Positions 1 through 64,000 of a stretch of DNA of 64,000 nt are shown piece by piece; within the stretch, counting starts at the first letter, position 1; each line of letters starts with the position of its first letter. The position numbers were made by a program, and so were the translations under genes. This stretch comes from Pontibacter diazotrophicus (GTDB taxonomy: Bacteria; Bacteroidota; Bacteroidia; Cytophagales; Hymenobacteraceae). A model generated the notes under the pieces. That model saw only the letters and a program-made list of their open reading frames with translations, had not been told where the DNA came from and made no database searches. The stretch is taken from contig NZ_QRGR01000015.1 of the NCBI RefSeq assembly GCF_003367245.1, positions 1-64,000 of the forward strand, in the 5' to 3' direction.

Positions 1-2
1 TG

Positions 3-650
3 GTTATCCCGCTGGGGCTGGTGCACATCTTCCTGGTCATCAGCCAGCCTGTCATAGTGGGCGCCTGGTGCACCCTCTGCATTTTGGCTGCGGCCATCAT
101 GATACCCATGATTCCGCTGGAGGTGGACGAGGTGATTGCCATGGGGCAGTTCATGAAAAGGAAGGTGAACCAGGGCAAGAGCTTCTGGAAGGTGTTCTGG
201 AAAGGCGGCAATATCGAGAGCGATGCGAAAGACGAAGCCCCTGACATGATGGAATTTCCGCAGAAGCCGGGGCCGGTGTACAGCGCCTCTATCTGGGGAG
301 TGAGCTTTCCGTGGACACTGAGTGTGGCGACGCTGTTGGGTGTGGCGCTGGTGTTTGCTCCAGGATTTTTTGGCGTGGGCATACAGGAAACGGTGGCCGA
401 TGTTTTCCACCTGAGCGGCTCGCTCATCGTGGTGGTGTCCGTTATCAGCATGGGAGAGCCGCTGCGCATCTGCCGTTATGGCAATATCTTACTTGGCCTG
501 GCCGTGGCGGTGGCCCCTTGGTTTCTGGATAACAGCTCTACCGGCTTGGGTATAACCGGTGTGGCGCTTGGCCTGGCAGTGGCGGCGCTGGCTTTACCAC
601 TGGGTCCCAAGACACAGCGCTATGCTGGATGGGATGAGTACATCAAGTAA
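3..650 (+). CDS. Vitamin K epoxide reductase/SPW-repeat membrane protein (5' partial)
   Basis: The reading frame is open to the left edge, so the N-terminus lies outside the window. The visible part starts with a membrane segment containing a WCTLC motif (bases 66-80), the CxxC redox pair of the VKOR family. A soluble loop follows, then two hydrophobic repeats of SPW-repeat type, each holding a short aromatic-proline motif (FPW near residue 95, APW near 165) and paired helices. VKOR homologues re-oxidise disulfide-forming thioredoxin-like proteins using quinone; the SPW part has no known role. The fusion is inferred from one continuous frame. The VKOR half is incomplete here, so the other conserved cysteines cannot be checked. 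Confidence 0.72.
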   Translation, partial: VIPLGLVHIFLVISQPVIVGAWCTLCILAAAIMIPMIPLEVDEVIAMGQFMKRKVNQGKSFWKVFWKGGNIESDAKDEAPDMMEFPQKPGPVYSASIWGVSFPWTLSVATLLGVALVFAPGFFGVGIQETVADVFHLSGSLIVVVSVISMGEPLRICRYGNILLGLAVAVAPWFLDNSSTGLGITGVALGLAVAALALPLGPKTQRYAGWDEYIK

Positions 651-1033
651 AGAGGCGCAGTCAGATGAGAAGAAAGTGCTCTCCGACGGGGAGATCAGGA
701 CCAGCTGTCTTCAACACCATTTATGCGCAGAACCTGGAGACAAAGGCAGAGCTGTGTTGCTTGGCAGGAGATGAGGACGAGAGGCATTTTCTGAAGCAGA
801 CAAAGAAGACAGGAGGGAGTATGGTTGCATTTTAGAACAGGAGTTGGTTATGCCTTTACTCCCTGATAGTTTCTGCAAGCCTCCTCGCACTCACAACAAA
901 TTTCGGCACATCGTCTTCTGCTCTTACTCCTCATGGCTTCCGCAGGTATCGGCGCACCGCCTGCTTACCACTGCACACAGCTCGGTCATGCATTTAGCGA
1001 AGGTTGAGCCAGAGGCAACAAAGAAATGGACCG
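651..1033. other. Intergenic stretch without a supported gene
   Basis: This 383-base stretch separates the VKOR/SPW gene from the convergent copper-linked barrel gene. Short open frames exist (for example 665-835 and 844-1053 on the plus strand), but they have no signal peptide, recognisable motif or convincing composition. The second also runs into the end of the neighbouring gene. I see no strong terminator hairpin. It may be decayed sequence, since the adjoining region is also degraded. Confidence 0.5.
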
Positions 1034-2398
1034 CTACTGACGAGGCACCATGATGGTAGGAAACACACGCAGGTAGACCTGCGCACTTACAGGCAGCTCA
1101 CCATAATAAGGATGTAGTTCACTGCTGCCCCTGAACACGCTTGCCTGCGCCCCCAGGTGCAGGTTTACTGTGCCCAGCTGCGCCAACTGCCTGTTTGCCC
1201 CAACCGTCAATGCCTGTATGCCAAAGAGGGCGTCGTGCCCGAACACACCTTCCTCAAACCCCAGCTCCGCTGCGGATTTCTGCAGCCACTCGTAACGCCC
1301 GTAAACGGCGAACCTGTCGTGCTGTAGGTTTGACTCCAGCAACACCGAATGCTCTTTATGGTGTGCATCAACATAATTGTAGCCCCAGTTCAGGGTTGTG
1401 GTCAGAAAGCGGTTGCTGCCCCCTAACTGCTTCCCATAAAGTACGGAGGCAGTAGAGCGATACACATCCTCTTCCGGCTCTGCCACCTCCGGGCTTTTCA
1501 CATAGGCAGTTGACGCTTGCAGACTCCAGCTCGGGCCCGGGTTAAACGTCAAGCGTACTGCACGGGAATCAAAGCGGGGCTTATCAAAGTCATAGCGCTC
1601 CTCATCCGGCTCACGGCCTGTAAAGGAGGAGCCTTCTAATTTAAAATTGCGATAACGAACCCCCAATGTAGCCACTCCAAACGTGATGTGGGTGGCATCC
1701 TGCCAGTGGTGGCCCAGCGGTGAATCAGGATTGTTCAGCGCCGATGGGCGATGCATAAAGGCAACGTTACTTAAGGCTGGCTCACCAGGGTACCCCAGAT
1801 AGACAAACACATCAGCCTCCTCTGAAATCATGTGTGTGTAGCCGACAGAGAGTTCACTAAAAAGGTCGTGTGGGTGCTGGCGGTCTATCAGCGGAGAGCC
1901 TTCGAAGGTTTCGCCGGTCTGAAAGAGCAGTGGATAACCGTTGCCGCCTACCGTTAGCGGGTCCAGGGAAATCATGCCGCTGATGCGGAAAAGCCCCCTG
2001 TCGCCAACAAACCGCTGCCCCATCAGCATGAGCCAATTGGGTGCATCGAACTGGCTGTCGCCCCGGTTGCCGACTTCAAACACATCCTGGTTGTTGTAGC
2101 GCAGAAACAGGTTGTAATGTAGCATAAACATCCAATCGCCGCGATGGTACATGTTGCCGTACATCGGCGACTCGTCCGGCAGCCAACCCGTGCCGGAGGC
2201 GTTGCGGTTCATGGGCAAATTACGGGAAAAGGCATGCGACATCGGCATCTGCATGTCTCCGTGCTGCATGCCGATCTGGTGCCCCATCTGATGAGTGGTA
2301 TCCTGCGCCTGCTGCTGGTGCCCCTGGTGCTGCGCTGTAGCCGGAAGAGCCAAAGCGGCTGTAGCCAGGCAGCATAGTAGATTTTTTAGTGTTTTCAT
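1034..2398 (-). CDS. Outer-membrane beta-barrel protein linked to copper resistance
   Basis: The 454-residue product has a clear Sec signal peptide (about residues 1-22, ending ALPATAQ). A His/Met/Gln-rich segment follows (about 23-56) that looks suited to binding copper. The rest is made of alternating hydrophobic strands with many aromatic residues, as in an outer-membrane barrel. Similar proteins commonly lie beside copper-efflux ATPase genes in Bacteroidota, and here it directly follows (8-base gap) a Met-rich gene and a copper P-type ATPase fragment. A role in periplasmic or outer-membrane copper handling is inferred. It is not a TonB receptor: no plug domain is visible. The barrel is well supported, the exact family is not. 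Confidence 0.6.
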   Translation of the reverse strand: MKTLKNLLCCLATAALALPATAQHQGHQQQAQDTTHQMGHQIGMQHGDMQMPMSHAFSRNLPMNRNASGTGWLPDESPMYGNMYHRGDWMFMLHYNLFLRYNNQDVFEVGNRGDSQFDAPNWLMLMGQRFVGDRGLFRISGMISLDPLTVGGNGYPLLFQTGETFEGSPLIDRQHPHDLFSELSVGYTHMISEEADVFVYLGYPGEPALSNVAFMHRPSALNNPDSPLGHHWQDATHITFGVATLGVRYRNFKLEGSSFTGREPDEERYDFDKPRFDSRAVRLTFNPGPSWSLQASTAYVKSPEVAEPEEDVYRSTASVLYGKQLGGSNRFLTTTLNWGYNYVDAHHKEHSVLLESNLQHDRFAVYGRYEWLQKSAAELGFEEGVFGHDALFGIQALTVGANRQLAQLGTVNLHLGAQASVFRGSSELHPYYGELPVSAQVYLRVFPTIMVPRQ

Positions 2399-2406
2399 AG
2401 CTTAGG

Positions 2407-2868
2407 TTAATACGATGACCGCACGTCTTCGTCTGTGGAGTTCCCGAGAGTGGCAAAAAAAATTATCTCCTGTTCGTATTCAATCTCCTGTTTCGTATTC
2501 ATATGTTGCATCATCTGCTGCATACATGCCTGGTCCACCATTCCGTTCTCCTGCATGTGCTGCGCCATATTTTGCATCATACTGCTGTGGCGCACCATCA
2601 TCCGCGACATCAAGTTACAGGCAGCCGTGTCTGTTTCGCATCGGGCCATCATCTGCTGCATCACATCTTCCATTGCCTCCGGACTCTGGTTCATCATCAC
2701 GCCGTCAGAGCCAATCATTCCATCCATATGCCCCCTGTTCCCCATCATGCCACCCGCAGGGGCATCACGCATCATGGCCATCATTTCTGTACGGTAAGCA
2801 TCATTGTTCAGGATGGTGGAGTACAGCTTCCAGCTGGTAGAGCACCCCGGCAGCAAGTGGCAGGGCAA
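2407..2868 (-). CDS. Met-rich putative metal-binding protein, probably N-terminally truncated
   Basis: From about residue 29 the product is exceptionally rich in methionine, with many MM pairs plus scattered His and two Cys-containing stretches. This composition is typical of periplasmic copper(I)-binding proteins. The N-terminus has no signal peptide; instead the first ~20 codons are an out-of-frame reading of P-type ATPase sequence. The natural start has therefore probably been lost at a recombination junction near 2820-2845. An internal Met could initiate, but the product would then stay in the cytoplasm. It lies 8 bases upstream of the barrel gene, in the same direction. It may be a pseudogene. 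Confidence 0.5.
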
Positions 2869-3073
2869 TAATGTTATAGCCTGTGGCCCAGATAAGGTTC
2901 TGAATCATTTTACGGTAAATAGCCTTTCCGAAGAGAATGAGAGAAGCAATTTCCTGCGGATTGCTGTTCATCAGGATAATGTCAGCCGTTTCGGCAGCCA
3001 CATCCGTGCCTGAGCCTACGGCTATCCCTACATCAGCTTGGGCCAGGGCAGCATCGTTCACTCCGTCTCCCTT
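2801..3073 (-). pseudogene. C-terminal fragment of a copper-type P1B ATPase
   Basis: The frame carries the hinge motif [13 protein letters not shown], then a [18 protein letters not shown] segment and the following membrane helix around [11 protein letters not shown]. These are hallmarks of heavy-metal P-type ATPases of CopB/CopA type. Everything upstream (actuator domain, CPx helix, phosphorylation DKTGT site) is missing, and the last helix is replaced by unrelated sequence after GVLY. Only about 80 codons of a ~700-codon gene remain, so it cannot be functional. It overlaps the start of the Met-rich reading frame in another phase, marking a deletion junction. Confidence 0.75.
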
Positions 3074-3189
3074 ATGAATCAGTGTCCGGCAACGGTAACA
3101 CAGGTGCTGTTATTCTAACCTGGGGTAAGCTGAAGCTAACGCTCCCGGTGATCGGTTAAATTTATTTGTTCCAGAACTACGGGAAAAGC

Positions 3190-3236
3190 AGCCAGCCTGC
3201 GAATCAGCAGAGATTTTGCTGATTCGCAGGCTGGCT
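3190..3236 (-). terminator. Perfect 20-bp hairpin, likely terminator
   Basis: Bases 3190-3209 and 3217-3236 are exact reverse complements with a 7-base loop. On the minus strand the stem is followed by TGCTTTTCCC. It lies just downstream of the NTF2-like gene ending at 3280, so it most likely ends that transcript. The T-run is short and the stem unusually long. Confidence 0.6.
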
Positions 3237-3279
3237 AAATTGTTTCAGGCAAAGGGTTCACAGCAATACCTTGCCATTG

Positions 3280-3696
3280 CTACCCCTGCGCCTGCAGATT
3301 GCTGTTAAAGATGTCACGGTGCAGTTTCCACTCTCCGTTTTCACGCTTCCAGATTACGATGTATTTTGACTGGTCAACTTCCTGATCACCCTCTATGTAG
3401 AGTGTAGCCCGGCTCATCTCAATAGCGGTGTCTCCATGCTGCTCCACCTCCCCTATCTGAAGCTTTACCGATTTAATTCCCATATTCATCACGGCCTGCC
3501 AGAAATCCTTTATCTGCTCCCGGCCCTCTACAGAATCGTGGTTGGGCGGCAACACCATTCCGTTTTCTGTATAGAGCGCTGCCAAACCCGCAGCATTCCC
3601 CTGGCGAAAGGCTTCCATAAACTTTTGATTTGCCCGCTCAATTTCGTTGCGGATTTCGGCTGCATTGGCTGTACCCATTGTTGTGTTAGCTTCCAT
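3280..3696 (-). CDS. SnoaL/DUF4440-like NTF2-fold protein
   Basis: This 138-residue protein matches the cone-shaped NTF2/DUF4440 fold. An N-terminal helix pair (NQKFMEAFRQGNAAGLAALY) is followed by an 'ENGMVLPP' strand, a 'GREQIKDFW' helix and a C-terminal sheet ending in 'WKRENGEWKLHRDIFNS'. Members act as small hydrolases, isomerases or binding proteins, and the substrate cannot be told from sequence. No signal peptide is present, so it should be cytoplasmic. It appears monocistronic, with a strong hairpin downstream. Confidence 0.75.
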   Translation of the reverse strand: MEANTTMGTANAAEIRNEIERANQKFMEAFRQGNAAGLAALYTENGMVLPPNHDSVEGREQIKDFWQAVMNMGIKSVKLQIGEVEQHGDTAIEMSRATLYIEGDQEVDQSKYIVIWKRENGEWKLHRDIFNSNLQAQG

Positions 3697-3901
3697 GTTC
3701 TATAAAGTTAAATGTTAGAAGATTGGAGTGAAATTGCCGCAGCAGCTGTACTGCATCATGCCACGACCTGGAAATTGCAACGGATATGCAGGGTGTGTAC
3801 TACCGCAAATGGAATTATACTGGCTTTTATATAACTGTAAAAGAGTAATACTTAATAATATACCTACGCTACTTCATTATAAAAGTATAAAATATACTCC
3901 A

Positions 3902-3919
3902 AATAATAATAATAATAAT
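3902..3919 (+). repeat. (AAT)6 microsatellite in a promoter region
   Basis: Six tandem AAT units lie 8 bases upstream of a TAACTTTG -7 box, so they cover the promoter spacer and the expected -33 position. Such repeats can gain or lose units by slippage. The surrounding 3697-4010 stretch is otherwise AT-rich, non-coding intergenic DNA. Confidence 0.8.
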
Positions 3920-3927
3920 ATAGAACT

Positions 3928-3935
3928 TAACTTTG
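3928..3935 (+). promoter_or_regulatory. Bacteroidota-type -7 box TAACTTTG
   Basis: This exact match to TAnnTTTG lies 75 bases before the start at 4011. No good TTG -33 element is present at the usual distance; that position is occupied by the AAT repeat. Confidence 0.5.
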
Positions 3936-4010
3936 CTTCTTCTACTTTCTGCTATAGATTGGATCTTCTAATTTAGATTCAATGCTAAACAAAAACCTAA
4001 GCTAGCTATC

Positions 4011-4232
4011 ATGAATAAGCTCAGATGGAGCGCCATCTACGCTGCCATGGCTGCAGGTATCGGCACCGTACTTCTCCTCACCCTGCTTTATTTCTTCTTT
4101 TATAAAGATTCAGCTCTGACATTAACCAACTACAGCATGAACAGAAGAAGAAATATTTTAGATGGCCTACGTAACGAGGCTGTTTTTTTAAGAGCATTAG
4201 ACTGGACAAGCCTCAAATTACAGGAAAAGTGA
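4011..4232 (+). CDS. Small single-pass membrane protein, unknown
   Basis: The 73-residue frame has a positively charged N-terminus (MNKLRW), one strong transmembrane helix (about residues 11-31, ending in LLYFFFYKD) and a charged C-terminal tail. The topology is plausible for a real small protein, and a -7 promoter box precedes it. I recognise no family. The 3' end is 11 bases from the convergent J-domain gene with no terminator between them, which keeps confidence moderate. Confidence 0.42.
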   Translation: MNKLRWSAIYAAMAAGIGTVLLLTLLYFFFYKDSALTLTNYSMNRRRNILDGLRNEAVFLRALDWTSLKLQEK

Positions 4233-4243
4233 CAGCTGTTGGC

Positions 4244-5341
4244 TTAGTCCTGGCAGTTGGCCTCCAACTCCAGCAGCGCCGCAGAGTAGCCTAACTGGTA
4301 AGCCTTGGATAAGTGCGCACAGGCCGAGTCCGGTTGCTGCTCCAGTTCCGTGCGCCCCAGTAGATAATAGATACGTCCGTTATCTTTGTCCATGGCCAGT
4401 GCCCTGCGGTAATCCTGCTCCGACAAATCATAATTTCCCAGCTTATAGTGTCCAAAGCCGCGGTAGGTCAGCGCTGACACAACATCCGAACTGTTGCTGG
4501 TATTCTCCAGGTAAACGGATAAGTCAGCAATGGCTGGCTCGTACTTTTTCAGGTAAAAGAGCCTTACCTCCCCCCGCACCAGATATACTCTCCAGAAAGT
4601 GCTATCCAACTCAAGCGCCAGTGTAAAATCATATTCTGCCTGCTCGTGCTGTTTCAGTTGCTGATAGCTACGCCCGCGCATATAGTATACCTGCGCGGAA
4701 GGCTGCTCCCGCAGTGCAATAACCCTGTTCAAGTCCCGCAATGCTGAGGAGTAATTGTCGAACACATTCAGTTCTATCCTGGCCCTTGCCTCGTAAGCCG
4801 CTGCGTTTTCAGGCATAAACTGAATGGCATCTGTCAGCAGGCGGTGCGCACTGCTGTACTTCCCGTCTTCTATATATGTCAGAGCTGTTTTGTACTTATC
4901 CTCGCCGGTAATATGGTCCATGGCCACTTTCAGCAGCAGGCTGAAAAACAGCAGGCCTGCCACAAAGGCAAAAGTTATGTACCAGTCTTTGCGTGAGAAG
5001 CGGTTATCGTCGCGCTTGATATTGCGGTAGTGGCGTTCAGACACTCCTGCCGGTGGCCGTGAATGGGCGTAGCGTGGGTCCTCATACCGCTGCTGGTACT
5101 GCACTACCGAGCGCTGCTGCTGGCGCTGAAACTGCAGGCGCATATCGTACCGGGCGCGTTTGCTGGGGTTAGACAGTGTCTGATAAGCACTGTTCACCAG
5201 CTTAAACAGTTCTTCGGCACGCGCGTTTCCTGGGTTCCTGTCCGGGTGGTACTTGAGCGCGAGCCGCTTATAAGCCCCTTTCACTTCTTGCAGAGAAGCT
5301 TCCGGTCTTATACCTAAAACGTTATATAGATTGTATTCCAA
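4244..5341 (-). CDS. Membrane-anchored J-domain protein with TPR repeats
   Basis: Residues 1-66 form a J domain with the HPD tripeptide at 32-34, which stimulates the ATPase of DnaK-type chaperones. A basic, Gln/Arg-rich linker follows, then one transmembrane helix (about 120-139), then about five tetratricopeptide repeats (150-355). The zinc-finger and substrate-binding domains of classical DnaJ are absent, so this is a class C J-protein. It probably recruits DnaK to a membrane-bound complex or to partners held by the TPR part. The start (ATG at 5341) gives a perfect J-domain N-terminus. It diverges from the holin-like gene across a 180-base AT-rich gap. Confidence 0.85.
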
Positions 5342-5521
5342 GCAGGTGTTGAGCTAAGAAAGTCGCTGTTAAATTTACTTAAATCCGGACAAGATATCGC
5401 AAAATCCGTACTACACTTTTAACTTCTTATATATTACGTATTTTAACTTAATTATACTTTACGTAAATTTTTGTTTATACCCTCGTATACAGGTAAAGCG
5501 TAAAAAAAGCTAAAAGAAACT

Positions 5522-5902
5522 ATGGAAATACAAGACAATGGAACACGGGACCGAAATCCCAACCTCATGGAGAACCTGATGGGGTATATTGACACTCGGA
5601 TTGACATCATAAAGCTAGAGATACAGGAAAAGTTAAAAGCAGTCTTTGTGAGCACACTGCATTTTGCTCTACTTGGGTTTGTCGCTTTTATGTGCTTTAT
5701 CTTTGTGAATATTTTTCTGGGCTTATTACTTAACTCCCTGCTAAATAGCACCTTCTGGGGTTTTGGAATTGTAGCACTATTTTACATCATTATTCTGGTG
5801 ATACTTATAATAGGTCTAGACAAGAAGGCTTTCCAGAGCGTAGCAGATAAATCCTTTGACAACACATTATATAAACCAGACAAAAGAGAACCACACGTAT
5901 GA
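5522..5902 (+). CDS. Phage-holin-superfamily III-like membrane protein
   Basis: The 126-residue protein has an N-terminal amphipathic region (YIDTRIDIIKLEIQEKL) and two strong transmembrane hairpin helices (about 40-65 and 73-95), followed by a charged tail. This layout fits the 'phage holin family/Actinobacterial holin-X' group that is common in Bacteroidota chromosomes outside prophages, where the role is unknown. The stop overlaps the next start (ATGA at 5899-5902), so the two products are probably translationally coupled. No lysis or phage genes are nearby, so an envelope function is more likely than lysis. Confidence 0.7.
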   Translation: MEIQDNGTRDRNPNLMENLMGYIDTRIDIIKLEIQEKLKAVFVSTLHFALLGFVAFMCFIFVNIFLGLLLNSLLNSTFWGFGIVALFYIIILVILIIGLDKKAFQSVADKSFDNTLYKPDKREPHV

Positions 5903-6594
5903 GCGAGTTATCCAATCCTTTATTTAACAATGAGCGGGAGTTTTTAGAGCGACAGAAAGAAGAGTATAAAAACGCCCTGATAGGTGACGTTGATCAGATA
6001 AAATCCCAGGGGCAGGAATATGGCAAGAAAGCAGCCATGGCTGGCGGGGTTTTACTGGCAGGCTACCTGCTGAAACGCATGATTGGTGGCGGCGCAAGTA
6101 AAGTAAAGTCAATGAAGGCGGAGCGAAAGAGGAAGAAGAAAGAGAAGAAGAATGCCATTAAGAGCATGGTTCCCTCGCAAAGTCATGTTGCTGACAGACC
6201 ATCCTCTACGCCTATCATAGACGCTGATGTTATGCAAAGGCATGTCAAGCATGTACCATCCTCTACGCCTGTTATAGACTACGATTCTTTGATGCATGAG
6301 CAGGAGGATGAATACACTATCTCTTCAGAGCGCATGCCCCATGCCGACCACGGCCATACCCTTACTGAAGCAAAAAAAAAGGATAAAACAAAGGTAAAGG
6401 GCCAGAAGCGATCCAAGTTAGGCAAGGTGCTCACGCAACAGGCTGTGGCCTTTCTGCTCATATATGCGGGCAAAAAGCTGGAGGAATACATTCACAGTGT
6501 CTCTGAAAATAACGATATTGCAGCTAAGCCTGTAGTAGAGGTTACCGAAATAGAGACAACTGAGTATATCGTTCCAGAAGAGAATGCCATTTAA
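5899..6594 (+). CDS. Hypothetical membrane-associated protein, partner of the holin-like gene
   Basis: This 231-residue protein starts with a charged helix, then a hydrophobic Gly/Ala segment (about 46-62), a very basic Lys/Arg stretch (72-90), an acidic disordered middle and a second hydrophobic segment (about 177-193). The middle carries a duplicated PSSTP(I/V)ID motif 19 codons apart, encoded by two identical 16-base DNA copies (6198-6213 and 6255-6270). It is coupled by a 4-base overlap to the holin-like gene and overlaps pcrB by 11 bases. I do not recognise a family; a membrane scaffold is only a guess. Confidence 0.6.
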   Translation: MSELSNPLFNNEREFLERQKEEYKNALIGDVDQIKSQGQEYGKKAAMAGGVLLAGYLLKRMIGGGASKVKSMKAERKRKKKEKKNAIKSMVPSQSHVADRPSSTPIIDADVMQRHVKHVPSSTPVIDYDSLMHEQEDEYTISSERMPHADHGHTLTEAKKKDKTKVKGQKRSKLGKVLTQQAVAFLLIYAGKKLEEYIHSVSENNDIAAKPVVEVTEIETTEYIVPEENAI

Positions 6595-7348
6595 CGACCT
6601 TCAACAAATACAACCTTCAAAAACAGGCAGGAAGCACTTTGCAGTTTTGCTCGACCCCGACAACCTGACAGAGGCTTCCTGCCTGAACCTTATTGACGTA
6701 AGTGCGTCTCACCCTATCGATTTCTTTTTTGTTGGCGGCAGCCTGATTACAACAGATAACCAGGCAGGCATTATCCGGCTCCTGAAAAAGAATACGGCTA
6801 CGCCCGTTATTCTTTTCCCGAGCAACAGCCAGCATATAGACCAACAGGCAGACGGCATTTTGCTGCTCTCGCTTATCTCTGGCCGTAACCCTGACTTCCT
6901 TATAGGGCAGCATGTACTTGCCGCCCCTACTCTTAAGGCCAGCGGGCTGCAGGTTTACCCTACAGGTTATATATTAGTGGATTCCGGCCGCCAGACCACT
7001 GCCTCTTATATGAGCGGCACTACACCTATCCCTCATGATAAGCCCGCTATTGCCGCCTGCACTGCCATGGCCGGCGAACTGCTGGGCCTGCGTTACATTT
7101 ATTTAGATGGCGGCAGCGGCGCCCTTACCCCTGTTGCCCCTGATATGATTATGGCCGTGCGTGAGGCGGTTGATATTCCTATTATTGTGGGTGGCGGCAT
7201 CAACACGACAACCAGGGCAACAACTGCGCTGGAGGCAGGTGCCGATGTGATTGTGATAGGAAACCACATAGAAAAAAACCCCGGCTTTCTGGCCGAGGTT
7301 TCTAATCTTGTCTCTTCGTACAACGTTACCTTAGATGTTCACCGCTGA
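6584..7348 (+). CDS. pcrB: Geranylgeranylglyceryl/heptaprenylglyceryl phosphate synthase
   Basis: PcrB/GGGPS enzymes join a polyprenyl diphosphate to sn-glycerol-1-phosphate through an ether bond, the first step of archaeal-type lipids; Bacteroidota carry their own group. The 254-residue TIM barrel shows LDPDN (23-27), GGS (51-53), YIYLDGGSGA (171-180), GGGI (203-206) and a phosphate-binding GNHIE near the end. Length and motifs are complete. It overlaps the upstream membrane-protein gene by 11 bases and the convergent AraC gene by 18 bases. A polyprenyl synthase at the right edge of the window could supply prenyl diphosphate. The chain length used is unknown. Confidence 0.88.
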   Translation: MPFNDLQQIQPSKTGRKHFAVLLDPDNLTEASCLNLIDVSASHPIDFFFVGGSLITTDNQAGIIRLLKKNTATPVILFPSNSQHIDQQADGILLLSLISGRNPDFLIGQHVLAAPTLKASGLQVYPTGYILVDSGRQTTASYMSGTTPIPHDKPAIAACTAMAGELLGLRYIYLDGGSGALTPVAPDMIMAVREAVDIPIIVGGGINTTTRATTALEAGADVIVIGNHIEKNPGFLAEVSNLVSSYNVTLDVHR

Positions 7349-8257
7349 TTCGCGGCGGCGCATCTTACCGGCAGGTATACCGAACATCATCTTAAAGCGA
7401 CGGCAGAAGTAAGCGGTATCTTTGTAGCCCACTTCCTTACCAATCTCACGGATGCTTTTCTTGGTTGTGCGTAGTAAGAATACGGCACGCTCCATACGCT
7501 GGTACTCAATGTAATCTTGTGGGTTAATGCCCGTCAGCATCTTGAAATACTGGCCTACATAGTCCTCCGATACATTTGCTACGTTAGAAAGCACCTTGTT
7601 TGACAAGTCGCCACCAATGTTCTCCTTAATGTAGTTGAACAGGTCGATGAGGCGTGGATCTTTAAAGTAGGTGCTGTTTGTAGCCAGTTGCTCCACGAAC
7701 ATTCTGTTACGCAGGATGTGGCGCACAATCTCCACCACTATCTGCTCTGTATACAGATTGATCAGGCGCTCTTTACCCGGCAATTCCTGCATGCTCTCCT
7801 CCACCACTTTGATGACCAAGTTGGCCAGCTTGCTGTTGTTAGAGATTAGGAACGCTGGCAGATCCAGAGAAGCAAAGAAGTTAACAGAGTCGAATACTTT
7901 CGCTTCAAAACTCACATAACTGTGGCTCTCTTCTGCATCACCTATCAAATCAAGATCGTTGTTGCTTTTAAAGAACTTTTCCCTGTTTGTGATCAGGTCA
8001 TCGTTTGTGATGGACTTTCCTTCACCCGATGGGCCATAAGTAACTTTTGTGCTTCGGCCGCCCGGAATAAATAGAAGTTCCCCTTCTTCTACTAACTGCT
8101 CCTCGTTGCCAAAAAAGATGCTGCCCTTATGGAGCAGAATCAAATTGTTACCTACATCATAGTAATTGCGCACCGTGAACGGCTGCTGCAACACCAGATT
8201 CTTAGCTTTAATGAATCGCACCCCAAGCGACTCAATAATCTTATTGTAATCTTCCAT
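7331..8257 (-). CDS. AraC-family transcriptional regulator
   Basis: The C-terminal ~100 residues form the double helix-turn-helix of AraC regulators. The first motif lies near 'LSNVANVSEDYVGQYFKM', and the second near 'SIREIGKEVGYKDTAYFCRRFK' is the most conserved part of the family. The N-terminal ~190 residues hold a cupin-like sensory half (VRNYYDVGNNLILLHKG, 'EEGELLFIPGG') and then a helical region. The ligand is not predictable. Neighbours suggest no obvious regulon: the gene is convergent with pcrB and followed upstream by an AT-rich gap (8258-8413) with no gene. The start at 8257 is the first Met of the frame. Confidence 0.87.
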   Translation of the reverse strand: MEDYNKIIESLGVRFIKAKNLVLQQPFTVRNYYDVGNNLILLHKGSIFFGNEEQLVEEGELLFIPGGRSTKVTYGPSGEGKSITNDDLITNREKFFKSNNDLDLIGDAEESHSYVSFEAKVFDSVNFFASLDLPAFLISNNSKLANLVIKVVEESMQELPGKERLINLYTEQIVVEIVRHILRNRMFVEQLATNSTYFKDPRLIDLFNYIKENIGGDLSNKVLSNVANVSEDYVGQYFKMLTGINPQDYIEYQRMERAVFLLRTTKKSIREIGKEVGYKDTAYFCRRFKMMFGIPAGKMRRRESAVNI

Positions 8258-8413
8258 GTATGTTTACCAACTAGCTTTTATACTGTTATCCCTTTATTTT
8301 GGCCTAAAGCTAAGATTATTCTTTATAAAATTCAAAAAAAATTAAAAATTAAATTTTAATTAGAAAAACTATATCTAAAGCACAAACAGCAGATAAACAG
8401 CTATTTAAGACAT

Positions 8414-9556
8414 TTATTGCTTCAGTAATTCTCTCGAAATTACTATTTTTTGTATCTCCGAGGTACCCTCGTAAATTTGTGTGATTTTAGCATCGCGCAT
8501 TAAACGCTCCACATGGTACTCTTTTACGAAGCCGTAACCGCCATGCACCTGCACTGCCTCCACTGTAGTTTCCATGGCCACTTTTGAGGCAAACAGCTTC
8601 GCCATAGCACCGGATTTAGTATAATCCTGATGGGTGTCTTTGTCGTAAGCTGCCTGCAGGCATAGCAGACGGGCAGCTTCAATATTCGTCGCCATCTCCG
8701 CCAGCTTAAACTGAATTGCCTGGTGCTTTGCGATCTCCACTCCAAAGGCTTTGCGCTCCTGCGCATATTTAACAGCCAGTTCGTAGGCTCCTGACGCAAT
8801 GCCCAGCGCCTGCGCGGCAATACCAATGCGGCCACCAGCCAATGTTGCCATTGCAAACTTAAACCCGAAGCCGTCTTCACCAATGCGGTTTTCCTTTGGC
8901 ACCTTCACATCTGTAAACATTAACGAATGCGTATCAGAGCCTCGTATACCTAGCTTGTTTTCTTTCGGGCCAACCACAAAACCTTCCATGTCACGCTCCA
9001 CTATCAAAGCGTTGATGCCACGGTGTTTCTTCTCTGGATTAGTCTGCGCCATCACAACATACACAGAAGCAGTGCTGCCGTTAGTGATCCAGTTTTTGGT
9101 GCCATTCAGCAGGTAATAATCTCCTTTGTCTTCGGCAGTGGTGCGCTGTGAAGTGGCATCGGAACCGGCTTCTGGCTCTGACAGGCAAAAAGCACCTATT
9201 ACTTCACCAGTGGCGAGCTTTGTCAGGTACTTCTGCTTTTGTTCTTCAGTGCCATACGTTTCGAGGCCCCAGCAAACAAGCGAATTATTTACTGACATGA
9301 CAACAGAGGCAGAAGCATCTATTTTCGAAATCTCCTCCATGGCCAGTATATAAGACACAGCATCCATACCGCCACCGCCGTATTTCGGGTCCACCATCAT
9401 TCCCAAGAAACCAAGCTCACCCATTTTCTTAACCTGCTCAGTAGGAAACTTCTGATGCTCATCGCGCTCGATTACGCCAGGCAGAAGTTCCGTTTGGGCG
9501 AAATCCCGGGCGGCAGCCTGTACTGCCAATTGTTCTTCCGTAAATTGAAAATTCAT
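8414..9556 (-). CDS. Acyl-CoA dehydrogenase (short-chain type)
   Basis: The enzyme oxidises acyl-CoA to trans-2-enoyl-CoA using FAD and passes electrons to ETF. At 380 residues it has the normal length. Visible signatures are FCLSEPEAGSDA and WITNG (FAD/substrate binding), 'QALGIASGAYE' and 'VQVHGGYGF'. The catalytic-base motif IYEGTSEIQ near the C-terminus has Glu at about 363, the position used in short- and medium-chain enzymes. It is most similar in style to butyryl-CoA dehydrogenases, but chain length cannot be fixed from sequence. It appears monocistronic with its own promoter. Confidence 0.92.
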   Translation of the reverse strand: MNFQFTEEQLAVQAAARDFAQTELLPGVIERDEHQKFPTEQVKKMGELGFLGMMVDPKYGGGGMDAVSYILAMEEISKIDASASVVMSVNNSLVCWGLETYGTEEQKQKYLTKLATGEVIGAFCLSEPEAGSDATSQRTTAEDKGDYYLLNGTKNWITNGSTASVYVVMAQTNPEKKHRGINALIVERDMEGFVVGPKENKLGIRGSDTHSLMFTDVKVPKENRIGEDGFGFKFAMATLAGGRIGIAAQALGIASGAYELAVKYAQERKAFGVEIAKHQAIQFKLAEMATNIEAARLLCLQAAYDKDTHQDYTKSGAMAKLFASKVAMETTVEAVQVHGGYGFVKEYHVERLMRDAKITQIYEGTSEIQKIVISRELLKQ

Positions 9557-9600
9557 TCTTGATTTATCTATAAAATTTTTCTATGAAACCTTATCTGGTA

Positions 9601-9608
9601 CAAAACTA
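9601..9608 (-). promoter_or_regulatory. -7 box TAGTTTTG for the acyl-CoA dehydrogenase gene
   Basis: On the minus strand the box reads TAGTTTTG, 45 bases upstream of the ATG at 9556. A clear -33 element was not found. Confidence 0.45.
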
Positions 9609-9714
9609 AGAATTCGGTGGCATTTATTAAACTCTAAATTCTACTTATTATTATGCAATACCCTGTGTCTGTTACTTATTTTAGCCATTCAGGTTCTGTT
9701 TTTTCCTAAAAACA

Positions 9715-9749
9715 AAGCGCCACCTATACATAAAGTACAAGTAGCGCTT
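9715..9749 (-). terminator. Terminator of the pan/rfaE2/peptidase operon
   Basis: On the minus strand an 11-bp stem (AAGCGCTACTT with AGGTGGCGCTT, two G-U pairs) has a 13-base loop and is followed by TTGTTTTT. It lies 26 bases past the peptidase stop. Confidence 0.65.
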
Positions 9750-9774
9750 CACAATCAGGCAGATTGAAAAATAT

Positions 9775-10455
9775 TTAGTCGCGGCGGCCCATCAACAGCG
9801 ACACGTAGTATAGCAAGGTAGCCAAAGAACCCAGCGCCGCTACCACGTAAGTAAGGGCAGCCCATTTCAGCGCATCTTTTGCCATGCCATGCTCCTGCGC
9901 AGTTACTACACCTCTCCTGTCAATCCAGGCAAGGGCGCGCTTACTGGCGTCAAATTCAACCGGCAGCGTTACAAAACTGAATATGGTTGTTAAACCGAAC
10001 AGCGCTACACCAATGGCCAAAGGCACGGGCGTTGTCTGCAACATCAGGATACCGATCAGGATAATCCACTGCATATAGCGGGAAGCGATGCTAAGTGCCG
10101 GCACCATAGCCGAGCGGAACTTCAGGAAGGTATATGCCTTGGCATGCTGCACAGCGTGGCCGCACTCGTGCGCCGCTACCGCCGCTGCCGCTGCACTGCG
10201 TGCCTCAAACACATACTCGCTCAGGTTTACCGTCTTGTCCTGAGGGTTATAATGGTCCGTCAGGCGGCCCGCTACAGATATCACGCGTACATCCGTAATA
10301 CCATTGTCCGCCAGCATCATTTCTGCTATCTCGCGGCCACTCAGGCCAGAGCTAAGAGGCGTCTGGGAATATTCCTTAAACTTGCTTTTTAATCTATAGC
10401 TCACCCCCATGCTCACGAGCATGAAAACGATACCAATAAAATATATACCTATCAT
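9775..10455 (-). CDS. Membrane zinc metallopeptidase (YugP-type, Zn_peptidase_2)
   Basis: The 226-residue protein carries the zinc motif HECGH (His96, Glu97, His100) with a further His at 104. This HExxH sits in the 'AAVAAHECGHAVQH' block characteristic of pfam Zn_peptidase_2. There is an N-terminal helix (about 2-20) and further hydrophobic segments near 118-160 and at the C-terminus, so it is an inner-membrane protease. Substrates are unknown; family members are tied loosely to envelope stress. It is the last gene of the minus-strand operon, 15 bases after rfaE2. Confidence 0.85.
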   Translation of the reverse strand: MIGIYFIGIVFMLVSMGVSYRLKSKFKEYSQTPLSSGLSGREIAEMMLADNGITDVRVISVAGRLTDHYNPQDKTVNLSEYVFEARSAAAAAVAAHECGHAVQHAKAYTFLKFRSAMVPALSIASRYMQWIILIGILMLQTTPVPLAIGVALFGLTTIFSFVTLPVEFDASKRALAWIDRRGVVTAQEHGMAKDALKWAALTYVVAALGSLATLLYYVSLLMGRRD

Positions 10456-10470
10456 GTTTTTATTTTAACC

Positions 10471-10962
10471 TTATGATTGATTTAACTGCTTCTCTATTTT
10501 CTTAACGATATTTGTGGTAGAGTAGCCTTTTACAAGTGGCACTGTTTTCACTTCGCCACCCCGGGCCAGCACTACCTCATGGCCTACAATATTTTCTATG
10601 GTATAGTCATCTCCTTTTACTAATATATCCGGCTGTACCGCCTCTATTAGCTCCTGAGGCGTGTTTTCATCGAACAGCACTACAGCATCTATAAACAAAA
10701 GGGATGCCATAATTCTGGCCCGTGACATTTCGTCCTGCAAGGGCCGGTTTGGACCTTTTATACGGCTGATAGAGGCATCGGTATTTAAGCCCAGCACCAG
10801 TTTGTCGCCAAGTTGGCTGGCTTTCTCGAGGTAGTCGACGTGGCCGAGGTGGAGCAGGTCAAAGCAGCCGTTCGTGAAAACAATTTTTTGGCCCTGCCTG
10901 CGCCAGGCATTTACCTGCTCCTGCAGTTGCGGAAGTGTGAAGATCTTATCTGTTGAGTTCAT
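10471..10962 (-). CDS. rfaE2: D-glycero-beta-D-manno-heptose 1-phosphate adenylyltransferase
   Basis: This enzyme activates heptose-1-phosphate with ATP to ADP-heptose for lipopolysaccharide core synthesis. The 163-residue nucleotidyltransferase has the signature TNGCFDLLHLGHVDYL (residues 30-45) with the HxGH motif at 38-41. Near the C-terminus it has VLVKGDDYT-type and GYSTTNIVKKI motifs. It corresponds to the C-terminal half of E. coli HldE, here as a stand-alone gene; the kinase half is not in the window. Its 5' end overlaps the upstream membrane-protein gene by 17 bases, consistent with co-translation. Confidence 0.9.
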   Translation of the reverse strand: MNSTDKIFTLPQLQEQVNAWRRQGQKIVFTNGCFDLLHLGHVDYLEKASQLGDKLVLGLNTDASISRIKGPNRPLQDEMSRARIMASLLFIDAVVLFDENTPQELIEAVQPDILVKGDDYTIENIVGHEVVLARGGEVKTVPLVKGYSTTNIVKKIEKQLNQS

Positions 10963-11992
10963 GGGGTTCTGCTTTTGTTCTGACAGGATGCATACGCGCG
11001 CTTCTTCGCTTACGTAACATGCTCCCCATAAAACTAAGCACTCCCATTAAAACAACCAAAAGTGTTTGCGATGTGTGCGCCAGCAAGGCATAGGCCATAC
11101 CCGCTTCTTTAGGCACTCCGTACAGCAGCAGCGTAGCCTGCACCAGCAAATGATACACCCCTATGCCGCCCTGCACCGGCGCTGCCATACCCAGGCTACC
11201 TACCACCAGCACTGAAAGGCCAGCCCCCCATGATAACCCGGAGGTAGCAGGCAGAGCATAGAAGACTACTAAGCTCATACCATAATACAGCACCCACACA
11301 AAAACAGTATGCATCCAGAAGGCGGCTTGGTTTTCCAGCTTCGTTATACTGAAAACGCCCTTCAACATGCCTTTTACAAAGTCAACTGCCTTCCGGAAGT
11401 AGGTATTTTTACGCAGGCGGTTCAGGTAGCGCAGCCCGATAACCAGCAGCATCACCGCTAAGCCCAGCAGCACCCAGAACAGCCAGTACAGGGAGCTCAT
11501 GCTTTGCTCCATGTTACTGTACTTATCCGAAACAAGACTCAGGAAAAAAGCCTGGATGCGGCCAAACTCTATCAGAAAGGTCAACCCTATGGCCATCAGC
11601 AGCATGACCATATCAATAATACGCTCCGCTATAACGGTACCGAAACCTGTGTTCACGGGCACTCCGTCTGTGCGCCTGAGCACGCTGCAGCGCACTACCT
11701 CCCCCATGCGGGGCAGCACGAGGTTCGCAATATAGCCAATCATCATGGCGCTGTAGGTATTGCGCACCGATGGGTGATAACCGGTAGGTTTAATTTGCAT
11801 CTGCCAGCGGATGGCGCGGCTCAGATAGGCCAGCACGCCCATTACCAGCGACAGCAGCACCCAGCCATAGTCAGCGTTGAGGAACTCCTCCCACATTTTC
11901 TCAAAGTCCAGTTCTTTGAGCGCATACCACATTAAAAAGGCGGATACGCTCAGCAGTAACACTGGCTTCAGAACAGAGAGCAGTTTCTTCAT
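10946..11992 (-). CDS. Lysylphosphatidylglycerol synthase-like transmembrane protein (UPF0104)
   Basis: The 348-residue protein has 7-8 hydrophobic helices. The family motif 'GYIANLVLPRMGEVVRCSVL' is at about 92-111 and a glycine-rich 'GSLGMAAPVQGGIGVYH' is near the C-terminus, both typical of the LPG_synthase_TM/AglD group. It lacks the soluble aminoacyl-transferase domain of MprF, so a flippase-like or lipid-linked role is likelier than lysyl transfer. I place the start at 11992 (MKKLL...); upstream in-frame codons would overlap panD and lack a membrane-type N-terminus. It sits between panD (13-base gap) and rfaE2. Confidence 0.8.
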   Translation of the reverse strand: MKKLLSVLKPVLLLSVSAFLMWYALKELDFEKMWEEFLNADYGWVLLSLVMGVLAYLSRAIRWQMQIKPTGYHPSVRNTYSAMMIGYIANLVLPRMGEVVRCSVLRRTDGVPVNTGFGTVIAERIIDMVMLLMAIGLTFLIEFGRIQAFFLSLVSDKYSNMEQSMSSLYWLFWVLLGLAVMLLVIGLRYLNRLRKNTYFRKAVDFVKGMLKGVFSITKLENQAAFWMHTVFVWVLYYGMSLVVFYALPATSGLSWGAGLSVLVVGSLGMAAPVQGGIGVYHLLVQATLLLYGVPKEAGMAYALLAHTSQTLLVVLMGVLSFMGSMLRKRRSARMHPVRTKAEPHELNR

Positions 11993-12005
11993 AAAAGAAT
12001 GTTTT

Positions 12006-12353
12006 TTATACCAGGCGGTTGTGCTGGTCCGGGAACACGAGGGTCGGGGTATGGCTTTTCGCGTCTTCAAACTTAATGCTGCAGTAAGAGATAATGATAA
12101 CAATATCGCCTACCTGCACTTTACGCGCCGCAGGGCCATTCAGGCAAACGGTGCCGGTACTACGCTCTCCCTTTATCACGTAAGTTTCAAAACGCTCGCC
12201 GTTGTTAATGTTAACTATCTGCACTTTCTCATTCTCCACCACATTGGCCGCATCCATCAGGTCTTCATCAATGGTGATGCTTCCTACATAATGCAGCTCG
12301 GCCTGAGTTACCTTGCAACGGTGAATTTTAGATTTTAAAACCTCAATATACAT
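12006..12353 (-). CDS. panD: Aspartate 1-decarboxylase
   Basis: PanD converts L-aspartate to beta-alanine for pantothenate synthesis. The proenzyme self-cleaves at Gly24-Ser25, visible here in HYVGSITID, to make the pyruvoyl cofactor on Ser25. Other conserved parts are the N-terminal KSKIHR, the '[10 protein letters not shown]' strand and 'LNGPAARK'. At 115 residues the length is typical. It follows panC in the same direction, so beta-alanine and the ligase that uses it are made together. Confidence 0.95.
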
Positions 12354-12375
12354 GGTGTTTTTCTGTAATGAGCCG

Positions 12376-12383
12376 CAAAGTTA
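12376..12383 (-). promoter_or_regulatory. Possible internal -7 box TAACTTTG before panD
   Basis: On the minus strand TAACTTTG lies 22 bases upstream of panD inside the 86-base panC-panD gap. A TTG at 12408-12410 is about 24 bases away, longer than the usual spacer. It may be a secondary promoter within the operon. Confidence 0.35.
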
Positions 12384-12439
12384 GATAATTGGCCTCAGAT
12401 TAACTATCAAAGCCCTAAGTGCCCGTTGCGCCTCCATGG

Positions 12440-13321
12440 TTAAACAACCTGTACTTCGTTTAAATTCACCAGAATGTTATCTATAAGGCGCACAGGTCCT
12501 ACAACAGCCGCAATACAGAGCGCCACTTCCTGCACATTAGTCACATCCTCCACAGGTTGCAGCGTGGAGGGATCAGCGATTTCGAAATATTCCAGCTCTA
12601 CTCCCTCCACGCTTTCGAGGTACGCAGCCACCGTTGCTTTTATAACTGCCACGGGCTGCTTTCGAAGCTGCGCTTCGGCTAGTTTAAGGCCTTTATATAA
12701 GCTCGGAGCAATCTGCCGCTGCTCCTCGTTCAGGCGGGTGTTTCTGGATGACATGGCCAAACCGTCCTCTTCACGCACGGTGGGGTAGCAGACCAGTTCA
12801 AGGTCAAAACTAAGCGTGTGTACCAACTGCCGCACAATCGCCACCTGCTGCAGGTCTTTCTGCCCGAAGTAGGCGCGGTGCGGCTGCACCAGGTGAAACA
12901 GCTTGCTTACAATAGTGGCCACCCCATTGAAATGCCCCGGCCGGCGCTCTCCTTCCATCACATCCTCAAGCGCTCCGAAACTAAACTGCAGCAGCGGCTG
13001 TTGTTGTGGATATACCTCCTCCGGGCTCGGGGCGAAAAGAACATCGCAGCCAACTGTTTTCAGCAGTTCGGTGTCCTGGTCCAGGGTACGGGGGTATAGT
13101 TTATAATCGTCCGGGTTATTGAATTGTGTAGGATTAACAAAAATACTGCAGATCGTGACATCGTTTTCCTGAGCGGAGGCTTGAAGCAGCTGCAGGTGCC
13201 CCTCGTGCAGGGCACCCATGGTAGGTACAAAGCCAATGCTTTTGCCGCCACAGCGAAATGCCTGCACCCGCTGCCGGATGGTACTAACCTGCTTTATAAC
13301 TTCCATGTCGGTCCTATTCAT
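12440..13321 (-). CDS. panC: Pantothenate synthetase
   Basis: PanC condenses pantoate with beta-alanine, using ATP through a pantoyl-adenylate. The 293-residue protein shows the HIGH-like motif MGALHEGH (35-42), 'FVNPTQF', 'YFGQKDLQQ' and the KMSKS-like MSSRN loop. These are the diagnostic features of the family. It is the first gene of a five-gene minus-strand operon (panC, panD, UPF0104, rfaE2, peptidase). The start could also be Met6 at 13306, which gives a more usual N-terminus. It is divergent from the glycogen-synthase-like gene. Confidence 0.95.
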   Translation of the reverse strand: MNRTDMEVIKQVSTIRQRVQAFRCGGKSIGFVPTMGALHEGHLQLLQASAQENDVTICSIFVNPTQFNNPDDYKLYPRTLDQDTELLKTVGCDVLFAPSPEEVYPQQQPLLQFSFGALEDVMEGERRPGHFNGVATIVSKLFHLVQPHRAYFGQKDLQQVAIVRQLVHTLSFDLELVCYPTVREEDGLAMSSRNTRLNEEQRQIAPSLYKGLKLAEAQLRKQPVAVIKATVAAYLESVEGVELEYFEIADPSTLQPVEDVTNVQEVALCIAAVVGPVRLIDNILVNLNEVQVV

Positions 13322-13343
13322 ATTTGGGATTGGTAAAAGCCGG

Positions 13344-13351
13344 CAAAAGTA
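13344..13351 (-). promoter_or_regulatory. -7 box TACTTTTG for panC
   Basis: The minus-strand box TACTTTTG lies 23-30 bases before the panC start. It shares the short divergent region with the plus-strand promoter at 13369-13399, so the two units may influence each other. Confidence 0.45.
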
Positions 13352-13368
13352 AGTTATAACGTTTAAAA

Positions 13369-13399
13369 TTGAAAATTAGAATAAAATTTACTAATTTTG
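13369..13399 (+). promoter_or_regulatory. Promoter (TTG, 20-base spacer, TAATTTTG)
   Basis: A TTG at 13369-13371 and TAATTTTG at 13392-13399 are 20 bases apart, close to the Bacteroidota consensus spacing. The start codon is 44 bases downstream at 13443. Confidence 0.6.
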
Positions 13400-13442
13400 C
13401 ACGTCCCATTACTGTTGCTTTTTAAATTTTAACCCCATATCC

Positions 13443-14255
13443 ATGTCTAAATTGCGAATCTTATACGCCGCCACCGAAATGAATCCCTTCTTACAAACCA
13501 CTAAAGTAGCTGAATTTCTTCAGACGCTACCACAGGGAATGCAGGAACGAGGAATGGAGATACGCATTTTTGTGCCACGGTTTGGCCTGATCAATGAGCG
13601 CAAGAATCGGTTACATGAAGTGGTACGTCTTTCCGGCATCAACATCGCTGTCGGCGATGATGAGAAACCGCTGGTTATTAAGGTAGCTTCTATCCCCAAT
13701 GCAAAGCTACAGGTTTATTTTATCGACAACGAAGATTATTTCCACAGAAAGTCTGTGTTTGTTGACAAAAACAACAAATTCCACGCTGACAACGATGAGC
13801 GTGCTATCTTCTTCTGCAAAGGTGTATTAGAAACTGTAAAGAAACTGGGTTGGGCACCAGACATCGTACATTGCAACGACTGGATGACAGGTTTGATCCC
13901 GATGTACCTGAAAACGACTTACAAGAAGGATCCTATTTTCAAAGATGCCAAGTCGATGTTCACCGTGTATAACCATAACTATACACAGAAGTTTGACGAG
14001 GGCTTTCTGGATAAGGTGAAGATGATGGATATTGACGACAGTATGCTTACAGAACTACAATCAGCTGATTGTGATGGCTTTGTGAAGTGTGGCATGAAGT
14101 ACGCTGATGCTGTTATTAAAACCAACGAAGACTTTGGTGACAGCATTAATGCCATATTTACTGAGTTCAAGAAAACAAAAAGTATCAGCACGGTTAAGCC
14201 CGATGACACACTCCTGGACTCATACTATGAACTTTACAACCAGCTAGGCCAGTAA
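13443..14255 (+). CDS. Glycogen/starch-synthase-like protein with N-terminal GT5 domain only
   Basis: The 270-residue product aligns in style with the starch-synthase catalytic domain: 'RILYAATEMNPF', 'MEIRIFVPRFG', 'KKLGWAPDIVHCNDWMTGLIP'. Full glycogen synthases are about 480 residues, so the C-terminal GT1-like Rossmann domain that completes the active site is missing. The ADP-glucose-binding K-x-G-G-L motif is also absent; the equivalent place reads TTKVAEF. It therefore looks like a conserved pseudo-enzyme or regulatory protein rather than a glucosyltransferase. It is flanked by panC and glmS. Confidence 0.78.
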   Translation: MSKLRILYAATEMNPFLQTTKVAEFLQTLPQGMQERGMEIRIFVPRFGLINERKNRLHEVVRLSGINIAVGDDEKPLVIKVASIPNAKLQVYFIDNEDYFHRKSVFVDKNNKFHADNDERAIFFCKGVLETVKKLGWAPDIVHCNDWMTGLIPMYLKTTYKKDPIFKDAKSMFTVYNHNYTQKFDEGFLDKVKMMDIDDSMLTELQSADCDGFVKCGMKYADAVIKTNEDFGDSINAIFTEFKKTKSISTVKPDDTLLDSYYELYNQLGQ

Positions 14256-14322
14256 CTTTATAAATTAATGGTTCGTACTTTTTATTAAAGTTGACCTAAA
14301 TACATATATAAAAATTCTAATA

Positions 14323-14347
14323 AATAGGTACCTTTGTGGTACCTATT
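14323..14347 (+). promoter_or_regulatory. Palindrome embedding the glmS -7 box
   Basis: AATAGGTACC (14323-14332) and GGTACCTATT (14338-14347) are exact reverse complements around the 5-base loop TTTGT. The -7 box TACCTTTG occupies 14329-14336, inside the palindrome, and the predicted start site falls in the right arm. It could be an operator for a dimeric repressor, or double as a weak terminator for the upstream gene. GlmS starts at 14371. Confidence 0.6.
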
Positions 14348-14370
14348 ATATTTTATACCAAACTTAAATT

Positions 14371-16206
14371 ATGTGTGGAATTGTAGCATACGTTGGGCAT
14401 AGAGAAGCTTGCCCGATTATTATAAAAGGGCTGAAGCGGCTGGAGTACAGGGGCTATGACAGCGCAGGTGTTGCGTTGATGAACGGCGCCCTGAATATAT
14501 ATAAGAAAAAAGGAAAGGTAGCTGACCTTGAGGCTGCTATCTCAGAAGAAGATACACACGGACACATTGGCATGGGCCATACCCGTTGGGCTACCCACGG
14601 AGAGCCAAACGATGAAAATGCCCACCCGCACTATTCCACATCCAAGGGCATTGCCATTATCCATAATGGTATTATAGAAAACTATGCTTCGCTGAAGCAA
14701 CTCCTGATCCAGAAAGGCCATACGTTCCACTCTGAAACAGACTCAGAGGTATTCATTAACCTGATTGAGGATATCTTCCAGAACAACGATTGCTCTCTAC
14801 CGGAAGCAGTCCGACTGGCCATGCACGAAGTAGTAGGCGCTTATGCCATTGTTGTGCTTTCCAAAGAAAGCCCTAACCAGCTGATTGCCGCCCGTAAGGG
14901 TAGCCCACTGGTTGTAGGTGTTGGCAAGGGAGAATATTTCCTTGCTTCTGATGCCACCCCTATCATTGAGTATACTAACGAGGTGGTATACCTGAACGAC
15001 TACGAATTGGCTGTTATAAAAGACGGTGAGCTGGATATTCGGACAAAAGAGGACGTGAAGCAAACCCCTTATGTACAGACCCTGGAGATGGCTTTGGAGT
15101 CTATCGAGAAGGGCGGCTATGAGCACTTCATGCTGAAGGAGATTTTTGAGCAGCCGCGCTCTATCCTGGACAGCATGCGTGGCCGTATGATTGCAGAGAG
15201 CGACCACCTCATGATGAGCGGTATCCGTGAGTATGAGAATAAGTTCGTGAATGCAAAGCGTATCATCATTGTAGCCTGTGGTACATCATGGCACGCCGGA
15301 CTGGTAGCAGAATACCTGATTGAAGACTTTGCCCGCATTCCTGTGGAGGTAGAGTATGCTTCAGAATTCCGTTACAGAAATCCAATCATCACAGAAGATG
15401 ATATTGTTGTTGCCATTTCTCAGTCTGGTGAGACTGCGGATACACTGGCTGCCATTGAGTTGGCAAAATCCAAGGGAGCTACCATATTCGGTATCTGTAA
15501 TGTGGTGGGCTCGTCTATTGCCCGTGCCACAGATGCCGGTGCTTATACACACGCAGGCCCTGAAATTGGTGTTGCCAGTACAAAGGCCTTTACCGCTCAG
15601 GTAACGGTACTGGCACTCATCGCGATGATTATCGGCAGCAAGCGCGGAACACTGGAGGAAACCAAACTTCGCCAGCTAATGGTAGAGCTGGAGACCATTC
15701 CGGCAAAAGTAGAGAAATGCCTGCTGTTGGATGATCAAATCAAGGAAATCTCCGCCAAATATAAAGATGCAACGAACTTCATCTATCTTGGCCGTGGCTA
15801 TAACTATCCTGTAGCACTGGAAGGTGCGCTGAAGCTGAAAGAGATTTCTTATATCCATGCAGAGGGTTATCCGGCAGCAGAGATGAAGCACGGCCCAATC
15901 GCCCTCATAGATGAGCAGATGCCAGTGGTAGTTATCGCCACAAAGGACAGTTCGTATGAGAAAGTAGTGTCGAACGTGCAGGAGGTGCGCGCACGTAAAG
16001 GCAAAGTAATAGCTGTGGTAACAGAGGGAGACACTACTATACCGTCTATGGCGGATTATGTGATTGAAATACCAGAGACCAGCGAGCACCTGATGCCATT
16101 GCTGTCTGTTATTCCATTACAGTTACTCTCCTACCACATTGCGGTAATGCGCGGCTGCAATGTAGATCAGCCCCGTAACTTAGCTAAGTCTGTAACAGTA
16201 GAATAA
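14371..16206 (+). CDS. glmS: Glutamine-fructose-6-phosphate aminotransferase (isomerizing)
   Basis: GlmS makes glucosamine-6-phosphate from fructose-6-phosphate and glutamine, the entry to peptidoglycan and lipid A. The 611-residue protein begins MCGIVAYVG, so Cys2 becomes the N-terminal nucleophile of the glutaminase after Met removal; HTRWATHG follows at about 71-78. Two SIS sugar-isomerase domains carry CGTSWHAG and ISQSGET, then 'HAEGYPAAEMKHGPIALI', and the tail ends DQPRNLAKSVTVE as in the family. No glmS ribozyme is visible upstream; instead the promoter lies in a palindrome. Confidence 0.97.
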   Translation: MCGIVAYVGHREACPIIIKGLKRLEYRGYDSAGVALMNGALNIYKKKGKVADLEAAISEEDTHGHIGMGHTRWATHGEPNDENAHPHYSTSKGIAIIHNGIIENYASLKQLLIQKGHTFHSETDSEVFINLIEDIFQNNDCSLPEAVRLAMHEVVGAYAIVVLSKESPNQLIAARKGSPLVVGVGKGEYFLASDATPIIEYTNEVVYLNDYELAVIKDGELDIRTKEDVKQTPYVQTLEMALESIEKGGYEHFMLKEIFEQPRSILDSMRGRMIAESDHLMMSGIREYENKFVNAKRIIIVACGTSWHAGLVAEYLIEDFARIPVEVEYASEFRYRNPIITEDDIVVAISQSGETADTLAAIELAKSKGATIFGICNVVGSSIARATDAGAYTHAGPEIGVASTKAFTAQVTVLALIAMIIGSKRGTLEETKLRQLMVELETIPAKVEKCLLLDDQIKEISAKYKDATNFIYLGRGYNYPVALEGALKLKEISYIHAEGYPAAEMKHGPIALIDEQMPVVVIATKDSSYEKVVSNVQEVRARKGKVIAVVTEGDTTIPSMADYVIEIPETSEHLMPLLSVIPLQLLSYHIAVMRGCNVDQPRNLAKSVTVE

Positions 16207-16222
16207 TACCTGCCTTTCCAAT

Positions 16223-16262
16223 AAACAAAAGAGGGAGCCAGCACTGGCTTCCTCTTTTGTTT
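16223..16262 (+). terminator. Bidirectional terminator after glmS
   Basis: A 19-bp stem (16223-16241 with 16244-16262, one G-U pair) is bordered by A-rich and T-rich ends. It lies between glmS and the convergent gene ending at 16272. Confidence 0.8.
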
Positions 16263-16271
16263 TATATCAAC

Positions 16272-16949
16272 CTAAAACTGCTCTCCTTTCAGGTACTTCG
16301 TCCTCAGCAGCGGACAGATTTTGTAGCGGTCGTCTTTCGTGTCTTCGTATACTGCCTGCAGCACCTCATATACGTTTGCTATACCCATCTCATTTGCCCA
16401 TTCAAAAGGACCCTTCGGATAATTTGTGCCCAATTTCATACCCTGATTTATATCTGCTATGCTGGCTGTCTCCTCCTGCAGGGTAAAGCAGGCCTCGTTG
16501 ATGATCATGCAGATCATGCGCGGCGTCACCATGCCTACCCTGTCATCCACCAGCAGGTACTCGGTACCTAATGCAGCACAAATGTATTTTAACTTTTCTT
16601 CATGCTCCGGTTTCAACAGGCTTACTTCCAGCACAGGCCGGTTGAGTAAAGTTGGCAGGCCGTTCATACCTATCAAAGTACAGGGTTCTTCTAATTCAGC
16701 CTCCTTTACCAGCGCCGCCAGTTGCACTGTGGCGGCATTACAGAAAACCACCTGCTCCGGCGCATAGTGGCTCAGGCGCTTTGGCTGCCTGTGCAGCAGA
16801 AAGTCAAATATTATATCTGTTGGCCGCAGTTGCTCACCCTGCTGGTTATGGTGGTGCAAAAAGGAAAAGCTTATTTCTTTATTCCCCTCCGGGAACTTCT
16901 GCTTAAACTCTTCGGCCACTTCCGGACCCGATAAAACAACTATGTGCAT
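16272..16949 (-). CDS. 3-hydroxyacyl-CoA dehydrogenase C-terminal-domain-like protein
   Basis: The last ~100 residues match the helical C-terminal domain of 3-hydroxyacyl-CoA dehydrogenases: 'VDDRVGMVTPRMICMIINEA', 'DINQGMKLGTNYPKGPFEW', 'VYEVLQAVYED'. The first ~120 residues are not a normal NAD-binding Rossmann fold. The glycine-rich GxGxxG motif is missing and the start 'MHIVVLSGPEVAEEF' is unlike the family. It may be a catalytically dead or reassigned relative. At 225 residues it is shorter than the usual ~290. It is divergent from ridA with almost no gap, so the two may share control. Confidence 0.68.
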   Translation of the reverse strand: MHIVVLSGPEVAEEFKQKFPEGNKEISFSFLHHHNQQGEQLRPTDIIFDFLLHRQPKRLSHYAPEQVVFCNAATVQLAALVKEAELEEPCTLIGMNGLPTLLNRPVLEVSLLKPEHEEKLKYICAALGTEYLLVDDRVGMVTPRMICMIINEACFTLQEETASIADINQGMKLGTNYPKGPFEWANEMGIANVYEVLQAVYEDTKDDRYKICPLLRTKYLKGEQF

Positions 16950-16959
16950 AAAATTTCAG

Positions 16960-16967
16960 TACTTTTG
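16960..16967 (+). promoter_or_regulatory. -7 box TACTTTTG for ridA
   Basis: The consensus box lies 34 bases before the chosen ridA start at 17001. It supports starting translation there rather than at 16944, since the upstream codon would precede transcription. Confidence 0.5.
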
Positions 16968-17000
16968 ATAGTAAAGATACAATATAAAACGAATCCGTCT

Positions 17001-17381
17001 ATGGCACACAGCATCATCACCTCTCCTCAGGCACCTGCTCCTATTGGCCCTTACAGCCAGGCAACCATGGCAAATGGCACACTATACGTATCAGGCCAGA
17101 TAGCGCTTGACCAGGCTAGCGGGAACCTGATCAACGACAGTATTGAAAATGAAACACACCAGGTTATGAAAAACCTGAGCGCTATCCTACAGCAAGCGGG
17201 CATGGGCTTTGAGAATGTATTAAAGTGCTCCATTTTTGTAAAGGACCTGAACAACTTTGGCCGCATCAACGAAACCTACGGCAGCTATTTCACCAGCAAC
17301 CCGCCCGCCCGCGAGACCGTGGAAGTAAGCCGCCTCCCAAAAGATGTTAACGTAGAGATTTCCTGCATCGCAGCCAAATAG
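17001..17381 (+). CDS. ridA: RidA family reactive imine/enamine deaminase
   Basis: RidA proteins hydrolyse reactive imine/enamine intermediates such as 2-aminoacrylate released by PLP enzymes. The 126-residue trimer-forming protein shows 'QAPAPIGPYSQA', 'VSGQIALD', 'VLKCSIFVKDLNNFGRINE', 'PARETVEVSRLP' (with the catalytic Arg) and a final 'VEISCIAA'. I start at 17001 because it gives the standard MAHSIITSPQAPAP N-terminus and a promoter box lies between this and the earlier in-frame Met. Confidence 0.93.
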   Translation: MAHSIITSPQAPAPIGPYSQATMANGTLYVSGQIALDQASGNLINDSIENETHQVMKNLSAILQQAGMGFENVLKCSIFVKDLNNFGRINETYGSYFTSNPPARETVEVSRLPKDVNVEISCIAAK

Positions 17382-17434
17382 CGTGTTTGCAGGCACCAAA
17401 ATTTAATCTTCGACAAACGCTACACAAATGCTTT

Positions 17435-17523
17435 GACGAAGGACAAAGGATACAGGACAAAGGAAAACATCAGAACCTTTATTTGTCTTTCTTCCTTTGT
17501 CCTCCGTCTTTTGTAAGGTTCTG
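17435..17523. repeat. Inverted-repeat-rich intergenic segment
   Basis: The gap between the convergent ridA and brkB-like genes holds GACGAAGGACAAAGG (17435-17449) matched by CCTTTGTCCTCCGTC (17494-17508, one mismatch). It also holds CAGAACCTT (17471-17479) matched by AAGGTTCTG (17515-17523). The two pairs interlock, so they cannot form together as simple nested stems. It may act as a terminator region or be a dispersed repeat. Confidence 0.45.
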
Positions 17524-17531
17524 CCTTTCCC

Positions 17532-18554
17532 TCAGATATTCGCTCCCTGAGAGGCTGCTCCTTCGTCTCTTTCTTCAGCAGCTTTCCTCTCCTGCTCCCC
17601 ATATATATCTTCTTCAGCCACACTTGGATCGGCATTAACGGCTGAGTTCCCTACCTCTACCTGCCGCCGGATGACACGCACCGCATAATCTGCAGGATAA
17701 ATATTAAAGCCATACTTTCGGGAGTACACAAACGTAAACACTGCACCAAAAAAGATAATCTGGGAATTAAAGAATACCCAGGTAAGTATAACAACCACAG
17801 AACCTGCAGCTCCATATACTGAGCCTACGTCGTTTGTGCCCAGGTAAAACCCGATCAACCCCCGGAAAGCAACAAACAGTAACGCTGTCACCAGCGCCCC
17901 TACCCATACATCGCGCCATTTTATTTTAGCATCGGGCAAGAACTTATAGATACAGGCAAACAGGAAAGACATGAGCAGCAGTACAGAGGCGAAGTTTGCA
18001 AAATGCAGCACATATATAACCCAACTGGAGAAGCGCGCCGTCAGGAAGTCGCCTATGGCTACCAATACCGCGTTTACCAACAGCGAGAGCAGCAGAATTA
18101 CGGCAATGATCAGAATCATACCGAAGGAAAGAAACCTATCGAGGATCAGCTTCACATAGCCCCGCTTGGGCTTAGGCTTCACGTACCATATCTCATTCAA
18201 TGAGTCCTGGAGCGAGATAAAAACACCCGTGGCCGCAATAAAGAGTGCAACAACACCTGCTATTGCAGCCAGGGTTATGTTCGAAAACTCATTTACGTTT
18301 TCCACCATCTTCTGCACCGAGTAAGCCCCCTCTGCACCGATAACTTCCTTGATTTGATAGTATATCTCTCCGGATACTGCCTGTTCCCCAAAGAAGTACC
18401 CTCCTGCGCTGATGATGATGATGAGCATGGGCGGCAATGCGAAAATAGTATAGTAGGCCAACGCAGCACCCTTCTGCCAGGAGTTGTTATCAATAAACTC
18501 TGACGAAGTCTCCTTTAACAGCCCCCATACTATATTAAGCCGGTTTTTTACCAT
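17532..18554 (-). CDS. YihY/BrkB family inner-membrane protein
   Basis: The 340-residue protein has six transmembrane helices. Family signatures are 'NNSWQKGAALAYYTIFALPPML' at the N-terminus, 'LQDSLNEIWYVKPKPKRG' in the middle and 'GSVYGAAGSVVVILTWVFFNSQIIFFGAVF' near the end. The last is split here across a Ser/Gly-rich helix. The C-terminal ~50 residues are acidic and probably disordered. The family was once called ribonuclease BN by mistake; the true role (transport or envelope) is unresolved. It is convergent with ridA. Confidence 0.88.
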   Translation of the reverse strand: MVKNRLNIVWGLLKETSSEFIDNNSWQKGAALAYYTIFALPPMLIIIISAGGYFFGEQAVSGEIYYQIKEVIGAEGAYSVQKMVENVNEFSNITLAAIAGVVALFIAATGVFISLQDSLNEIWYVKPKPKRGYVKLILDRFLSFGMILIIAVILLLSLLVNAVLVAIGDFLTARFSSWVIYVLHFANFASVLLLMSFLFACIYKFLPDAKIKWRDVWVGALVTALLFVAFRGLIGFYLGTNDVGSVYGAAGSVVVILTWVFFNSQIIFFGAVFTFVYSRKYGFNIYPADYAVRVIRRQVEVGNSAVNADPSVAEEDIYGEQERKAAEERDEGAASQGANI

Positions 18555-18694
18555 GGCACAATTTAGGATTCTTTACTAAGCAAATACGGAAATATCTGAT
18601 TATGTTTATAATCGATTAATTATCAGCACCCTTGCTTGCTTTTGGCTCCGCTGCCTTTGCTGCCGCAGCACTTACCTAAACGAACTTTATTTTG

Positions 18695-18702
18695 TACCTT
18701 TG
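18695..18702 (+). promoter_or_regulatory. -7 box TACCTTTG for gltX
   Basis: An exact consensus -7 box lies 36 bases before the gltX start. No clear -33 TTG is seen at the usual distance. Confidence 0.5.
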
Positions 18703-18737
18703 TGCCGAATTAGAACGATCTGAACCAGATAAAATAC

Positions 18738-20279
18738 ATGGAAAGAGAAGTTAGAGTACGCTTTGCCCCAAGCCCGACCGGGCCTCTCCATATCGGTGGT
18801 GTTCGCACTGCCTTATATAATTACCTGCTGGCCCGCAAAACGGGCGGCAAAATGATTCTGCGCATCGAAGATACAGATCAGACCCGCTTTGTGCCGGGCG
18901 CTGAAGACTACATCCGGGAGTCGCTGGAGTGGAGCGGCATCGAGCTGGACGAGAGCCCATGGAACGGAGGCCCTTATGCGCCGTACCGCCAGTCGGAGCG
19001 CAAGCCGATGTACATGCAGTATGCGCTGCAGCTCATCGAAAGCGGCCATGCCTACTATGCCTTCGATACAGCTGAGGAACTGGACGAAATGCGTGAGCGC
19101 CTGAAGGCGGCGAAAGTGGCCACGCCACAGTACAACGCCATCACCCGCGCCACCATGAAGAACTCGCTCACCCTGCCGGAGGACGAGGTGAAGCAGCGCC
19201 TGGAGTCTGGTGAGCCTTATGTTATCCGTCTGAAGGTGCCCCGTAAAGAGGAAGTGCGCCTGAAAGACATGATTCGTGGTTGGGTGATGGTACACTCTTC
19301 TGCCATTGATGATAAAGTACTGATGAAGTCGGACGGTATGCCAACGTACCACCTGGCCAACATCGTAGACGACCACCTCATGAAGATTACGCACGTAATC
19401 CGCGGTGAGGAGTGGTTGCCGTCTGCACCACTGCACGTGTTGCTGTACCGTTACCTGGGCTGGGAAGACACCATGCCGGAGTTTGCTCACCTGCCCCTTC
19501 TCCTGAAGCCGGACGGCAATGGTAAGCTAAGCAAGCGCGACGGCGATAAGCTGGGCTTCCCGGTGTTCCCGCTGCGCTGGCAAGACCCGAATACAGGAGA
19601 AGTTTCATCAGGTTACCGCGAGAGTGGTTATCTGCCGGAGGCGTTTACAAACTTCCTGGCTTTCCTGGGCTGGAACCCGGGCACGCAGCAGGAACTCTTC
19701 TCTATGGACGAGCTGATAGAAGAATTCTCAGTAGAGCGTATCGGCAAGTCAGGCACCCGTTTCGATATTCAGAAGGCCCGCTGGTTTAACGAGCAGTACC
19801 TGCGCGCCAAGCCAGACAGCGAGTTGGCGAACTACCTGCTGAAAGCGCTGAAAGAGCATAATATCACCACCTCGCATGAGAAGGCAGAAAAAATAGCCGG
19901 CCTGATGAAGGAGCGTGTAAGCTTTCCGCAGGATTTCTGGCAGGAGGCGAAGTATTTCTTTATCGCCCCGACAGAATACAGTGAGAGGGTAGCTTCTAAA
20001 AAGTGGAACAGCCAGTCTGTTGCCGTGTTCGAAGACTTTAAAAATGAGCTTGCTACACTGGAGGACTTTAATGCCGATACCGTGAAAGATCTGCTGAATA
20101 GCATTCTGGAACGCCACAACATGAAGCTGGGGCAGGTGATGCAGGCACTGCGCTTAGCGGTAACAGGCGCAGAAGCGGGCCCGGACCTAATGCATATTAT
20201 AGAGGTAATCGGACGCGAAGAGACAGCCTCCCGCATCGAAACCGCTATTGATAAACTGAGCCCTTACGCGGCAGCGTAA
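18738..20279 (+). CDS. gltX: Glutamyl-tRNA synthetase
   Basis: GltX charges tRNA-Glu with glutamate. It is a class I synthetase of 513 residues with the HIGH motif in PSPTGPLHIGG (11-21) and a KMSKS-type loop KLSKR (263-267). 'RIEDTDQTR' is also present at its usual place. After the KLSKR loop there is an extra segment (about 270-292, GFPVFPLRWQDP...) before 'FTNFLAFLGWNPG', as often seen in Bacteroidota enzymes. The anticodon-binding helical region is complete. A strong terminator follows. Confidence 0.96.
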   Translation: MEREVRVRFAPSPTGPLHIGGVRTALYNYLLARKTGGKMILRIEDTDQTRFVPGAEDYIRESLEWSGIELDESPWNGGPYAPYRQSERKPMYMQYALQLIESGHAYYAFDTAEELDEMRERLKAAKVATPQYNAITRATMKNSLTLPEDEVKQRLESGEPYVIRLKVPRKEEVRLKDMIRGWVMVHSSAIDDKVLMKSDGMPTYHLANIVDDHLMKITHVIRGEEWLPSAPLHVLLYRYLGWEDTMPEFAHLPLLLKPDGNGKLSKRDGDKLGFPVFPLRWQDPNTGEVSSGYRESGYLPEAFTNFLAFLGWNPGTQQELFSMDELIEEFSVERIGKSGTRFDIQKARWFNEQYLRAKPDSELANYLLKALKEHNITTSHEKAEKIAGLMKERVSFPQDFWQEAKYFFIAPTEYSERVASKKWNSQSVAVFEDFKNELATLEDFNADTVKDLLNSILERHNMKLGQVMQALRLAVTGAEAGPDLMHIIEVIGREETASRIETAIDKLSPYAAA

Positions 20280-20301
20280 GCGGCATACTTTAGATAAAGA
20301 G

Positions 20302-20328
20302 AAAGGCTAACCATTGCGGTTAGCCTTT
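20302..20328 (+). terminator. gltX terminator
   Basis: AAAGGCTAACC (20302-20312) pairs with GGTTAGCCTTT (20318-20328) across a 5-base loop and runs into TTTTTAT. It ends the gltX transcript. Confidence 0.85.
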
Positions 20329-20408
20329 TTTATTTCCTGCTTTAGACCTTCTTTGCAACAAATTGCGGCTGCTTAGCTTATACAACAAAAGTATAAACTT
20401 GTATAACC

Positions 20409-20774
20409 ATGGCTAAAAATAAAAAAGACGATAAGAGCAGCAAGAAAAAGTCGAAAGTGCATAAAGACCTGGAGGGTTTCGAGATAAAGGTGAATGAACA
20501 CGGCGAAATTATATCCAACTATAGCATCGACAAGATAAATGATTTCCTGAACCAGAACGTGGAAGACAAAAAGCTGGTGAAGCGCGATGCCGCCGAAAAG
20601 GCCAAGCGCGAGGAAGAGGAGTATCATATTGAAGAAGGCGATGAAGTGGAAGAAACAGACGAGGACTTCGTGCGCACCACCACTTCGACATCTGATGCAG
20701 AGGATGACCCTGACCTGCCCAAAGCCCGCCGCAGGAAAGGGGGTGAAGATGAGGGTGAGGACGATGAGGATTGA
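20409..20774 (+). CDS. Highly charged small protein, unknown
   Basis: The 121-residue product has a Lys-rich start (MAKNKKDDKSSKKKSK), a short folded-looking core 'GFEIKVNEHGEIISNYSIDKINDFLN' and a long acidic, Glu/Asp-rich tail ending EDEGEDDED. There is no signal peptide or membrane helix. It is probably a cytoplasmic, largely disordered protein, perhaps nucleic-acid or ribosome associated through the basic end, but I recognise no characterised family. It lies downstream of gltX beyond a terminator. Confidence 0.65.
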   Translation: MAKNKKDDKSSKKKSKVHKDLEGFEIKVNEHGEIISNYSIDKINDFLNQNVEDKKLVKRDAAEKAKREEEEYHIEEGDEVEETDEDFVRTTTSTSDAEDDPDLPKARRRKGGEDEGEDDED

Positions 20775-20927
20775 TACTGCATCACGTGCAGCCAGTGTTG
20801 ATGCATTGTATATAGGAAAATAAAATATTCATCTGAATCTCATGCATCAGGTTATATAGAAACAACGGCAAATGCGTTTTATAACTGCTATGCGCATTGT
20901 ATCTTTTAACCAACCTTACACATAACT

Positions 20928-21695
20928 ATGATGAACTCACACGAAGTAGATTACAAAATTTTCGGTCATGACATTCAGGTGCTGGAAGTTGAACTTGACT
21001 CAAACGAAACTGTAATCGCCGAGGCCGGTGCCATGGTATACATGGAAGAAGGCATTGATTTCCAGACAAAGATGGGCGACGGTTCTAACCCAAGTCAGGG
21101 CTTCTTAGGAAAACTGGTTTCAGCAGGCAGCCGCATGATAACCGGTGAATCGTTGTTTATGACGCACTTTACGCACCGTGGCTCTGGCAAAAGCCGTGTT
21201 GCTTTCTCCGCGCCTTACCCGGGCACCATCTTACCCATTGACCTCCGCCAGATGCGCAACAGCAGCCTGATTGCTCAGAAAGATGCTTTTTTGGCTGCTG
21301 CCCTGGGCACAAAGCTCAGCATCCATTTTAACCAGCGCTTAGGCTCTGGTTTCTTTGGCGGCGAAGGCTTTATACTGCAGCGGATGCAGGGCGATGGCCT
21401 GACCTTTGTCCATGCCGGCGGCACGGTGGTAGAAAAGCAACTGAACAACCAGACACTGCGCGTAGACACCGGCTGCGTGGTAGCCTTTGAAGAAGGCATC
21501 GATTTTAGTGTGCAGCGTGCCGGCGGGTTAAAGTCAATGATATTTGGTGGTGAGGGCATTTTCCTGGCTACCTTGCGTGGCACTGGCCGGGTATGGCTAC
21601 AGTCTATGCCAGTGAAGAAACTGATTGAGGCACTCATGCCACGTGGTGAAAATGCCAAAAAGGAAGGTGGCATGTTCAGTAGCTTCATGGAATAG
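20928..21695 (+). CDS. AIM24/TIGR00266 family protein
   Basis: This 255-residue protein shows the repeated beta-strand pattern and glycine motifs of the AIM24 family: '[22 protein letters not shown]', '[20 protein letters not shown]', '[21 protein letters not shown]' and '[21 protein letters not shown]'. Bacterial members are found next to stress or transport genes but have no established biochemical role; yeast Aim24 is mitochondrial. The second Met (20931) is an equally good start. A perfect palindromic terminator follows. Confidence 0.88.
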
Positions 21696-21769
21696 GCGCG
21701 GTCGCTGCGCTCCCAATTATGAATTTTGAATTACGAATTATTAATGGGGTTTAGACGTAGGAGTCCTTC

Positions 21770-21823
21770 TAAAAGCAAAGTAGCCCCGGTAAGTTTAAAC
21801 TTACCGGGGCTACTTTGCTTTTA
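21770..21823 (+). terminator. Perfect 54-base palindromic bidirectional terminator
   Basis: Bases 21770-21796 and 21797-21823 are exact reverse complements of 27 bases each. The stem has a GC core (TAGCCCCGGTAAG) and A/T-rich feet, so it can end both the AIM24-like gene and the convergent small gene that stops at 21827. Confidence 0.85.
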
Positions 21824-21826
21824 CTT

Positions 21827-22054
21827 CTAATTCGTTTTAATAATAGCGGGAGCAATGTCCTGCTGCTTTTGTTGCCTTAGTTGTTTTCGCTCATCTCTCC
21901 AGGTTAAGATAACAAGCAGGAACCATGAAATGAACGGAAGGACCATGGCTAATACAAACCAAAGCCAAAAAGAGCGTTTATATTTGTAGGCCAGGTATCC
22001 GGTAAGCAGAGGTAGCGCAAAAACAATGGCCAGTAGCCCTATAATTATGTCCAT
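21827..22054 (-). CDS. Small two-helix membrane protein, unknown
   Basis: The 75-residue protein has two transmembrane helices (about 2-23 and 29-50) around a short YKYKRSFW loop, then a basic, Gln-rich cytoplasmic tail (DERKQLRQQKQQ). The pattern fits small hypothetical membrane proteins common in Cytophagales, without a known role. It is convergent with the AIM24-like gene. Confidence 0.6.
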   Translation of the reverse strand: MDIIIGLLAIVFALPLLTGYLAYKYKRSFWLWFVLAMVLPFISWFLLVILTWRDERKQLRQQKQQDIAPAIIKTN

Positions 22055-22139
22055 GTCTTAAAGCTGTTTAGGTCAGTATTCTATGTAGCAAATATATACA
22101 TAAACAGTTAACCCTCACCTCTTTGAAACAATTTCAAGT

Positions 22140-23657
22140 CTACATCCCGTTCACCTGCATAATCTCTTCCAGGTACTCACGGGAGTTGCTGAGGCGGGGC
22201 ACTTTGTTCTGACCTCCTAGCTTGCCCTTGTGGCGCAGCCAGTTCATGAAAACACCTTGCGGGGCAGCGTGTACAAGAGGCTCCTGCAGCGCAATATCGT
22301 TTTGACGTTTGGCATCGTAATCGGAGTTTACGTCCCGTAGTGTTTCGTCCAGCACCTGCGTAAAACGATCCAAATTATCTGGCTGCTTTTCAAACTCAAT
22401 CAGCCACTCATGCCTGCCGCGCTTGCCGCTCTCCATATATATAGGTGCCGCTGTAAAGTTAGTGATGATGGCACCAGTAGCCTGGCAGGCTTTGGTAATA
22501 GCCACCTCCGCATTCTCCACAATCACCTCTTCCCCAAACGCGTTGATAAAATGTTTGGTACGACCGGAAATCTTGATCCGGTAAGGGCTGAGACTGGTAA
22601 ATCGGATGGTGTCGCCAATCTTGTACCGCCACAAACCGGCATTTGTCGAAATCACAATCGCATAGTTCTTCCCCAGTTCCACCTGGTCCAGCGTCAGGGT
22701 TTTAGGCTGCTCTTCCTCATACTGGTCCATCGGAATAAATTCGTAGTATACGCCATAGTCCAGCATCAGCAGCATCTCATCTTCTGTGCCGGCCTGGTCC
22801 TGTATACCAAAGAAGCCTTCGGAGGCATTATATACCTCCAGGTAATTCATTTTATTTGATGGGATGATATCGCGGAAAAGCTTGCGATAAGGGCCAAAAG
22901 CCACTGCGCCGTGCGTGAACAACTCCAGGTTAGGCCACACCTCCAGGATGTTGCTTTTACCAGTCACTTCGAGAATACGCTTCAGCAACACATAGGTCCA
23001 GGTAGGCACGCCACTCATGCTGGTGACGTTCTCCTCTACCGTCACCTCTACCATTTTCTCTATCTTCTCCTCCCACTTATCCATCAAGGCCACCTTGAGT
23101 GGCGGTGTGCGCATGGCCTCGGCCCACATCGGCAGGTTCTGCATGATTACCGCCGACACATCGCCGCAGGATACTTTTGAATTGATCTCGCTGGGTCTGT
23201 GGCTGCCGCCGATGGAGAGGGCCTTACCCGAAAAAAGCTTTGTTTCCGGGTACAGGTTCACGTAGATAGAGAGCATGTCCTTGCCCCCTTTGTAGTGGCA
23301 GTCTTCCAGCGACTCAGGGCTTACCGGAATAAATTTACTGCGGGCATTGGTGGTGCCGGATGACTTGGCAAACCACTCAATCTTGCTTGGCCACAGCAGG
23401 TTCTGCTCCCCCTTCATCACCCGCTCAATGTATGGGTATAGGCCTTCGTAATTAGTGACCGGCACCCGCTCCTGAAACTCCCGGATCGACAAATTGTCCT
23501 TGTAGCCATGCTTCTTGCCCCACTCTGTATTTTTAGCCACGCTAATCAGGTTCTGGAACAATTCTGCCTGCACCTCATGCGGGTACTTCCGAAACAGATC
23601 AATATCATGAATCCGCTTCTTCATTACCCACGTCACTATTGAGTTTATTAATTCCAA
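22140..23657 (-). CDS. GH3 auxin-responsive-promoter-family protein
   Basis: GH3 proteins are acyl-adenylate-forming enzymes. Plant members join amino acids to hormones, while the bacterial substrates are unknown. The 505-residue protein has 'EWFAKSSGTTNARSKFIPVS' (the AMP/phosphate-binding loop), 'MSGVPTWTYVLLKRI', 'YNASEGFFGIQD', 'LWRYKIGDTIRFTS' (hinge region) and 'KISGRTKHFINAFGEEV'. These follow the order of the family. No peptide-synthesis neighbours suggest a substrate. It lies 67 bases upstream of lptB in the opposite reading order (lptB further right, same strand). Confidence 0.88.
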   Translation of the reverse strand: MELINSIVTWVMKKRIHDIDLFRKYPHEVQAELFQNLISVAKNTEWGKKHGYKDNLSIREFQERVPVTNYEGLYPYIERVMKGEQNLLWPSKIEWFAKSSGTTNARSKFIPVSPESLEDCHYKGGKDMLSIYVNLYPETKLFSGKALSIGGSHRPSEINSKVSCGDVSAVIMQNLPMWAEAMRTPPLKVALMDKWEEKIEKMVEVTVEENVTSMSGVPTWTYVLLKRILEVTGKSNILEVWPNLELFTHGAVAFGPYRKLFRDIIPSNKMNYLEVYNASEGFFGIQDQAGTEDEMLLMLDYGVYYEFIPMDQYEEEQPKTLTLDQVELGKNYAIVISTNAGLWRYKIGDTIRFTSLSPYRIKISGRTKHFINAFGEEVIVENAEVAITKACQATGAIITNFTAAPIYMESGKRGRHEWLIEFEKQPDNLDRFTQVLDETLRDVNSDYDAKRQNDIALQEPLVHAAPQGVFMNWLRHKGKLGGQNKVPRLSNSREYLEEIMQVNGM

Positions 23658-23724
23658 CTGCTGGAGGTTAAATTGTTAAATGGTTGTTCGTCTACTTAAT
23701 GAAGCTGCTAATTGCTTCAGGCAA

Positions 23725-24456
23725 TTAAACTTTCCGCTTCAGTTCAAAGTGCTTTCCTAAGTATACGCGGCGTACCTGCTCGTCGGCGGCCAGTTCTTCT
23801 GCGGTTCCTGATTTCAGGATCTTTCCTTCAAAGAGCAGATAGGCGCGATCGGTGATAGAAAGGGTTTCGTTTACGTTGTGGTCGGTGATGAGGATACCAA
23901 TATTCTTGCTTTTCAGCTTCGCTACAATGCTTTGAATCTCTTCTACGGCAATAGGGTCTACGCCGGCAAAGGGCTCATCCAGCAGCACAAACTTCGGGTC
24001 TACGGCAAGGGCGCGGGCAATCTCGGTGCGGCGGCGCTCCCCCCCTGATAACACGATGCCTTTGTTGTTACGCACGTGTGTTAAAGAAAATTCCTCCAGC
24101 AGATCCTCCACCTTTTCGTGCTGCGCCTTCTTGGGCAGGTTCGTCATTTCCAGCACAGCCAGAATATTCTCCTCTACCGTTAGCTGCCGGAAAACAGATG
24201 CCTCCTGCGCCAAGTACCCCACGCCGCGTTTGGCGCGCTTGTACATTGGCAGGTTGGTAATATCTTCCTTGTCCAGGAATATTTTACCGCTGTTAGGCTT
24301 CACCAGGCCCACAATCATATAGAATGAGGTGGTTTTACCGGCACCGTTGGGGCCCAGCAACCCTACTATTTCTCCTTGGTTTACCTCCACGCTTACGTCA
24401 TTCACAACGGTGCGGGATTTGTACTTTTTTATCAGGTTATCTGCTCTCAGTATCAT
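23725..24456 (-). CDS. lptB: Lipopolysaccharide export ABC transporter ATPase
   Basis: LptB powers extraction of LPS from the inner membrane with LptF/G and LptC. The 243-residue ATPase shows Walker [10 protein letters not shown], the Q-loop '[11 protein letters not shown]', signature LSGGERRR, Walker [14 protein letters not shown] and the H-loop TDHN. 'AQEASVFR' and '[10 protein letters not shown]' are specific to LptB. I chose the start at 24456 (MILRADNL...); the upstream in-frame Met would add an unusual 12-residue extension. LptC is at 34037-34573, not adjacent. Confidence 0.93.
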
Positions 24457-24647
24457 CGTGGCTAAATTACGCATAAAGGCTGCATCCTGCAACGGGTAGG
24501 TGTGGGGTTACCTGCCACTCCTATAACGCCTTATATTTTAAATCTGCTATTAATATGGAACTAATATTCTCTATAATCCTTGTCATTATATATTGTATAA
24601 GCGCGGATTAATATATAACTTATAACTCGCTTATCTTAACATTAATT

Positions 24648-25469
24648 ATGCCGCTGTTTTCAATTTTATCGGTGTGCCAGAAACTGGCTTTTTCAAGCCT
24701 GCTACTTTTTGCAGGATATACCGGTATGGCGTCTGCTCCTACAGAAGTCACAAATAACGACCCTACCAAACCCGGCACCGCCAGCAGCAGCCCGGCTAAT
24801 GCCACAGTGAAGGGTATCGATGTGTCGAGGTGGCAAAAAGATATTAACTGGGAACTGGTAAAAGAGGAGGAAATTGCCTTTTCCTTCATCAAGGCAACGG
24901 AAGGCGATTTCAGACAAGATCCATATTTTACGCGCAACTGGAGCGAATCAAAGCGCAACGGCATCAGGCGGGGGGCCTATCATTTCTTTAAGCCACTGGC
25001 TCCCGTTCAGTGCCAAATCGAGCTTTTCACCAACTCTGTAGTGCTGGAGCCCGGCGACCTGCCACCTGTGCTGGACGTAGAAGTATCAGACCCTGAAGTA
25101 AGTCCCACACAATTGCGCGAAAGCATCAATACCTGGTTAGAGGCGGTAACAGCGCACTATGGCGTAAAGCCTATCATCTATACCAGCCAGAACTACTACC
25201 GCCGCTATTTGCAGGGGCATTTTAAAGGCTATCATTTCTGGATTGCCCGCTACAGCCCTATACAACCGGAGGTGCACCATACCGACAGCTGGATGTTCTG
25301 GCAACATACCGATAAAGGCCGGATAACCGGTATCAAAACAGCCGTAGACATGAACTTCTTCCTCGGAGACGTGGAAACCCTGTCGCAACTGTGTATTCCT
25401 GATTTAGTGGCCTCAGAAGATCATACAAGCCCTCTGAAGCAGCTGAAGCATATGTACCCGCTGCCGTAG
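24648..25469 (+). CDS. GH25-family muramidase (lysozyme-like), secreted
   Basis: GH25 enzymes cut the N-acetylmuramic acid to N-acetylglucosamine bond of peptidoglycan. The 273-residue protein has an N-terminal hydrophobic signal region (about 1-30) and a Thr/Ser/Pro linker. The barrel begins with GIDVSRWQ (Asp58), followed by 'FIKATEG' (Glu85), 'RRGAYHFF', the catalytic DxE motif LDVEV (Asp143, Glu145), 'PIIYTSQNYY' and 'FWQHTDKGRI'. The required acidic residues are in place. It may remodel the cell's own wall or attack competitors; no immunity gene is evident. Confidence 0.87.
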   Translation: MPLFSILSVCQKLAFSSLLLFAGYTGMASAPTEVTNNDPTKPGTASSSPANATVKGIDVSRWQKDINWELVKEEEIAFSFIKATEGDFRQDPYFTRNWSESKRNGIRRGAYHFFKPLAPVQCQIELFTNSVVLEPGDLPPVLDVEVSDPEVSPTQLRESINTWLEAVTAHYGVKPIIYTSQNYYRRYLQGHFKGYHFWIARYSPIQPEVHHTDSWMFWQHTDKGRITGIKTAVDMNFFLGDVETLSQLCIPDLVASEDHTSPLKQLKHMYPLP

Positions 25470-25500
25470 GTATAGCTGCTTCTCTGCTAATTATATCCTG

Positions 25501-26142
25501 ATGCCGCTGCTGCTGTTAGCAACCATTGGCTTATGCATATGCTTACCAGTCTATGACTATAAAAAACTGCGAATGGACACACCTTTACACAGCGTAGCAA
25601 CAGCGGAATCAGAAACAGGAGCTCTAAATGCCCTCACGCTCGACCAGCACAAGCTGGAGCTTTATATGCAGAGGCTAAGCATGGAGCAGAACCTGCTGAA
25701 GGGTATCCTTTCCGGATTGCTGGCGGCCGTGGCAGGAGCTCTGGTATGGGCTGCTATTACGGTTGTAACAGGTTACCAGATCGGGTATATGGCTGTTGCC
25801 ATTAGTTTTGCGGTGGGGTACGTGATGCGGACCATGGGGCGGGGAATAGACAAAGTCTTTGGTGTGGTGGGTGCGCTGCTGGCGCTGTTAGGCTGTGTGC
25901 TGGGTAATTTCCTGGGCATCTGCGGCTTTCTAGCCGAAGAGAACACATTAGGTTACCTGGAAGTGCTGCAGACGCTCGAATACAGTTATATGCCGGAGCT
26001 AATGGTGGAGGCTTTCTCTCCTATGGATGTGGTTTTCTACGGCATCGCCCTATACCAGGGGTACAAAATTTCTTTCCGGCATGTAACCCAGGAAGAGCTG
26101 CTTGCCAATGCCAGTACAGCTCCTGTCACTTTTCAATTGTAA
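25501..26142 (+). CDS. Multi-pass membrane protein, unknown
   Basis: The 213-residue frame has an N-terminal hydrophobic helix, a soluble helical segment (about 45-65, LDQHKLELYMQRLSMEQN) and three to four transmembrane helices between 68 and 190. Gly-rich segments such as 'GVVGALLALLGCVLGNFLGI' lie in the membrane part. It starts 31 bases after the muramidase gene, so it may be co-transcribed. A later start at 25573 is possible. I recognise no characterised family; similar proteins are annotated only as hypothetical membrane proteins. Confidence 0.65.
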   Translation: MPLLLLATIGLCICLPVYDYKKLRMDTPLHSVATAESETGALNALTLDQHKLELYMQRLSMEQNLLKGILSGLLAAVAGALVWAAITVVTGYQIGYMAVAISFAVGYVMRTMGRGIDKVFGVVGALLALLGCVLGNFLGICGFLAEENTLGYLEVLQTLEYSYMPELMVEAFSPMDVVFYGIALYQGYKISFRHVTQEELLANASTAPVTFQL

Positions 26143-26185
26143 ACAGAAAGGTTCCCGACCTGTGAGCTCTTTGGTTTAACCTATG

Positions 26186-27892
26186 TTATTTCACCCGTAT
26201 GTCTTTGATGCGGAGTTGCAGCGAGATAACGCCACGGTATATGTTTTCCTCCACCGTATAGCATACATTGAACGGAATGCCTTTGGAAATGGCCTTGTAG
26301 TAATCGCTGAGGCCGAAGCCAATGGCATCAATGGTATGGAAGCCATCCTGCGTCAGGCGCAGCTTCAGGTGTGTATCGCCTACAATGCGCACGCTGCCTG
26401 TATCATACACGCACTCCGACTCAAACACCGGCCCCATGTTACCGGGCCCGAAAGGCTCCATCTGCCTGATAATGTTATAGAAGTTCCGGGTTATCTGCTT
26501 CAGTTCTATTTTACCGTCTATTTGTATCTGTGGAATTTTCTGCTCTGCCGTAATGGTACTGGCCACTATTTCCTCAAAACGCTCCCGGAAGGCCTGCACA
26601 TTCTCTACAGGCAGTGTGAGACCTGCCGCATACATGTGCCCCCCAAACTGGTCCAGCAAGTCAGCGCAGCTCTCAATAGCATCATGCACATTAAACCCGT
26701 GTACCGACCGCGCTGAGCCTGACGCCACGCCATTCGATTGGGTCAGGATGATAGTAGGGCGGTAATACTTCTCGATGCAACGGGAGGCGACAATACCAAT
26801 CACGCCTTTGTGCCACGTTTCCTTGAACAGCACTGTAGAATTGGCTGACCGCAGGAAATCATCCTCTTCAATCATCTGCAGCGCTTCTTTGGTGATGTTC
26901 GAGTCTTTGGTGCGGCGCTCCTTGTTAGATTCATTGATGATGGCGGCCATCTTGAAAGCCTCATCCTTTGTCTGAGCCAGCAACATGCGCACAGAGTTCT
27001 TGGCGTCTCCCATACGTCCTGCGGCATTAATGCGTGGCGCAAAGCCAAATACGATGCTGGTGATGTCCATCTCATAGTTGATGGCAGCCAGCTCCTTCAG
27101 CGCCTCCAGCCCCGGGCGCATCGGCTGCGGCCCGTTCAGGTGACGAAGGCCGAAATGCGCCAGAATGCGATTCTCACCTGTTATGGGCACTATATCCGCC
27201 GCTATGCTCACCACCAGCAGGTCGAGCATCTTAAACGCCTCTTCCTGGTCAATATCGTTTTGGATGCAGAACGCTTGCGCCAGCTTAAAGCCCACGCCAC
27301 AACCCGACAGCTCTTTGTAAGGGTAAGGGCAATCTACCTGTTTTGGATCGAGCACCGCGACAGCCTGCGGAACGTCATCGTCTGGTAAGTGATGGTCGCA
27401 GATGATGAAGTCAATACCTTTTTCTTTGGCACTGGCTACTTTATCAGCAGACTTAATGCCGCAGTCGAGGCTGATGATGAGCTTAAAGTTATTTTCTGCC
27501 GCCCAATCTATGCCTTGCTGCGATACGCCGTAGCCTTCTTTGTATCTGTCCGGAATGTAAAAGTCTATCTGGTGGGTGTAGTTGCGCAGGAAGCCATACA
27601 TCAGCGCCACAGAGGTGGTGCCATCCACGTCATAGTCGCCGTATACCAGTATCTTCTCGCTTTTGTGCAGGGCTTTGTTCAGGCGATCCACGGCCTTGTC
27701 CATACCCTTCATCAGGAAGGGATCATGCAGGTCTGAGAGGGAGGGGCGGAAGAAATGCTTTGCTTCTTCGAAGGTGCAGATGCCGCGCTGGCAAAGAATG
27801 CTGGCTAAGGTGGGGCTGATTTTGAGGCTTTCTGATAAACGCTCTACTACCTCTGCTGATGCCTCCTGGCTATATACCCACCTTTTCTCCAT
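26186..27892 (-). CDS. recJ: Single-stranded-DNA-specific exonuclease RecJ
   Basis: RecJ degrades single-stranded DNA 5' to 3' in recombination, mismatch and excision repair. The 568-residue protein shows motif I VYGDYDVDGTTS (83-94), 'SLDCGIKS', the DHH motif in 'ICDHHLPDD' and the DHHA1 part with 'GHMYAAGLTLP' and 'SARSVHGFNV'. Length and order are normal. A consensus promoter lies right upstream (27924-27931), and the start at 27892 gives the expected 'KRWVYSQEAS' N-terminus. Confidence 0.95.
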   Translation of the reverse strand: MEKRWVYSQEASAEVVERLSESLKISPTLASILCQRGICTFEEAKHFFRPSLSDLHDPFLMKGMDKAVDRLNKALHKSEKILVYGDYDVDGTTSVALMYGFLRNYTHQIDFYIPDRYKEGYGVSQQGIDWAAENNFKLIISLDCGIKSADKVASAKEKGIDFIICDHHLPDDDVPQAVAVLDPKQVDCPYPYKELSGCGVGFKLAQAFCIQNDIDQEEAFKMLDLLVVSIAADIVPITGENRILAHFGLRHLNGPQPMRPGLEALKELAAINYEMDITSIVFGFAPRINAAGRMGDAKNSVRMLLAQTKDEAFKMAAIINESNKERRTKDSNITKEALQMIEEDDFLRSANSTVLFKETWHKGVIGIVASRCIEKYYRPTIILTQSNGVASGSARSVHGFNVHDAIESCADLLDQFGGHMYAAGLTLPVENVQAFRERFEEIVASTITAEQKIPQIQIDGKIELKQITRNFYNIIRQMEPFGPGNMGPVFESECVYDTGSVRIVGDTHLKLRLTQDGFHTIDAIGFGLSDYYKAISKGIPFNVCYTVEENIYRGVISLQLRIKDIRVK

Positions 27893-27923
27893 ATGCTTCT
27901 GCTACACTACAATCGTTTGGTTG

Positions 27924-27931
27924 CAAAGGTA
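27924..27931 (-). promoter_or_regulatory. -7 box TACCTTTG for recJ
   Basis: The minus-strand consensus box lies 32 bases before the recJ ATG. It faces away from a second box at 27997-28004, so this is a divergent promoter pair. Confidence 0.55.
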
Positions 27932-27996
27932 GCTTTTTTCAGGGATTTTTGAGTGAAGGTGCCGGCTTGCTGCCCTCACCTTCGTCTTAAATTTCG

Positions 27997-28004
27997 TATT
28001 TTTG
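27997..28004 (+). promoter_or_regulatory. -7 box TATTTTTG for the 36-codon gene
   Basis: The box lies 22 bases before the GTG at 28026. A TTCG near 27981-27984 is the only hint of a -33 element. Confidence 0.5.
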
Positions 28005-28025
28005 TGCGGTATAACAGGAAAAAAC

Positions 28026-28136
28026 GTGAAACGACTCAAGGAGCTTTTTGAAAAGTATAAGAATTATTCACTCGACCTGATTATGTATGGGTTCTTTCTT
28101 CTTTTCATTCTGGTTCTCATTATCTTCTTCGGCTGA
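28026..28136 (+). CDS. 36-residue single-pass membrane micro-protein
   Basis: A GTG-initiated frame encodes a basic amphipathic N-terminus (MKRLKELFEKYKNYSLD) followed by one strongly hydrophobic helix of about 19 residues ending IIFFG. It has its own consensus -7 box and stands alone between recJ and the TPR gene. The clean topology and promoter argue for a real small protein, though no family is known to me. Confidence 0.5.
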   Translation: MKRLKELFEKYKNYSLDLIMYGFFLLFILVLIIFFG

Positions 28137-28252
28137 TTTAGCGTATCACGATGCACGTATCATGTAGCACGATTGACATATCACTTTACAAGATTCTTCG
28201 GCATGATACATGAAGCATAAAAGACTACGCACTGAGCAGGTTTACCTTTCTA

Positions 28253-30070
28253 TTAATTTACCGCATCCCCACGCAGCTTGCGGAAACGCTTACGGGCTTC
28301 TGCGGCATAAATGCTTCCCTGGTGTTTTACTAACAGGTCGTTATACAGCTGCTGTGCCTTCTCCTTGTCCTGCAGGCTCTCCTCGTATATAAAAGCCAGT
28401 CGATACAAAGCATCATCGCTCAGAATATCAACTTTGGGGTCGTCCACAATTTTCTGCAGGTTTTCAACAGCCTTCTCAAAGTCCCCGGTGCGCTCATAGA
28501 TGTTGGCTTTCTGGAAGTATATTTCATCAGTGAGGCTATGCCCCGGGAACTGCTGCAGCATAACATCCAGCGCCTCCTGCGCCTCCTGCAGCTTGTTCTG
28601 GAACACCAGCAGCTCGATGGCGGCATAGGTTTCCATGGCAACCGTAGACGTGTCGAGGCCGGTGTTGTCTGTGATCAGCAGGCTCAGGTCCATGGCATCG
28701 TTGGCTATCTCGCGGCTGGTGGCCAGCTTCAGGATATCGAGGTGGGCCTGTGCCAGTTCAAAGTCTCCTTTGTAGTAGTTGAGGCGGGCGTTGCGCAGCT
28801 TTGCCTCGTGCCCTACCGGCGTCTCCTTATGCGATTTCTCCACCTGCGAGTACAGCAGGGTGCTTTCCCATGGCTCCCCCTTCAGCAGGTAAATATCCCC
28901 CAGAGTGAGCTTACTGTCTGCCACCAGGCTGGAGTTTGCCCGGGGCATACTGATGGCCTCCTGCAACAGGGCGATTGCTTTTTCCTTATCATCCAGATGG
29001 AAGGCGTATAATGACGCCATATGCTGCAGCACCTCCACAGTTTCGGAAGTGCGCCCCACCTCACTCAGAAGCGCATCATAGTCTGCTAACAGCGCCTGTA
29101 TTTTCTCCTCACTAACCGGAAACGTATTCTGTACCTGCTCTTCGCGGGCATTTATCAGGCGCTGCCGTGCCACCAGGTAGTAGGGGCCCTCCGGGTACTC
29201 CTGCACAATATAGTCATAGGCCTCAATGGCGCCCTGGTAGTCGTTGTTCTTGAGGCTGATGGCCCCCAGTTCCATCACACGGGTACCGCCACTGCGGGTA
29301 CGCTTGTCTACGGCACGTGCCTGCAGCAATGCACTGTAAAAGTCGCGGCGCTGCACATACAGCCAGATAAGCAGCTCGTTAAAGGCCAGCTTATCGGGGT
29401 TCTGCTGCACCTTCAGAATAAGCTCTTTCTCCAGCGCATCGAAGTGCTCTTCTTCCCGCATGCTGTTCTGCAGCATGTTCTGCGTATAGCCTAGCTCTTT
29501 TTCATCTGCCTGCACCAGATTCAATGCTTCGGAAATCAACGGCTCCGTCTTCTGACGGTACATGTACAGCGAAATCAGCGAGCGGTTGTACGCCATAGGG
29601 TCGTCGTTTAGCTCACGGCCGCGCAGGTAAGCCTTTTCGGCATAATCGTAAAGTTCGTTTTGTATAAAAGCACTGGCCATCGTAACCACCGCCTCTGGTT
29701 TGAGCCCGGCTACCAGGTTGTTAAATTGCTTTTCGGCTGCGGCTTTGTTTCCGGCAGCCTGGTACACCACTCCTAAGTCCACTTCATAGCCAGGGTTGTC
29801 CGGGAAACGCTTGCTGGTCTTCTTCACCAGCTTTTCAGCTTCTTTATAGTTCTGCTGCGCCAGCAGGACCTTCAGATAGTCCGGGTACACGACATTAAAC
29901 AGCCGCTGCTCATTTATCAACTTACTGTATAGCGATTCGGCTTTTTCGTAATCGCCCTGGCTTAAGTACTGGCGGGCCAGTTCCAGGTCCTGGTGCTGTG
30001 CCTGTGCCGCTGGAACCGCTGCCAGCATCAGCAGCGAGAGCAGGAGGATATGGTATAGTTTTGTTAGCAT
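28253..30070 (-). CDS. Secreted tetratricopeptide-repeat protein
   Basis: The 605-residue protein has a Sec signal peptide (about 1-24, ending AQAQ) and then about a dozen TPR units spread over the whole length, for example 'LELARQYLSQGDYEKAESLYSKL', 'NYKEAEKLV' and 'GDFEKAVENLQKI'. TPR proteins mediate protein contacts, here in the periplasm or at the outer membrane. The ending 'AEARKRFRKLRGDAVN' resembles tol-pal YbgF-like repeats. It is preceded by a 280-base gap that includes the PpiD terminator. The partner is unknown. Confidence 0.83.
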   Translation of the reverse strand: MLTKLYHILLLSLLMLAAVPAAQAQHQDLELARQYLSQGDYEKAESLYSKLINEQRLFNVVYPDYLKVLLAQQNYKEAEKLVKKTSKRFPDNPGYEVDLGVVYQAAGNKAAAEKQFNNLVAGLKPEAVVTMASAFIQNELYDYAEKAYLRGRELNDDPMAYNRSLISLYMYRQKTEPLISEALNLVQADEKELGYTQNMLQNSMREEEHFDALEKELILKVQQNPDKLAFNELLIWLYVQRRDFYSALLQARAVDKRTRSGGTRVMELGAISLKNNDYQGAIEAYDYIVQEYPEGPYYLVARQRLINAREEQVQNTFPVSEEKIQALLADYDALLSEVGRTSETVEVLQHMASLYAFHLDDKEKAIALLQEAISMPRANSSLVADSKLTLGDIYLLKGEPWESTLLYSQVEKSHKETPVGHEAKLRNARLNYYKGDFELAQAHLDILKLATSREIANDAMDLSLLITDNTGLDTSTVAMETYAAIELLVFQNKLQEAQEALDVMLQQFPGHSLTDEIYFQKANIYERTGDFEKAVENLQKIVDDPKVDILSDDALYRLAFIYEESLQDKEKAQQLYNDLLVKHQGSIYAAEARKRFRKLRGDAVN

Positions 30071-30284
30071 AGTTTCCTTAAAACGATGAGGTAGCGCCTG
30101 TTGATATGCACTTGATCTATAACATTTTAATAAAATTCCTGAAAAGGAAATACAGGAGGTTATTCAGTTTCTTCCTGGTACTTTCTTCTTAACTATGAAT
30201 ATACTGAATCAGTTTAGTTTTTGGGGACATAATTGTTTGATCCAGATTGACAACCTGCCCCGTTTGCTTTACTTAATACAAAGC

Positions 30285-30348
30285 GAAATAGCTAAAAAAG
30301 CAGAAAGCCACTCTTGAGGGAGTGGCTTTCTGCTTTTTTAGCTATTTC
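30285..30348 (-). terminator. Perfect 29-bp hairpin terminator
   Basis: Bases 30285-30313 and 30320-30348 are exact reverse complements with a 6-base loop. The stem contains GCAGAAAGCCACTC and runs into six T residues on the minus strand. It sits 3 bases beyond the stop of the PpiD-like gene. Confidence 0.85.
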
Positions 30349-30351
30349 CGA

Positions 30352-32463
30352 TTAGAAGAATCTAACACGGTTATCTTTTACATCAGCTTTCTCTCTGATA
30401 GCCTCGAAAGCGTTGCTCTGCACACTGTTGGTGCGCGTGCCACTCAATTGCTCTTTCACGTTAGAGAAATCGTTTATTTCCGGAGCAGGGTTCATTTGCG
30501 TCAGTTCTACCATCAGAACACCGCTCTGGCCCTCAAACGGAGCTGTGCGGGCACCTGGCTTTAAACCAAAAGCCTTACCAACAGCCACAGGCTCTACACC
30601 TAAACCAGGTATAGCGGTAGAAGCAAACGTTACGTTGTCAGCGGTTCTAACGCTTGCATCCGGCCCATAGCTAGCGGCAATCTCATCCAAAGAGCCTTGC
30701 TGGCCCTCCAGCTTCGCGATGATTTGCTGCGCCTTTAACTCGTTACGTACTGCAGCAGTTAATTCCTCACGCACATCCTCTAGTTTTGCATAGCCTTTTT
30801 CACGCTTGTTTGTAAGCGTTGCCACCACAAACTGATCATCTATTTCGAACACAGGCGACACATCACCTACGTCAGTGTCTTTGGCATAAGCCCAACGCAC
30901 AAGCTCACGCGCGTTGTTAAGATTATTTACAACGATGTTGTTTTTACCAATGGCTGTTGCTTCTTCTTTCACCAGGGATGGATTCCGGGCAACATTCTCT
31001 CTGAGTTCTTCAGCGCTCTCGCTTGTACCGGATAACTCATCCGCTACAGCATAAGCAGCATCACGCGTAGATTCGCTTGGCTCGATGGCGCGTTGCACAC
31101 CAGCAATCTGATACTCCTGGTTTGACTTAGGAGCAGTTACTTTCACAATATGGTAGCCGTACTCAGTCTCCACAAGATTAGGTAACAAGCCAGTGCCTGA
31201 ATAGTTGAACACCGCCTCGTCAAACTCCGATACCATCTGCCCTTGCGGGAACCAGCCTAAATCACCACCTGTAGAGGCAGTACCGTCTGTGCCATGCTGC
31301 GCAGCCATCTGTGCAAAGTCAGCACCGTTCCTGATTTGTGTCAGCACATCCTGTGCTTTTGCCTGTGCAGCAGCTTTAGCCTCTGGCGTATCGTTTTCTG
31401 GTCTGATCAGGATATGGCTTGCTCTTACAGCACTTGCATCTGCTTCTCTGACATCCGTTATTTTGAAAAGCGCTAAAGTGCCGTTCTCAGTGTACGGTCC
31501 GTAAACTTTACCTTCTTCTAAAGGCAATTGGTTGCGCAGCGGCTCTGGCAGCTGGCCCGGGTTACGGTAAGTGCCATCAAAAGGAACGTCAGAGTTCGCG
31601 TTTACAAAAGCTGAGTCGTTGGTGGCCGCGGCAAACTGCTGCGATAGCGTACCGATCTCCTGGTTGATGTAGCTGCTATCTTCAGGGGATGCATTCACCG
31701 GAATGGTTACAAACTCAACTGAGCGACCTTCATCAACTTTATAGAGTTCTTTGTTGCGGTCATAGTAATCCTGCAGCTGTGCGTCTGTTACCTGCACTGC
31801 TGAGTCAGACACGCTAACGAAAGGCACAAATAACGCTCTGATATTAGCAGAAGCATTTTGCGCCTGGTAATAATTCTTCGCCTCTGTGTCTGTAATGTAT
31901 ACTGTTTTGGTCAGCAGGTTCATGTACTTCGACTGCAGACGATCAGCATAAATGCTCTGCTCAAAGTTCACCCACATCGGGCGTGCTTCCGGGCCCATCT
32001 GGTCCAGGTTCTGCAGGTACTGCACTACCTGGTTGCGATCGAATTCACCTGTTTGCGGATTAGTGAAAGCTTGCTGCACAGCCGGGTGAATGTTGTTACC
32101 CTGCACCATGTCTGCCAGTTCTTCTTCCGTTACCTCTATACCAAGGCGGTCATATTCTTTTTGTAGCGCAATTTTAAAGATTAGCTGGTTCCAGGCCTGC
32201 TCACGCAGCATTGCTAACTCTCCTTCGTTCGCAGCACGGCCGGTTCGGTTCTCGTAATCAGCTTTTACCTGCTGCAGCACCTGGTCAAATTCCTGGAATT
32301 CGATTTCTTCACCGGCTATTTCGCCAACGGTATTTGCATTGTTTCCCAGAAGCCTTGAGTTAGGCCCAAGCAGGTCGCCGCCCACAACAAAAACGCCAAG
32401 CCCTATCGCAATGGCGCCTACAGCCCAACCAGACTTTTCTCTAATCTTGTTAATTAATGCCAT
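30352..32463 (-). CDS. PpiD/SurA-like membrane-anchored peptidyl-prolyl isomerase
   Basis: The 703-residue protein is anchored by one helix (about 13-33) and has a SurA_N-like chaperone region (residues 40-200). A parvulin domain follows, with 'VRASHILIRPENDTPEAK', 'FAQMAAQHGTDGTASTGGDLGWFPQGQMV' and 'VETEYGYHIVKVT'. A second, degenerate parvulin-like or chaperone region lies after it. This is the layout of PpiD, which helps fold envelope proteins leaving the Sec translocon. The parvulin active-site pattern is largely conserved, but activity cannot be certain. Confidence 0.9.
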   Translation of the reverse strand: MALINKIREKSGWAVGAIAIGLGVFVVGGDLLGPNSRLLGNNANTVGEIAGEEIEFQEFDQVLQQVKADYENRTGRAANEGELAMLREQAWNQLIFKIALQKEYDRLGIEVTEEELADMVQGNNIHPAVQQAFTNPQTGEFDRNQVVQYLQNLDQMGPEARPMWVNFEQSIYADRLQSKYMNLLTKTVYITDTEAKNYYQAQNASANIRALFVPFVSVSDSAVQVTDAQLQDYYDRNKELYKVDEGRSVEFVTIPVNASPEDSSYINQEIGTLSQQFAAATNDSAFVNANSDVPFDGTYRNPGQLPEPLRNQLPLEEGKVYGPYTENGTLALFKITDVREADASAVRASHILIRPENDTPEAKAAAQAKAQDVLTQIRNGADFAQMAAQHGTDGTASTGGDLGWFPQGQMVSEFDEAVFNYSGTGLLPNLVETEYGYHIVKVTAPKSNQEYQIAGVQRAIEPSESTRDAAYAVADELSGTSESAEELRENVARNPSLVKEEATAIGKNNIVVNNLNNARELVRWAYAKDTDVGDVSPVFEIDDQFVVATLTNKREKGYAKLEDVREELTAAVRNELKAQQIIAKLEGQQGSLDEIAASYGPDASVRTADNVTFASTAIPGLGVEPVAVGKAFGLKPGARTAPFEGQSGVLMVELTQMNPAPEINDFSNVKEQLSGTRTNSVQSNAFEAIREKADVKDNRVRFF

Positions 32464-32526
32464 TCTTTATTTAAATATAAAAAGGATTGTGCAAAATAAG
32501 GTTAATCGTGCTAAAATTCAAAATTT

Positions 32527-33840
32527 TTATCTTCCTGTTTGGTCCGCAGCATCTGCCTGAGAATCTGTGTTTTTAATAAGCTTCACAGCATCGATGCGGT
32601 TCTCATCCATTGTGAGGACCCTGATAGTGAAAGGTGGCACTGTCACCTCGTCACCCGGAAGAGGTATCTCTCCGAATACAGACAAAATTAATCCGCCTAA
32701 CGTTTCATAATCACCCTCTGGCAAAGCCAGATTATACTTCTCGTTCAGGTAATCAATTTCGTGGCGGCCACTCAGGAAGTAGATTCCTTTCTCAGGCAAA
32801 ACCTGCTCCAGCAACCGCTGGTTCACATCGTACTCGTCCTCTATCTCTCCGAATATTTCCTCTATCACATCTTCTACAGTAACTATGCCAGAGGTGCCGC
32901 CAAACTCGTCTACCACCACCGCCACGCTGCGGTGCTCGGAAACAAACTTCACGAACAGCTCACTGGCCATCATACTCTCCGGCACCATGCTTACCGGCCC
33001 CAGAATCTCAGAAATGCGTCGGGGTTGCTTAAACATAGCAAGCTGATGGCAGTAGCCGATGATGTTGTCGATAGAGTCTTCGTAGATAAGAATCTTGGAA
33101 TGGCCTGTTTTCACAAATGCCTGCCCCAACTCCTCTACTGTACTTTCCACATCTACCGCCTTTATTTCGGTGCGGGGCACCATACACTCCCGCACCTTCA
33201 CGGTTTTAAAATTCAGGGCATTGTGGAAGATGAGCGGGTCTACTTCGGGCGCACCTTCCTGCTCCGGGTGGTACAGGTGGTTTTTAATAAAGGCATTCAA
33301 ATCTGTGAACCCGAACACCGGCTTTTCCTCTGAAAACTCAATCCTGAAAAACTTCTCTGCCACCCATTTGCTCAAGCCCACAATCAGGAACACCACCGGG
33401 TACAGCAGATAGTACACCACCAGAATGGGCACGGCCAGTACCTGCAGCATACGGTTCGGGTTGATAGCGAAAAGGCTGCGGGGCAGAAACTCAGCAGTGA
33501 GCAACACCACCACCGAAGCCACAATTATCTGCAGGAAGAGCACAAGTAAGCTGAACTGCAGCGAATCAGGCAGGTACATGGAGAACAACTGATGCAGCAC
33601 ACTGGCAATGGCCAGGCCGTATAGCACCAGTGCCAGCGTATTACCGATGAGCGTAGTGCCCATCAGGCGGGCAGGCCGCTTTAGCAGAAAGCCCAGGATG
33701 CGCCCCGAGAGCACTCCGTTTTTCTCGTTCAGCTCAATCTGGATTTTGTTGGCAGCCATAAAAGCCATCTCAATACCCGAGAAAAAGGCAGAGAACAGAA
33801 GCGCGATAAACAATACAATGATCTGACTGGGGTCTATCAT
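32527..33840 (-). CDS. Hemolysin-family CNNM/CBS-domain membrane protein (CorC/GldE-like)
   Basis: The 437-residue protein has an N-terminal DUF21/CNNM membrane domain with four helices (about 1-160), a CBS pair (about 205-330, 'VRECMVPRTEIKAV', 'VVVDEFGGTSGIVTVEDVIEEI') and a C-terminal CorC_HlyC domain. CNNM proteins move or sense Mg2+. In gliding Bacteroidota the homologue GldE supports the gliding machinery, so both roles are possible. It is the third gene of the lptC-micro gene-CNNM-ppiD series on the minus strand. Confidence 0.88.
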   Translation of the reverse strand: MIDPSQIIVLFIALLFSAFFSGIEMAFMAANKIQIELNEKNGVLSGRILGFLLKRPARLMGTTLIGNTLALVLYGLAIASVLHQLFSMYLPDSLQFSLLVLFLQIIVASVVVLLTAEFLPRSLFAINPNRMLQVLAVPILVVYYLLYPVVFLIVGLSKWVAEKFFRIEFSEEKPVFGFTDLNAFIKNHLYHPEQEGAPEVDPLIFHNALNFKTVKVRECMVPRTEIKAVDVESTVEELGQAFVKTGHSKILIYEDSIDNIIGYCHQLAMFKQPRRISEILGPVSMVPESMMASELFVKFVSEHRSVAVVVDEFGGTSGIVTVEDVIEEIFGEIEDEYDVNQRLLEQVLPEKGIYFLSGRHEIDYLNEKYNLALPEGDYETLGGLILSVFGEIPLPGDEVTVPPFTIRVLTMDENRIDAVKLIKNTDSQADAADQTGR

Positions 33841-33863
33841 AAATGCGTTTGATCCAAAATCAA

Positions 33864-34037
33864 TCAGGCGCCGTTTTTCCTTTTACGGTAGTAATATAGC
33901 ATATACAGCACCAGGCCAATCATAAAGAGCCAATAATTACCGAGCACATCATCTTCCACCATGCTGCGGTGTACCCCGATAACCATAACTACAAATGACA
34001 ATGATAGTAAAATAATATTTACAAGCCTTTGGTTCAT
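33864..34037 (-). CDS. 57-residue membrane micro-protein coupled to lptC
   Basis: The start ATG at 34037 overlaps the lptC stop (TAATG), a strong sign of translational coupling. The product has two hydrophobic helices (about 6-22 and 34-50) separated by a short acidic loop (MVEDD) and ends in a very basic tail (YYRKRKNG). It fits between lptC and the CNNM gene with 23 bases to spare. Genes this small are easily missed. A helper role for LPS export or the CNNM protein is a guess from position. Confidence 0.7.
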   Translation of the reverse strand: MNQRLVNIILLSLSFVVMVIGVHRSMVEDDVLGNYWLFMIGLVLYMLYYYRKRKNGA

Positions 34038-34573
34038 TATTCCTTCAGATTGAATTGTCCGGTTACTTTCCGGATTCTATAGTTTGAGAAATCCTGGTCT
34101 GCTTCAAGCCCCTGTCCTATCACCACTTCTTCCGGTGATGTTATTTTCACTAATTTGTCGGTATAGATCCGGGCCTTGCGCCTGTCCCAAAACAGTTCTT
34201 CTGTCTCCAGCGTCTCCTGCTTTTTCAGGTTGTTTACAACTACATTGCCCCGCGCTTCGAAAAGATTCTGGTTGCGGTCCTGCTTGCCGTAGTTTGCCTT
34301 CAGGGTAGAGGTTATCTTCTCTCCCTGCTCATAAAACTCCACGAATAGGCCTTCCGGGAAAATACCGTCGCCGCTCTCAAACTCCTGCTGCACGGGTGCC
34401 TGTAGCTTCACCAGCAGCCGGGCAGAGTCGCTATAGAGCGTAACCACGTCGTGGTTCTCTATTGTTGGCCCTGTGTACTTTTGCTCCTTATCAGGGTCTT
34501 TTAAATCCTCTTTACAGCCGAAGCTTAAGATAGCCATTACAGCCATCAGCCCGACCATGTATGCTTTCCGCAT
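34037..34573 (-). CDS. lptC: LPS export periplasmic component LptC
   Basis: LptC links the LptBFG extractor to the LptA-like bridge. The 178-residue protein has a signal sequence with Cys20 in a weak lipobox context (SFGC), then the beta-jellyroll typical of LptC: 'TLYSDSARLLVKLQAPVQ', 'FPEGLFVEFYEQGEKITSTLKANYGK', 'NLFEARGNVVVNNL' and 'IYTDKLVKITSPEEVVIGQGLEADQDF'. The alternating strands and 'G.GLEAD.DF' ending match the family. In Bacteroidota it is often a lipoprotein. Confidence 0.88.
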   Translation of the reverse strand: MRKAYMVGLMAVMAILSFGCKEDLKDPDKEQKYTGPTIENHDVVTLYSDSARLLVKLQAPVQQEFESGDGIFPEGLFVEFYEQGEKITSTLKANYGKQDRNQNLFEARGNVVVNNLKKQETLETEELFWDRRKARIYTDKLVKITSPEEVVIGQGLEADQDFSNYRIRKVTGQFNLKE

Positions 34574-34655
34574 TGTTTTGGTTAATCTGATTTATGGTAA
34601 GGTAGCAAAATCTGTGCTGAAATAGTTACACCTTTAAACCTGCAAATTTATCATG

Positions 34656-34688
34656 CAAAAAAGGCCGCTTCATGAACGGCCTTTTTTG
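34656..34688 (-). terminator. Terminator after the outer-membrane barrel gene
   Basis: CAAAAAAGGCCG (34656-34667) pairs with CGGCCTTTTTTG (34677-34688) over a 9-base loop. On the minus strand it ends in six T residues, 23 bases after the barrel gene stop. Confidence 0.82.
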
Positions 34689-34711
34689 TATCAGGAAATA
34701 AAAAGCTGGTA

Positions 34712-35989
34712 TTATTCGATTCTGCGCTTGATAAACCACCGGCTGTTTACCGTAAACTCCAGGCCAAACTGCAGGTAGTCTTCCTTCACCAGGCCGTAGT
34801 CGGTGGTGCCGCGCTGTCCGTAGCCTACGGAAATGTTCAACTGGTAAAGGTCATAAAGGGTGGAGCGCCCGATAGGCAAAGTAGCTCCTGCCGTTACTCC
34901 CTTGTCGGTGATGCGCTGGCCATTCAGGACGTAAGGTGTTTCGCTGTAGTAAAGGCCCCCACGGTATGTGATCCGCTTAAAGTAGCTGTCTATGGAATTG
35001 GCCTCGGGCGTATATTCCGCACCTAACGCCGCACGGTAGCTGTCTTCCAGGCCACCGTTATTTCCTTCAAAGTCTCTGTACTTAGACCACTGGTAGCTGG
35101 CAAAATCAGCTGCCACCGTCAGGTTGGAGCCATTGTCGATGCTGATACCCGCTCTCATACTGGCTGGTATCGTAATGCTGCTTTCTGCACTGTCCGCCGG
35201 AGAGGCTGCCTGTGTGGTACGCTCATACGTCACCATGCGCTCGGCATCTAACTCTGCCTCAAAGCTGTACACGCCACCGGCACTTATGAAAAGCTTATCT
35301 GCCAGCTTCTGCCTGTAATTGGCACCGGCTCTGAAAATAAAGTCGCTGTAGCTGGTGCGATCCACTATGGTAACGCGCTCCTGGCCTAAACCTTCCTGCT
35401 CCGGATCGCTGATGGTACTGGAGGACTCGTTTGCTATATTGCCGAAGATGTAGGAGGCACTACCACCCACTGTAAGGCCTCCGGTAATTCGTACACCATG
35501 GGCAAAAAAAGCTTCTGACAAGCCGCCACTGCCCACATACTCCCGAAAGATGGTAGCTTCCGGATTGCCTTCTACCACATCCGATACATTTACCTGGTAA
35601 TTTACGGTAGAGAACGGGCGTAAACCTACAGCCGAGCTCCAGCGCTTCGTAACCGGCACTGAAAGCGACACGTTATTCAGGTTGCCGTTACCATTTGTCT
35701 GTGAATTGCCCTCATTGCTCACTTGCTTTGCCTGCCCCGCAATGCCCATCGTAAAGTTGGTAATGCTGTTGTAATAAAGCAGGGCCGGGTTGGCCAGATT
35801 CGGCTGATAGCTATTGGCCGCACTAATACCGGTGCCCGCCATACCGGCGTTCCGTATGCTGCCAAGATTTTCGTTTATCTCCCCCAGCCCGTAGCGGGAG
35901 TAGGGAGTGCTGCTGATAAGCTGTGCCTGGGCAGTGTGCGCTAAGCATAGCGCCGCAAAACCTATCAGTACTCGGAATGTCTTATACAT
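34712..35989 (-). CDS. Outer-membrane beta-barrel protein (FadL/OmpP1-like)
   Basis: The 425-residue product has a signal peptide (about 1-22, ending AQAQ) and a conserved mature start 'STPYSRYGLGEINENLGS.RNAGMAGTG'. This is shared by Bacteroidota outer-membrane barrels of the FadL-related group. Alternating amphipathic strands fill the rest and the protein ends with an aromatic-rich strand. The ligand is unknown. Its start overlaps the coaX end by 8 bases, and it forms a transcription unit with coaX and the pseudouridine synthase, ending at a strong hairpin. Confidence 0.78.
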   Translation of the reverse strand: MYKTFRVLIGFAALCLAHTAQAQLISSTPYSRYGLGEINENLGSIRNAGMAGTGISAANSYQPNLANPALLYYNSITNFTMGIAGQAKQVSNEGNSQTNGNGNLNNVSLSVPVTKRWSSAVGLRPFSTVNYQVNVSDVVEGNPEATIFREYVGSGGLSEAFFAHGVRITGGLTVGGSASYIFGNIANESSSTISDPEQEGLGQERVTIVDRTSYSDFIFRAGANYRQKLADKLFISAGGVYSFEAELDAERMVTYERTTQAASPADSAESSITIPASMRAGISIDNGSNLTVAADFASYQWSKYRDFEGNNGGLEDSYRAALGAEYTPEANSIDSYFKRITYRGGLYYSETPYVLNGQRITDKGVTAGATLPIGRSTLYDLYQLNISVGYGQRGTTDYGLVKEDYLQFGLEFTVNSRWFIKRRIE

Positions 35990-36701
35990 TATGTGTCAAT
36001 ATTCTGTGAAGTCCGATTAAGACCAATTCAGGAATTACAAAGATGCGTCCTTTTAACTTACTTTCAAAAAATCCCGCATCGCCTCCGCAAAGTATAACCA
36101 CCAGATCGGCAGCTTTTTCGGTGTAAGCCTGGATAAAGCCATTTAATTCCGCCACGGTACCTGTCAGCACCCCGCTCAGGATAGACTCCTCAGTGCTTTG
36201 CCCCGTTAGCGGAAAGTCTTTTTCAACCCGCTGTACTAACGGCAACCTCCCTGTAAAAGTATGCAGGGCTCTGAATTTCATGGTTAGCCCCGGCGAAATG
36301 CCTCCGCCTTGGTAGTTGCCCCCGCTGTCGATAAAGTCGTGCGTAATGCAGGTGCCGGCATCAAACACCAGGCAATTGCGGCCCGGAAAAAAATAATGGG
36401 CACCGGCCGCTCCTGCTATTCTATCAGCACCCAGCGTCTGGGGCGTTTTGTAAAGGTTAGAAACAGGCAAGGCTGTCTGTGCGGTAAGCTCTAAAAACTT
36501 ACCGGTTACAGACAGCCTTTGCTGTATATCTTGTGCGTTGGCGACCACCGAGGCAACTATGGCATGGTCAAATTGCTGGCTTTGCAATATTTCCGGCAGC
36601 TGTTCCTGCCCCTGAAAATAACCTTGCTCCACCAGGGCATCTCCTTCAAAGATGCCGTACTTTGTGCCCGTGTTTCCTATGTCGATGGCGACGCTGCGCA
36701 T
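35982..36701 (-). CDS. coaX: Type III pantothenate kinase
   Basis: CoaX phosphorylates pantothenate, the first step of coenzyme A synthesis, and is insensitive to CoA feedback. The 239-residue protein has the ASKHA fold: 'AIDIGNTGTKYGIF' (5-18, phosphate loop), 'GADRIAGAAGAHYFF', 'LVFDAGTCITHDFID' (catalytic Asp) and 'GGGISPGLTMKFRALHTFTGRLP'. These are all diagnostic. With panC and panD elsewhere in the window, this covers much of the pantothenate-to-CoA route. It starts 4 bases after the pseudouridine synthase gene. Confidence 0.94.
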   Translation of the reverse strand: MRSVAIDIGNTGTKYGIFEGDALVEQGYFQGQEQLPEILQSQQFDHAIVASVVANAQDIQQRLSVTGKFLELTAQTALPVSNLYKTPQTLGADRIAGAAGAHYFFPGRNCLVFDAGTCITHDFIDSGGNYQGGGISPGLTMKFRALHTFTGRLPLVQRVEKDFPLTGQSTEESILSGVLTGTVAELNGFIQAYTEKAADLVVILCGGDAGFFESKLKGRIFVIPELVLIGLHRILTHNV

Positions 36702-36705
36702 ACAA

Positions 36706-38463
36706 TTACATAAAGTACTTCAGCCGGACTACTTCTTTTTCTGAAAGGTAGCGCCAGTTGCTGCGTGGCAGGTCTTTTTTTGTGAGGCTTGCGTACTGCA
36801 CACGGTCCAGCGTTACTACATCATACCCCAGGTGCTCGAAAATACGGCGCACAATGCGGTTACGGCCAATATGAATCTCTATGCCTACAAATTTGTTAGA
36901 CTCACCCAAAATGGCTACATCATCCACTTCTGCTTTGCCGTCTTCCAGTTCTACCCCTTCGGCGATTGTCTTGAAGTCTTCTTTTGTAAGCGGCTTGTCG
37001 AGTTCTACCTGGTAAATTTTCTTGATGCCGTTGGAAGGATGCGTCAGCTTTTGTGCCAGCTCTCCATCATTCGTAAATAGTAATAGACCAGTGGTGTTAC
37101 GGTCCAGCCTACCTACCGGAAAGATACGCTCTGTAGAAGCATTGGCTACTAAGTCCATCACTGTCTTTCTTCCCTCCGGATCATCGGTGGTAGTCAGAAA
37201 GTCTTTAGGCTTGTTCAGCAGCACATATACCAGTTTCTCGCGGTTCAGGATCTTTTTGCCGTACTGCACATTGTCAGTTGGCTGTACTTTATAGCCCATC
37301 TCCGTAATCACTTCGCCGTTCACTTTAATCTCACCAGCTTCAATCAGCAGGTCAGCTTCGCGGCGGGAGCAAATACCAGCATTCGCAATAAAACGATTCA
37401 GACGGATTGTTCCATCTTCTTCGCCTTCTTCCTTGCGGTTTGTTTTCTTGATGCGTGGATTATCCTTATAGCGGCTCAGGTTATAGTTTGGTGTCTGCGG
37501 CGCTTCGCCCTTGCTTTCACCAAAGCTGCTGCTGCGGTCACGGTCGCCAAAGCTCTTGCCTTTAGCGCCTCTGTCACCGCCAAAGCTGCGCTTCTCACTA
37601 TAAAATGATTTGCCTTCGCGGTTAAACGGGCGGTCACCGCCTTCTCTGCGATCAACACCGTATGGCTTTCTATCGCCGCCTTCGCGCTTCGGCTCAAACT
37701 TGCGTCTTTCGCCACCTTCATTTCTTCCAGCACCAAAGCTTCTTCTTTCCCCTTCGTCGCGACGCGGTCTGTCGTTGCCGAAAGCGCCCCTTTCACCGCC
37801 TTCGCGTCTGTCAGGGCGATCGCCTCCCAAAGAACGTCTTTCGCCGCCTTCTCTTCTATCGCCGAAGGAACGTCTTTCGCCGCCTTCGCGTCTGTCTGGT
37901 CTATCAGTGCCAAAAGAGCGTCGCTCAGTTCTCTCGCCGCCACGGGATTCATCTCTCCTGTCGGAGTTATAGCCGCCTCTGTCGTTGCTGCGTCTCTCCG
38001 GACGGTCAGAATTGAATGAGCGGCGTTCGCCACCTTCTCTTCTGTCGTTGCCGTAAGAGCGTTTTTCACCACCTTCTCTTCTTTCTGGTCTGTCGCCGTT
38101 GAATGATCTGCGCTCCCCGCCTTCCTTTCTATCACCAAAGAAGCGTCTTTCGCCTCCTTCGCGTCTGTCAGGACGGTCTGAGTTAAATGAGCGGCGTTCG
38201 CCACCTTCCCGGTTAGGGCGATCTGAATTAAAAGAGCGGCGTTCTCCGGAGTCTCTTCTTTCGTTGTCTCTCCTGCCAGAACCGAAGGAACGGCTGTTGC
38301 CGCGATCTCCCCTGTCATCTGGCCGGTCGGATTTGTCTCTTCTGTTAAATATTTTCTTGCCTTCCCGGTCGTTGTTTGCCGGCCTGCCAGAAGAATTTCT
38401 GTCAGCGCCTCTTCTGCCTGCCCCTGCGTTGTCGCGGTCAGGTCTTTCGTTATCTCTTGCCAT
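36706..38463 (-). CDS. Pseudouridine synthase (RluB/RsuA type) with long basic repetitive N-terminus
   Basis: Residues 1-~335 are a low-complexity tail of repeated RREGGERRSF(N/G)xDR-like units, rich in Arg, Gly, Asp and Ser. Residues ~345-585 form an S4 RNA-binding domain ('IRLNRFIANAGICSRREADLLIEAGEIKVNG') and the catalytic domain, with the Asp-containing 'VGRLDRNTTGLLLFTNDGE' and 'IHIGRNRIVRRIFEHLGYDV'. It should modify an rRNA uridine. The repeats resemble the RGG-like tails that bind RNA, so the tail may hold the enzyme on ribosomal precursors. The tail is unusually long and close to tandem-repetitive in DNA. Confidence 0.88.
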   Translation of the reverse strand: MARDNERPDRDNAGAGRRGADRNSSGRPANNDREGKKIFNRRDKSDRPDDRGDRGNSRSFGSGRRDNERRDSGERRSFNSDRPNREGGERRSFNSDRPDRREGGERRFFGDRKEGGERRSFNGDRPERREGGEKRSYGNDRREGGERRSFNSDRPERRSNDRGGYNSDRRDESRGGERTERRSFGTDRPDRREGGERRSFGDRREGGERRSLGGDRPDRREGGERGAFGNDRPRRDEGERRSFGAGRNEGGERRKFEPKREGGDRKPYGVDRREGGDRPFNREGKSFYSEKRSFGGDRGAKGKSFGDRDRSSSFGESKGEAPQTPNYNLSRYKDNPRIKKTNRKEEGEEDGTIRLNRFIANAGICSRREADLLIEAGEIKVNGEVITEMGYKVQPTDNVQYGKKILNREKLVYVLLNKPKDFLTTTDDPEGRKTVMDLVANASTERIFPVGRLDRNTTGLLLFTNDGELAQKLTHPSNGIKKIYQVELDKPLTKEDFKTIAEGVELEDGKAEVDDVAILGESNKFVGIEIHIGRNRIVRRIFEHLGYDVVTLDRVQYASLTKKDLPRSNWRYLSEKEVVRLKYFM

Positions 38464-38562
38464 GGTAATATAGTTATGGATGCAGTATCGCTACTGTACC
38501 TCTTTTGTGTGCAGTATTAAGGAATAATGATGTGTTATAGTTCAAAAGGGATCTTGAACCAT

Positions 38563-39126
38563 TTAATCGGCTGTTTCGCCTATCGCGTTCTCTTCGGTGG
38601 CGAAATCTCTTAGCTGCGGAAGGTCTTTGATGTGGTTGATGCCGAAGTAGTCCATAAACTTCTGAGATGTACCGTACAAAACGGGTCTGCCAATTGTATC
38701 GGCTTTGCCTCTGATCTCTATCAGTTCTTTCTCCAGGAGTTTATGAACGGCATAATCGCAACCCACACCCCGTATTTGCTCTATGGCCGACCTGGTGACA
38801 GGCTGCTTATAGGCGATAATTGCCAGCGTCTCCAGAGAAGACGCTGACAGTTTTTTCTTTGACTTGTGCTTCAGGTATGTGCTTACCGTCTCCTGGTACT
38901 CCGGCTTGGTGAGGAACTGGTAGCCCCCTCCGATGGCGTAGATCTGAAAGGCGAAGCCCGCTTCCATAAGCTGCTCGTTTATACCTTCCACGGCCTCCAA
39001 CACATCGCTCACCAATATCTCCTCCATCCCCAGCGACTCCTGTAAGCAGCGCTGGATTTCTTCAATGCTTATGGGCGATTGGGCACAGAAAACAAGTGCC
39101 TGAATATGGTTTTGCAGAATATTCAA
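38563..39126 (-). CDS. scpB: Segregation and condensation protein B
   Basis: ScpB is the winged-helix dimer that works with ScpA and SMC in chromosome condensation. The 187-residue protein shows 'HIQALVFCAQSPISIEEIQ', 'GYQFLTKPEYQETVSTYL', 'LSASSLETLAIIAYKQPVTRSAIEQIRGV' (the family signature, second winged helix) and 'GRPVLYGTSQKFMDYFG'. The order and length are normal. It lies 24 bases after the dksA-like gene in the same direction; scpA is not in the window. Confidence 0.93.
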   Translation of the reverse strand: MNILQNHIQALVFCAQSPISIEEIQRCLQESLGMEEILVSDVLEAVEGINEQLMEAGFAFQIYAIGGGYQFLTKPEYQETVSTYLKHKSKKKLSASSLETLAIIAYKQPVTRSAIEQIRGVGCDYAVHKLLEKELIEIRGKADTIGRPVLYGTSQKFMDYFGINHIKDLPQLRDFATEENAIGETAD

Positions 39127-39150
39127 GTGGTAAAAGTAAAGGTACTGGTA

Positions 39151-39540
39151 CTAATCGTTACGCTGAAGCTTAGCCTCAATAGAATGCTGTGTGTGCGGTA
39201 CAGCACGCAGTCTTTCTTTCGGGATAAGCTTGCCTGTGACAATGCAAACACCGTAAGTGCCGTTCTTAATGCGGATCAGGGCATTCTCCAACTGCTGGAT
39301 GAACTTCATCTGGCGGGAAGCCAACTGGTTCAAACTTTCTTTTTCAGCTGTGTCAGCACCATCTTCCAGCACCTTGGTAGGCGAGGCGGTGTTATCGGTA
39401 CCAGAGTCGTTGCGGCGGCTAAGGGTTTCTTTTATAAAGGCCACCTCTTTACGGGCGTTTACCAGCTTCTCTTGAATAATAGCCTCAAACTCTGCTAGCT
39501 CCTCTCTGGAATAACGCTGTTTTTCTTCGTTTGTATTCAT
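39151..39540 (-). CDS. TraR/DksA-family protein lacking the zinc-finger cysteines
   Basis: The 129-residue protein has the long coiled-coil of DksA with a tip motif DGADTA (60-65), matching DxxDxA, which reaches the RNA polymerase active site in DksA. The C-terminal globular domain 'GTYGVCIVTGKLIPKERLRAVPHTQHSIEAK' aligns to the C4 finger, but only Cys99 remains; the other positions are Thr102, Ser120 and Ala123. It probably does not bind zinc in the normal way yet may still act on polymerase. It lies upstream of scpB and has a long leader from the 39727-39734 promoter box. Confidence 0.85.
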   Translation of the reverse strand: MNTNEEKQRYSREELAEFEAIIQEKLVNARKEVAFIKETLSRRNDSGTDNTASPTKVLEDGADTAEKESLNQLASRQMKFIQQLENALIRIKNGTYGVCIVTGKLIPKERLRAVPHTQHSIEAKLQRND

Positions 39541-39726
39541 TCTACTTTATTAGAACTTGTTATAGTTTTAGCCTAATTTTACTTATTGGTAAACTAAAAA
39601 TCGATTCTTTAACTAGTGTAGTGGCATAACAGCCACAAGAGAATTTAAGTTTAATCTGCTATATATATTGCTTCAAATCCTTTACCAAAGCTGCTCCGAT
39701 GAGTCGCACTAAACCTAAATTTCGTG

Positions 39727-39734
39727 CAAAAATA
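39727..39734 (-). promoter_or_regulatory. -7 box TATTTTTG, long leader to the dksA-like gene
   Basis: The minus-strand box lies 187 bases before the dksA-like start, giving a long leader if used. The rest of 39541-39912 is AT-rich intergenic DNA with no gene I can support. Confidence 0.4.
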
Positions 39735-39912
39735 AGAGTAATATCCGTACTTTACTATGGGTAAGCATAAATAAAGGATTTTTATCTTCTTTATAATCGC
39801 CTCACCTTCTGCAGTATAATAACCGTGCCGGTTTTGCTGTTATTGGAACGAATGTTGCTTTCAGGAGCATTAGCCATTGCAGGCCGTTTCCCATTTTATG
39901 AAATTTACCTAT

Positions 39913-40518
39913 ATGAAAAAATTTACCTTTTTATCAGCCTTGTCGCTTCTGCTCGCTTTTGTGGCAATAGCTCCTGTAAATGCCCAACGCAGGGCAGCAG
40001 CACCTGCCAATAACCGCAGCACCGTAGTGAAAATAAATGTGCTCAGCCCCTTTGTGCTCACAGCCTCGGGTTTTGTGGAGCATGCGTTCAGCCCTAAGAT
40101 AAGTGCCCAATTGGGTGCTTTTGTAACAGGTGCCAGTGTGAAGGATGTTGACTTTAAAGGCTATGGTTTTACGCCGGAGGTGCGTTACTATTTTGCGGAG
40201 CAGGCGCCGGACGGCTTCTACGTAGCAGGCTATGGCCGCGTGCTGAATTATAAGCTAACAGTAGAGGACACGGAAAGAGGAGAGACCTATGAGGCGACCT
40301 ATAAACCGATAGGAGCTGGTGTGGCTGCCGGTAATCAGTTTATTTTTAACAACGGCATTTCCCTGGATCTGTTTTTTGGTATAGGCGTTAACGGCGGTAG
40401 TTTGAATGTTGCTTCGGGCACAAATGAAGACTTTGACCGGGGTGTGCTGGATTACCTGAACATCTTAGGCAGCGGCGTGAGATTCAGGCCAGGCTTAACC
40501 GTTGGTTATGCCTTCTAA
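39913..40518 (+). CDS. DUF3575-like outer-membrane beta-barrel protein
   Basis: The product starts with a Sec signal peptide (MKKFTFLSALSLLLAF..., cleavage near NAQ) and continues as an 8-10 strand barrel: 'VVKINVLSPFVLTASGFVEHAFSPKISAQLGAFV', 'GFTPEVRYYFAEQ', 'GVAAGNQFIFNNGISLDLFFGIGVN' and a final strand 'GLTVGYAF' ending in Phe, typical for insertion by BAM. The pattern matches small DUF3575-type barrels. A start at 39898 (MKFTYMKKF) is equally possible. Function unknown. Confidence 0.78.
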   Translation: MKKFTFLSALSLLLAFVAIAPVNAQRRAAAPANNRSTVVKINVLSPFVLTASGFVEHAFSPKISAQLGAFVTGASVKDVDFKGYGFTPEVRYYFAEQAPDGFYVAGYGRVLNYKLTVEDTERGETYEATYKPIGAGVAAGNQFIFNNGISLDLFFGIGVNGGSLNVASGTNEDFDRGVLDYLNILGSGVRFRPGLTVGYAF

Positions 40519-40542
40519 GCTTATCTGATACGTACAAATAAC

Positions 40543-40576
40543 AAGAGCCCCACCTCAGCACTGAGATGGGGCTCTT
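40543..40576 (+). terminator. Bidirectional terminator between convergent genes
   Basis: AAGAGCCCCACCTCAG (40543-40558) pairs with CTGAGATGGGGCTCTT (40561-40576) with one C-to-T change. It separates the barrel gene from ribH. Confidence 0.8.
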
Positions 40577-40594
40577 CCTTTTCTGGCAGCTCTT

Positions 40595-41071
40595 CTAAAA
40601 GCTCAGCATTCTGATAGCTGCCGCTGCTGCCTCCACGCCTTTGTTGCCGTGCTTGCCTCCTGCTCTGTCCAGCGCCTGCTCCAACGTGTTTGTGGTAACA
40701 AGCCCAAAGGAAACTGGCTTGTTGTACTTCATGGATACATGCGTAATGCCCTGCGCCACAGCATAATTAATGTAGTCATCATGCTTTGTATCGCCTTTGA
40801 TGACCACTCCAATACAGATCACGGCATCCATCTCTTCCTGCTGCGCCAGAAACTGCGCCCCCAGGGTTAGCTCAAAACTACCGGGAACTGTGTTAATAAA
40901 GATATTCTCTTTTTTGGCGCCATGCTCCAGCAGAGTATCGACAGCACCCTGGCACAGGGTACCAGTAATGTCATCGTGCCACTCTGATACAACTATCCCA
41001 AACATTTTGTCAGAGATATCCTTTAAGTTTTCTTTGTTATACTCGCTCAGGTTTTTTAGTGATGTTGCCAT
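40595..41071 (-). CDS. ribH: 6,7-dimethyl-8-ribityllumazine synthase
   Basis: RibH condenses the uracil amine with dihydroxybutanone phosphate, the penultimate step to riboflavin, and usually forms large shells. The 158-residue protein has 'FGIVVSEWHDDITGTLCQGA', 'VPGSFELTLGAQFL', 'ICIGVVIKGDTKHDDYI' (His97 as the acid-base catalyst), 'VSFGLVTTNTLEQALDRAGGKHGNKG' and the final helix. I start at 41071 (MATSLKNL...), because the upstream extension to 41122 is not typical of the family. Upstream lies a hairpin that ends the YfgM-like gene. Confidence 0.95.
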   Translation of the reverse strand: MATSLKNLSEYNKENLKDISDKMFGIVVSEWHDDITGTLCQGAVDTLLEHGAKKENIFINTVPGSFELTLGAQFLAQQEEMDAVICIGVVIKGDTKHDDYINYAVAQGITHVSMKYNKPVSFGLVTTNTLEQALDRAGGKHGNKGVEAAAAAIRMLSF

Positions 41072-41197
41072 GCTCGTTTCGTTTTTCGTTGATCGTTTAT
41101 CGTTATTCGCGAAGTAGGGCATCCACTCGCTGCTTCTCCCGGACTGCTAGAGGATTCCGGAATGTAAACGGAAAGCAGTGAGTATGCCATACAACAA

Positions 41198-41238
41198 AAA
41201 AGCGCTTTTGCCTGGCTCACCAGCACAAAAGCGCTTTT
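41198..41238 (-). terminator. Terminator of the YfgM-like gene
   Basis: AAAAGCGCTTTTG (41198-41210) pairs with CAAAAGCGCTTTT (41226-41238). On the minus strand it is followed by TTTTGTTG. Each arm is also nearly palindromic (AAAAGCGCTTTT), so alternative folds exist. Confidence 0.72.
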
Positions 41239-41263
41239 AAAATAGGCCTAAGCCTGTATATAC

Positions 41264-41989
41264 TTATTGGTTGCCTCCTGCCAGCATTTCGGCACGGGCT
41301 TTATACTTCTTTGCGTCTGTTACCTCAGCAGATGCAGCAAATTCAGAGATAACTCTGTCGTACACCTCTGTTGCTGAAGTAAAGTTATTGGCTGCCTCAT
41401 AAGCGATACCAGCCTTCATCAGGTACTGTGGCGAAAAGAAAGGGTTTTCGTTGTAGTTAGCTGCCTGTGCATACATGTCAGCCGCTTCAGCGTTCTGCCC
41501 CTGCTCTAATAGCGCATCACCAGTTAAGCTGTAGGCACGTGCCTGCATCAGGTAATCATCTGACTCAAACTCACGCAAACGCTCTGCCGCCTCGGCATAT
41601 TGACCTTGCTTTAACAAGGCAACACCAGCGTAAAAATTAGCCAGGTTGCCTGCATCTGTGCCACTGTACTCGTCTGCTATCTGCAGCAAGCCCTCATACT
41701 GTCCGTCGCCGTTCAGGGCTTTGTTCAGTGAGTCAGCCTCAAAATAGTAGACAGCCTGGAACATTGCCTGCTGCGCCTCCTGGTTTTGTGTGCTACGGTA
41801 GTTATAGTACAGAAAGCCACCGACAACAATAGCAGCAATCAGGGCGAACACTCCGAGTAACTTCGACTTGTTTCTCTTTACGTAGTCCTCTGACTGCGTC
41901 AGGCGACCTGCCAATGCATCCGGACTCTCAACCAGCTCCTCAAAATCGCTGTGCTTCTCGTTGTGCTTCTTAACTGTTTCTTTTGCCAT
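41264..41989 (-). CDS. YfgM-like membrane-anchored TPR protein
   Basis: The 241-residue protein has a charged cytoplasmic start, one transmembrane helix (about 44-64, LLGVFALIAAIVVGGFLYY) and three to four TPR units outside ('FYAGVALLKQGQYAEAAERL', 'YSLTGDALLEQGQNAEAADMYAQAA'). This is the plan of YfgM, which works with PpiD at the Sec translocon. A PpiD homologue is indeed encoded in this window, at 30352-32463, which fits the assignment. The 'AMLAGG' ending is not diagnostic. The function is inferred from architecture. Confidence 0.78.
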   Translation of the reverse strand: MAKETVKKHNEKHSDFEELVESPDALAGRLTQSEDYVKRNKSKLLGVFALIAAIVVGGFLYYNYRSTQNQEAQQAMFQAVYYFEADSLNKALNGDGQYEGLLQIADEYSGTDAGNLANFYAGVALLKQGQYAEAAERLREFESDDYLMQARAYSLTGDALLEQGQNAEAADMYAQAANYNENPFFSPQYLMKAGIAYEAANNFTSATEVYDRVISEFAASAEVTDAKKYKARAEMLAGGNQ

Positions 41990-42017
41990 TAGTAGTAATG
42001 AAATAATAAATTCAAAA

Positions 42018-42089
42018 TTAGGAATTAAAATTTGCTTTAGACAACATTCCTAATGCCTGAACATCAAAATAATAAATTTTAATTCCTAA
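42018..42089. repeat. 16-bp perfect inverted repeat, AT-rich
   Basis: TTAGGAATTAAAATTT (42018-42033) and AAATTTTAATTCCTAA (42074-42089) are exact reverse complements around a 40-base spacer. They fill the gap between pdhA and the YfgM-like gene. The low GC content makes a terminator unlikely. Confidence 0.7.
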
Positions 42090-42107
42090 CTCTGAAATAT
42101 TTATCCC

Positions 42108-43154
42108 TTAGTCCATTATATAAGGATAATCCTTCTCTACATAGATGTCGGTGTAGAGTTCAGAAGGATCCGGATAAGGAGAGTCTTCGGCAAACTGCAC
42201 GGCATCTGCCACACGCTCTTTGATTTTATCGTCAATCGCATCCAGTTCTTCTTCTGTTGCCCATTCCTGTAGCAGGATAGTCGCTCTTACAGCCTCAACC
42301 GGGTCTTTGCCTTTGTAGTCTTCCAGTTCCTCTTTTGTTCTGTACTTGGCAGGGTCAGACATAGAGTGGCCTTTGTAGCGGTAAGTTCTGAACTCCAGCA
42401 GAGTTGGGCCTTCACCGGCACGCGCACGCTCAGCAGCTCTTGCTACAGCCTCGTGCACATCTTCTACGTTCATGGCATTTACAGGCTCAGAAGGCATGTC
42501 ATAAGCCTCGCCAAGGGTATAAAGCTCTGTTACGTTGGAGGTACGCTGTACCGAAGTACCCATGGCATACCCGTTGTTCTCTATCACGAAAATCACCGGC
42601 AGCTTCCAGGTCATGGCCATGTTCAGGGCCTCGTGGAAAGCACCCTGGCGCACAGCACCGTCACCCATATAGGTGATGCACAGGTTACCGGTCTTGTTGT
42701 ACTTCTCAGCAAAGGCGATACCAGCTCCCATTGGGATCTGCGCACCCACAATACCATGACCACCTATAAAGTTTACTTCTTTGTCGAAGATGTGCATAGA
42801 GCCGCCTTTCCCTTTAGAGCAGCCTGTTGCCTTTGCAAACAGCTCCGCCATCACAGCACCCGGGTCAGTGCCTAACCCTAGCGGGTGAGCGTGGTCGCGG
42901 TAAGCTGTAATCCACTTGTCGTCTTTTGTAAGCGCACTTATCGCGCCGGCAGCACATGCTTCCTGGCCGATGTATAAGTGGCAGAAGCCTTTAATTTTCT
43001 GTTGGCCGTATAACTGACCCGCTTTTTCCTCAAAACGGCGCATGAGCTTCATCTGCTCATACCATGTCATGTATGTTTCCTTTGAAAACTTTGGCTCAGC
43101 CTGTACCTTTGCTTTCGGTGCTTTTCCTTTTGCCTTTTCTTTCGTATCAGCCAT
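42108..43154 (-). CDS. pdhA: Pyruvate dehydrogenase E1 component, alpha subunit
   Basis: This is the thiamine-diphosphate-binding half of the E1 decarboxylase that feeds the pyruvate dehydrogenase complex. The 348-residue protein has an N-terminal Lys/Ala-rich extension (about 1-25), then 'RRFEEKAGQLYGQQKIKGFCHLYIGQEA', 'HAHPLGLGTDP', the TPP motif 'GDGAVRQGAFHEALNMA' to 'ENNGYAMGTSVQRT' and 'FRTYRYKGHSMSDPAKYRT' (regulatory-serine loop region). The beta subunit is not adjacent, as is common in Bacteroidota. It is divergent from recF and has its own promoter. Confidence 0.94.
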   Translation of the reverse strand: MADTKEKAKGKAPKAKVQAEPKFSKETYMTWYEQMKLMRRFEEKAGQLYGQQKIKGFCHLYIGQEACAAGAISALTKDDKWITAYRDHAHPLGLGTDPGAVMAELFAKATGCSKGKGGSMHIFDKEVNFIGGHGIVGAQIPMGAGIAFAEKYNKTGNLCITYMGDGAVRQGAFHEALNMAMTWKLPVIFVIENNGYAMGTSVQRTSNVTELYTLGEAYDMPSEPVNAMNVEDVHEAVARAAERARAGEGPTLLEFRTYRYKGHSMSDPAKYRTKEELEDYKGKDPVEAVRATILLQEWATEEELDAIDDKIKERVADAVQFAEDSPYPDPSELYTDIYVEKDYPYIMD

Positions 43155-43227
43155 AAGTGTTAGTCTATGCGTTATCTTGAATATCCATTAGCTGCCCTTG
43201 AGCAGGTTTATCTTTATTAAACTACGA

Positions 43228-43235
43228 CAAATATA
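43228..43235 (-). promoter_or_regulatory. -7 box TATATTTG for pdhA
   Basis: The minus-strand consensus box lies 74 bases before the pdhA start, in the divergent region shared with recF. Confidence 0.5.
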
Positions 43236-43292
43236 AGCCGCTAACGGAATTTAGCTTGCGAAATTAAGGAAAAAGATATCAATTAGAAACGA

Positions 43293-44399
43293 ATGCTCCT
43301 CGAAAATCTAAGTTTGCTGTATTTCAAGAACTACGAGGAAGCCGCTCTCAGCTTTTCGGAGCATATCAACTGCTTTATAGGCGACAACGGCAGTGGCAAA
43401 ACCAATCTCTTGGATGCCATTTACTATCTCTCTATTACCAAGAGCGCCTTCCCGGGCACTGAGCTACAGAGCATTAAGCAGGGCGAGGACTTTTTTATGG
43501 TGAAAGGCCGCTTTGAGGTAGAAGGCAACAAGCACACCGTGCAGGTGAGCCTGAAGCAGGGGCAGAAGAAGACGGTGACGCACAACAAGGCGCTGTATGA
43601 GAAAATGAGCGACCACATCGGGCGTTTTCCGGTGGTGCTCATCTCCCCTTACGACACCGACCTGATACGCGAAGGCAGCGAAGAGCGGCGAAAGTACTTC
43701 GATAGCCTCATCTCGCAGTTGCACCACCCTTACCTCGAGCAGCTCATACAGTATAATTATGTGCTGAAACAGCGCAACTCGCTGCTAAAGCAGTTTGCCG
43801 AGCGCCATTACTTCGACCGCGACTACCTGAACATCCTCAACGAGCAGCTGGTAGCTCCTGGAGAGCTGCTGGCACAGGAACGGCAGAAGTTCTTAGAAGA
43901 ATTCGTCCCTATTTTCCAGAAGCACTACCGCCATATCTCCGAAAGCAGCGAAGAAGTGAGCCTGACCTACAAAAGCCAGCTACCGGATGCTGATTTTGCA
44001 CAACTGCTGCAGCAGGCCGAGCGCAAGGACCTGGCGCTACAGCGCACCACCGTGGGGCCACACAAAGATGACTTCGTTTTCCTGATGGATGGTAACCCGG
44101 TGAAGAGCTTTGGTTCGCAGGGGCAACAGAAAAGCTTCGTCATCGCCCTGAAGCTGGCGCACTTCGAAGTCATTGCCGAGCGACAGCACCACAAGCCCCT
44201 CCTGCTGTTGGATGATATCTTTGACCGCCTCGACGAAAAACGCATCACGCAGCTCATGCAAATGGTAGCCGCCCACACCTTCGGCCAGATTTTTCTCACA
44301 GACACACACCTCGAGCGCACCGACAAAATACTCTCCGGCCTCTCAGAAAGTATCCGTAGATTTGAGGTGAAGGAGGGAACGGTGAAGTTGATTGCCTGA
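43293..44399 (+). CDS. recF: DNA replication/repair protein RecF
   Basis: RecF is the ATPase that helps load RecA at gaps with RecO and RecR. The 368-residue SMC-like protein has 'LLENLSLLYFKNYEEAALSFSE', Walker A GDNGSGKTN (30-38), 'RFPVVLISPYDTDLIREGSEERRKYFDSLISQ', the signature SFGSQGQQKS and Walker B LLLLDDIFDRLD. All parts are in order and the length is normal. In many Bacteroidota recF is followed by the DUF721 gene; here a toxin-antitoxin pair lies between the two. Confidence 0.95.
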   Translation: MLLENLSLLYFKNYEEAALSFSEHINCFIGDNGSGKTNLLDAIYYLSITKSAFPGTELQSIKQGEDFFMVKGRFEVEGNKHTVQVSLKQGQKKTVTHNKALYEKMSDHIGRFPVVLISPYDTDLIREGSEERRKYFDSLISQLHHPYLEQLIQYNYVLKQRNSLLKQFAERHYFDRDYLNILNEQLVAPGELLAQERQKFLEEFVPIFQKHYRHISESSEEVSLTYKSQLPDADFAQLLQQAERKDLALQRTTVGPHKDDFVFLMDGNPVKSFGSQGQQKSFVIALKLAHFEVIAERQHHKPLLLLDDIFDRLDEKRITQLMQMVAAHTFGQIFLTDTHLERTDKILSGLSESIRRFEVKEGTVKLIA

Positions 44400-44536
44400 T
44401 TGTTGGTTGTTAAATTGCTGTTTTTTGTCAGGCTATATCCTTACTTTGATCTTATTGCGCTCATACAAGCACAACTGTATTATGAACATAGTTTACGTAT
44501 AAGCTATCGTTCCTAATTAATACTTACCTTCGAATC

Positions 44537-44836
44537 ATGAACCTGATCGATTCTAATTTCGACAAGCTTGTAGACCTATGTAAAAAGCATAAGGTGGCAA
44601 AACTGTTTGCTTTTGGCTCTATCGTATCAGACAAGTTCAACAAAGACAGCGATATTGATTTAGTCGTTGATTTTGAAGATGTTGATCTTTATGACTATGC
44701 CGACAACTATTTTAATTTGAAATTTTCCTTAGAGGACTTATTCAAACGGGAGGTAGACTTGCTGGAAGAAAAAGCAATTTCAAACCCTTACTTCAGGAAA
44801 TCTATTGACGAAAAAAAGAAGTTGATTTATGGATGA
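44537..44836 (+). CDS. mntA: MntA-type nucleotidyltransferase antitoxin
   Basis: The 99-residue minimal nucleotidyltransferase has the active-site pattern GS-x10-DxD (Gly27-Ser28, Asp39, Asp41) and a third acidic residue near Asp74 (REVDLLEE). MntA enzymes add AMP to the partner HepT, which silences the toxin. It overlaps the hepT start by 8 bases, typical of this module. Codons are more AT-rich than in recF upstream, a sign of later arrival. Together with HepT it forms a type VII toxin-antitoxin system. Confidence 0.9.
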   Translation: MNLIDSNFDKLVDLCKKHKVAKLFAFGSIVSDKFNKDSDIDLVVDFEDVDLYDYADNYFNLKFSLEDLFKREVDLLEEKAISNPYFRKSIDEKKKLIYG

Positions 44837-45164
44837 GGAGCTACAAGTCTGGCTATATGATATTCTTCGCTCCATCAATGAAATTGAAAGTTATTTTGAT
44901 GACAGGCCGAAAGAACTGGAGGCCTATCGGCAAGACATAAGGACAAAGCGGGCAGTAGAAAGAGATCTGGAAATTATTGGTGAAGCCGCCAATAGGATTT
45001 TGAAAAAACACCCAAACTTCCCCTTGTCAAATGCAAAGCAGATTATAGGTACAAGAAACAGAATCATCCATGGTTATGATACAATATCTGATGACTTAAT
45101 CTTGTCTATTGTTATTAACCACCTGCCCAAGCTCAAAGCACAAGTAGAACAAATGCTAAAATAG
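44829..45164 (+). CDS. hepT: HepT-like HEPN ribonuclease toxin (DUF86)
   Basis: The 111-residue all-helical HEPN protein carries the catalytic RNRIIH (Arg76 to His81, the Rx4H motif) followed at once by Gly-Tyr83. The combined RX4HXY pattern is that in which the tyrosine is modified by MntA in the characterised Shewanella system. HEPN toxins cleave RNA. It is translated from a start inside mntA. Its 3' end is 62 bases from the DUF721 gene. A complete motif set suggests a working toxin. Confidence 0.9.
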   Translation: MDEELQVWLYDILRSINEIESYFDDRPKELEAYRQDIRTKRAVERDLEIIGEAANRILKKHPNFPLSNAKQIIGTRNRIIHGYDTISDDLILSIVINHLPKLKAQVEQMLK

Positions 45165-45226
45165 GACAGTCACAGTGTTGGTCTTATTCAATTATTCAAA
45201 ACTCAGTTATCCAAAATTAAACCGCC

Positions 45227-45550
45227 GTGCGCTACTACAAGAAGAAAGAGGAGATTGATAAACGAAGGGCTGATATACAGCCTATCGGCGACAGCATTAA
45301 GGCGCTGATGCAGGCGTACCGGCTGCAGGGCAAGCTCAACGAAGTACAGATCGTTGAGAGCTGGGAGAAGATCATGGGCAAGCCCATTGCCATGAAAACG
45401 CAGCAGCTGTTTTTTAAAGATCAGAAGCTGTTCGTACGCCTTACCTCTGCCCCGCTCAAGCACGAGCTGAACATGTCGAAGAGCAAGGTAATAGAACTCC
45501 TGAACCGCGAGGTGGGCGGCGATGCCGTAAAAGACGTGGTGTTTCTTTAA
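45227..45550 (+). CDS. DUF721 (DciA-like) protein
   Basis: The 107-residue protein begins with GTG and shows 'IGDSIKALMQAYRLQGKLNEVQIVESWEKIMG' followed by a KH-like alpha/beta part 'KLFVRLTSAPLKHELNMSKSKVIELLNREVG'. This is the DUF721 pattern. DUF721 includes DciA, which loads the replicative helicase DnaB in bacteria lacking DnaC/DnaI. Its closeness to recF supports a role in replication or repair. Start by GTG is chosen because the conserved region begins right after it. Confidence 0.86.
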   Translation: MRYYKKKEEIDKRRADIQPIGDSIKALMQAYRLQGKLNEVQIVESWEKIMGKPIAMKTQQLFFKDQKLFVRLTSAPLKHELNMSKSKVIELLNREVGGDAVKDVVFL

Positions 45551-45623
45551 GCGCAACAGCTGCGGCCATAACAGAGTATAGCTTTTGTATATCCGATTAC
45601 AACTATACTATACTTATTTCTTC

Positions 45624-46178
45624 ATGACTGCACCTGCTTATCGCGCCGTATCCTATTCCCAAACCGTTCTGACGGAACTGATGATTCCGAGCTATGCCAA
45701 CTTTGGCGGCAAAATTCACGGAGGCATCCTGCTCTCGCTCATGGACAAAGTAGCCTATGCCTGTGCTGCCAAGCACGCCGGCAACTACTGCGTCACGGTA
45801 TCAGTGGATGGTGTGAACTTCCTCCAGCCTGTGGAGGTAGGAGAACTGGTGTCGCTATTAGCCTCTGTCAACTATGTCGGTAACACCTCGCTGATGGTGG
45901 GCATAAAGGTGATTTCGGAGAATGTGAAATCAGGATTCGTGAAGCACACCAATACCTCCTACTTTACCATGGTGGCCAAAGGCGATGACGACAAACCTGC
46001 CCAGGTGCCCGGGCTCAAGCTGGAGTCACGCGAAGACGCCCGCCGTTTTCTGGAAGCCATCAAACGCCGCGAACTCTCCCGCCGCTACCAGACAGAACTC
46101 GCCAATACCAAAACCATCCTGCAGGTAGAGGATGACCTGCACCTGCTACAGGACGAGCGCTGCAAGATTATGTTCTGA
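45624..46178 (+). CDS. Acyl-CoA thioesterase (hotdog fold)
   Basis: Such enzymes hydrolyse acyl-CoA to free fatty acid and CoA. The 184-residue protein has 'ELMIPSYANFGGKIHGGILLSLMDKVAYACAAKHA', with the HGG(I/E)L helix and catalytic Asp of the family, then 'SVDGVNFLQPVEVGELVSLLASVNYVGNTSLMVGIKV'. The C-terminal ~45 residues form a charged helix ('REDARRFLEAIKRRELSRR'). I start at 45624 (MTAPAYRAV); an earlier TTG frame has no support. It lies just after DUF721. Confidence 0.9.
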   Translation: MTAPAYRAVSYSQTVLTELMIPSYANFGGKIHGGILLSLMDKVAYACAAKHAGNYCVTVSVDGVNFLQPVEVGELVSLLASVNYVGNTSLMVGIKVISENVKSGFVKHTNTSYFTMVAKGDDDKPAQVPGLKLESREDARRFLEAIKRRELSRRYQTELANTKTILQVEDDLHLLQDERCKIMF

Positions 46179-46342
46179 TACTATTTGATCTGTCTTGGTG
46201 GTACAGGTTAATTTAAGCTGCTGTTGTAGCTTAGAAACTCTTCCATTCATCACCATGTTGAAGTATCAGAAAAAACCACGTTAATGATTTTAGAGATTCC
46301 CTTTGTATCTTTAAGGTCTATCATTTTTACATTCAAACAAAC

Positions 46343-47725
46343 ATGACCTTTAAACATAACCTAACACGAGCGCTGGCGCCTATACTGGTGGCTGGCTTTT
46401 GCCTTACCTCCCCCACCCTTAGCATAGCCCAGGAGCCCGTACGCCAGGACGATGAGATAAAGCAGATGGTGAACCAGCTATCGGCCCAGAACCTGGAGCA
46501 GTTGGTACAGAGAATGGTTGACTTCGGCACCCGCCACACGCTTAGCACCACCACCAGCAAAAAAGAAGGCATTGGTGCTGCCCGCGAGTGGGTAAAATCT
46601 GAATTCGAGCAATATGCCAAGGCCTCTAACGGCCGCATGACGGTGGAGATGGACCGCTTTATTGTGAAAGCCGACGGCCGCCGTATTCCGCAGGATGTGG
46701 AGATGGCCAACGTAATGGCAATTCTGAAAGGTACTGACCCGAACGACGACCGCGTGATTATTGTAGGCGGGCACCTCGACTCGCGTGCCACGGATGTGAT
46801 GGACGCTAAAAGTAAGGCGCCAGGTGCAAACGACGATGCCTCCGGCGTAGCCATTGTAATGGAAATGGCCCGTGTGATGGCATCAAAGCAATTTCCGGCA
46901 ACATTGATCTTTGTAGCCTTCCAGGGCGAGGAGCAGGGACTTTACGGTTCCACGCACCTGGCAGAACGTGCTAAAAAAGAGAACTGGAACCTGGTGGCGA
47001 TGCTGAACAACGACATTGTAGGTAACTCTTTCTCAGCCGAGACAGGCCTGCACGACAATACCAGCGTGCGCGTGTTCAGCGAAGGTGTACCTGCCAACGA
47101 AACAGAAGAGCAGGCGCGTATGCGCAGAACACTGGGAGCTGAAAACGACAGCCCAAGCCGCAACCTGGCCCGCTACATGGAGAACACTGGAGAGAAGTAT
47201 GTAGACCAGATAGATGTCGTGCTGGTGAACCGCACCGACCGCTTTCTGCGTGGCGGCGACCACACTCCGTTTAACCGCAGTGGCTTTGCAGCTGTGCGCA
47301 TGAGCGAAACTAACGAAGACTTTGACCACCAGCACCAGAACGTACGCAAAGAAGACGGCAAGCAGTATGGTGACCTGATAGAGTATATGGACTTTGAATA
47401 CCTGCGCAAGAACACCGGAGTGAACCTGGCGACCATGGCCAGCCTTGGTTGGGCTCCTGCCGCCCCTGAAAAAGTTGGTGTGATTACGTCTAACCTCACA
47501 AATAAAACAGATCTGCAGTGGGAAGCCCCGAGCAAAGGCAAAAAGCCGGCAGGTTACTACGTGCTGATGCGTGAGACCAACAGCCCAACCTGGGAGAAGA
47601 AGTTTTACGTGAAAGACACAAAGACTACGCTAAACTACTCCAAAGACAACTACTTCTTTGCAGTACAGTCAGTGGATGACGAAGGCCACGCCAGCCTTCC
47701 GGTGCTGCCAGTGCCGGTGCGCTAA
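46343..47725 (+). CDS. Secreted M28-family zinc aminopeptidase
   Basis: The 460-residue protein has a signal peptide (about 1-29, ending SIAQ) and an M28 domain. Metal ligands are visible in order: GGHLDS, GANDDASG, 'FQGEEQGLYGS' (catalytic Glu-Glu), 'NNDIVGNS' and 'GGDHTPFNRSG'. A C-terminal beta-sandwich (about 375-460, 'TDLQWEAPSKGKKPAGYYVL') resembles a fibronectin-type domain and may help substrate or surface binding. It probably trims peptides in the periplasm or outside. The metallo-beta-lactamase gene starts 21 bases downstream, so both may be co-expressed. Confidence 0.9.
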   Translation: MTFKHNLTRALAPILVAGFCLTSPTLSIAQEPVRQDDEIKQMVNQLSAQNLEQLVQRMVDFGTRHTLSTTTSKKEGIGAAREWVKSEFEQYAKASNGRMTVEMDRFIVKADGRRIPQDVEMANVMAILKGTDPNDDRVIIVGGHLDSRATDVMDAKSKAPGANDDASGVAIVMEMARVMASKQFPATLIFVAFQGEEQGLYGSTHLAERAKKENWNLVAMLNNDIVGNSFSAETGLHDNTSVRVFSEGVPANETEEQARMRRTLGAENDSPSRNLARYMENTGEKYVDQIDVVLVNRTDRFLRGGDHTPFNRSGFAAVRMSETNEDFDHQHQNVRKEDGKQYGDLIEYMDFEYLRKNTGVNLATMASLGWAPAAPEKVGVITSNLTNKTDLQWEAPSKGKKPAGYYVLMRETNSPTWEKKFYVKDTKTTLNYSKDNYFFAVQSVDDEGHASLPVLPVPVR

Positions 47726-47746
47726 GGATTCGTAATCCTACATCCA

Positions 47747-48472
47747 ATGAAAACATTGAGGCCGCTTCTGCTGATACTGTTCTTCATAACAGCTCATACT
47801 CTTGCCTATGCGCAACAACTGGAAGTAAAGAAGCTAGCGAAGAACGTGTGGGTGCATACTTCCTACAACACGTTCAAGGGCACCACATACCCATCCAACG
47901 GCCTTATTATTTCAACTTCGGATGGGGTGTTTTTGATAGACAAGGCCTGGGGCGACGAGCAAACGGAGCAACTGCTGGCATGGGTAAAAGATAACCTGAA
48001 ACAACCTGTGAGAATGTGCATCGTCACCCACGCCCATGATGACCGTATGGGCGGCATTACGGTGCTGCAAAAGCAGAATATAGCGGTGCTCAGTTCTGCT
48101 CAAACAGCCCAATTAGCGGCAGCGCAGAACTTAGGCAAGCCGGATAGTATACTGCAGCTTAACCAGCCATTCAGTGTAGGGGAACAAAAGTTAGTGGCAT
48201 TTTATCCTGGAGCAGGCCATACAGTTGATAACCTGGTAGTATACCTGCCACAGCAGAAGGTGCTGTTCGGTGGGTGCCTGGTGAAAGATGCGAAGGCAAT
48301 TGACCTTGGTAATACTGCTGATGCGGATTTAAGCAACTGGCCAAATGCTATACAACAGGTGCAAAAGGAGTTTCCGAAGGCAAAGCTGGTGGTGCCGGGG
48401 CACGGCCAGTGGAGCGACCAGGTTGCCCTTACCCATACCTTATACTTGCTGCAACAGCACGCAAAGAAGTAA
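47747..48472 (+). CDS. Subclass B1 metallo-beta-lactamase
   Basis: B1 enzymes hydrolyse beta-lactams including carbapenems using two zinc ions. The 241-residue protein has a signal peptide (1-22, ending AYAQ) and every expected ligand. Site 1 is His95 and His97 with His158 (THAHDD, GAGHT). Site 2 is Asp99, Cys177 (GGCLVKD) and His219 (VPGHG). Lys180 is at the place that binds the drug carboxylate. The order and spacing match CcrA/BlaB/NDM-type proteins, not the glyoxalase or B3 branches. No mobile element is near, so it looks like an intrinsic chromosomal gene. Actual drug range is untested. Confidence 0.93.
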   Translation: MKTLRPLLLILFFITAHTLAYAQQLEVKKLAKNVWVHTSYNTFKGTTYPSNGLIISTSDGVFLIDKAWGDEQTEQLLAWVKDNLKQPVRMCIVTHAHDDRMGGITVLQKQNIAVLSSAQTAQLAAAQNLGKPDSILQLNQPFSVGEQKLVAFYPGAGHTVDNLVVYLPQQKVLFGGCLVKDAKAIDLGNTADADLSNWPNAIQQVQKEFPKAKLVVPGHGQWSDQVALTHTLYLLQQHAKK

Positions 48473-48498
48473 AAGCAGGAAAGAATACCTGATCAAAC

Positions 48499-48533
48499 AA
48501 CAAAGGCTGGCGCTACTTGCGCCGGCCTTTGTT
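48499..48533 (+). terminator. Terminator after the metallo-beta-lactamase gene
   Basis: AACAAAGGCTGGCGC (48499-48513) pairs with GCGCCGGCCTTTGTT (48519-48533), with one G-U pair, followed by ATTTAG. It likely ends the M28/lactamase transcript. Confidence 0.7.
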
Positions 48534-48575
48534 ATTTAGAGCTCTCTGTTAAAGTATATGCTGATAGCAGGTTTT

Positions 48576-48842
48576 TTAATCTCTACTCACCAGCTTATTG
48601 AAGTTCCCATTCGGATCGTGCAGCAGGGCCAGTTTGCTGTTCTCAAACTCTTTGAAAAACTCCTCCCAGCTTACTTCCTCAAAACTGTCGTTGCTGTCGC
48701 TTTTACCGGGGAAGTGAATACGGAGCAGGCCCTCTCCTCCGCCATCATTCTCTGTGCCTTTTATAATGGACGGCTTGCCGCCATGCTGCTCCGCCCATTT
48801 CTGTATCTCGTTATGGTTCGTTGTTTTCTTAGCTTCGCTCAT
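48576..48842 (-). CDS. Small conserved cytoplasmic protein, unknown
   Basis: The 88-residue protein is acidic and soluble with no signal or membrane segment. Recognisable blocks are 'NEIQKWAEQHGGKPSIIKGTE', 'GLLRIHFPG' and 'SWEEFFKEFENSKLALLHD'. Proteins with this pattern are frequent in bacterial genomes and are often loosely labelled hypothetical or '1,4-alpha-glucan branching'-related; I find no enzyme features. The role is unknown. It is convergent with the lactamase gene. Confidence 0.72.
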   Translation of the reverse strand: MSEAKKTTNHNEIQKWAEQHGGKPSIIKGTENDGGGEGLLRIHFPGKSDSNDSFEEVSWEEFFKEFENSKLALLHDPNGNFNKLVSRD

Positions 48843-48924
48843 AGTTCTTTAGGTTTTGTTGTTCTGTTGAGTTTAGCTATACGAACAGCCACCACCAAAG
48901 GATAAGCACTCACCAAGCCACAAA

Positions 48925-48953
48925 AAAAGCAGCCTTAAGTTAAAGCTGCTTTT
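48925..48953 (-). terminator. Terminator of the head-GIN protein gene
   Basis: AAAAGCAGC (48925-48933) pairs with GCTGCTTTT (48945-48953); on the minus strand the stem is followed by TTT. It lies 22 bases after the stop at 48975. Confidence 0.7.
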
Positions 48954-48974
48954 CTGGTTATATAGTATGAAATT

Positions 48975-49697
48975 TTAAATTTTAGATATCCTGGCTGCAG
49001 AAGATGTTTCAGAGGTAATGCTCGGGCTGCCTCTATAAGAAATTGAAGTGGCACCTGAGGCGTTAATATCCAGGGCCTCTGTGGCATACACCCTCACCTT
49101 GCTTGCGCCACTGGCTTCCACTTTCACACGCTTGGCCTGCAAGTCAGCAGCCTCTACTTTGGAGGCACCCGACATGTCCATATCTACTTCATCGGCTCTT
49201 CCGGTCAACTCTATTTTGCTGGCACCACTCATATCGGCTTCCAGTCTGTTTGTGTTGATGTCCAGATTAACTTTAGAAGCCCCGCTCATATCTAACTCCA
49301 GCGCATCTGTTCTAAATGTAGAATTGCCTGTTACTTTTACACCTCCGCTGATGTCCACACTGTTCAACTCTCTTATGGTGATGTAGGCCTTCATCCCTTT
49401 ATTGGTTGTTACGTTACCTTCATTGTAGATGTGGAGTACACCATTGCGTACTTCCGTCCTGATGTTGCTCAGCAGGTTTTCCTCTGCCTCCAGCCTCAGG
49501 CTCTCCTGGTTGCCTTGTGTAATCTCTACAGCAAAACCACCGCTCACATTAATACCCCTGAAGTCAGACACGTTCCTGTCCTGGGTTTGGATGTTGCCGT
49601 TGCCTCGCAACTGCTGCGCCATCAGGGGAGTAGTTGTGAACATGAGTGCTATGAGAAACACAAAGAGAGAGGTGGTGTAAGAATTAATACCTTTCAT
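48975..49697 (-). CDS. Secreted head-GIN (DUF2807) auto-transporter-like adhesin domain protein
   Basis: The 240-residue protein has a signal peptide (about 1-27, ending MAQQ). A repetitive parallel beta-helix follows: 'FRGINVSGGFAVEITQGNQ', then the repeated unit DMSGASK(V/I) occurring about four times ('LELDMSGASKVNL', 'LEADMSGASKIEL', 'VDMDMSGASKVEA', 'VEASGASKVRV'). This is diagnostic of DUF2807. Such proteins occur in many Bacteroidota and are thought to be surface or periplasmic, with unknown binding partner. I start at 49697 (MKGINSYTT...), which gives a proper signal peptide. Confidence 0.88.
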   Translation of the reverse strand: MKGINSYTTSLFVFLIALMFTTTPLMAQQLRGNGNIQTQDRNVSDFRGINVSGGFAVEITQGNQESLRLEAEENLLSNIRTEVRNGVLHIYNEGNVTTNKGMKAYITIRELNSVDISGGVKVTGNSTFRTDALELDMSGASKVNLDINTNRLEADMSGASKIELTGRADEVDMDMSGASKVEAADLQAKRVKVEASGASKVRVYATEALDINASGATSISYRGSPSITSETSSAARISKI

Positions 49698-49860
49698 AGT
49701 TTTATTAGTATAGTGAATGATCTTTTCCGGTGCAAAGGCTGCCTGCACAGCCTCTGAAGTAATACTCTGACTAAAAGATGCAAAATTCTGCAGAAGGTTG
49801 CTTGCGGGTGAGAAAAAATTTATCAGAAATCAAAACTTCAGCAAAAGAGGAAATAAGCTA

Positions 49861-50232
49861 TTATTCCACAGCAGCAGGTATCCGAAGCGGTTTGTTCATA
49901 AGCTGATGGAAAATAAAAGCGCCCAACGTGTAAGCCATTACATCCAGCACATCTGCCGTGTACAGTGGCTTATAAAGCGGTAGGAGCAGTTCAAAGCAAA
50001 CACTAAAAGCTGCCACCGCAAACACAATGTGTCTGACAGGAATTACAATGGTCTGGTTCTGAAAGTACACCCGCTGCACGGTTAGTATCAGGCCGAGAGT
50101 CAGCGGCAGACACAGCAGGTCGTCGAGGTAGGCGTACAGCGGCCATACATAAAGCTGCGCCTGCTCCAGTGCCCGGTTCAGGCAAAACAGCAGTATGCAG
50201 ATAATAAACAGGGGATGCTGCAGGCTTTTCAT
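49861..50232 (-). CDS. Small multi-pass membrane protein
   Basis: The 123-residue protein has four hydrophobic helices (about 7-22, 30-52, 67-85, 95-112) with conserved-looking motifs 'HPLFIICILLFCLNRALEQ', 'AYLDDLLCLPLTLGLIL' and 'YTADVLDVMAYTLGAFIFH'. Similar Bacteroidota proteins are sometimes labelled 'magnesium citrate secondary transporter', a name with no firm basis that I can confirm. A role in envelope or transport is plausible only. It follows the zinc-ribbon gene by 5 bases on the same strand, likely one operon. Confidence 0.66.
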   Translation of the reverse strand: MKSLQHPLFIICILLFCLNRALEQAQLYVWPLYAYLDDLLCLPLTLGLILTVQRVYFQNQTIVIPVRHIVFAVAAFSVCFELLLPLYKPLYTADVLDVMAYTLGAFIFHQLMNKPLRIPAAVE

Positions 50233-50237
50233 AGTAC

Positions 50238-50447
50238 TTACAGGGCCACTAAGAATACCCCTAACATGATACTTCCCAGGATGATAAGAAAGATTTCTGT
50301 GGGCGTGAGTTCCTTAAACCAGTTCTGCTTATACTTGTTTCTGCCACCCAGTATTTGGCCGCAGTTAGGGCAAACTTTTGTTTTGACAGGCACTATTTCG
50401 CCACAGTTTGGGCAGGTTTTCATCTTCTTTTCTTCTGGAGCAACCAT
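50238..50447 (-). CDS. Zinc-ribbon single-pass membrane protein
   Basis: The 69-residue protein has two CPNC knuckles (Cys12/15 and Cys26/29) that form a zinc ribbon, and a C-terminal transmembrane helix (about 51-68). Met9 (MKTCPNCG) is a likely alternative start. Such small zinc-ribbon proteins are widespread in Bacteroidota and of unknown role. It lies just upstream of the four-helix gene and is divergent from the FGase operon. Confidence 0.75.
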   Translation of the reverse strand: MVAPEEKKMKTCPNCGEIVPVKTKVCPNCGQILGGRNKYKQNWFKELTPTEIFLIILGSIMLGVFLVAL

Positions 50448-50593
50448 GGCAGCAAAGTATGGTGTTAAAGTTTATACAAATCCTATGCTTACTATACTGT
50501 CTTGCGTATCTCAGGTTTGGCAGCAACAGCAATAAGCGGCTTGGTATAACCTTCAGCCACTTTAGGGGGTACATTCTTAGCAAACGCAACACC

Positions 50594-51400
50594 ATGAATA
50601 AACCAACAGAAAGCAACGCATGCTATACAATAAAACGTGGCAATAGCCCTCTGGTGGCCACTGCCATCCACAGCGGACACGATGTGCGCCAGAACATCAG
50701 CAACCTTTTTGCACTGGCGGCAGAAGAACGCCTCCGCGAAGAAGACCCCTATACAGACGCATGGGTCGTGATAACCGATAATCAAATTATAGGGCATAAC
50801 TCCCGCTTTGAGCTGGACCTGAACCGCCCGCCCGAGCAAGCTATCTACCGTAAACCCGAAGATGCCTGGGGCCTGCACGTCTGGAAAGAAGATTTTCCTG
50901 AAGATCTGGCCAGGGAGTCGATGGGCCGCTATGACCAGTTTTATGCTGATGTGAAACAGATGCTGACTCAAATTCAGGAGCAGCACGGCTGCTTTGTAGT
51001 ATACGACCTGCATACCTATAACCATAAGCGCGAGGGAGCTAATGGCCCCGCCGCTAACCCCGAAGAAAACCCGGAAGTGAACATCGGCACCGGAAACATG
51101 AACCGCGAAAAATGGGCACCGGTCATAGATGCCTTCACGCACAGCCTGAGTGCCTACGACTACCAGGGCCGCCACCTGGACGTGCGCGAGAACGTGAAGT
51201 TTAAAGGAGGCTATTTTATGCGCTGGATTCACGACACCTTCGGCGACAAGGCCTGTGTGATGAGCATCGAGTTCAAAAAGTTCTTTATGGATGAGTGGAC
51301 AGGAGAGCCCGATGAGGCACAGGTGCAGGAGATTCGCAAGGCGCTGGAGCAAACCACTGAGCCCGTGCTGGAGGCGCTCGCCAAAGTGTGCCAGCCATAA
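50594..51400 (+). CDS. N-formylglutamate amidohydrolase-family protein
   Basis: The FGase family removes formyl or related groups from amino acids. The 268-residue protein has 'LVATAIHSGHDVR' (metal-binding His), 'HNSRFELDLNRP', 'CFVVYDLHTYNHKREG' and 'GDKACVMSIEFKKFFMDE', consistent with a zinc hydrolase related to HutG2 and aspartoacylase-like peptidases. I start at 50594 (MNKPTESNA); the upstream open frame is antisense to other genes and lacks support. It heads the operon with the QEGLA and ATP-grasp genes (82 and 49-base gaps). Given the partners, a carboxyl-side or acyl-peptide substrate is likely, not N-formylglutamate itself. Confidence 0.85.
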   Translation: MNKPTESNACYTIKRGNSPLVATAIHSGHDVRQNISNLFALAAEERLREEDPYTDAWVVITDNQIIGHNSRFELDLNRPPEQAIYRKPEDAWGLHVWKEDFPEDLARESMGRYDQFYADVKQMLTQIQEQHGCFVVYDLHTYNHKREGANGPAANPEENPEVNIGTGNMNREKWAPVIDAFTHSLSAYDYQGRHLDVRENVKFKGGYFMRWIHDTFGDKACVMSIEFKKFFMDEWTGEPDEAQVQEIRKALEQTTEPVLEALAKVCQP

Positions 51401-51482
51401 AGGAAGTGGACAAGTGCCGGGAGTACCCTGTAACAGGCAAGCCCATACCGCCTTCTGCTTCTATTTACTACAAACTAACAGA

Positions 51483-53330
51483 ATGATTGAAGAAATAACC
51501 GACAAGTTTATAAAGAAAATAAGCCGTAGCCTGGAGCGCGGCAAGCAAGTGCACCGGCGGCTGCCAAAAGGCGGGCTGGTCTACATCGACAGGCCCCTGC
51601 CCTTCCTGGTGCTGTTCCGCCACCCTGCCGGTAAACCCGACCATGCCACCGCCGATTTTGTGAAGGCAACCGCCTCTTACATCATCTCGCATGAAGAGCA
51701 GACACCACGGCTGCAGGAGCTGGTCCGGGCAATCGCCAGTGCCATGGCAGACGAGTTTGGTGCTTTTATGATACTGGAACTGATGGCGGCTCCTTCAGAT
51801 GATCCGGCAACCCCTATGTTTAAAGTGCTGGGGCCGGAGAAACTGCTACCCGCCACCACCCGCACCCTTACCAATGAACTCGAAAACATTAAAGTCAGTG
51901 GTCTCCGCACAGACGTAGAGACAGCCTCTAACAAGCCACTGCTGGAGGGGCCCCAGCGCCTGATGCCGGAAGAAGAACTGAAAAAGCACGGCTACCTGAT
52001 GCTCGGGCTACAGCTGAAATCCGTTTACTGCGACAGCGAGACAGGAAAGGCTTACCCCTTGCTGTTGCGGACTATCCGCGAGAAGCTCTCCGAGGCCATC
52101 AAGAAAACAGTATATGACTTTGTGTCGGTGCAGACATCACACAAGCCTATCCATTTTCAGGCGCTGGGGCGACAGGCCGTAAACCGGGTGGTGTGGCGCA
52201 TCGACAAGCAGCTCACCGGCATCAGCGACCAGTTCCAGTTTCTGATGCTCGTATCGCCGGTAAACCATAACGAGGCCTGGGCAGAATTCAGGAAAGCGAA
52301 GTTCAAAAAAGCCCCGCACCTCCACTACCGCCTGATGCCCGTAGACGCTGACCAGCTGAAGCGCAAGCTTTACAACATCTCCATCGAGAAAGTAGACGAC
52401 CCTACCCTGGCTTACCTGTTCCGCGACAAGCGCCATGAACTGGACAAGATGCTGACCATGCTGGCAGACCGCAACACGCCTGACTTTATGTACAGCAGCA
52501 TGCAGGTGTTTGGCGGCGTAGACGACCAGCTGCTGAAAATTGCTGAAGGCATCCTGGCGGCCATCCCCGAGCCAACCCGCGACACGAACGCTGACATCAT
52601 ACCTGTTGCAGAGTTTGCCGCGCTGGCCGAACAGGAAATTGCCTTCCTCAAAGAACAGTATCCCGGCGTGGATTCAGGTGTACATGTGCGGGATGACATC
52701 GTAGGCCTGCTGGTGTCTAAAGGAAAGCTGAATATAGGCTCAGACTACATCATACCCCGCCACCGCGCACAGGCGCTGATACAGCATGAGGTAGGCACCC
52801 ACATCCTGACCTACTTTAACGGAAAGGCGCAGCCGTTGAAGCAGCTGTACGTGGGCAGCCCGGGCTATGAGGAGCTGCAGGAGGGGCTGGCAGTGCTGAG
52901 CGAGTACCTCGTAGGTGGCCTCGACCAGGACCGGATGCGCATGCTGGCGGCACGTGTGGTGGCCGTTTACCACATGACCAAAGGCTGCACCTTCCCCGAT
53001 ACCTTTATGCGCCTGAGAGACGACTATCACTTTGACGAAGATACGGCCTTTGATATTACCATGCGCGTGCACCGCGGGGGCGGCCTCACCAAAGATGCCG
53101 TGTACCTGCGCGGCCTCGTGCACCTGCTCGACTACCTGAAACAGGGCCACGAACTGGAGCCACTGCTCATCGGTAAAATCCGGCAGGATTACATTCCGAT
53201 TGTGCAGGAGCTGATTTACCGCAATGTGCTGCAACCGGTACCTATCAAGCCCCGCTACCTGCTCGACCCGGCTATCAAACCGAAACTGGAACAACTAAAA
53301 GCGGGCATATCAGTATTTAACCTACTGTGA
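51483..53330 (+). CDS. DUF1704 'QEGLA-motif' metallopeptidase-like protein
   Basis: The 615-residue protein carries HEVGTH (435-440, an HExxxH zinc motif) and the QEGLA motif (466-470), whose Glu is the likely third ligand. DUF1704 includes eukaryotic MATCAP, a tubulin C-terminal tyrosine carboxypeptidase, so a bacterial carboxypeptidase activity is inferred. Other conserved blocks are 'IPRHRAQALIQHEVGTHILTYFNG', 'PGYEELQEGLAVLSEYLVGG' and 'DRMRMLAARVVAVYHMTKG'. The N-terminal half holds a helical region with 'RPLPFLVLFR'. I start at 51483 because an upstream extension overlaps the FGase gene. It is the middle gene of the three-gene operon. Confidence 0.88.
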   Translation: MIEEITDKFIKKISRSLERGKQVHRRLPKGGLVYIDRPLPFLVLFRHPAGKPDHATADFVKATASYIISHEEQTPRLQELVRAIASAMADEFGAFMILELMAAPSDDPATPMFKVLGPEKLLPATTRTLTNELENIKVSGLRTDVETASNKPLLEGPQRLMPEEELKKHGYLMLGLQLKSVYCDSETGKAYPLLLRTIREKLSEAIKKTVYDFVSVQTSHKPIHFQALGRQAVNRVVWRIDKQLTGISDQFQFLMLVSPVNHNEAWAEFRKAKFKKAPHLHYRLMPVDADQLKRKLYNISIEKVDDPTLAYLFRDKRHELDKMLTMLADRNTPDFMYSSMQVFGGVDDQLLKIAEGILAAIPEPTRDTNADIIPVAEFAALAEQEIAFLKEQYPGVDSGVHVRDDIVGLLVSKGKLNIGSDYIIPRHRAQALIQHEVGTHILTYFNGKAQPLKQLYVGSPGYEELQEGLAVLSEYLVGGLDQDRMRMLAARVVAVYHMTKGCTFPDTFMRLRDDYHFDEDTAFDITMRVHRGGGLTKDAVYLRGLVHLLDYLKQGHELEPLLIGKIRQDYIPIVQELIYRNVLQPVPIKPRYLLDPAIKPKLEQLKAGISVFNLL

Positions 53331-53379
53331 ACGATTTTCACGGTACCTGTTAAATAAGTACAAAACGCATCTGAATAAA

Positions 53380-54429
53380 ATGAATATAGGATTTGTAGTA
53401 AACGAAGTAAACACTGAAAAGGCGAACTACTCCACCATCTTCCTGGCACAGCGCATGCACAACCAGGGGCACACCGTTTACCTGATGGGCGTCGGGGATT
53501 TAGCTTATTATCCGGATGGCTATATGGGTGCCACGGCCACGCAGGCTGACCCCAAGCACAAGTACAAATCCGGCGCTACTTATTTAGAGGCCATTCAAGG
53601 TGACAAGGCAAATAAAGTGCGCGTTACAGCCCGGGACCTGGACGTGCTCATGCTCCGCAATGATCCTTCCGCCGAAGCGGAAGGACGTACCTGGGCACAG
53701 AACGCAGGTATTATTTTCGGGCAGCTGGCCATGCGCCACGGCGTTATCGTGCTCAACGACCCGACTTCGCTTTCCGATGCTGTGAACAAAATGTACTTCC
53801 AGCATTTTCCGGAAGCCGTAAGGCCACGCACGCTGATTACGCGCGATAAAGACGAGATAAAGGAGTTTTTTAATGAGCAAAAAAATAATATCATCCTAAA
53901 GCCACTGCAGGGCTCCGGTGGTTCCGGCGTATTCATGGTAAAGAAAGAGGACGCCACCAACCTGAATCAGATTGTGGAGGCCATCAGCCGCGACGGCTAT
54001 GTGATTGCGCAGGAATACCTGCCGGAGGCCACAGAGGGCGACGTGCGCCTGCTGGTCATGAATGGAGAAGCACTGCAGCATAAAGGAAAATACTGCGCCA
54101 TTCATCGGGTAGGAAGCAAAGACGATATCCGAAGCAACCTACACGCCGGCGGCTCCACGAAAGCGGCAAAAGTAACGCAGACTATGCTTGACCTGGTGGA
54201 GCTCGTAAGGCCTAAACTCATACAGGACGGTATGTTCCTGGTAGGGCTGGACATTGTGGGCAATAAGCTGATGGAGATAAATGTGTTCAGCCCCGGAGGC
54301 CTCTACGACGCGTCCGAAATGGAGGGCGTGGATTTCTCAGAACCTCTGATGGCTGCGCTGGAGCGAAAGGTGCATTACAAGAAGACGTATGGTGTACAGA
54401 TCGACAATAAAACCGTCGCGATGATTTAG
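53380..54429 (+). CDS. ATP-grasp ligase, glutathione-synthetase-like
   Basis: ATP-grasp enzymes form amide bonds through an acyl-phosphate. The 349-residue protein has an N-terminal GshB-like region ('MNIGFVVNEVNTEKANYSTIFLAQRMHNQG'), the ATP-binding 'NIILKPLQGSGGSGVFMV', 'YVIAQEYLPEATEGDVRLLVMNGEA' and metal ligands in MEINVFSPGG (Glu299, Asn301). The GshB nature is a resemblance only; a gamma-glutamylcysteine synthetase is not in this window, so true glutathione synthesis is doubtful. It is the last gene of the FGase-QEGLA-ATP-grasp operon and is followed by a terminator hairpin. Confidence 0.9.
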   Translation: MNIGFVVNEVNTEKANYSTIFLAQRMHNQGHTVYLMGVGDLAYYPDGYMGATATQADPKHKYKSGATYLEAIQGDKANKVRVTARDLDVLMLRNDPSAEAEGRTWAQNAGIIFGQLAMRHGVIVLNDPTSLSDAVNKMYFQHFPEAVRPRTLITRDKDEIKEFFNEQKNNIILKPLQGSGGSGVFMVKKEDATNLNQIVEAISRDGYVIAQEYLPEATEGDVRLLVMNGEALQHKGKYCAIHRVGSKDDIRSNLHAGGSTKAAKVTQTMLDLVELVRPKLIQDGMFLVGLDIVGNKLMEINVFSPGGLYDASEMEGVDFSEPLMAALERKVHYKKTYGVQIDNKTVAMI

Positions 54430-54458
54430 TACAGAGTGCAGCAGCACAATAAGTTTTT

Positions 54459-54506
54459 AGATGGCTAAGTTTACCAGGAGTGCATACTGGTGTGACTTAG
54501 CCATCT
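54459..54506 (+). terminator. Hairpin after the ATP-grasp gene
   Basis: AGATGGCTAAGT (54459-54470) pairs with ACTTAGCCATCT (54495-54506), with an inner ACCAG/CTGGT stem (54473-54477 and 54487-54491). It lies 30 bases after the stop, though the T-run is short. Confidence 0.6.
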
Positions 54507-54708
54507 TTATGAGCCATTCACTCTCTATTTCTAAACCAACTTTTAAACAAAAGTAGCCTTTAAGGCAAAAGTCTTTTTTTTAAGCTGATTAAAAGCCGCT
54601 AGAAATATTTTACAGGCTAATCCATTAATAGTAAATTAGTTAGAATAAAAAGTGGCGTGCAGCAAAAAATATTTGAGCTTTTCACTTTCTAAATCAAAAA
54701 CAAAAAGC

Positions 54709-54716
54709 TAATTTTG
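54709..54716 (+). promoter_or_regulatory. -7 box TAATTTTG of a non-coding transcription unit
   Basis: The consensus box lies in an intergenic region over 900 bases long. No long reading frame follows; a terminator is about 220 bases downstream. The -33 region is T-rich but lacks a clear TTG. Confidence 0.55.
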
Positions 54717-54722
54717 CACCCG

Positions 54723-54966
54723 ATTTAAGGGGGAGATAATTCCGGAAGGCTAATATAGATAGTGATTGCGGAACAAGCAAGTTCTTCCCGTGTTATTTTC
54801 GATTTTTCTCAATTATGCTTCCAAATATTACATAGTTGGAAAATGAAGAAATCCCTCCCCTGCCCCAGAAAAGACGTTTAAAGACAAAAGATAAGGTTAG
54901 TTAAAGTTTAGATTAGTTTGTTTTAAGGTGAGAGAAAGCCCCGGCTATATAGCCGGGGCTTTTCTC
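54723..54966 (+). ncRNA. Candidate structured non-coding RNA
   Basis: A ~240-base unit lies between a -7 box (54709) and a strong rho-independent terminator (54935-54962), with no credible ORF. It can fold into a branched core. P1 pairs 54728-54735 with 54855-54861 (one bulged G). An arm pairs 54744-54747 with 54785-54788, closing a GAAC/GTTC hairpin (54771-54774 and 54781-54784). A second hairpin pairs TTCCAA (54819-54824) with TTGGAA (54836-54841) over an 11-base loop. The spacer between the core and terminator is AT-rich. It could be a 6S-like or other housekeeping RNA, but I cannot assign it to a known class. Confidence 0.5.
54935..54962 (+). terminator. Terminator of the candidate RNA
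   Basis: AAAGCCCCGGCTA (54935-54947) pairs with TAGCCGGGGCTTT (54950-54962), followed by TCTCATTT. The stem is GC-rich. Confidence 0.85.
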
Positions 54967-55009
54967 ATTTATACCTCTCCTATCTTACATCATACCTTTA
55001 CATAGCCCC

Positions 55010-55041
55010 AAGCTATAGCAATATCAAGCTATAGCAATATC
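55010..55041 (+). repeat. Tandem 16-base duplication
   Basis: AAGCTATAGCAATATC occurs twice in direct tandem (55010-55025 and 55026-55041). It lies between the candidate RNA and a gene remnant, and is probably a recent slippage product. Confidence 0.8.
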
Positions 55042-55142
55042 TCATTCAGTACAAGCCACGTTACTTCGCTTTTCAGAAGCCGCAGAATCGAATCATCTGA
55101 ATATAATTTATCCTGTGTTTAGCCGGTTTCATTTAGCATTTG

Positions 55143-55274
55143 GTAAGACAGCGGAATGAAGGTGGTGAGCCTTTTGACGTCACACCAAACAACGCGCCCG
55201 GCAACATCAGCAACGGAGCTATCGGCTTCTTCGGTGCTTCGGCTGTATCAGCGATAGAGGCTGAGGTGAAGTAA
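55143..55274 (+). pseudogene. C-terminal remnant of a larger gene (DUF4249-like tail)
   Basis: A 43-codon plus-strand frame ends in a stop at 55272-55274 and reads like a natural protein end: 'RNEGGEPFDVTPNNAPGNISNGAIGFFGASAV'. The phrase 'GNISNGAIGFFGA' resembles the C-terminal motif of some secreted Bacteroidota proteins of DUF4249 type, a tentative match. There is no start codon or upstream body: the frame is closed by a stop at 55134. A terminator follows at the normal distance for a gene end. The body has probably been deleted. Confidence 0.45.
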
Positions 55275-55290
55275 ACAGTATAGGAATAAA

Positions 55291-55328
55291 AAAGCAGAAG
55301 CCCCGGCATTTGTCGGGGCTTCTGCTTT
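55291..55328 (+). terminator. Bidirectional terminator at 55.3 kb
   Basis: AAAGCAGAAGCCCCG (55291-55305) pairs with CGGGGCTTCTGCTTT (55314-55328) over an 8-base loop. It would serve the remnant on the plus strand and the membrane gene stopping at 55343 on the minus strand. Confidence 0.85.
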
Positions 55329-55342
55329 GAATATAGATACAC

Positions 55343-55801
55343 CTACAGTTTCGGCTCTACTATAAACCAAGCGACCAGCACCGCAAGCGGTATCAGGGTA
55401 AGCAGAATCTTCAGAATTATGCCGGGTGCTGTTGTACCCGAGCCCCAGGAGCCTCTGCCAAAAGTATAGCGCAGGCTCACAATCAAAGAAATCAGCACCA
55501 GCCCTGATAGTACGGCAAGCACTATTATTAAAATTTGGGTGATGGTGACCTCGAGTTCGGCAATTCTCATCCAGGCGCTCACCACCCAGGGCAGCATTGC
55601 CAGCAGGCTCAGCAGCGCCAGCAGTGTTCCTATCTTTACCCTAAAAAGCGTTAGCCACGAAGCTACTCCAAACAAGGCCATGGCACCTACCAGCGCAGCA
55701 TTGGAGAAGGCAGATTGCGGTACAGATGCATAGCCTCTAAAGAAAAGGATAACCGTGGCAACGGCAAAACCAGTCAGGAAGTACAGCAGGTATCTTGTCA
55801 T
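55343..55801 (-). CDS. Four-helix membrane protein, unknown
   Basis: The 152-residue protein has hydrophobic helices at about 5-23, 33-53, 56-80, 84-108 and 128-148 with few charged residues. No conserved motif is recognised; the C-terminal 'ILKILLTLIPLAVLVAWFIVEPKL' ends on a helix. It seems to follow the NTF2-like pseudogene in one direction (23-base gap). Function unknown. Confidence 0.58.
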   Translation of the reverse strand: MTRYLLYFLTGFAVATVILFFRGYASVPQSAFSNAALVGAMALFGVASWLTLFRVKIGTLLALLSLLAMLPWVVSAWMRIAELEVTITQILIIVLAVLSGLVLISLIVSLRYTFGRGSWGSGTTAPGIILKILLTLIPLAVLVAWFIVEPKL

Positions 55802-55824
55802 ACTGATACCATACTGTAAAAAGG

Positions 55825-56345
55825 CTATTTCAGATATTTTTTAGGGAGAGGAGTTTCCGCTGTCTCCGGCGTAAAGAGCAGGCTGGCAATCCACCAGCGC
55901 CCCTGGTCGTACACCAGCTGATACGTATTCACACCGCGGTCCTCTACCTTACCCGTGGGGCTGCCGGTACGGGTTTCGTAGGTCTGAAAGGCGGTAGCCA
56001 GGTTGCCGAAGCGATCGATGCGCAGCGCCAGCTGGTTTTCATAAAAACCGAGTTCCACGTAGGCCGGCCCGTTGCGCTCTGCAAAATTTTCTACCGTAGT
56101 GAGGCGCACAAAGCTGCTGTCGCTTTGTAGAATACACCGCCCATTTGCGCACCTGGCAGGAACAAGGCCTTAAAAGCCTCCATGTCCCGCTGCTGCCCTT
56201 TTGGGCCGGAGATAATCTTTAAACCAGCCGCCGTAATGGCCTCTATGCTTGCCACATCTTCTTTGGGCACAGCGGCTTGCTGGGCCATAGCAGAGAAAGC
56301 TATGTTGCTGGTAAGTATCAGAGCGAGAAGAAGCGTTTTCATCAT
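55825..56345 (-). pseudogene. Frameshifted secreted NTF2/SnoaL-like gene
   Basis: Two minus-strand frames join into one protein. The first encodes a signal peptide (ending AMAQQ) and 'KEDVASIEAITAAGLKIISGPKG...FLPGAQMGGVFYK'. The second continues with 'SDSSFVRLTTVENFAERNGPAYVELGFYENQ' to the end 'TAETPLPKKYLK'. Adding a single A to the AAA run at 56124-56126 restores one ~170-codon frame. The fused product has the NTF2-like layout of a secreted DUF4440-type protein. It is a true frameshift or a sequencing error in a homopolymer. Confidence 0.75.
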
Positions 56346-56360
56346 ATGGAGAGAATACTA

Positions 56361-57191
56361 TTAGTCAAAGGCATAGTTTATTGGCAAAGTATATCGCACG
56401 TCTATAGGCTTCCCCTCCTGCAGGCCCGGTTTCCAGGCAGGCATGCTGTTGAGCATTCGCACTGCCTCTGCATCCGCAGCCGGATGAAGCTCTTTTACCA
56501 CTTCTACTTCACCTATGCTTCCATTCTCTTCTACTACATAAGAAAGAACAACCAAGCCCTGCACTTTCTCCTTGCGCATGCTCTTCGGATATTTGATGTT
56601 TCTGCTAAGCCAGTTCAGCATCTTCTGCTCACCACCCGGAAATTCTGGCATCTGCTCCATCGGGAAAAATTCCATTTCCCCGCCTGCTTCGTCAAACAAT
56701 TTTCCAGAGACCATTTTCCCGCCGTCGTACACTTCCACTCTGCGCACATCGCCTGTTTCATAATAGGCTATAAGCGTATCCTGTGGTAAATTATCTCTGT
56801 ACTTTCTTTTATAATGAAGCTTCCCACTCTCATACCAGCTTTTGTACTCTCCTATAAGTCTATCATTGCTATAGGTTGCCTGTACCTTTACATTCCCGTT
56901 TTTATGCCACTCATAATAAGGCCCATCCATGATTCCCGTTTTGTACTCGCCCCCGTCTAAATCGCTGTATGTGAACTGCCGTACCTTCGTACTATCCTCA
57001 ACCAGGAAGCGTGTTCGCATGCCTCCTCCAGTCTCGTTTTCTTCCTGAATTTCGAAAAAATGCGCTTCCGGGGCCGTTACCTCTTTAACACCACTTCTGC
57101 TAAAGTATCTCACCTTATGCTCTTGTGCCTCTACAGAAACTCCCGTTAAAAACATGATAACTAGAAGTGCCGTCACCTTAAAAACTCTCAT
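56361..57191 (-). CDS. Energy-transducer TonB-domain protein with MORN-like repeats
   Basis: The 276-residue protein has a signal peptide (about 1-22, ending VEAQ). MORN-like repeats follow ('GIMDGPYYEWHKNGNVKVQATYSNDRLIGEYKSWYESGKLHYKRKYRDNL'), and a C-terminal TonB domain ('NIKYPKSMRKEKVQGLVVLSYVVEENGSIGEVEVVK...AVRMLNSMPAWKPGLQEGKPIDVRYTLPINY'). Lacking a membrane anchor and the Pro-rich arm, it probably does not energise receptors in the usual way. The combination is common in Bacteroidota. Gene order suggests it is transcribed alone. Confidence 0.85.
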   Translation of the reverse strand: MRVFKVTALLVIMFLTGVSVEAQEHKVRYFSRSGVKEVTAPEAHFFEIQEENETGGGMRTRFLVEDSTKVRQFTYSDLDGGEYKTGIMDGPYYEWHKNGNVKVQATYSNDRLIGEYKSWYESGKLHYKRKYRDNLPQDTLIAYYETGDVRRVEVYDGGKMVSGKLFDEAGGEMEFFPMEQMPEFPGGEQKMLNWLSRNIKYPKSMRKEKVQGLVVLSYVVEENGSIGEVEVVKELHPAADAEAVRMLNSMPAWKPGLQEGKPIDVRYTLPINYAFD

Positions 57192-57377
57192 CCTTTACGC
57201 CTTTTAACAGATAGTTATTTGTGTTCTTGAATATAGGAGAATTTGTGGTATCAGAAGATGAAACTGCTCTGGTAAAATATCTTTAATTTTATACCCCACA
57301 GGCACCTGCACTCAAACATAATAAGCTGATGCCTGTATAGGAACAACAGAGGCTGCGAGGGCATCAAAGGAGATTAA

Positions 57378-59234
57378 ATGAGCAAGACGACGAAAGGAAC
57401 AAGAGCTGCTGCCGGCAAAACCGATACCGAAAAGAAAAGCTTCCGGGAGCAATTGGGGGCGCTGAAGAACCTGCCTAAATTTTTCCGTCTTATCTGGGAT
57501 ACGAGCAAGCGCATGACCATTGCCAACATGGCACTGCGATTGATCAAGTCGGCGCTGCCTATCACAATGCTGTATATCGGTAAGCTGATTATTGATGAGG
57601 TCATCAGGCTGATAGACGTGGCCGGCGAGCGTGACCTGAGTTACCTGTGGCTGCTGGTGGCGCTGGAGCTGGGGCTGGCCGTAGCATCAGATTTGATAAA
57701 CCGGGGCATTACACTGATGGACAGCCTCCTGGGCGACCTGTTCTCCAACCGCATCTCTGTGGCGCTGATAGAGCATGCCGCCACGCTGGACCTGGCGCAG
57801 TTCGAGGATGCCACCTTTTACGATAAGCTGGAGCGGGCCCGGCGGCAAACGGTATCACGGGTGGTGCTGATGTCGCAGGTGCTGTCGCAGTTGCAGGATA
57901 TTGTCACCATTGCCTTCCTGGCGGCTGGTCTGATTGCGTTTAACCCCTGGCTCCTCCTGATTCTGCTGATTGCGGTGGTACCGTCCTTTTTAGGGGAGAG
58001 CCACTTTAACGAGCGCTCCTACTCCCTCTCCCGCTCCTGGACGCCCGAGCGCCGCGAACTGGACTACCTGCGCTACATAGGTGCCTCCGACGAAACAGCC
58101 AAAGAAATCAAAACTTTTAACCTCTCCGGCTTCCTGGCAGATCGGTTCAGGGAACTGTCAGACAGATACTACAACCTGAACAAGAGCATCACCGTGAAGC
58201 GGGCTGTCTGGGGCAGTGCCCTTTCCGCTATCGGTACCCTCGCCTACTACGGCGCCTACATTTTTATCCTGTTCGAAACGGTGATGGGCGTGATCACAGT
58301 GGGTAGCCTTACGTTTCTGGCAGGCTCCTTCAGCAGCATGCGCAGCCTTTTGCAAGGCATCATGACGCGCTTCTCGCAGATTGCGGAGAGCGCTTTGTAC
58401 CTGCAGGACCTCTTCGACTTCCTGGAGCTGAGACCGCAGATTACACCGCCTGCTAACCCGCTGCCGTTGCCACGCCCAATCCAGCAGGGCTTTACGTTCG
58501 AGAACGTAGGCTTTAAGTATCACAACAGCGTACGTTGGGCAGTACGCTATCTTTCCTTTCATTTGAAGGCAGGAGAAAAGCTGGCGCTGGTAGGCGAAAA
58601 CGGAGCAGGCAAAACAACGCTTGTCAAGTTGCTGGCAAGGCTGTACGAACCCACTGAAGGACGGATTCTTTTAGATGGCATAGACCTCCGAGATTATGAC
58701 CTAAACGACCTGCGCCACCAGGTGGGTATCATCTTCCAGGATTATGTGCGCTTCCAGATGACAGCCTCTGATAACATTGCCATCGGCCAAATCAGCAATA
58801 TTCTGGATAAAGAGCGGATACAAGGTTCTGCCCAGAAAAGCCTGGCCGACCTCGTGATTCAGCGCCTGCCGGACAAGTATGAGCAGGTGCTGGGCAAGCG
58901 CTTTAACAAAGGCGTAGAACTGTCGGGGGGCGAGTGGCAGAAAGTGGCTCTGGCCCGCGCCTATATGCGCGACGCGCAGCTGCTCATACTAGACGAACCT
59001 ACCTCTGCCCTAGATGCACGTGCCGAGAATGAAGTGTTCCTGCGTTTCTCAGAACTGATAGAAGGCCGCACCGCCGTCCTTATCTCCCACCGCTTCTCCA
59101 CGGTACGCATGGCCGACCGCATCCTATTTCTGGAGCAAGGTCAGCTGAAAGAGCTAGGCTCCCATGAAGAACTGCTGGCTAAGAATGGAAAGTATGCAGA
59201 GCTGTTCCTGTTGCAGGCGAAGGGATACCTTTAG
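57378..59234 (+). CDS. ABC-type exporter, fused permease and ATPase
   Basis: The 618-residue half-transporter has six membrane helices in the first ~340 residues and a C-terminal ATPase with Walker A GENGAGKTT, Q-loop 'GIIFQDYVRFQ', signature LSGGEWQKVALARAYMR, Walker B LLILDEPTSALD and H-loop ISHRFSTVR. 'ERRELDYLRYIGASDETAKEIKTFNL' is a coupling-helix region found in the ABC-type multidrug/peptide-exporter group. It works as a homodimer or heterodimer. No second half-transporter or cargo gene is adjacent, so the substrate is unknown. Confidence 0.92.
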   Translation: MSKTTKGTRAAAGKTDTEKKSFREQLGALKNLPKFFRLIWDTSKRMTIANMALRLIKSALPITMLYIGKLIIDEVIRLIDVAGERDLSYLWLLVALELGLAVASDLINRGITLMDSLLGDLFSNRISVALIEHAATLDLAQFEDATFYDKLERARRQTVSRVVLMSQVLSQLQDIVTIAFLAAGLIAFNPWLLLILLIAVVPSFLGESHFNERSYSLSRSWTPERRELDYLRYIGASDETAKEIKTFNLSGFLADRFRELSDRYYNLNKSITVKRAVWGSALSAIGTLAYYGAYIFILFETVMGVITVGSLTFLAGSFSSMRSLLQGIMTRFSQIAESALYLQDLFDFLELRPQITPPANPLPLPRPIQQGFTFENVGFKYHNSVRWAVRYLSFHLKAGEKLALVGENGAGKTTLVKLLARLYEPTEGRILLDGIDLRDYDLNDLRHQVGIIFQDYVRFQMTASDNIAIGQISNILDKERIQGSAQKSLADLVIQRLPDKYEQVLGKRFNKGVELSGGEWQKVALARAYMRDAQLLILDEPTSALDARAENEVFLRFSELIEGRTAVLISHRFSTVRMADRILFLEQGQLKELGSHEELLAKNGKYAELFLLQAKGYL

Positions 59235-59462
59235 AAAGTTAGAAATTTAAAAAGTTAGAGGGTTAGAAAGTTAAGTTTTGACAGGCTTGTTCTGGAGTTT
59301 GCGGTACAGTTATGCAGTAGCACAAAATGTTGCTCCCTCATTTTTACGCCATATGTTTATAATCAACACATGGCCTGTATAGCAGCTATAGCCTCTACTT
59401 TGTAACTTTTTAACCCTCTAAATTTCTAACTCCTAAACTCTCTAACCCTTTAACTCCTCAAC
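59235..59462. repeat. Inverted intergenic repeat built of GTTAGA-like units
   Basis: 59235-59279 is rich in (A/G)GTTAGA(A/G) units and 59404-59462 in the complementary TCTAAC units, so the two arms can pair imperfectly across ~125 bases. They flank otherwise gene-free DNA (59235-59496). It may be a degenerate mobile repeat or a regulatory arm pair. Confidence 0.55.
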
Positions 59463-59496
59463 TCTCCCCACCTGTCTCCACGTGGAACACAAATAC

Positions 59497-61275
59497 TTAA
59501 AAAGGAAAGAAGTATGGCAGTATTAGCGAAGCGAGCAGCCAGAGGAGCATATTGAGTGGAGTGCCTACTTTAAGATAATCGGAGAAGCGGTAATTGCCGG
59601 GGCCGTAAATCATAGTGTTGGTTTGGTAACCAACCGGTGTCATAAAGCTGAGGGATGCGCCGTATGCTACAGCCATCAGAAAAGGCTTCACACTTACACC
59701 CAGTTCCTGTGCGGTTACAATGGCAATGGGGGCCAGCAAGGCAGCCGTTGCGTTGTTCGACATGAAGTTGGTGGTCATGAAGGTGATAAAGAAGAACACC
59801 GACAGGAGCGCATGAGGCCCAAAGTCTCCTAAACCGTAAATCAGGTAATCGGCCAGGAGTTTGGCTGCTCCTGTTTTTTCGAGTGCGGCCCCCATGGAGA
59901 GCACTCCCGCCAGCATAAAAATCACTTTCCAGTCGATGGCTTTATAAACTTCGTCCATCCGGATACAGCGGAAGAGGATGAGCAGCACTACTCCCACTAA
60001 GGCGCTTAGTACAATGGGCACCAAACCTGTGGCGGCGGCCATCACCACACCTACGCTGATGATCATGACCGGGATAATTTTGCTGTAGTTAAAGTGGCTA
60101 CGCTCTGTTTGGGAAATAATCAGCAAGTCCTCGTTTTCCCGAAGTTTATCCGCTTGTTGCGCATTAGCAGAAATCAGGAGCACGTCTCCGGCTGATAGCT
60201 TTACGTGGGTGGGCTTCTCATTTACAATCTCATCGCGGTGGCGGATGGCAAGTACGGCAGCACCGTGATTATACGATCTGAAATTCAACTCCTTCAGGGA
60301 TTTCCCTTCCATGTAGGAATTTGGGGTAACAATAGCTTCATACAGCTTGCTGTCGCTGGTGAGCAGGTCCTCGTCCAGGAATTTCCGCTCCGATTTCAGC
60401 TTGATGCCTTTTTCTTCCTTAAGCATTTTAAGCTTTTCCACTCCGCAACGCACCTTAAGCACATCGTTGGCCTGCAAAATCAATGAAGGAGTAGCACTGA
60501 GCTTTGTTTTCTGGCGTGTCACCTGCATTACTTTCATATCCAGGTTCTTTACCAGGCCCAGCTTTTTAAGGGGCTCCCCCACCGAAGGAGAGTCAGGCAG
60601 CAGCACTACCTCCGTCATGTATTCCCCCAGGTTAAACTCCTCTGACAGGTCTTTAGAGTGCTTGCGGGTGGGCAACAGATGCCTGCCAATGAAAAACATG
60701 TAGATTACCCCCGCCAGCAGAAACAGAATACCTGCCGGCGCAAATTCAAACATCTGCAGTGGCTCCAGGCCCTGTGCCTGCGCAATGCCGCTGACCAATA
60801 TATTAGTGGATGTTCCGATCAGCGTGCAGACGCCGCCCAAAAGCGCACCGAAAGAAAGGGGAATAAGCAATTTGGAAGGACTAACCTCAATGTCATGGCT
60901 AACCTGTATGACAACAGGCATTAGGAGCGCCACCACGGCTGTATCGTTAATAAAAGCAGAAAGGGCGCCTGAGATAAGCATCAGTGAGAGCAGGCAGAGC
61001 AGGTAGTTTTTTCGCCCAATGCGCGTCAAACCTATGCCAACGCTGTTAAGAGCACCGGATTTAAAAATTGCAGAGCTAATGACAAACATAGATGCTACTG
61101 TAATGGTAGCGGGGTTACTGAAACCTGCCAGCCCCTCTGCAGGCGTTAAAACACCAGTCACCATGAACAGTGCCATTATCAGAATGGCAACAGTATCCAT
61201 AGAGAGTCGCTCTGATACAAATAGAACGACCGCCAGCGCAATTATCCCTAATACTAAGCCAATCTCGAAGGTCAT
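59497..61275 (-). CDS. SLC13/DASS-type permease with two TrkA-C domains
   Basis: The 592-residue membrane protein has about ten helices split by a soluble middle (residues ~210-390) with two RCK_C/TrkA-C domains ('LKKLGLVKNLDMKVMQVTRQ', 'SLKELNFRSYNHGAAVLAIRHRDEIV'). Family motifs are 'SSAIFKSGALNSVGIGL', 'NDTAVVALLMPVVIQVS', 'LIPLSFGALLGGVCTLIGTSTNILVSGIAQ', 'FITFMTTNFMSNNATAALLAPIAI' and 'PVGYQTNTMIYGPGNYRFSDYLKVG'. Such proteins take up sulfate, phosphate or dicarboxylates with sodium, or act on related anions. The substrate cannot be chosen from sequence. Confidence 0.9.
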   Translation of the reverse strand: MTFEIGLVLGIIALAVVLFVSERLSMDTVAILIMALFMVTGVLTPAEGLAGFSNPATITVASMFVISSAIFKSGALNSVGIGLTRIGRKNYLLCLLSLMLISGALSAFINDTAVVALLMPVVIQVSHDIEVSPSKLLIPLSFGALLGGVCTLIGTSTNILVSGIAQAQGLEPLQMFEFAPAGILFLLAGVIYMFFIGRHLLPTRKHSKDLSEEFNLGEYMTEVVLLPDSPSVGEPLKKLGLVKNLDMKVMQVTRQKTKLSATPSLILQANDVLKVRCGVEKLKMLKEEKGIKLKSERKFLDEDLLTSDSKLYEAIVTPNSYMEGKSLKELNFRSYNHGAAVLAIRHRDEIVNEKPTHVKLSAGDVLLISANAQQADKLRENEDLLIISQTERSHFNYSKIIPVMIISVGVVMAAATGLVPIVLSALVGVVLLILFRCIRMDEVYKAIDWKVIFMLAGVLSMGAALEKTGAAKLLADYLIYGLGDFGPHALLSVFFFITFMTTNFMSNNATAALLAPIAIVTAQELGVSVKPFLMAVAYGASLSFMTPVGYQTNTMIYGPGNYRFSDYLKVGTPLNMLLWLLASLILPYFFPF

Positions 61276-61456
61276 AGGCGCGGTATCAAAGCTTTAGTAG
61301 CCTGCATACTCTCGCATGTATAGCGCGTCCGCGAAGTTTCCTGAAGGTTAGCAGCAGGCAAGGCCATTTGTATGGATATTGTTTATGCCTGCATACGATT
61401 AAAGAGCCAAAAGGCTATATATTTTACTGGTTATATGACAGTTATCTTATAAAAAG

Positions 61457-61888
61457 CTATGAATTATTGCTAAGCCACGTCTCGGCCTCCTGGCAGGATG
61501 TAAAGCGCTTTAGTGGCAATTCGCTTTTCGCCATGATCTCCTTTAGTTGTAAAGTAGCAATGCGATCTAAAGGCTCTACACTGGCAACCCGGTTTAAACC
61601 GGCTTTCCTTAACAGGGTTTGCGCCTCTATATGCATACTACACAGCCGTTGCGGGTGCGTAATCATGGTGCGCAGGTCTGATAGCAAGCTAAAGCCTGGC
61701 TTCGCTAATTTCAGTGCTTTCTCAATGTCTTTTAAATAGTGTGGAACAGCCTCTTTATTTTTCCAAAAGCCTTTTACTATAAAATATATTCTATTCTTTA
61801 CGCTGTCATATAGCAACTCATAGCACTGGTTTTGGGCCACTACTATTTTGTACTCATTTGAGGCGGTATTTTGGTCGGTGCTGTACAT
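61457..61888 (-). CDS. Hypothetical protein, weak SpoIIAA/STAS-like pattern
   Basis: The 143-residue protein is soluble with no signal peptide. Alternating strands and helices ('ELLYDSVKNRIYFIVKGFW', 'VPHYLKDIEKALKLAKPGFSLLSDLRTM', 'AGLNRVASVEPLDRIATLQLKEI') resemble the STAS/SpoIIAA fold often found in Hymenobacteraceae hypothetical proteins. No catalytic residue can be named. The evidence is composition and secondary-structure style only. Confidence 0.55.
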   Translation of the reverse strand: MYSTDQNTASNEYKIVVAQNQCYELLYDSVKNRIYFIVKGFWKNKEAVPHYLKDIEKALKLAKPGFSLLSDLRTMITHPQRLCSMHIEAQTLLRKAGLNRVASVEPLDRIATLQLKEIMAKSELPLKRFTSCQEAETWLSNNS

Positions 61889-62062
61889 AAAGTCTACTAC
61901 ATTCTACGTGCTTCCGCCGCCGCTGCTTTTAACAATGTACAGTTTATGTTAAATAATAAGAGGAATAAAAATGTAGGAACACTTATCTACTATCAGGAGC
62001 AGGACAAGAATGTGACTCTACAGCATCAAATATTTTGCACTAAAATATGTTGGCAAGCAGAT

Positions 62063-62548
62063 TTACTCTAGTGTTAGTTTACCCGAAAGACCGTGTAAAA
62101 CGCCATTTTCTACTTGGGTGTTGGCACTTTCAATGCGGACACCGTCTACAAGTGTATGATCCTTTTTTCGGAAGATGTTCAGCTTAGTTTGGGCAACGGT
62201 CTCCACGGTAGATCCATCTTTCAGATCCTTCTCGAGGTAAGCGCCTTTTAAAATATGATTGGAAATAACAGCTCTCAGCCGTGCGGGGGCTAATTGTTGC
62301 AACGCTGTAAGTTCCGCCTCCGGCGGAGCCAGCACTGTGTAGAGTTCCTTATCAGAGAGCATAGGTGTTAGACCTGCTTTTGTTATAAGGCCTGCCAGCA
62401 CCGGTCTTTCCTGCATCACGTATTGCATCAGGGTCATCCGCTCCTTCGGGACTAAAGCCATTTCCTGCGCCTGTACAGGCTGGAGGTAAACCAGCAACAG
62501 TACAATTATAGCAATATTAGCATATAACTTCTGATACAATAGCTTCAT
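62063..62548 (-). CDS. Secreted fasciclin-domain protein
   Basis: The 161-residue protein has a signal peptide (about 1-28, ending VQAQ) and one FAS1 domain: 'MTLMQYVMQERPVLAGLITKAGLTPML', 'LYTVLAPPEAELTAL', 'LRAVISNHILKGAYLEKDL' and 'VRIESANTQVENGVLHGLSGKL'. Fasciclin domains mediate adhesion or matrix contacts. I start at 62548 (MKLLYQKL), as an upstream extension to 62584 adds nothing recognisable. It is one of several small secreted proteins here. Confidence 0.82.
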   Translation of the reverse strand: MKLLYQKLYANIAIIVLLLVYLQPVQAQEMALVPKERMTLMQYVMQERPVLAGLITKAGLTPMLSDKELYTVLAPPEAELTALQQLAPARLRAVISNHILKGAYLEKDLKDGSTVETVAQTKLNIFRKKDHTLVDGVRIESANTQVENGVLHGLSGKLTLE

Positions 62549-62647
62549 GATGTTAAACAGCATACTTAGTAGTATACGTAACAATTACTACGACAGCCAG
62601 GAAACTCTCACATAAGATATTACAATAGAAGTGCAATTTAACCCGCT

Positions 62648-63277
62648 TTAGAACAGGCTCCAGTTGCTAATCTCGGAGAAGAAGTTTGGCAATGCCTGCG
62701 GCACCAGCGCAATGCTAAGCACAAAACCATAAACAGCGCCATAGAGGTGGGCATCGTGGTTAATGTTGCCTTCCATTCGCCTACCAGAGTAGTAAGAGTA
62801 CATCACATACAACACCCCAAGTATAAACCCAGGAATACAAAGCAGCCCGTAGAGGCATATGTCATTTGTTGGATAAAACAGGATGCTGGAGAAAACCACG
62901 GCCGCTACCCCACCTGATGCACCTAAGGCCCGATAGGTCGGATTGTTGCGATGTTTGAAATAAGTAGAAATATCTGATACAATGATGCCTCCAATATAAA
63001 TAAGCAGGTATAACAGAATGCCTGTTACTGGTCCGAAAATAACACTGAGCGTCTGTTCCACTGCTCCCCCAAAGAAGAAGAAGGTGAACATGTTAAAAAA
63101 CAGGTGCGTGAGATCAGCATGTATAAAACCAGAGGTTACGAAACGATACCAGGAATTGTCGCGCTGCACCGCATAAGGCTGAAAGATCCAGGCGTGCATC
63201 ACGCCTTCGTTTTTCCAGGCGTAAATCGAGGTACCGACCGTGATGATAATGAGTATAAGGGTGACGCTTAAATCCAT
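62648..63277 (-). CDS. Rhomboid-family intramembrane serine protease
   Basis: Rhomboids cleave membrane proteins within the bilayer. The 209-residue six-helix protein has 'RFVTSGFIHADLTHLFFNMFTFFFFGGAVE' (the HxxxN region, His58 and Asn62), the catalytic GASG motif with Ser121 ('YRALGASGGVAAVVFS') and the catalytic His177 in 'NINHDAHLYGAVYG'. Both catalytic residues are present. It lies ~110 bases from the polyprenyl synthase, on the same strand. The substrates are unknown. Confidence 0.88.
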   Translation of the reverse strand: MDLSVTLILIIITVGTSIYAWKNEGVMHAWIFQPYAVQRDNSWYRFVTSGFIHADLTHLFFNMFTFFFFGGAVEQTLSVIFGPVTGILLYLLIYIGGIIVSDISTYFKHRNNPTYRALGASGGVAAVVFSSILFYPTNDICLYGLLCIPGFILGVLYVMYSYYSGRRMEGNINHDAHLYGAVYGFVLSIALVPQALPNFFSEISNWSLF

Positions 63278-63387
63278 GTATGGGAGTTTTGAATAAAAAA
63301 ATTTTGATGGTTAATGGTTGAACTGCTAAATGGCTGGATTGATTACACCTTCGAACCAACTATTTAACAATTCAACCATTTAACAAT

Positions 63388-64000
63388 TTAAGAGTCCCGC
63401 TCCATCAGCTGCAGCGCCAGGCCACGGATGGTGGACTTACGCTCTTCGGGTAACTGAATGGCATCTAAGTGGTGAAGGGCCTTCTGAAAGTAACGGTCAA
63501 TCTGCTGCTCTGTCTGGTGTCGGATGTTCAGCTGATTGTAAACCGCCGTAATGGCTTCCACTTTTTCTTCGGCTATACTATCATCCGTTTTGTCGCGCCA
63601 GCTGATGATGGTCTGCCGCTGCTGTTCGTTAGCCTGCTCCAGCGCCGTCAGCATCAGATAAGTTTTTTTATCTGACAAGATGTCGCCACCTACCTGCTTC
63701 CCGAACTTGGCTTTGTCACCATACACGTCCAGCAAATCATCGCGTAGTTGGAAGGCGATGCCCACGTTATCACCGAAAGCCTTCAGGTGCTCCGCATCGG
63801 AAAGCGGCGCGTTCTGAAGAATAGCACCCAACTCCAGACTAAAGCCCAGGAGCACGGCTGTCTTCAGCGTAATCATGCGGATATACTCCTGTATGCTTAC
63901 CTGCTCGCGCTGCTCAAAGTTCATGTCCAGCTGCTGGCCCTCGCATACCTGCGCGGCTGTTTCGCTGAACAACTCCAGCACCTGCGCCAGCTTGTCCTGC
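63388..64000 (-). CDS. Polyprenyl diphosphate synthase (N-terminus beyond the window)
   Basis: Isoprenyl synthases elongate allylic diphosphates with isopentenyl diphosphate. The frame continues to the right edge, so the first Asp-rich motif is not visible. The second Asp-rich motif is seen as 'GIAFQLRDDLLDVYGD', preceded by 'YIRMITLKTAVLLGFSLELGAIL' and followed by 'GKQVGGDILSDKKTYLMLTAL'. These fit trans-isoprenyl synthases such as farnesyl/geranylgeranyl enzymes. It could feed prenyl diphosphate to quinones, undecaprenyl carriers or the pcrB product. The chain length is unknown. Confidence 0.9.
   Translation of the reverse strand, partial: QDKLAQVLELFSETAAQVCEGQQLDMNFEQREQVSIQEYIRMITLKTAVLLGFSLELGAILQNAPLSDAEHLKAFGDNVGIAFQLRDDLLDVYGDKAKFGKQVGGDILSDKKTYLMLTALEQANEQQRQTIISWRDKTDDSIAEEKVEAITAVYNQLNIRHQTEQQIDRYFQKALHHLDAIQLPEERKSTIRGLALQLMERDS

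Follow-up and report, generated by a model that had tools for sequence, protein, structure and literature searches.

Several described systems pair amide bond formation with removal by a peptidase. Iyer et al. reportedly predicted, in 2009, gene neighborhoods in which amide ligases are linked to peptidases, and the general logic is that of the unit described here. In tubulin detyrosination and deglutamylation, an ATP-grasp ligase (TTL/TTLL) opposes a peptidase, as is proposed for the bacterial unit; tubulin tyrosine ligase (TTL) is itself an ATP-grasp enzyme, and CCP5 removes the branch-point residue during tubulin deglutamylation. According to an excerpt of PMC10499314, MATCAP relatives of known activity act on protein tails, and the human MATCAP-family enzymes TMCP1/2 also remove glutamates. 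The closest bacterial parallel of the unit, absent from the first-pass annotation of this DNA, is RimK/RimB, in which RimK adds glutamate to ribosomal protein S6 (RpsF) and RimB removes it (excerpt of PMC12239564). Among the titles and abstract openings in the open-licence library searched, we found no paper describing a bacterial MATCAP-FGase-ATP-grasp unit.

Composition of the three-gene unit

Within the window, the 64,000-nucleotide stretch of Pontibacter diazotrophicus DNA that was analyzed, three same-strand genes at positions 50594-54429 encode an FGase, a MATCAP/DUF1704 metallopeptidase, and a GshB/RimK-type ATP-grasp ligase. The first-pass annotation had described an operon of an amidohydrolase, a DUF1704 protein with HExxxH and QEGLA motifs, and a GshB-like ATP-grasp ligase, and the shared strand, the Pfam matches, and the motifs bear this out. 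The genes are separated by 82 nt (FGase/MATCAP) and 49 nt (MATCAP/ligase). An inverted repeat at 54459-54506 adjoins the 3' end of the ligase gene; its 12-nt arms (54459-54470 and 54495-54506) are 100% complementary and lie 24 nt apart. Since only TTA follows the second arm and the repeat is absent from the list of a consensus terminator scan, it can be no more than a weak terminator. PADLOC returned no match for the unit, and a defense system was rejected on that ground.

The FGase (50594-51400, + strand) is an M14-like amidohydrolase of the N-formylglutamate amidohydrolase fold. It scores 73.8 bits against PF05013 (cut-off 28.9), which places it in the FGase fold family, and its AF2 model (pLDDT 95) matches the N-formylglutamate amidohydrolase structure 2q7s with Z 24.4. 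When the PDB was searched by sequence, the FGase profile found no chain and the window FGase sequence alone gave chance-level matches only; the fold search did match. H26, E49/E50/D51, R71, N77/R78, D138, H140, and E226 are invariant in 62 of 62 sequences, the window's included, and these polar residues form a putative active site; the FGase alignment (A3) covers 35 of the 64 FGase loci plus the window. The fold and the invariant polar residues are common to HutG-type N-formylglutamate amidohydrolases and the AstE/AspA hydrolases, and acidic amino acids in N-acyl form are the typical substrates of the FGase/AstE/AspA family. The window FGase differs from HutG, however, in that it falls far below the HutG equivalog TIGR02017 (41.1 vs. 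278.75 bits).

The MATCAP/DUF1704 gene (51483-53330, + strand) encodes a long-form protein of 615 amino acids; the mechanical open reading frame opens at 51291, and the ATG at 51483, where the alignment of relatives begins, was chosen as its start. The protein scores 293.6 bits against PF08014 (cut-off 27) and 321 bits against TIGR02421 (QEGLA), slightly below the cut-off of 338.65, and its AF2 model has a pLDDT of 93. The C-terminal gluzincin domain (residues 254-615; 52242-53327, + strand) carries the HExxxH motif as HEVGTH at residues 435-440 (H435, E436, H440) and the QEGLA motif at Q466-E467-G468. The HEVGTH and QEG residues are invariant in the MATCAP alignment (A2; 61 of the 80 loci plus the window), and HExxxH together with [QE]EG[LI]A is found in 85 of 85 MATCAP copies. 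This domain matches the structure of human MATCAP (7z6s/7z5g) with Z 25, an rmsd of 3.0, 291 aligned residues, and 19% identity (Z 25.1 with 291 aligned for 7z6s), with a Foldseek E of 5.8e-9 and a profile-match E of 2.1e-11. The window metallopeptidase is, in its conserved fold and motifs, a true MATCAP homologue, sharing with the tubulin MATCAP/TMCP enzymes a homologous carboxypeptidase domain and the same HExxxH plus EG motif.

The N-terminal domain of MATCAP (approximately residues 1-232; 51483-52178, + strand) is an FGase-fold domain that lacks the metal-site histidine, a pseudo-FGase, which is a new finding. Comparison with the FGase profile by hhalign gives Prob 89 and E 2.2e-6, while the other three hhalign comparisons give E 0.16-0.44. 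In structure, residues 28-218 match 2q7s with Z 14.5, an rmsd of 2.9, and 176 aligned residues; by Foldseek alone, 2q7s ranked fourth (E 9.2e-3). The MATCAP column equivalent to FGase H140 holds tryptophan in 68 of 86 sequences and histidine in 0 of 86, and the pairing of FGase H26 with MATCAP R46 was set by eye, the hhalign alignment spanning only the later part of the domain. Fusions of FGase and MATCAP also exist, likewise a new finding, and were detected by Pfam in L026 and by our own HMMs in L190-L192.

The third gene (53380-54429, + strand) encodes an ATP-grasp carboxylate-amine ligase of the GshB/RimK type, with Pfam matches to GSH-S_ATP (PF02955, 183.5 bits), RimK (PF08443, 63.3 bits), and GSH-S_N (PF02951, 36.7 bits).

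Conservation of the unit across bacteria

Joint conservation of the three genes across genomes, which the first-pass annotation had named as a check, is what we observe. We compared 80 loci of the long-form MATCAP, which span at least ten phylum-level groups. In 77 of them the ligase gene comes directly after the MATCAP gene on the same strand, with a median gap of 9 nt; 64 have an FGase gene, directly upstream in 62 and nearby in 2. An AstE/AspA-type amidohydrolase is found in 9 of the 16 loci without an FGase (Pfam check of two representatives), and 7 of the 80 loci, two of them at contig ends, have neither. These synteny counts put the gene order far beyond chance. The median FGase/MATCAP gap among relatives is -11 nt, a negative value that is perhaps overstated, as the open reading frames of relatives were taken to begin at the first start codon that follows a stop. 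With such short gaps in the window and its relatives, an acceptor peptide encoded between the genes was rejected; neighbor clustering took open reading frames of at least 80 amino acids, and a shorter gene encoding an acceptor elsewhere than in the unit could escape it.

In the phylum of the window, PF08014 occurs in 16 of 296 genomes and the ligase family (at least 396 bits) in 15 of 296, all of them among the 16. This ligase count includes G002 (396.5 bits, below the 408 cut-off) and leaves out G194 and G076 (194-215 bits). The Fisher p value for the co-occurrence is 2.6e-24 (15/1/0/280), which ignores genome relatedness and is indicative only. In the class of G308, 22 of 34 MATCAP regions hold a solitary MATCAP gene without an operon-type ligase or FGase, two of the 22 containing a weak RimK-like ATP-grasp gene (66-70 bits); the 34 regions come from 33 genomes, out of 35 with PF08014, after G308 itself and G338, which is fragmentary, were set aside. 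Therefore, MATCAP need not work with the ligase. In this same class, 2 of 14 ligase genomes (G503 and G521) are without a PF08014 match, and G416 has an FGase-MATCAP fusion without a ligase.

Other gene clusters that recur in 3 or more of the 80 loci are mostly confined to related genera, such as an ABC transporter cluster near the unit in 9 Pontibacter and 2 Sphingobacterium loci. Neighboring genes for CorA (7 of 80 loci) and an MscS-like protein (4 of 80), each identified by Pfam in one representative, hint at osmotic stress; these counts come with no chance level and are not used as evidence here.

Comparison with RimK/RimB and the tubulin enzymes

Like RimK/RimB, the unit combines an ATP-grasp ligase with a dedicated peptidase in one operon, and the genome of the window has both systems: its PF05618 gene sits in a RimB-RimK-AspA locus away from the unit, and the RimK found there is RimK proper (NF007764, 393 bits). 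Among the best 30 of 34 matches, RimK adjoins PF05618 in 30 of 30 loci and is followed by an AspA-type gene in 20 of 30, the same type that replaces the FGase in 9 of the 80 unit loci. This neighborhood suggests that RimK/RimB may also have an overlooked third partner. A search with the flavobacterial AspA-type protein of the unit found none of the RimK-locus AspA-type proteins at E 1e-5, indicating that the two are distant. The systems also differ in their enzymes. RimB is a retropepsin-like PF05618 deglutamylase, whereas the window peptidase is a PF08014 gluzincin, and RimK is an S6--L-glutamate ligase, whereas the window ligase lies below the cut-off of the RimK-family model TIGR00768 (78 vs. 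143 bits).

The first-pass annotation had seen in the unit the same pair of enzyme types as MATCAP and tubulin tyrosine ligase. Fold and motifs uphold this for the peptidase. They do not extend to the ligase: it is GshB/RimK-like and has no TTL-family match among its Pfam matches at E 0.01, so that its likeness to tubulin tyrosine ligase exists at the level of the ATP-grasp superfamily only. A tyrosine tag added by a TTL-like ligase was rejected for lack of that match. The long form of bacterial MATCAP differs further from the tubulin system in its added pseudo-FGase domain, and we know of no tubulin-like acceptor for the bacterial unit. Because human MATCAP-family enzymes remove glutamates, glutamate would be no worse a candidate than tyrosine for the added residue.

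Candidate functions of the unit

We give about even chances to the reading that the unit is an ATP-driven module of the RimK/RimB kind for addition and removal of an amino acid, probably glutamate or aspartate, on an acceptor that could be a protein or a small molecule. The synteny, the co-occurrence, the FGase-MATCAP fusions, the pseudo-FGase domain, the MATCAP homology, and the RimK/RimB parallel speak for it. These two amino acids are favored because TMCP1/2 remove glutamates, because the substrates of the FGase/AstE/AspA family are acidic, and because a Na+:dicarboxylate symporter gene (Pfam) lies immediately before a ligase gene in L023, L024, and L027, although these cases may be one event since all are from one family (f7). 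In such a cycle, the ATP-grasp ligase would use ATP to activate the acceptor carboxylate and would attach an amino acid to it, glutamate and aspartate being the likeliest. MATCAP, acting as a zinc carboxypeptidase, would take the added residue or residues off the free carboxyl end. Its N-terminal FGase-like domain, itself dead, would probably hold the same substrate. The FGase, or an AstE/AspA-type enzyme in its place, would hydrolyze a linkage beyond the reach of the carboxypeptidase, either the innermost isopeptide or acyl-amino-acid bond or that of the acidic acyl-amino acid once it has been released. The cycle would operate in the cytoplasm, and the balance between ligation and removal would determine how much of the acceptor is modified, a role that RimK and RimB play for S6.

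The tag-and-trim cycle originally proposed for this locus is partly supported. It keeps its conserved unit, its true MATCAP homologue, and a ligase that falls below glutathione-synthase cut-offs in a genome without PF04262, and gives up its likeness to TTL below the superfamily level; a protein C-terminus as the target and turnover completed by the FGase stay conjectural. Counting against a cycle are the solitary MATCAP genes, the ligase genomes without PF08014, the G416 fusion, the 7 loci that have neither an FGase nor an AspA gene, the NF009110 name and the L023 ligase (both described below), and the distance between the AspA types.

A tenable, if somewhat doubtful, alternative is a small-peptide metabolite pathway, in which the ATP-grasp enzyme produces a short peptide of two or three residues (of the gamma-glutamyl, N-acyl, or poly-glutamate type), MATCAP and the FGase process or degrade it, and no protein is tagged. 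GshB-type ligases make small peptides, and the FGase/AspA families use free N-acyl amino acids. A second locus in the genome of the window combines an RLAN-RimK ATP-grasp gene with a GCS2 ligase, a C39-like peptidase, and an FGase; the tandem ligases and/or MATCAPs of L059, L069, L074, L081, L102, and L112 resemble multi-step synthesis; and the structures that the window FGase matches include poly-gamma-glutamate hydrolases, level with carboxypeptidases (Z about 11.7). Nevertheless, no exporter or tailoring gene as widespread as the core was found among the clusters that recur in 3 or more of the 80 loci, most of which carry no annotation, and the MATCAP relatives of known activity in the excerpt of PMC10499314 target protein tails.

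It is very improbable that the product of the operon is glutathione or a close analogue. We keep this reading because the window ligase passes NF009110/PRK12458, a subfamily named glutathione synthetase (462 bits, cut-off 408), and because the ligase of L023 (layout B) scores above the cut-off of the glutathione-synthase model PRK05246 (281.6 vs. 272). The window ligase shares fold and family with bacterial GshB, its best PDB match being E. coli glutathione synthetase 1gsa (E 2.8e-38), and the one GCS2 gene of the genome lies inside another operon with an ATP-grasp gene and an FGase. As the main reading, however, glutathione was rejected on three grounds. The window ligase lies under both glutathione-synthase equivalogs (NF003573, 222 vs. 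272 bits; TIGR01380, 207 vs. 299 bits); glutamate-cysteine ligase PF04262 (GshA) is absent from the genome of the window and present in 1 of 16 other operon genomes, a count of the PF04262 type only; and in 3 of the 16 operon genomes a separate gene above the TIGR01380 cut-off coexists with the operon copy, on a different contig. That the genes are mere neighbors, namely a peptidase of general function, a hydrolase for amino-acid salvage, and a ligase with no link to them, is scarcely credible, for while solitary MATCAP genes exist, this is contradicted by synteny in ten or more phylum-level groups, the FGase-MATCAP fusion, the shared pseudo-domain, and reciprocal co-occurrence.

Among the low-salt-induced genes of a marine pathogen transcriptome, GshB is listed at 38-fold and a QEGLA protein at 27.5-fold (excerpt of PMC10308900). 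A broader version of the addition-and-removal reading, which we consider unlikely and offer tentatively, is that the unit is a second glutamylation cycle, independent of RimK/RimB and spread over at least ten phylum-level groups. Its eraser would be the bacterial MATCAP, the FGase or AspA type would remove the branch-point residue in the manner of CCP5, and the eukaryotic eraser of the tubulin code would have a bacterial glutamylation eraser as its ancestor; in Photobacterium, the cycle would take part in the low-salinity response together with RimK.

If the addition-and-removal reading is true, database names would be corrected for both the ligase ("glutathione synthetase") and the peptidase ("flavohemoglobin expression-modulating"), and an operon that is widespread in bacteria but has no known role could be tested as an amino-acid addition-and-removal cycle. 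The family of enzymes that erases tubulin tails in animals would then have a bacterial context as well, in which a dedicated ligase opposes it.

A three-gene unit and its conservation

The first-pass annotation had described an operon of an amidohydrolase, a DUF1704 protein and a GshB-like ATP-grasp enzyme, and Pfam bears out all three: at 50594-54429, genes that all run in the same direction (+) encode a protein with the N-formylglutamate amidohydrolase fold (FGase), a MATCAP (formerly DUF1704) metallopeptidase and a GshB/RimK-type ATP-grasp ligase, with gaps of 82 nt and then 49 nt. We class the peptidase as MATCAP, assign the first enzyme to the FGase fold and place the ligase in the GshB/RimK group, without claiming that the unit belongs to the RimK/RimB or TTL systems. 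Shortly 3' of the ligase gene is a perfect 12-nt inverted repeat, followed by TTA only; it is not among the listings of a consensus terminator scan. The window also encodes a subclass B1 metallo-beta-lactamase at 47747-48472 (+), which scores 298 bits against the NF033088 cut-off of 200 and, among the 25 of 56 matches listed, stays under every allele-family cut-off.

A scan of a species-genome collection with the MATCAP protein turned up at least 572 relatives; we kept the best 80, which are long-form loci. MATCAP is followed by the ligase on the same strand in 77 of the 80, with a median gap of 9 nt (at most 50 nt in 73/77); of the other three, L057 is a contig end, and L054 and L108 carry the ligase nearby on the opposite strand. 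FGase is directly upstream of MATCAP in 62 loci and nearby in 2 more (64/80), an AstE/AspA-type gene downstream of the ligase takes its place in 9/80 (in L068 and L071 it is encoded on the other strand), and 7/80, two of them contig ends, have neither. Both MATCAP motifs, HExxxH and [QE]EG[LI]A, are kept in 85/85 copies. Nine loci are from Pontibacter, with 74-79% identity over the whole MATCAP protein, which places the window's genome near that genus. The 80 span Bacteroidota genera, Balneolaceae, Planctomycetota, Poribacteria, Acidobacteria, Calditrichaeota, Verrucomicrobia, Kiritimatiellae, Gemmatimonadota, Campylobacterales/Epsilonproteobacteria, Gammaproteobacteria, Nitrosomonas, Deltaproteobacteria, Magnetococcales and an actinomycete, and therefore at least 10 phylum-level groups, although many come from MAGs, in which misbinning is possible. 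The three genes are conserved together, and the unit is real and widespread. A search of titles and abstract starts of open-licence papers found no description of it in bacteria.

Among 296 Bacteroidota genomes, 16 contain PF08014 (MATCAP). In the 15 of their regions besides the window's own, an ATP-grasp gene clusters with it in 14, a count that takes in layout B (below), where the ATP-grasp gene is on the far side of FGase. FGase is a separate gene in 11 of these regions, fused in 1 and replaced by an AspA-type gene in 2; the region of L022, a divergent 424-aa MATCAP, has none of these partners. In the reverse direction, ligase subfamily NF009110 at 396 bits or more was found in 15/296 genomes, every one within the 16; two more at 194-215 bits were taken as other GshB-like proteins and not counted.

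Of 229 genomes in the class to which the Sedimenticola genome G308 belongs, 35 have PF08014 and 14 have the ligase family with E no higher than 1e-90 (9 above cut-off), 12 of these 14 being within the 35 (exceptions G503 and G521). The 34 regions read, from 33 of the 35, comprise 12 with the operon or a fusion of FGase and MATCAP and 22 with solitary MATCAP genes (about 430-700 aa), which have no operon-type ligase or FGase alongside (L170-L189, L202 and L203, the last with two in tandem).

Several loci vary in content. Tandem copies of MATCAP and/or ligase occur in L059, L069, L074, L081, L102 and L112, the last with one FGase, two MATCAPs and three ligases. Directly after the ligase of a unit that lacks both FGase and AspA is a glutamine cyclotransferase gene (PF05096; L115:10827-11789), the FGase of an otherwise normal unit (L201:3066-5177) has a 450-residue N-terminal extension with no Pfam match, and rhodanese-domain genes lie within or beside the unit at L027:10219-11037, L030:5370-6206 and L073:10881-11495.

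Gene layouts and the N-terminal half of MATCAP

The window has layout A, FGase, long MATCAP (about 610-690 aa) and ligase. Layout B (L023, L024, L025, L030) is ligase, FGase and short MATCAP (about 390 aa), and L027 and L028 combine a long MATCAP with both kinds of ligase. In L026, a single 667-aa protein comprises FGase (37-175) and MATCAP (324-651) by Pfam, and our own HMMs indicate the same apparent fusion in L190, L191 and L192.

Residues 1-232 of the window's MATCAP have no match in Pfam. A profile of this region matches the FGase profile (hhalign Prob 89, E 2.2e-6), with E of 0.16-0.44 against the AspA, ligase and MATCAP C-domain profiles. The AlphaFold model (pLDDT 93) resembles human MATCAP over residues 254-615 (Z 25.1) and N-formylglutamate amidohydrolase 2q7s over residues 28-218 (Z 14.5; weak with Foldseek alone, E 9.2e-3). 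H140 of FGase, a predicted metal ligand of this fold, is invariant in 62/62 sequences; the corresponding column of the MATCAP N-domain is Trp in 68/86 and His in 0/86. Since profile and model match the FGase fold and this column lacks His, the long MATCAP is most plausibly an FGase-MATCAP fusion whose FGase half is catalytically dead, beside a live FGase. Such an arrangement speaks for FGase and MATCAP sharing a substrate or binding related ones.

The ligase and glutathione synthase

The window's ligase is not an ordinary GshB. It falls under both glutathione-synthase equivalog cut-offs and the RimK-family cut-off and above that of NF009110, itself named glutathione synthetase. A profile search of the window's genome found no glutamate-cysteine ligase PF04262, and its one GCS2 gene is in a different operon. 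In 16 other operon genomes, PF04262 occurs in 1, and the TIGR01380 cut-off is passed in 3, always off the contig of the operon copy, and by no gene in the remaining 13. A contrary point is that the layout B ligase of L023 is above the PRK05246 glutathione-synthase cut-off. The GCS2 operon (L118:8376-12536), a second ligase-peptidase-FGase locus of this genome, encodes a C39-like peptidase, an RLAN-RimK ATP-grasp protein, the GCS2 ligase and a second FGase.

Parallel with RimK/RimB and predicted function

Two reports describe RimB as taking off the residues that RimK adds (PMC12239564, PMC11957791); in PMC12239564, these are Glu residues on RpsF. The window's genome also encodes a RimB/RimK pair, with an AspA-type gene directly next (L119:7282-9616). 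In the best 30 of 34 matches to PF05618 (RimB) from 118 genomes of the phylum, RimK adjoins in 30/30 and an AspA-type gene follows in 20/30, its absence from the rest being uncertain because the loci extend only about 1.5 kb beyond the match. The cycle that glutamylates ribosomal protein S6 may have a third partner in the AstE/AspA-type gene. Given this neighbor, the known cycle and the window's unit have a common formula of ATP-grasp ligase, peptidase and M14-like amidohydrolase, although the peptidases are not the same.

A hint of expression comes from Photobacterium damselae at 1% versus 3% NaCl, for which PMC10308900 gives 'GshB' (RS17020) up 38-fold, 'QEGLA' (RS17025) up 27.5-fold and RimK up 52-fold; from locus numbers and names, we read the first two as adjoining genes of a unit of this type.

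Human MATCAP-family enzymes, according to PMC10499314, strip glutamates as well as tyrosine from tubulin. A sodium:dicarboxylate symporter gene immediately precedes a ligase in L023, L024 and L027; at that position, L025, L028 and L030 carry a gene of similar size. By inference, the RimK/RimB parallel, glutamate removal by human MATCAPs and the symporter point to glutamate or aspartate as the amino acid handled. The unit most likely functions to add an acidic amino acid to a putative acceptor, driven by ATP, and to take it off again.
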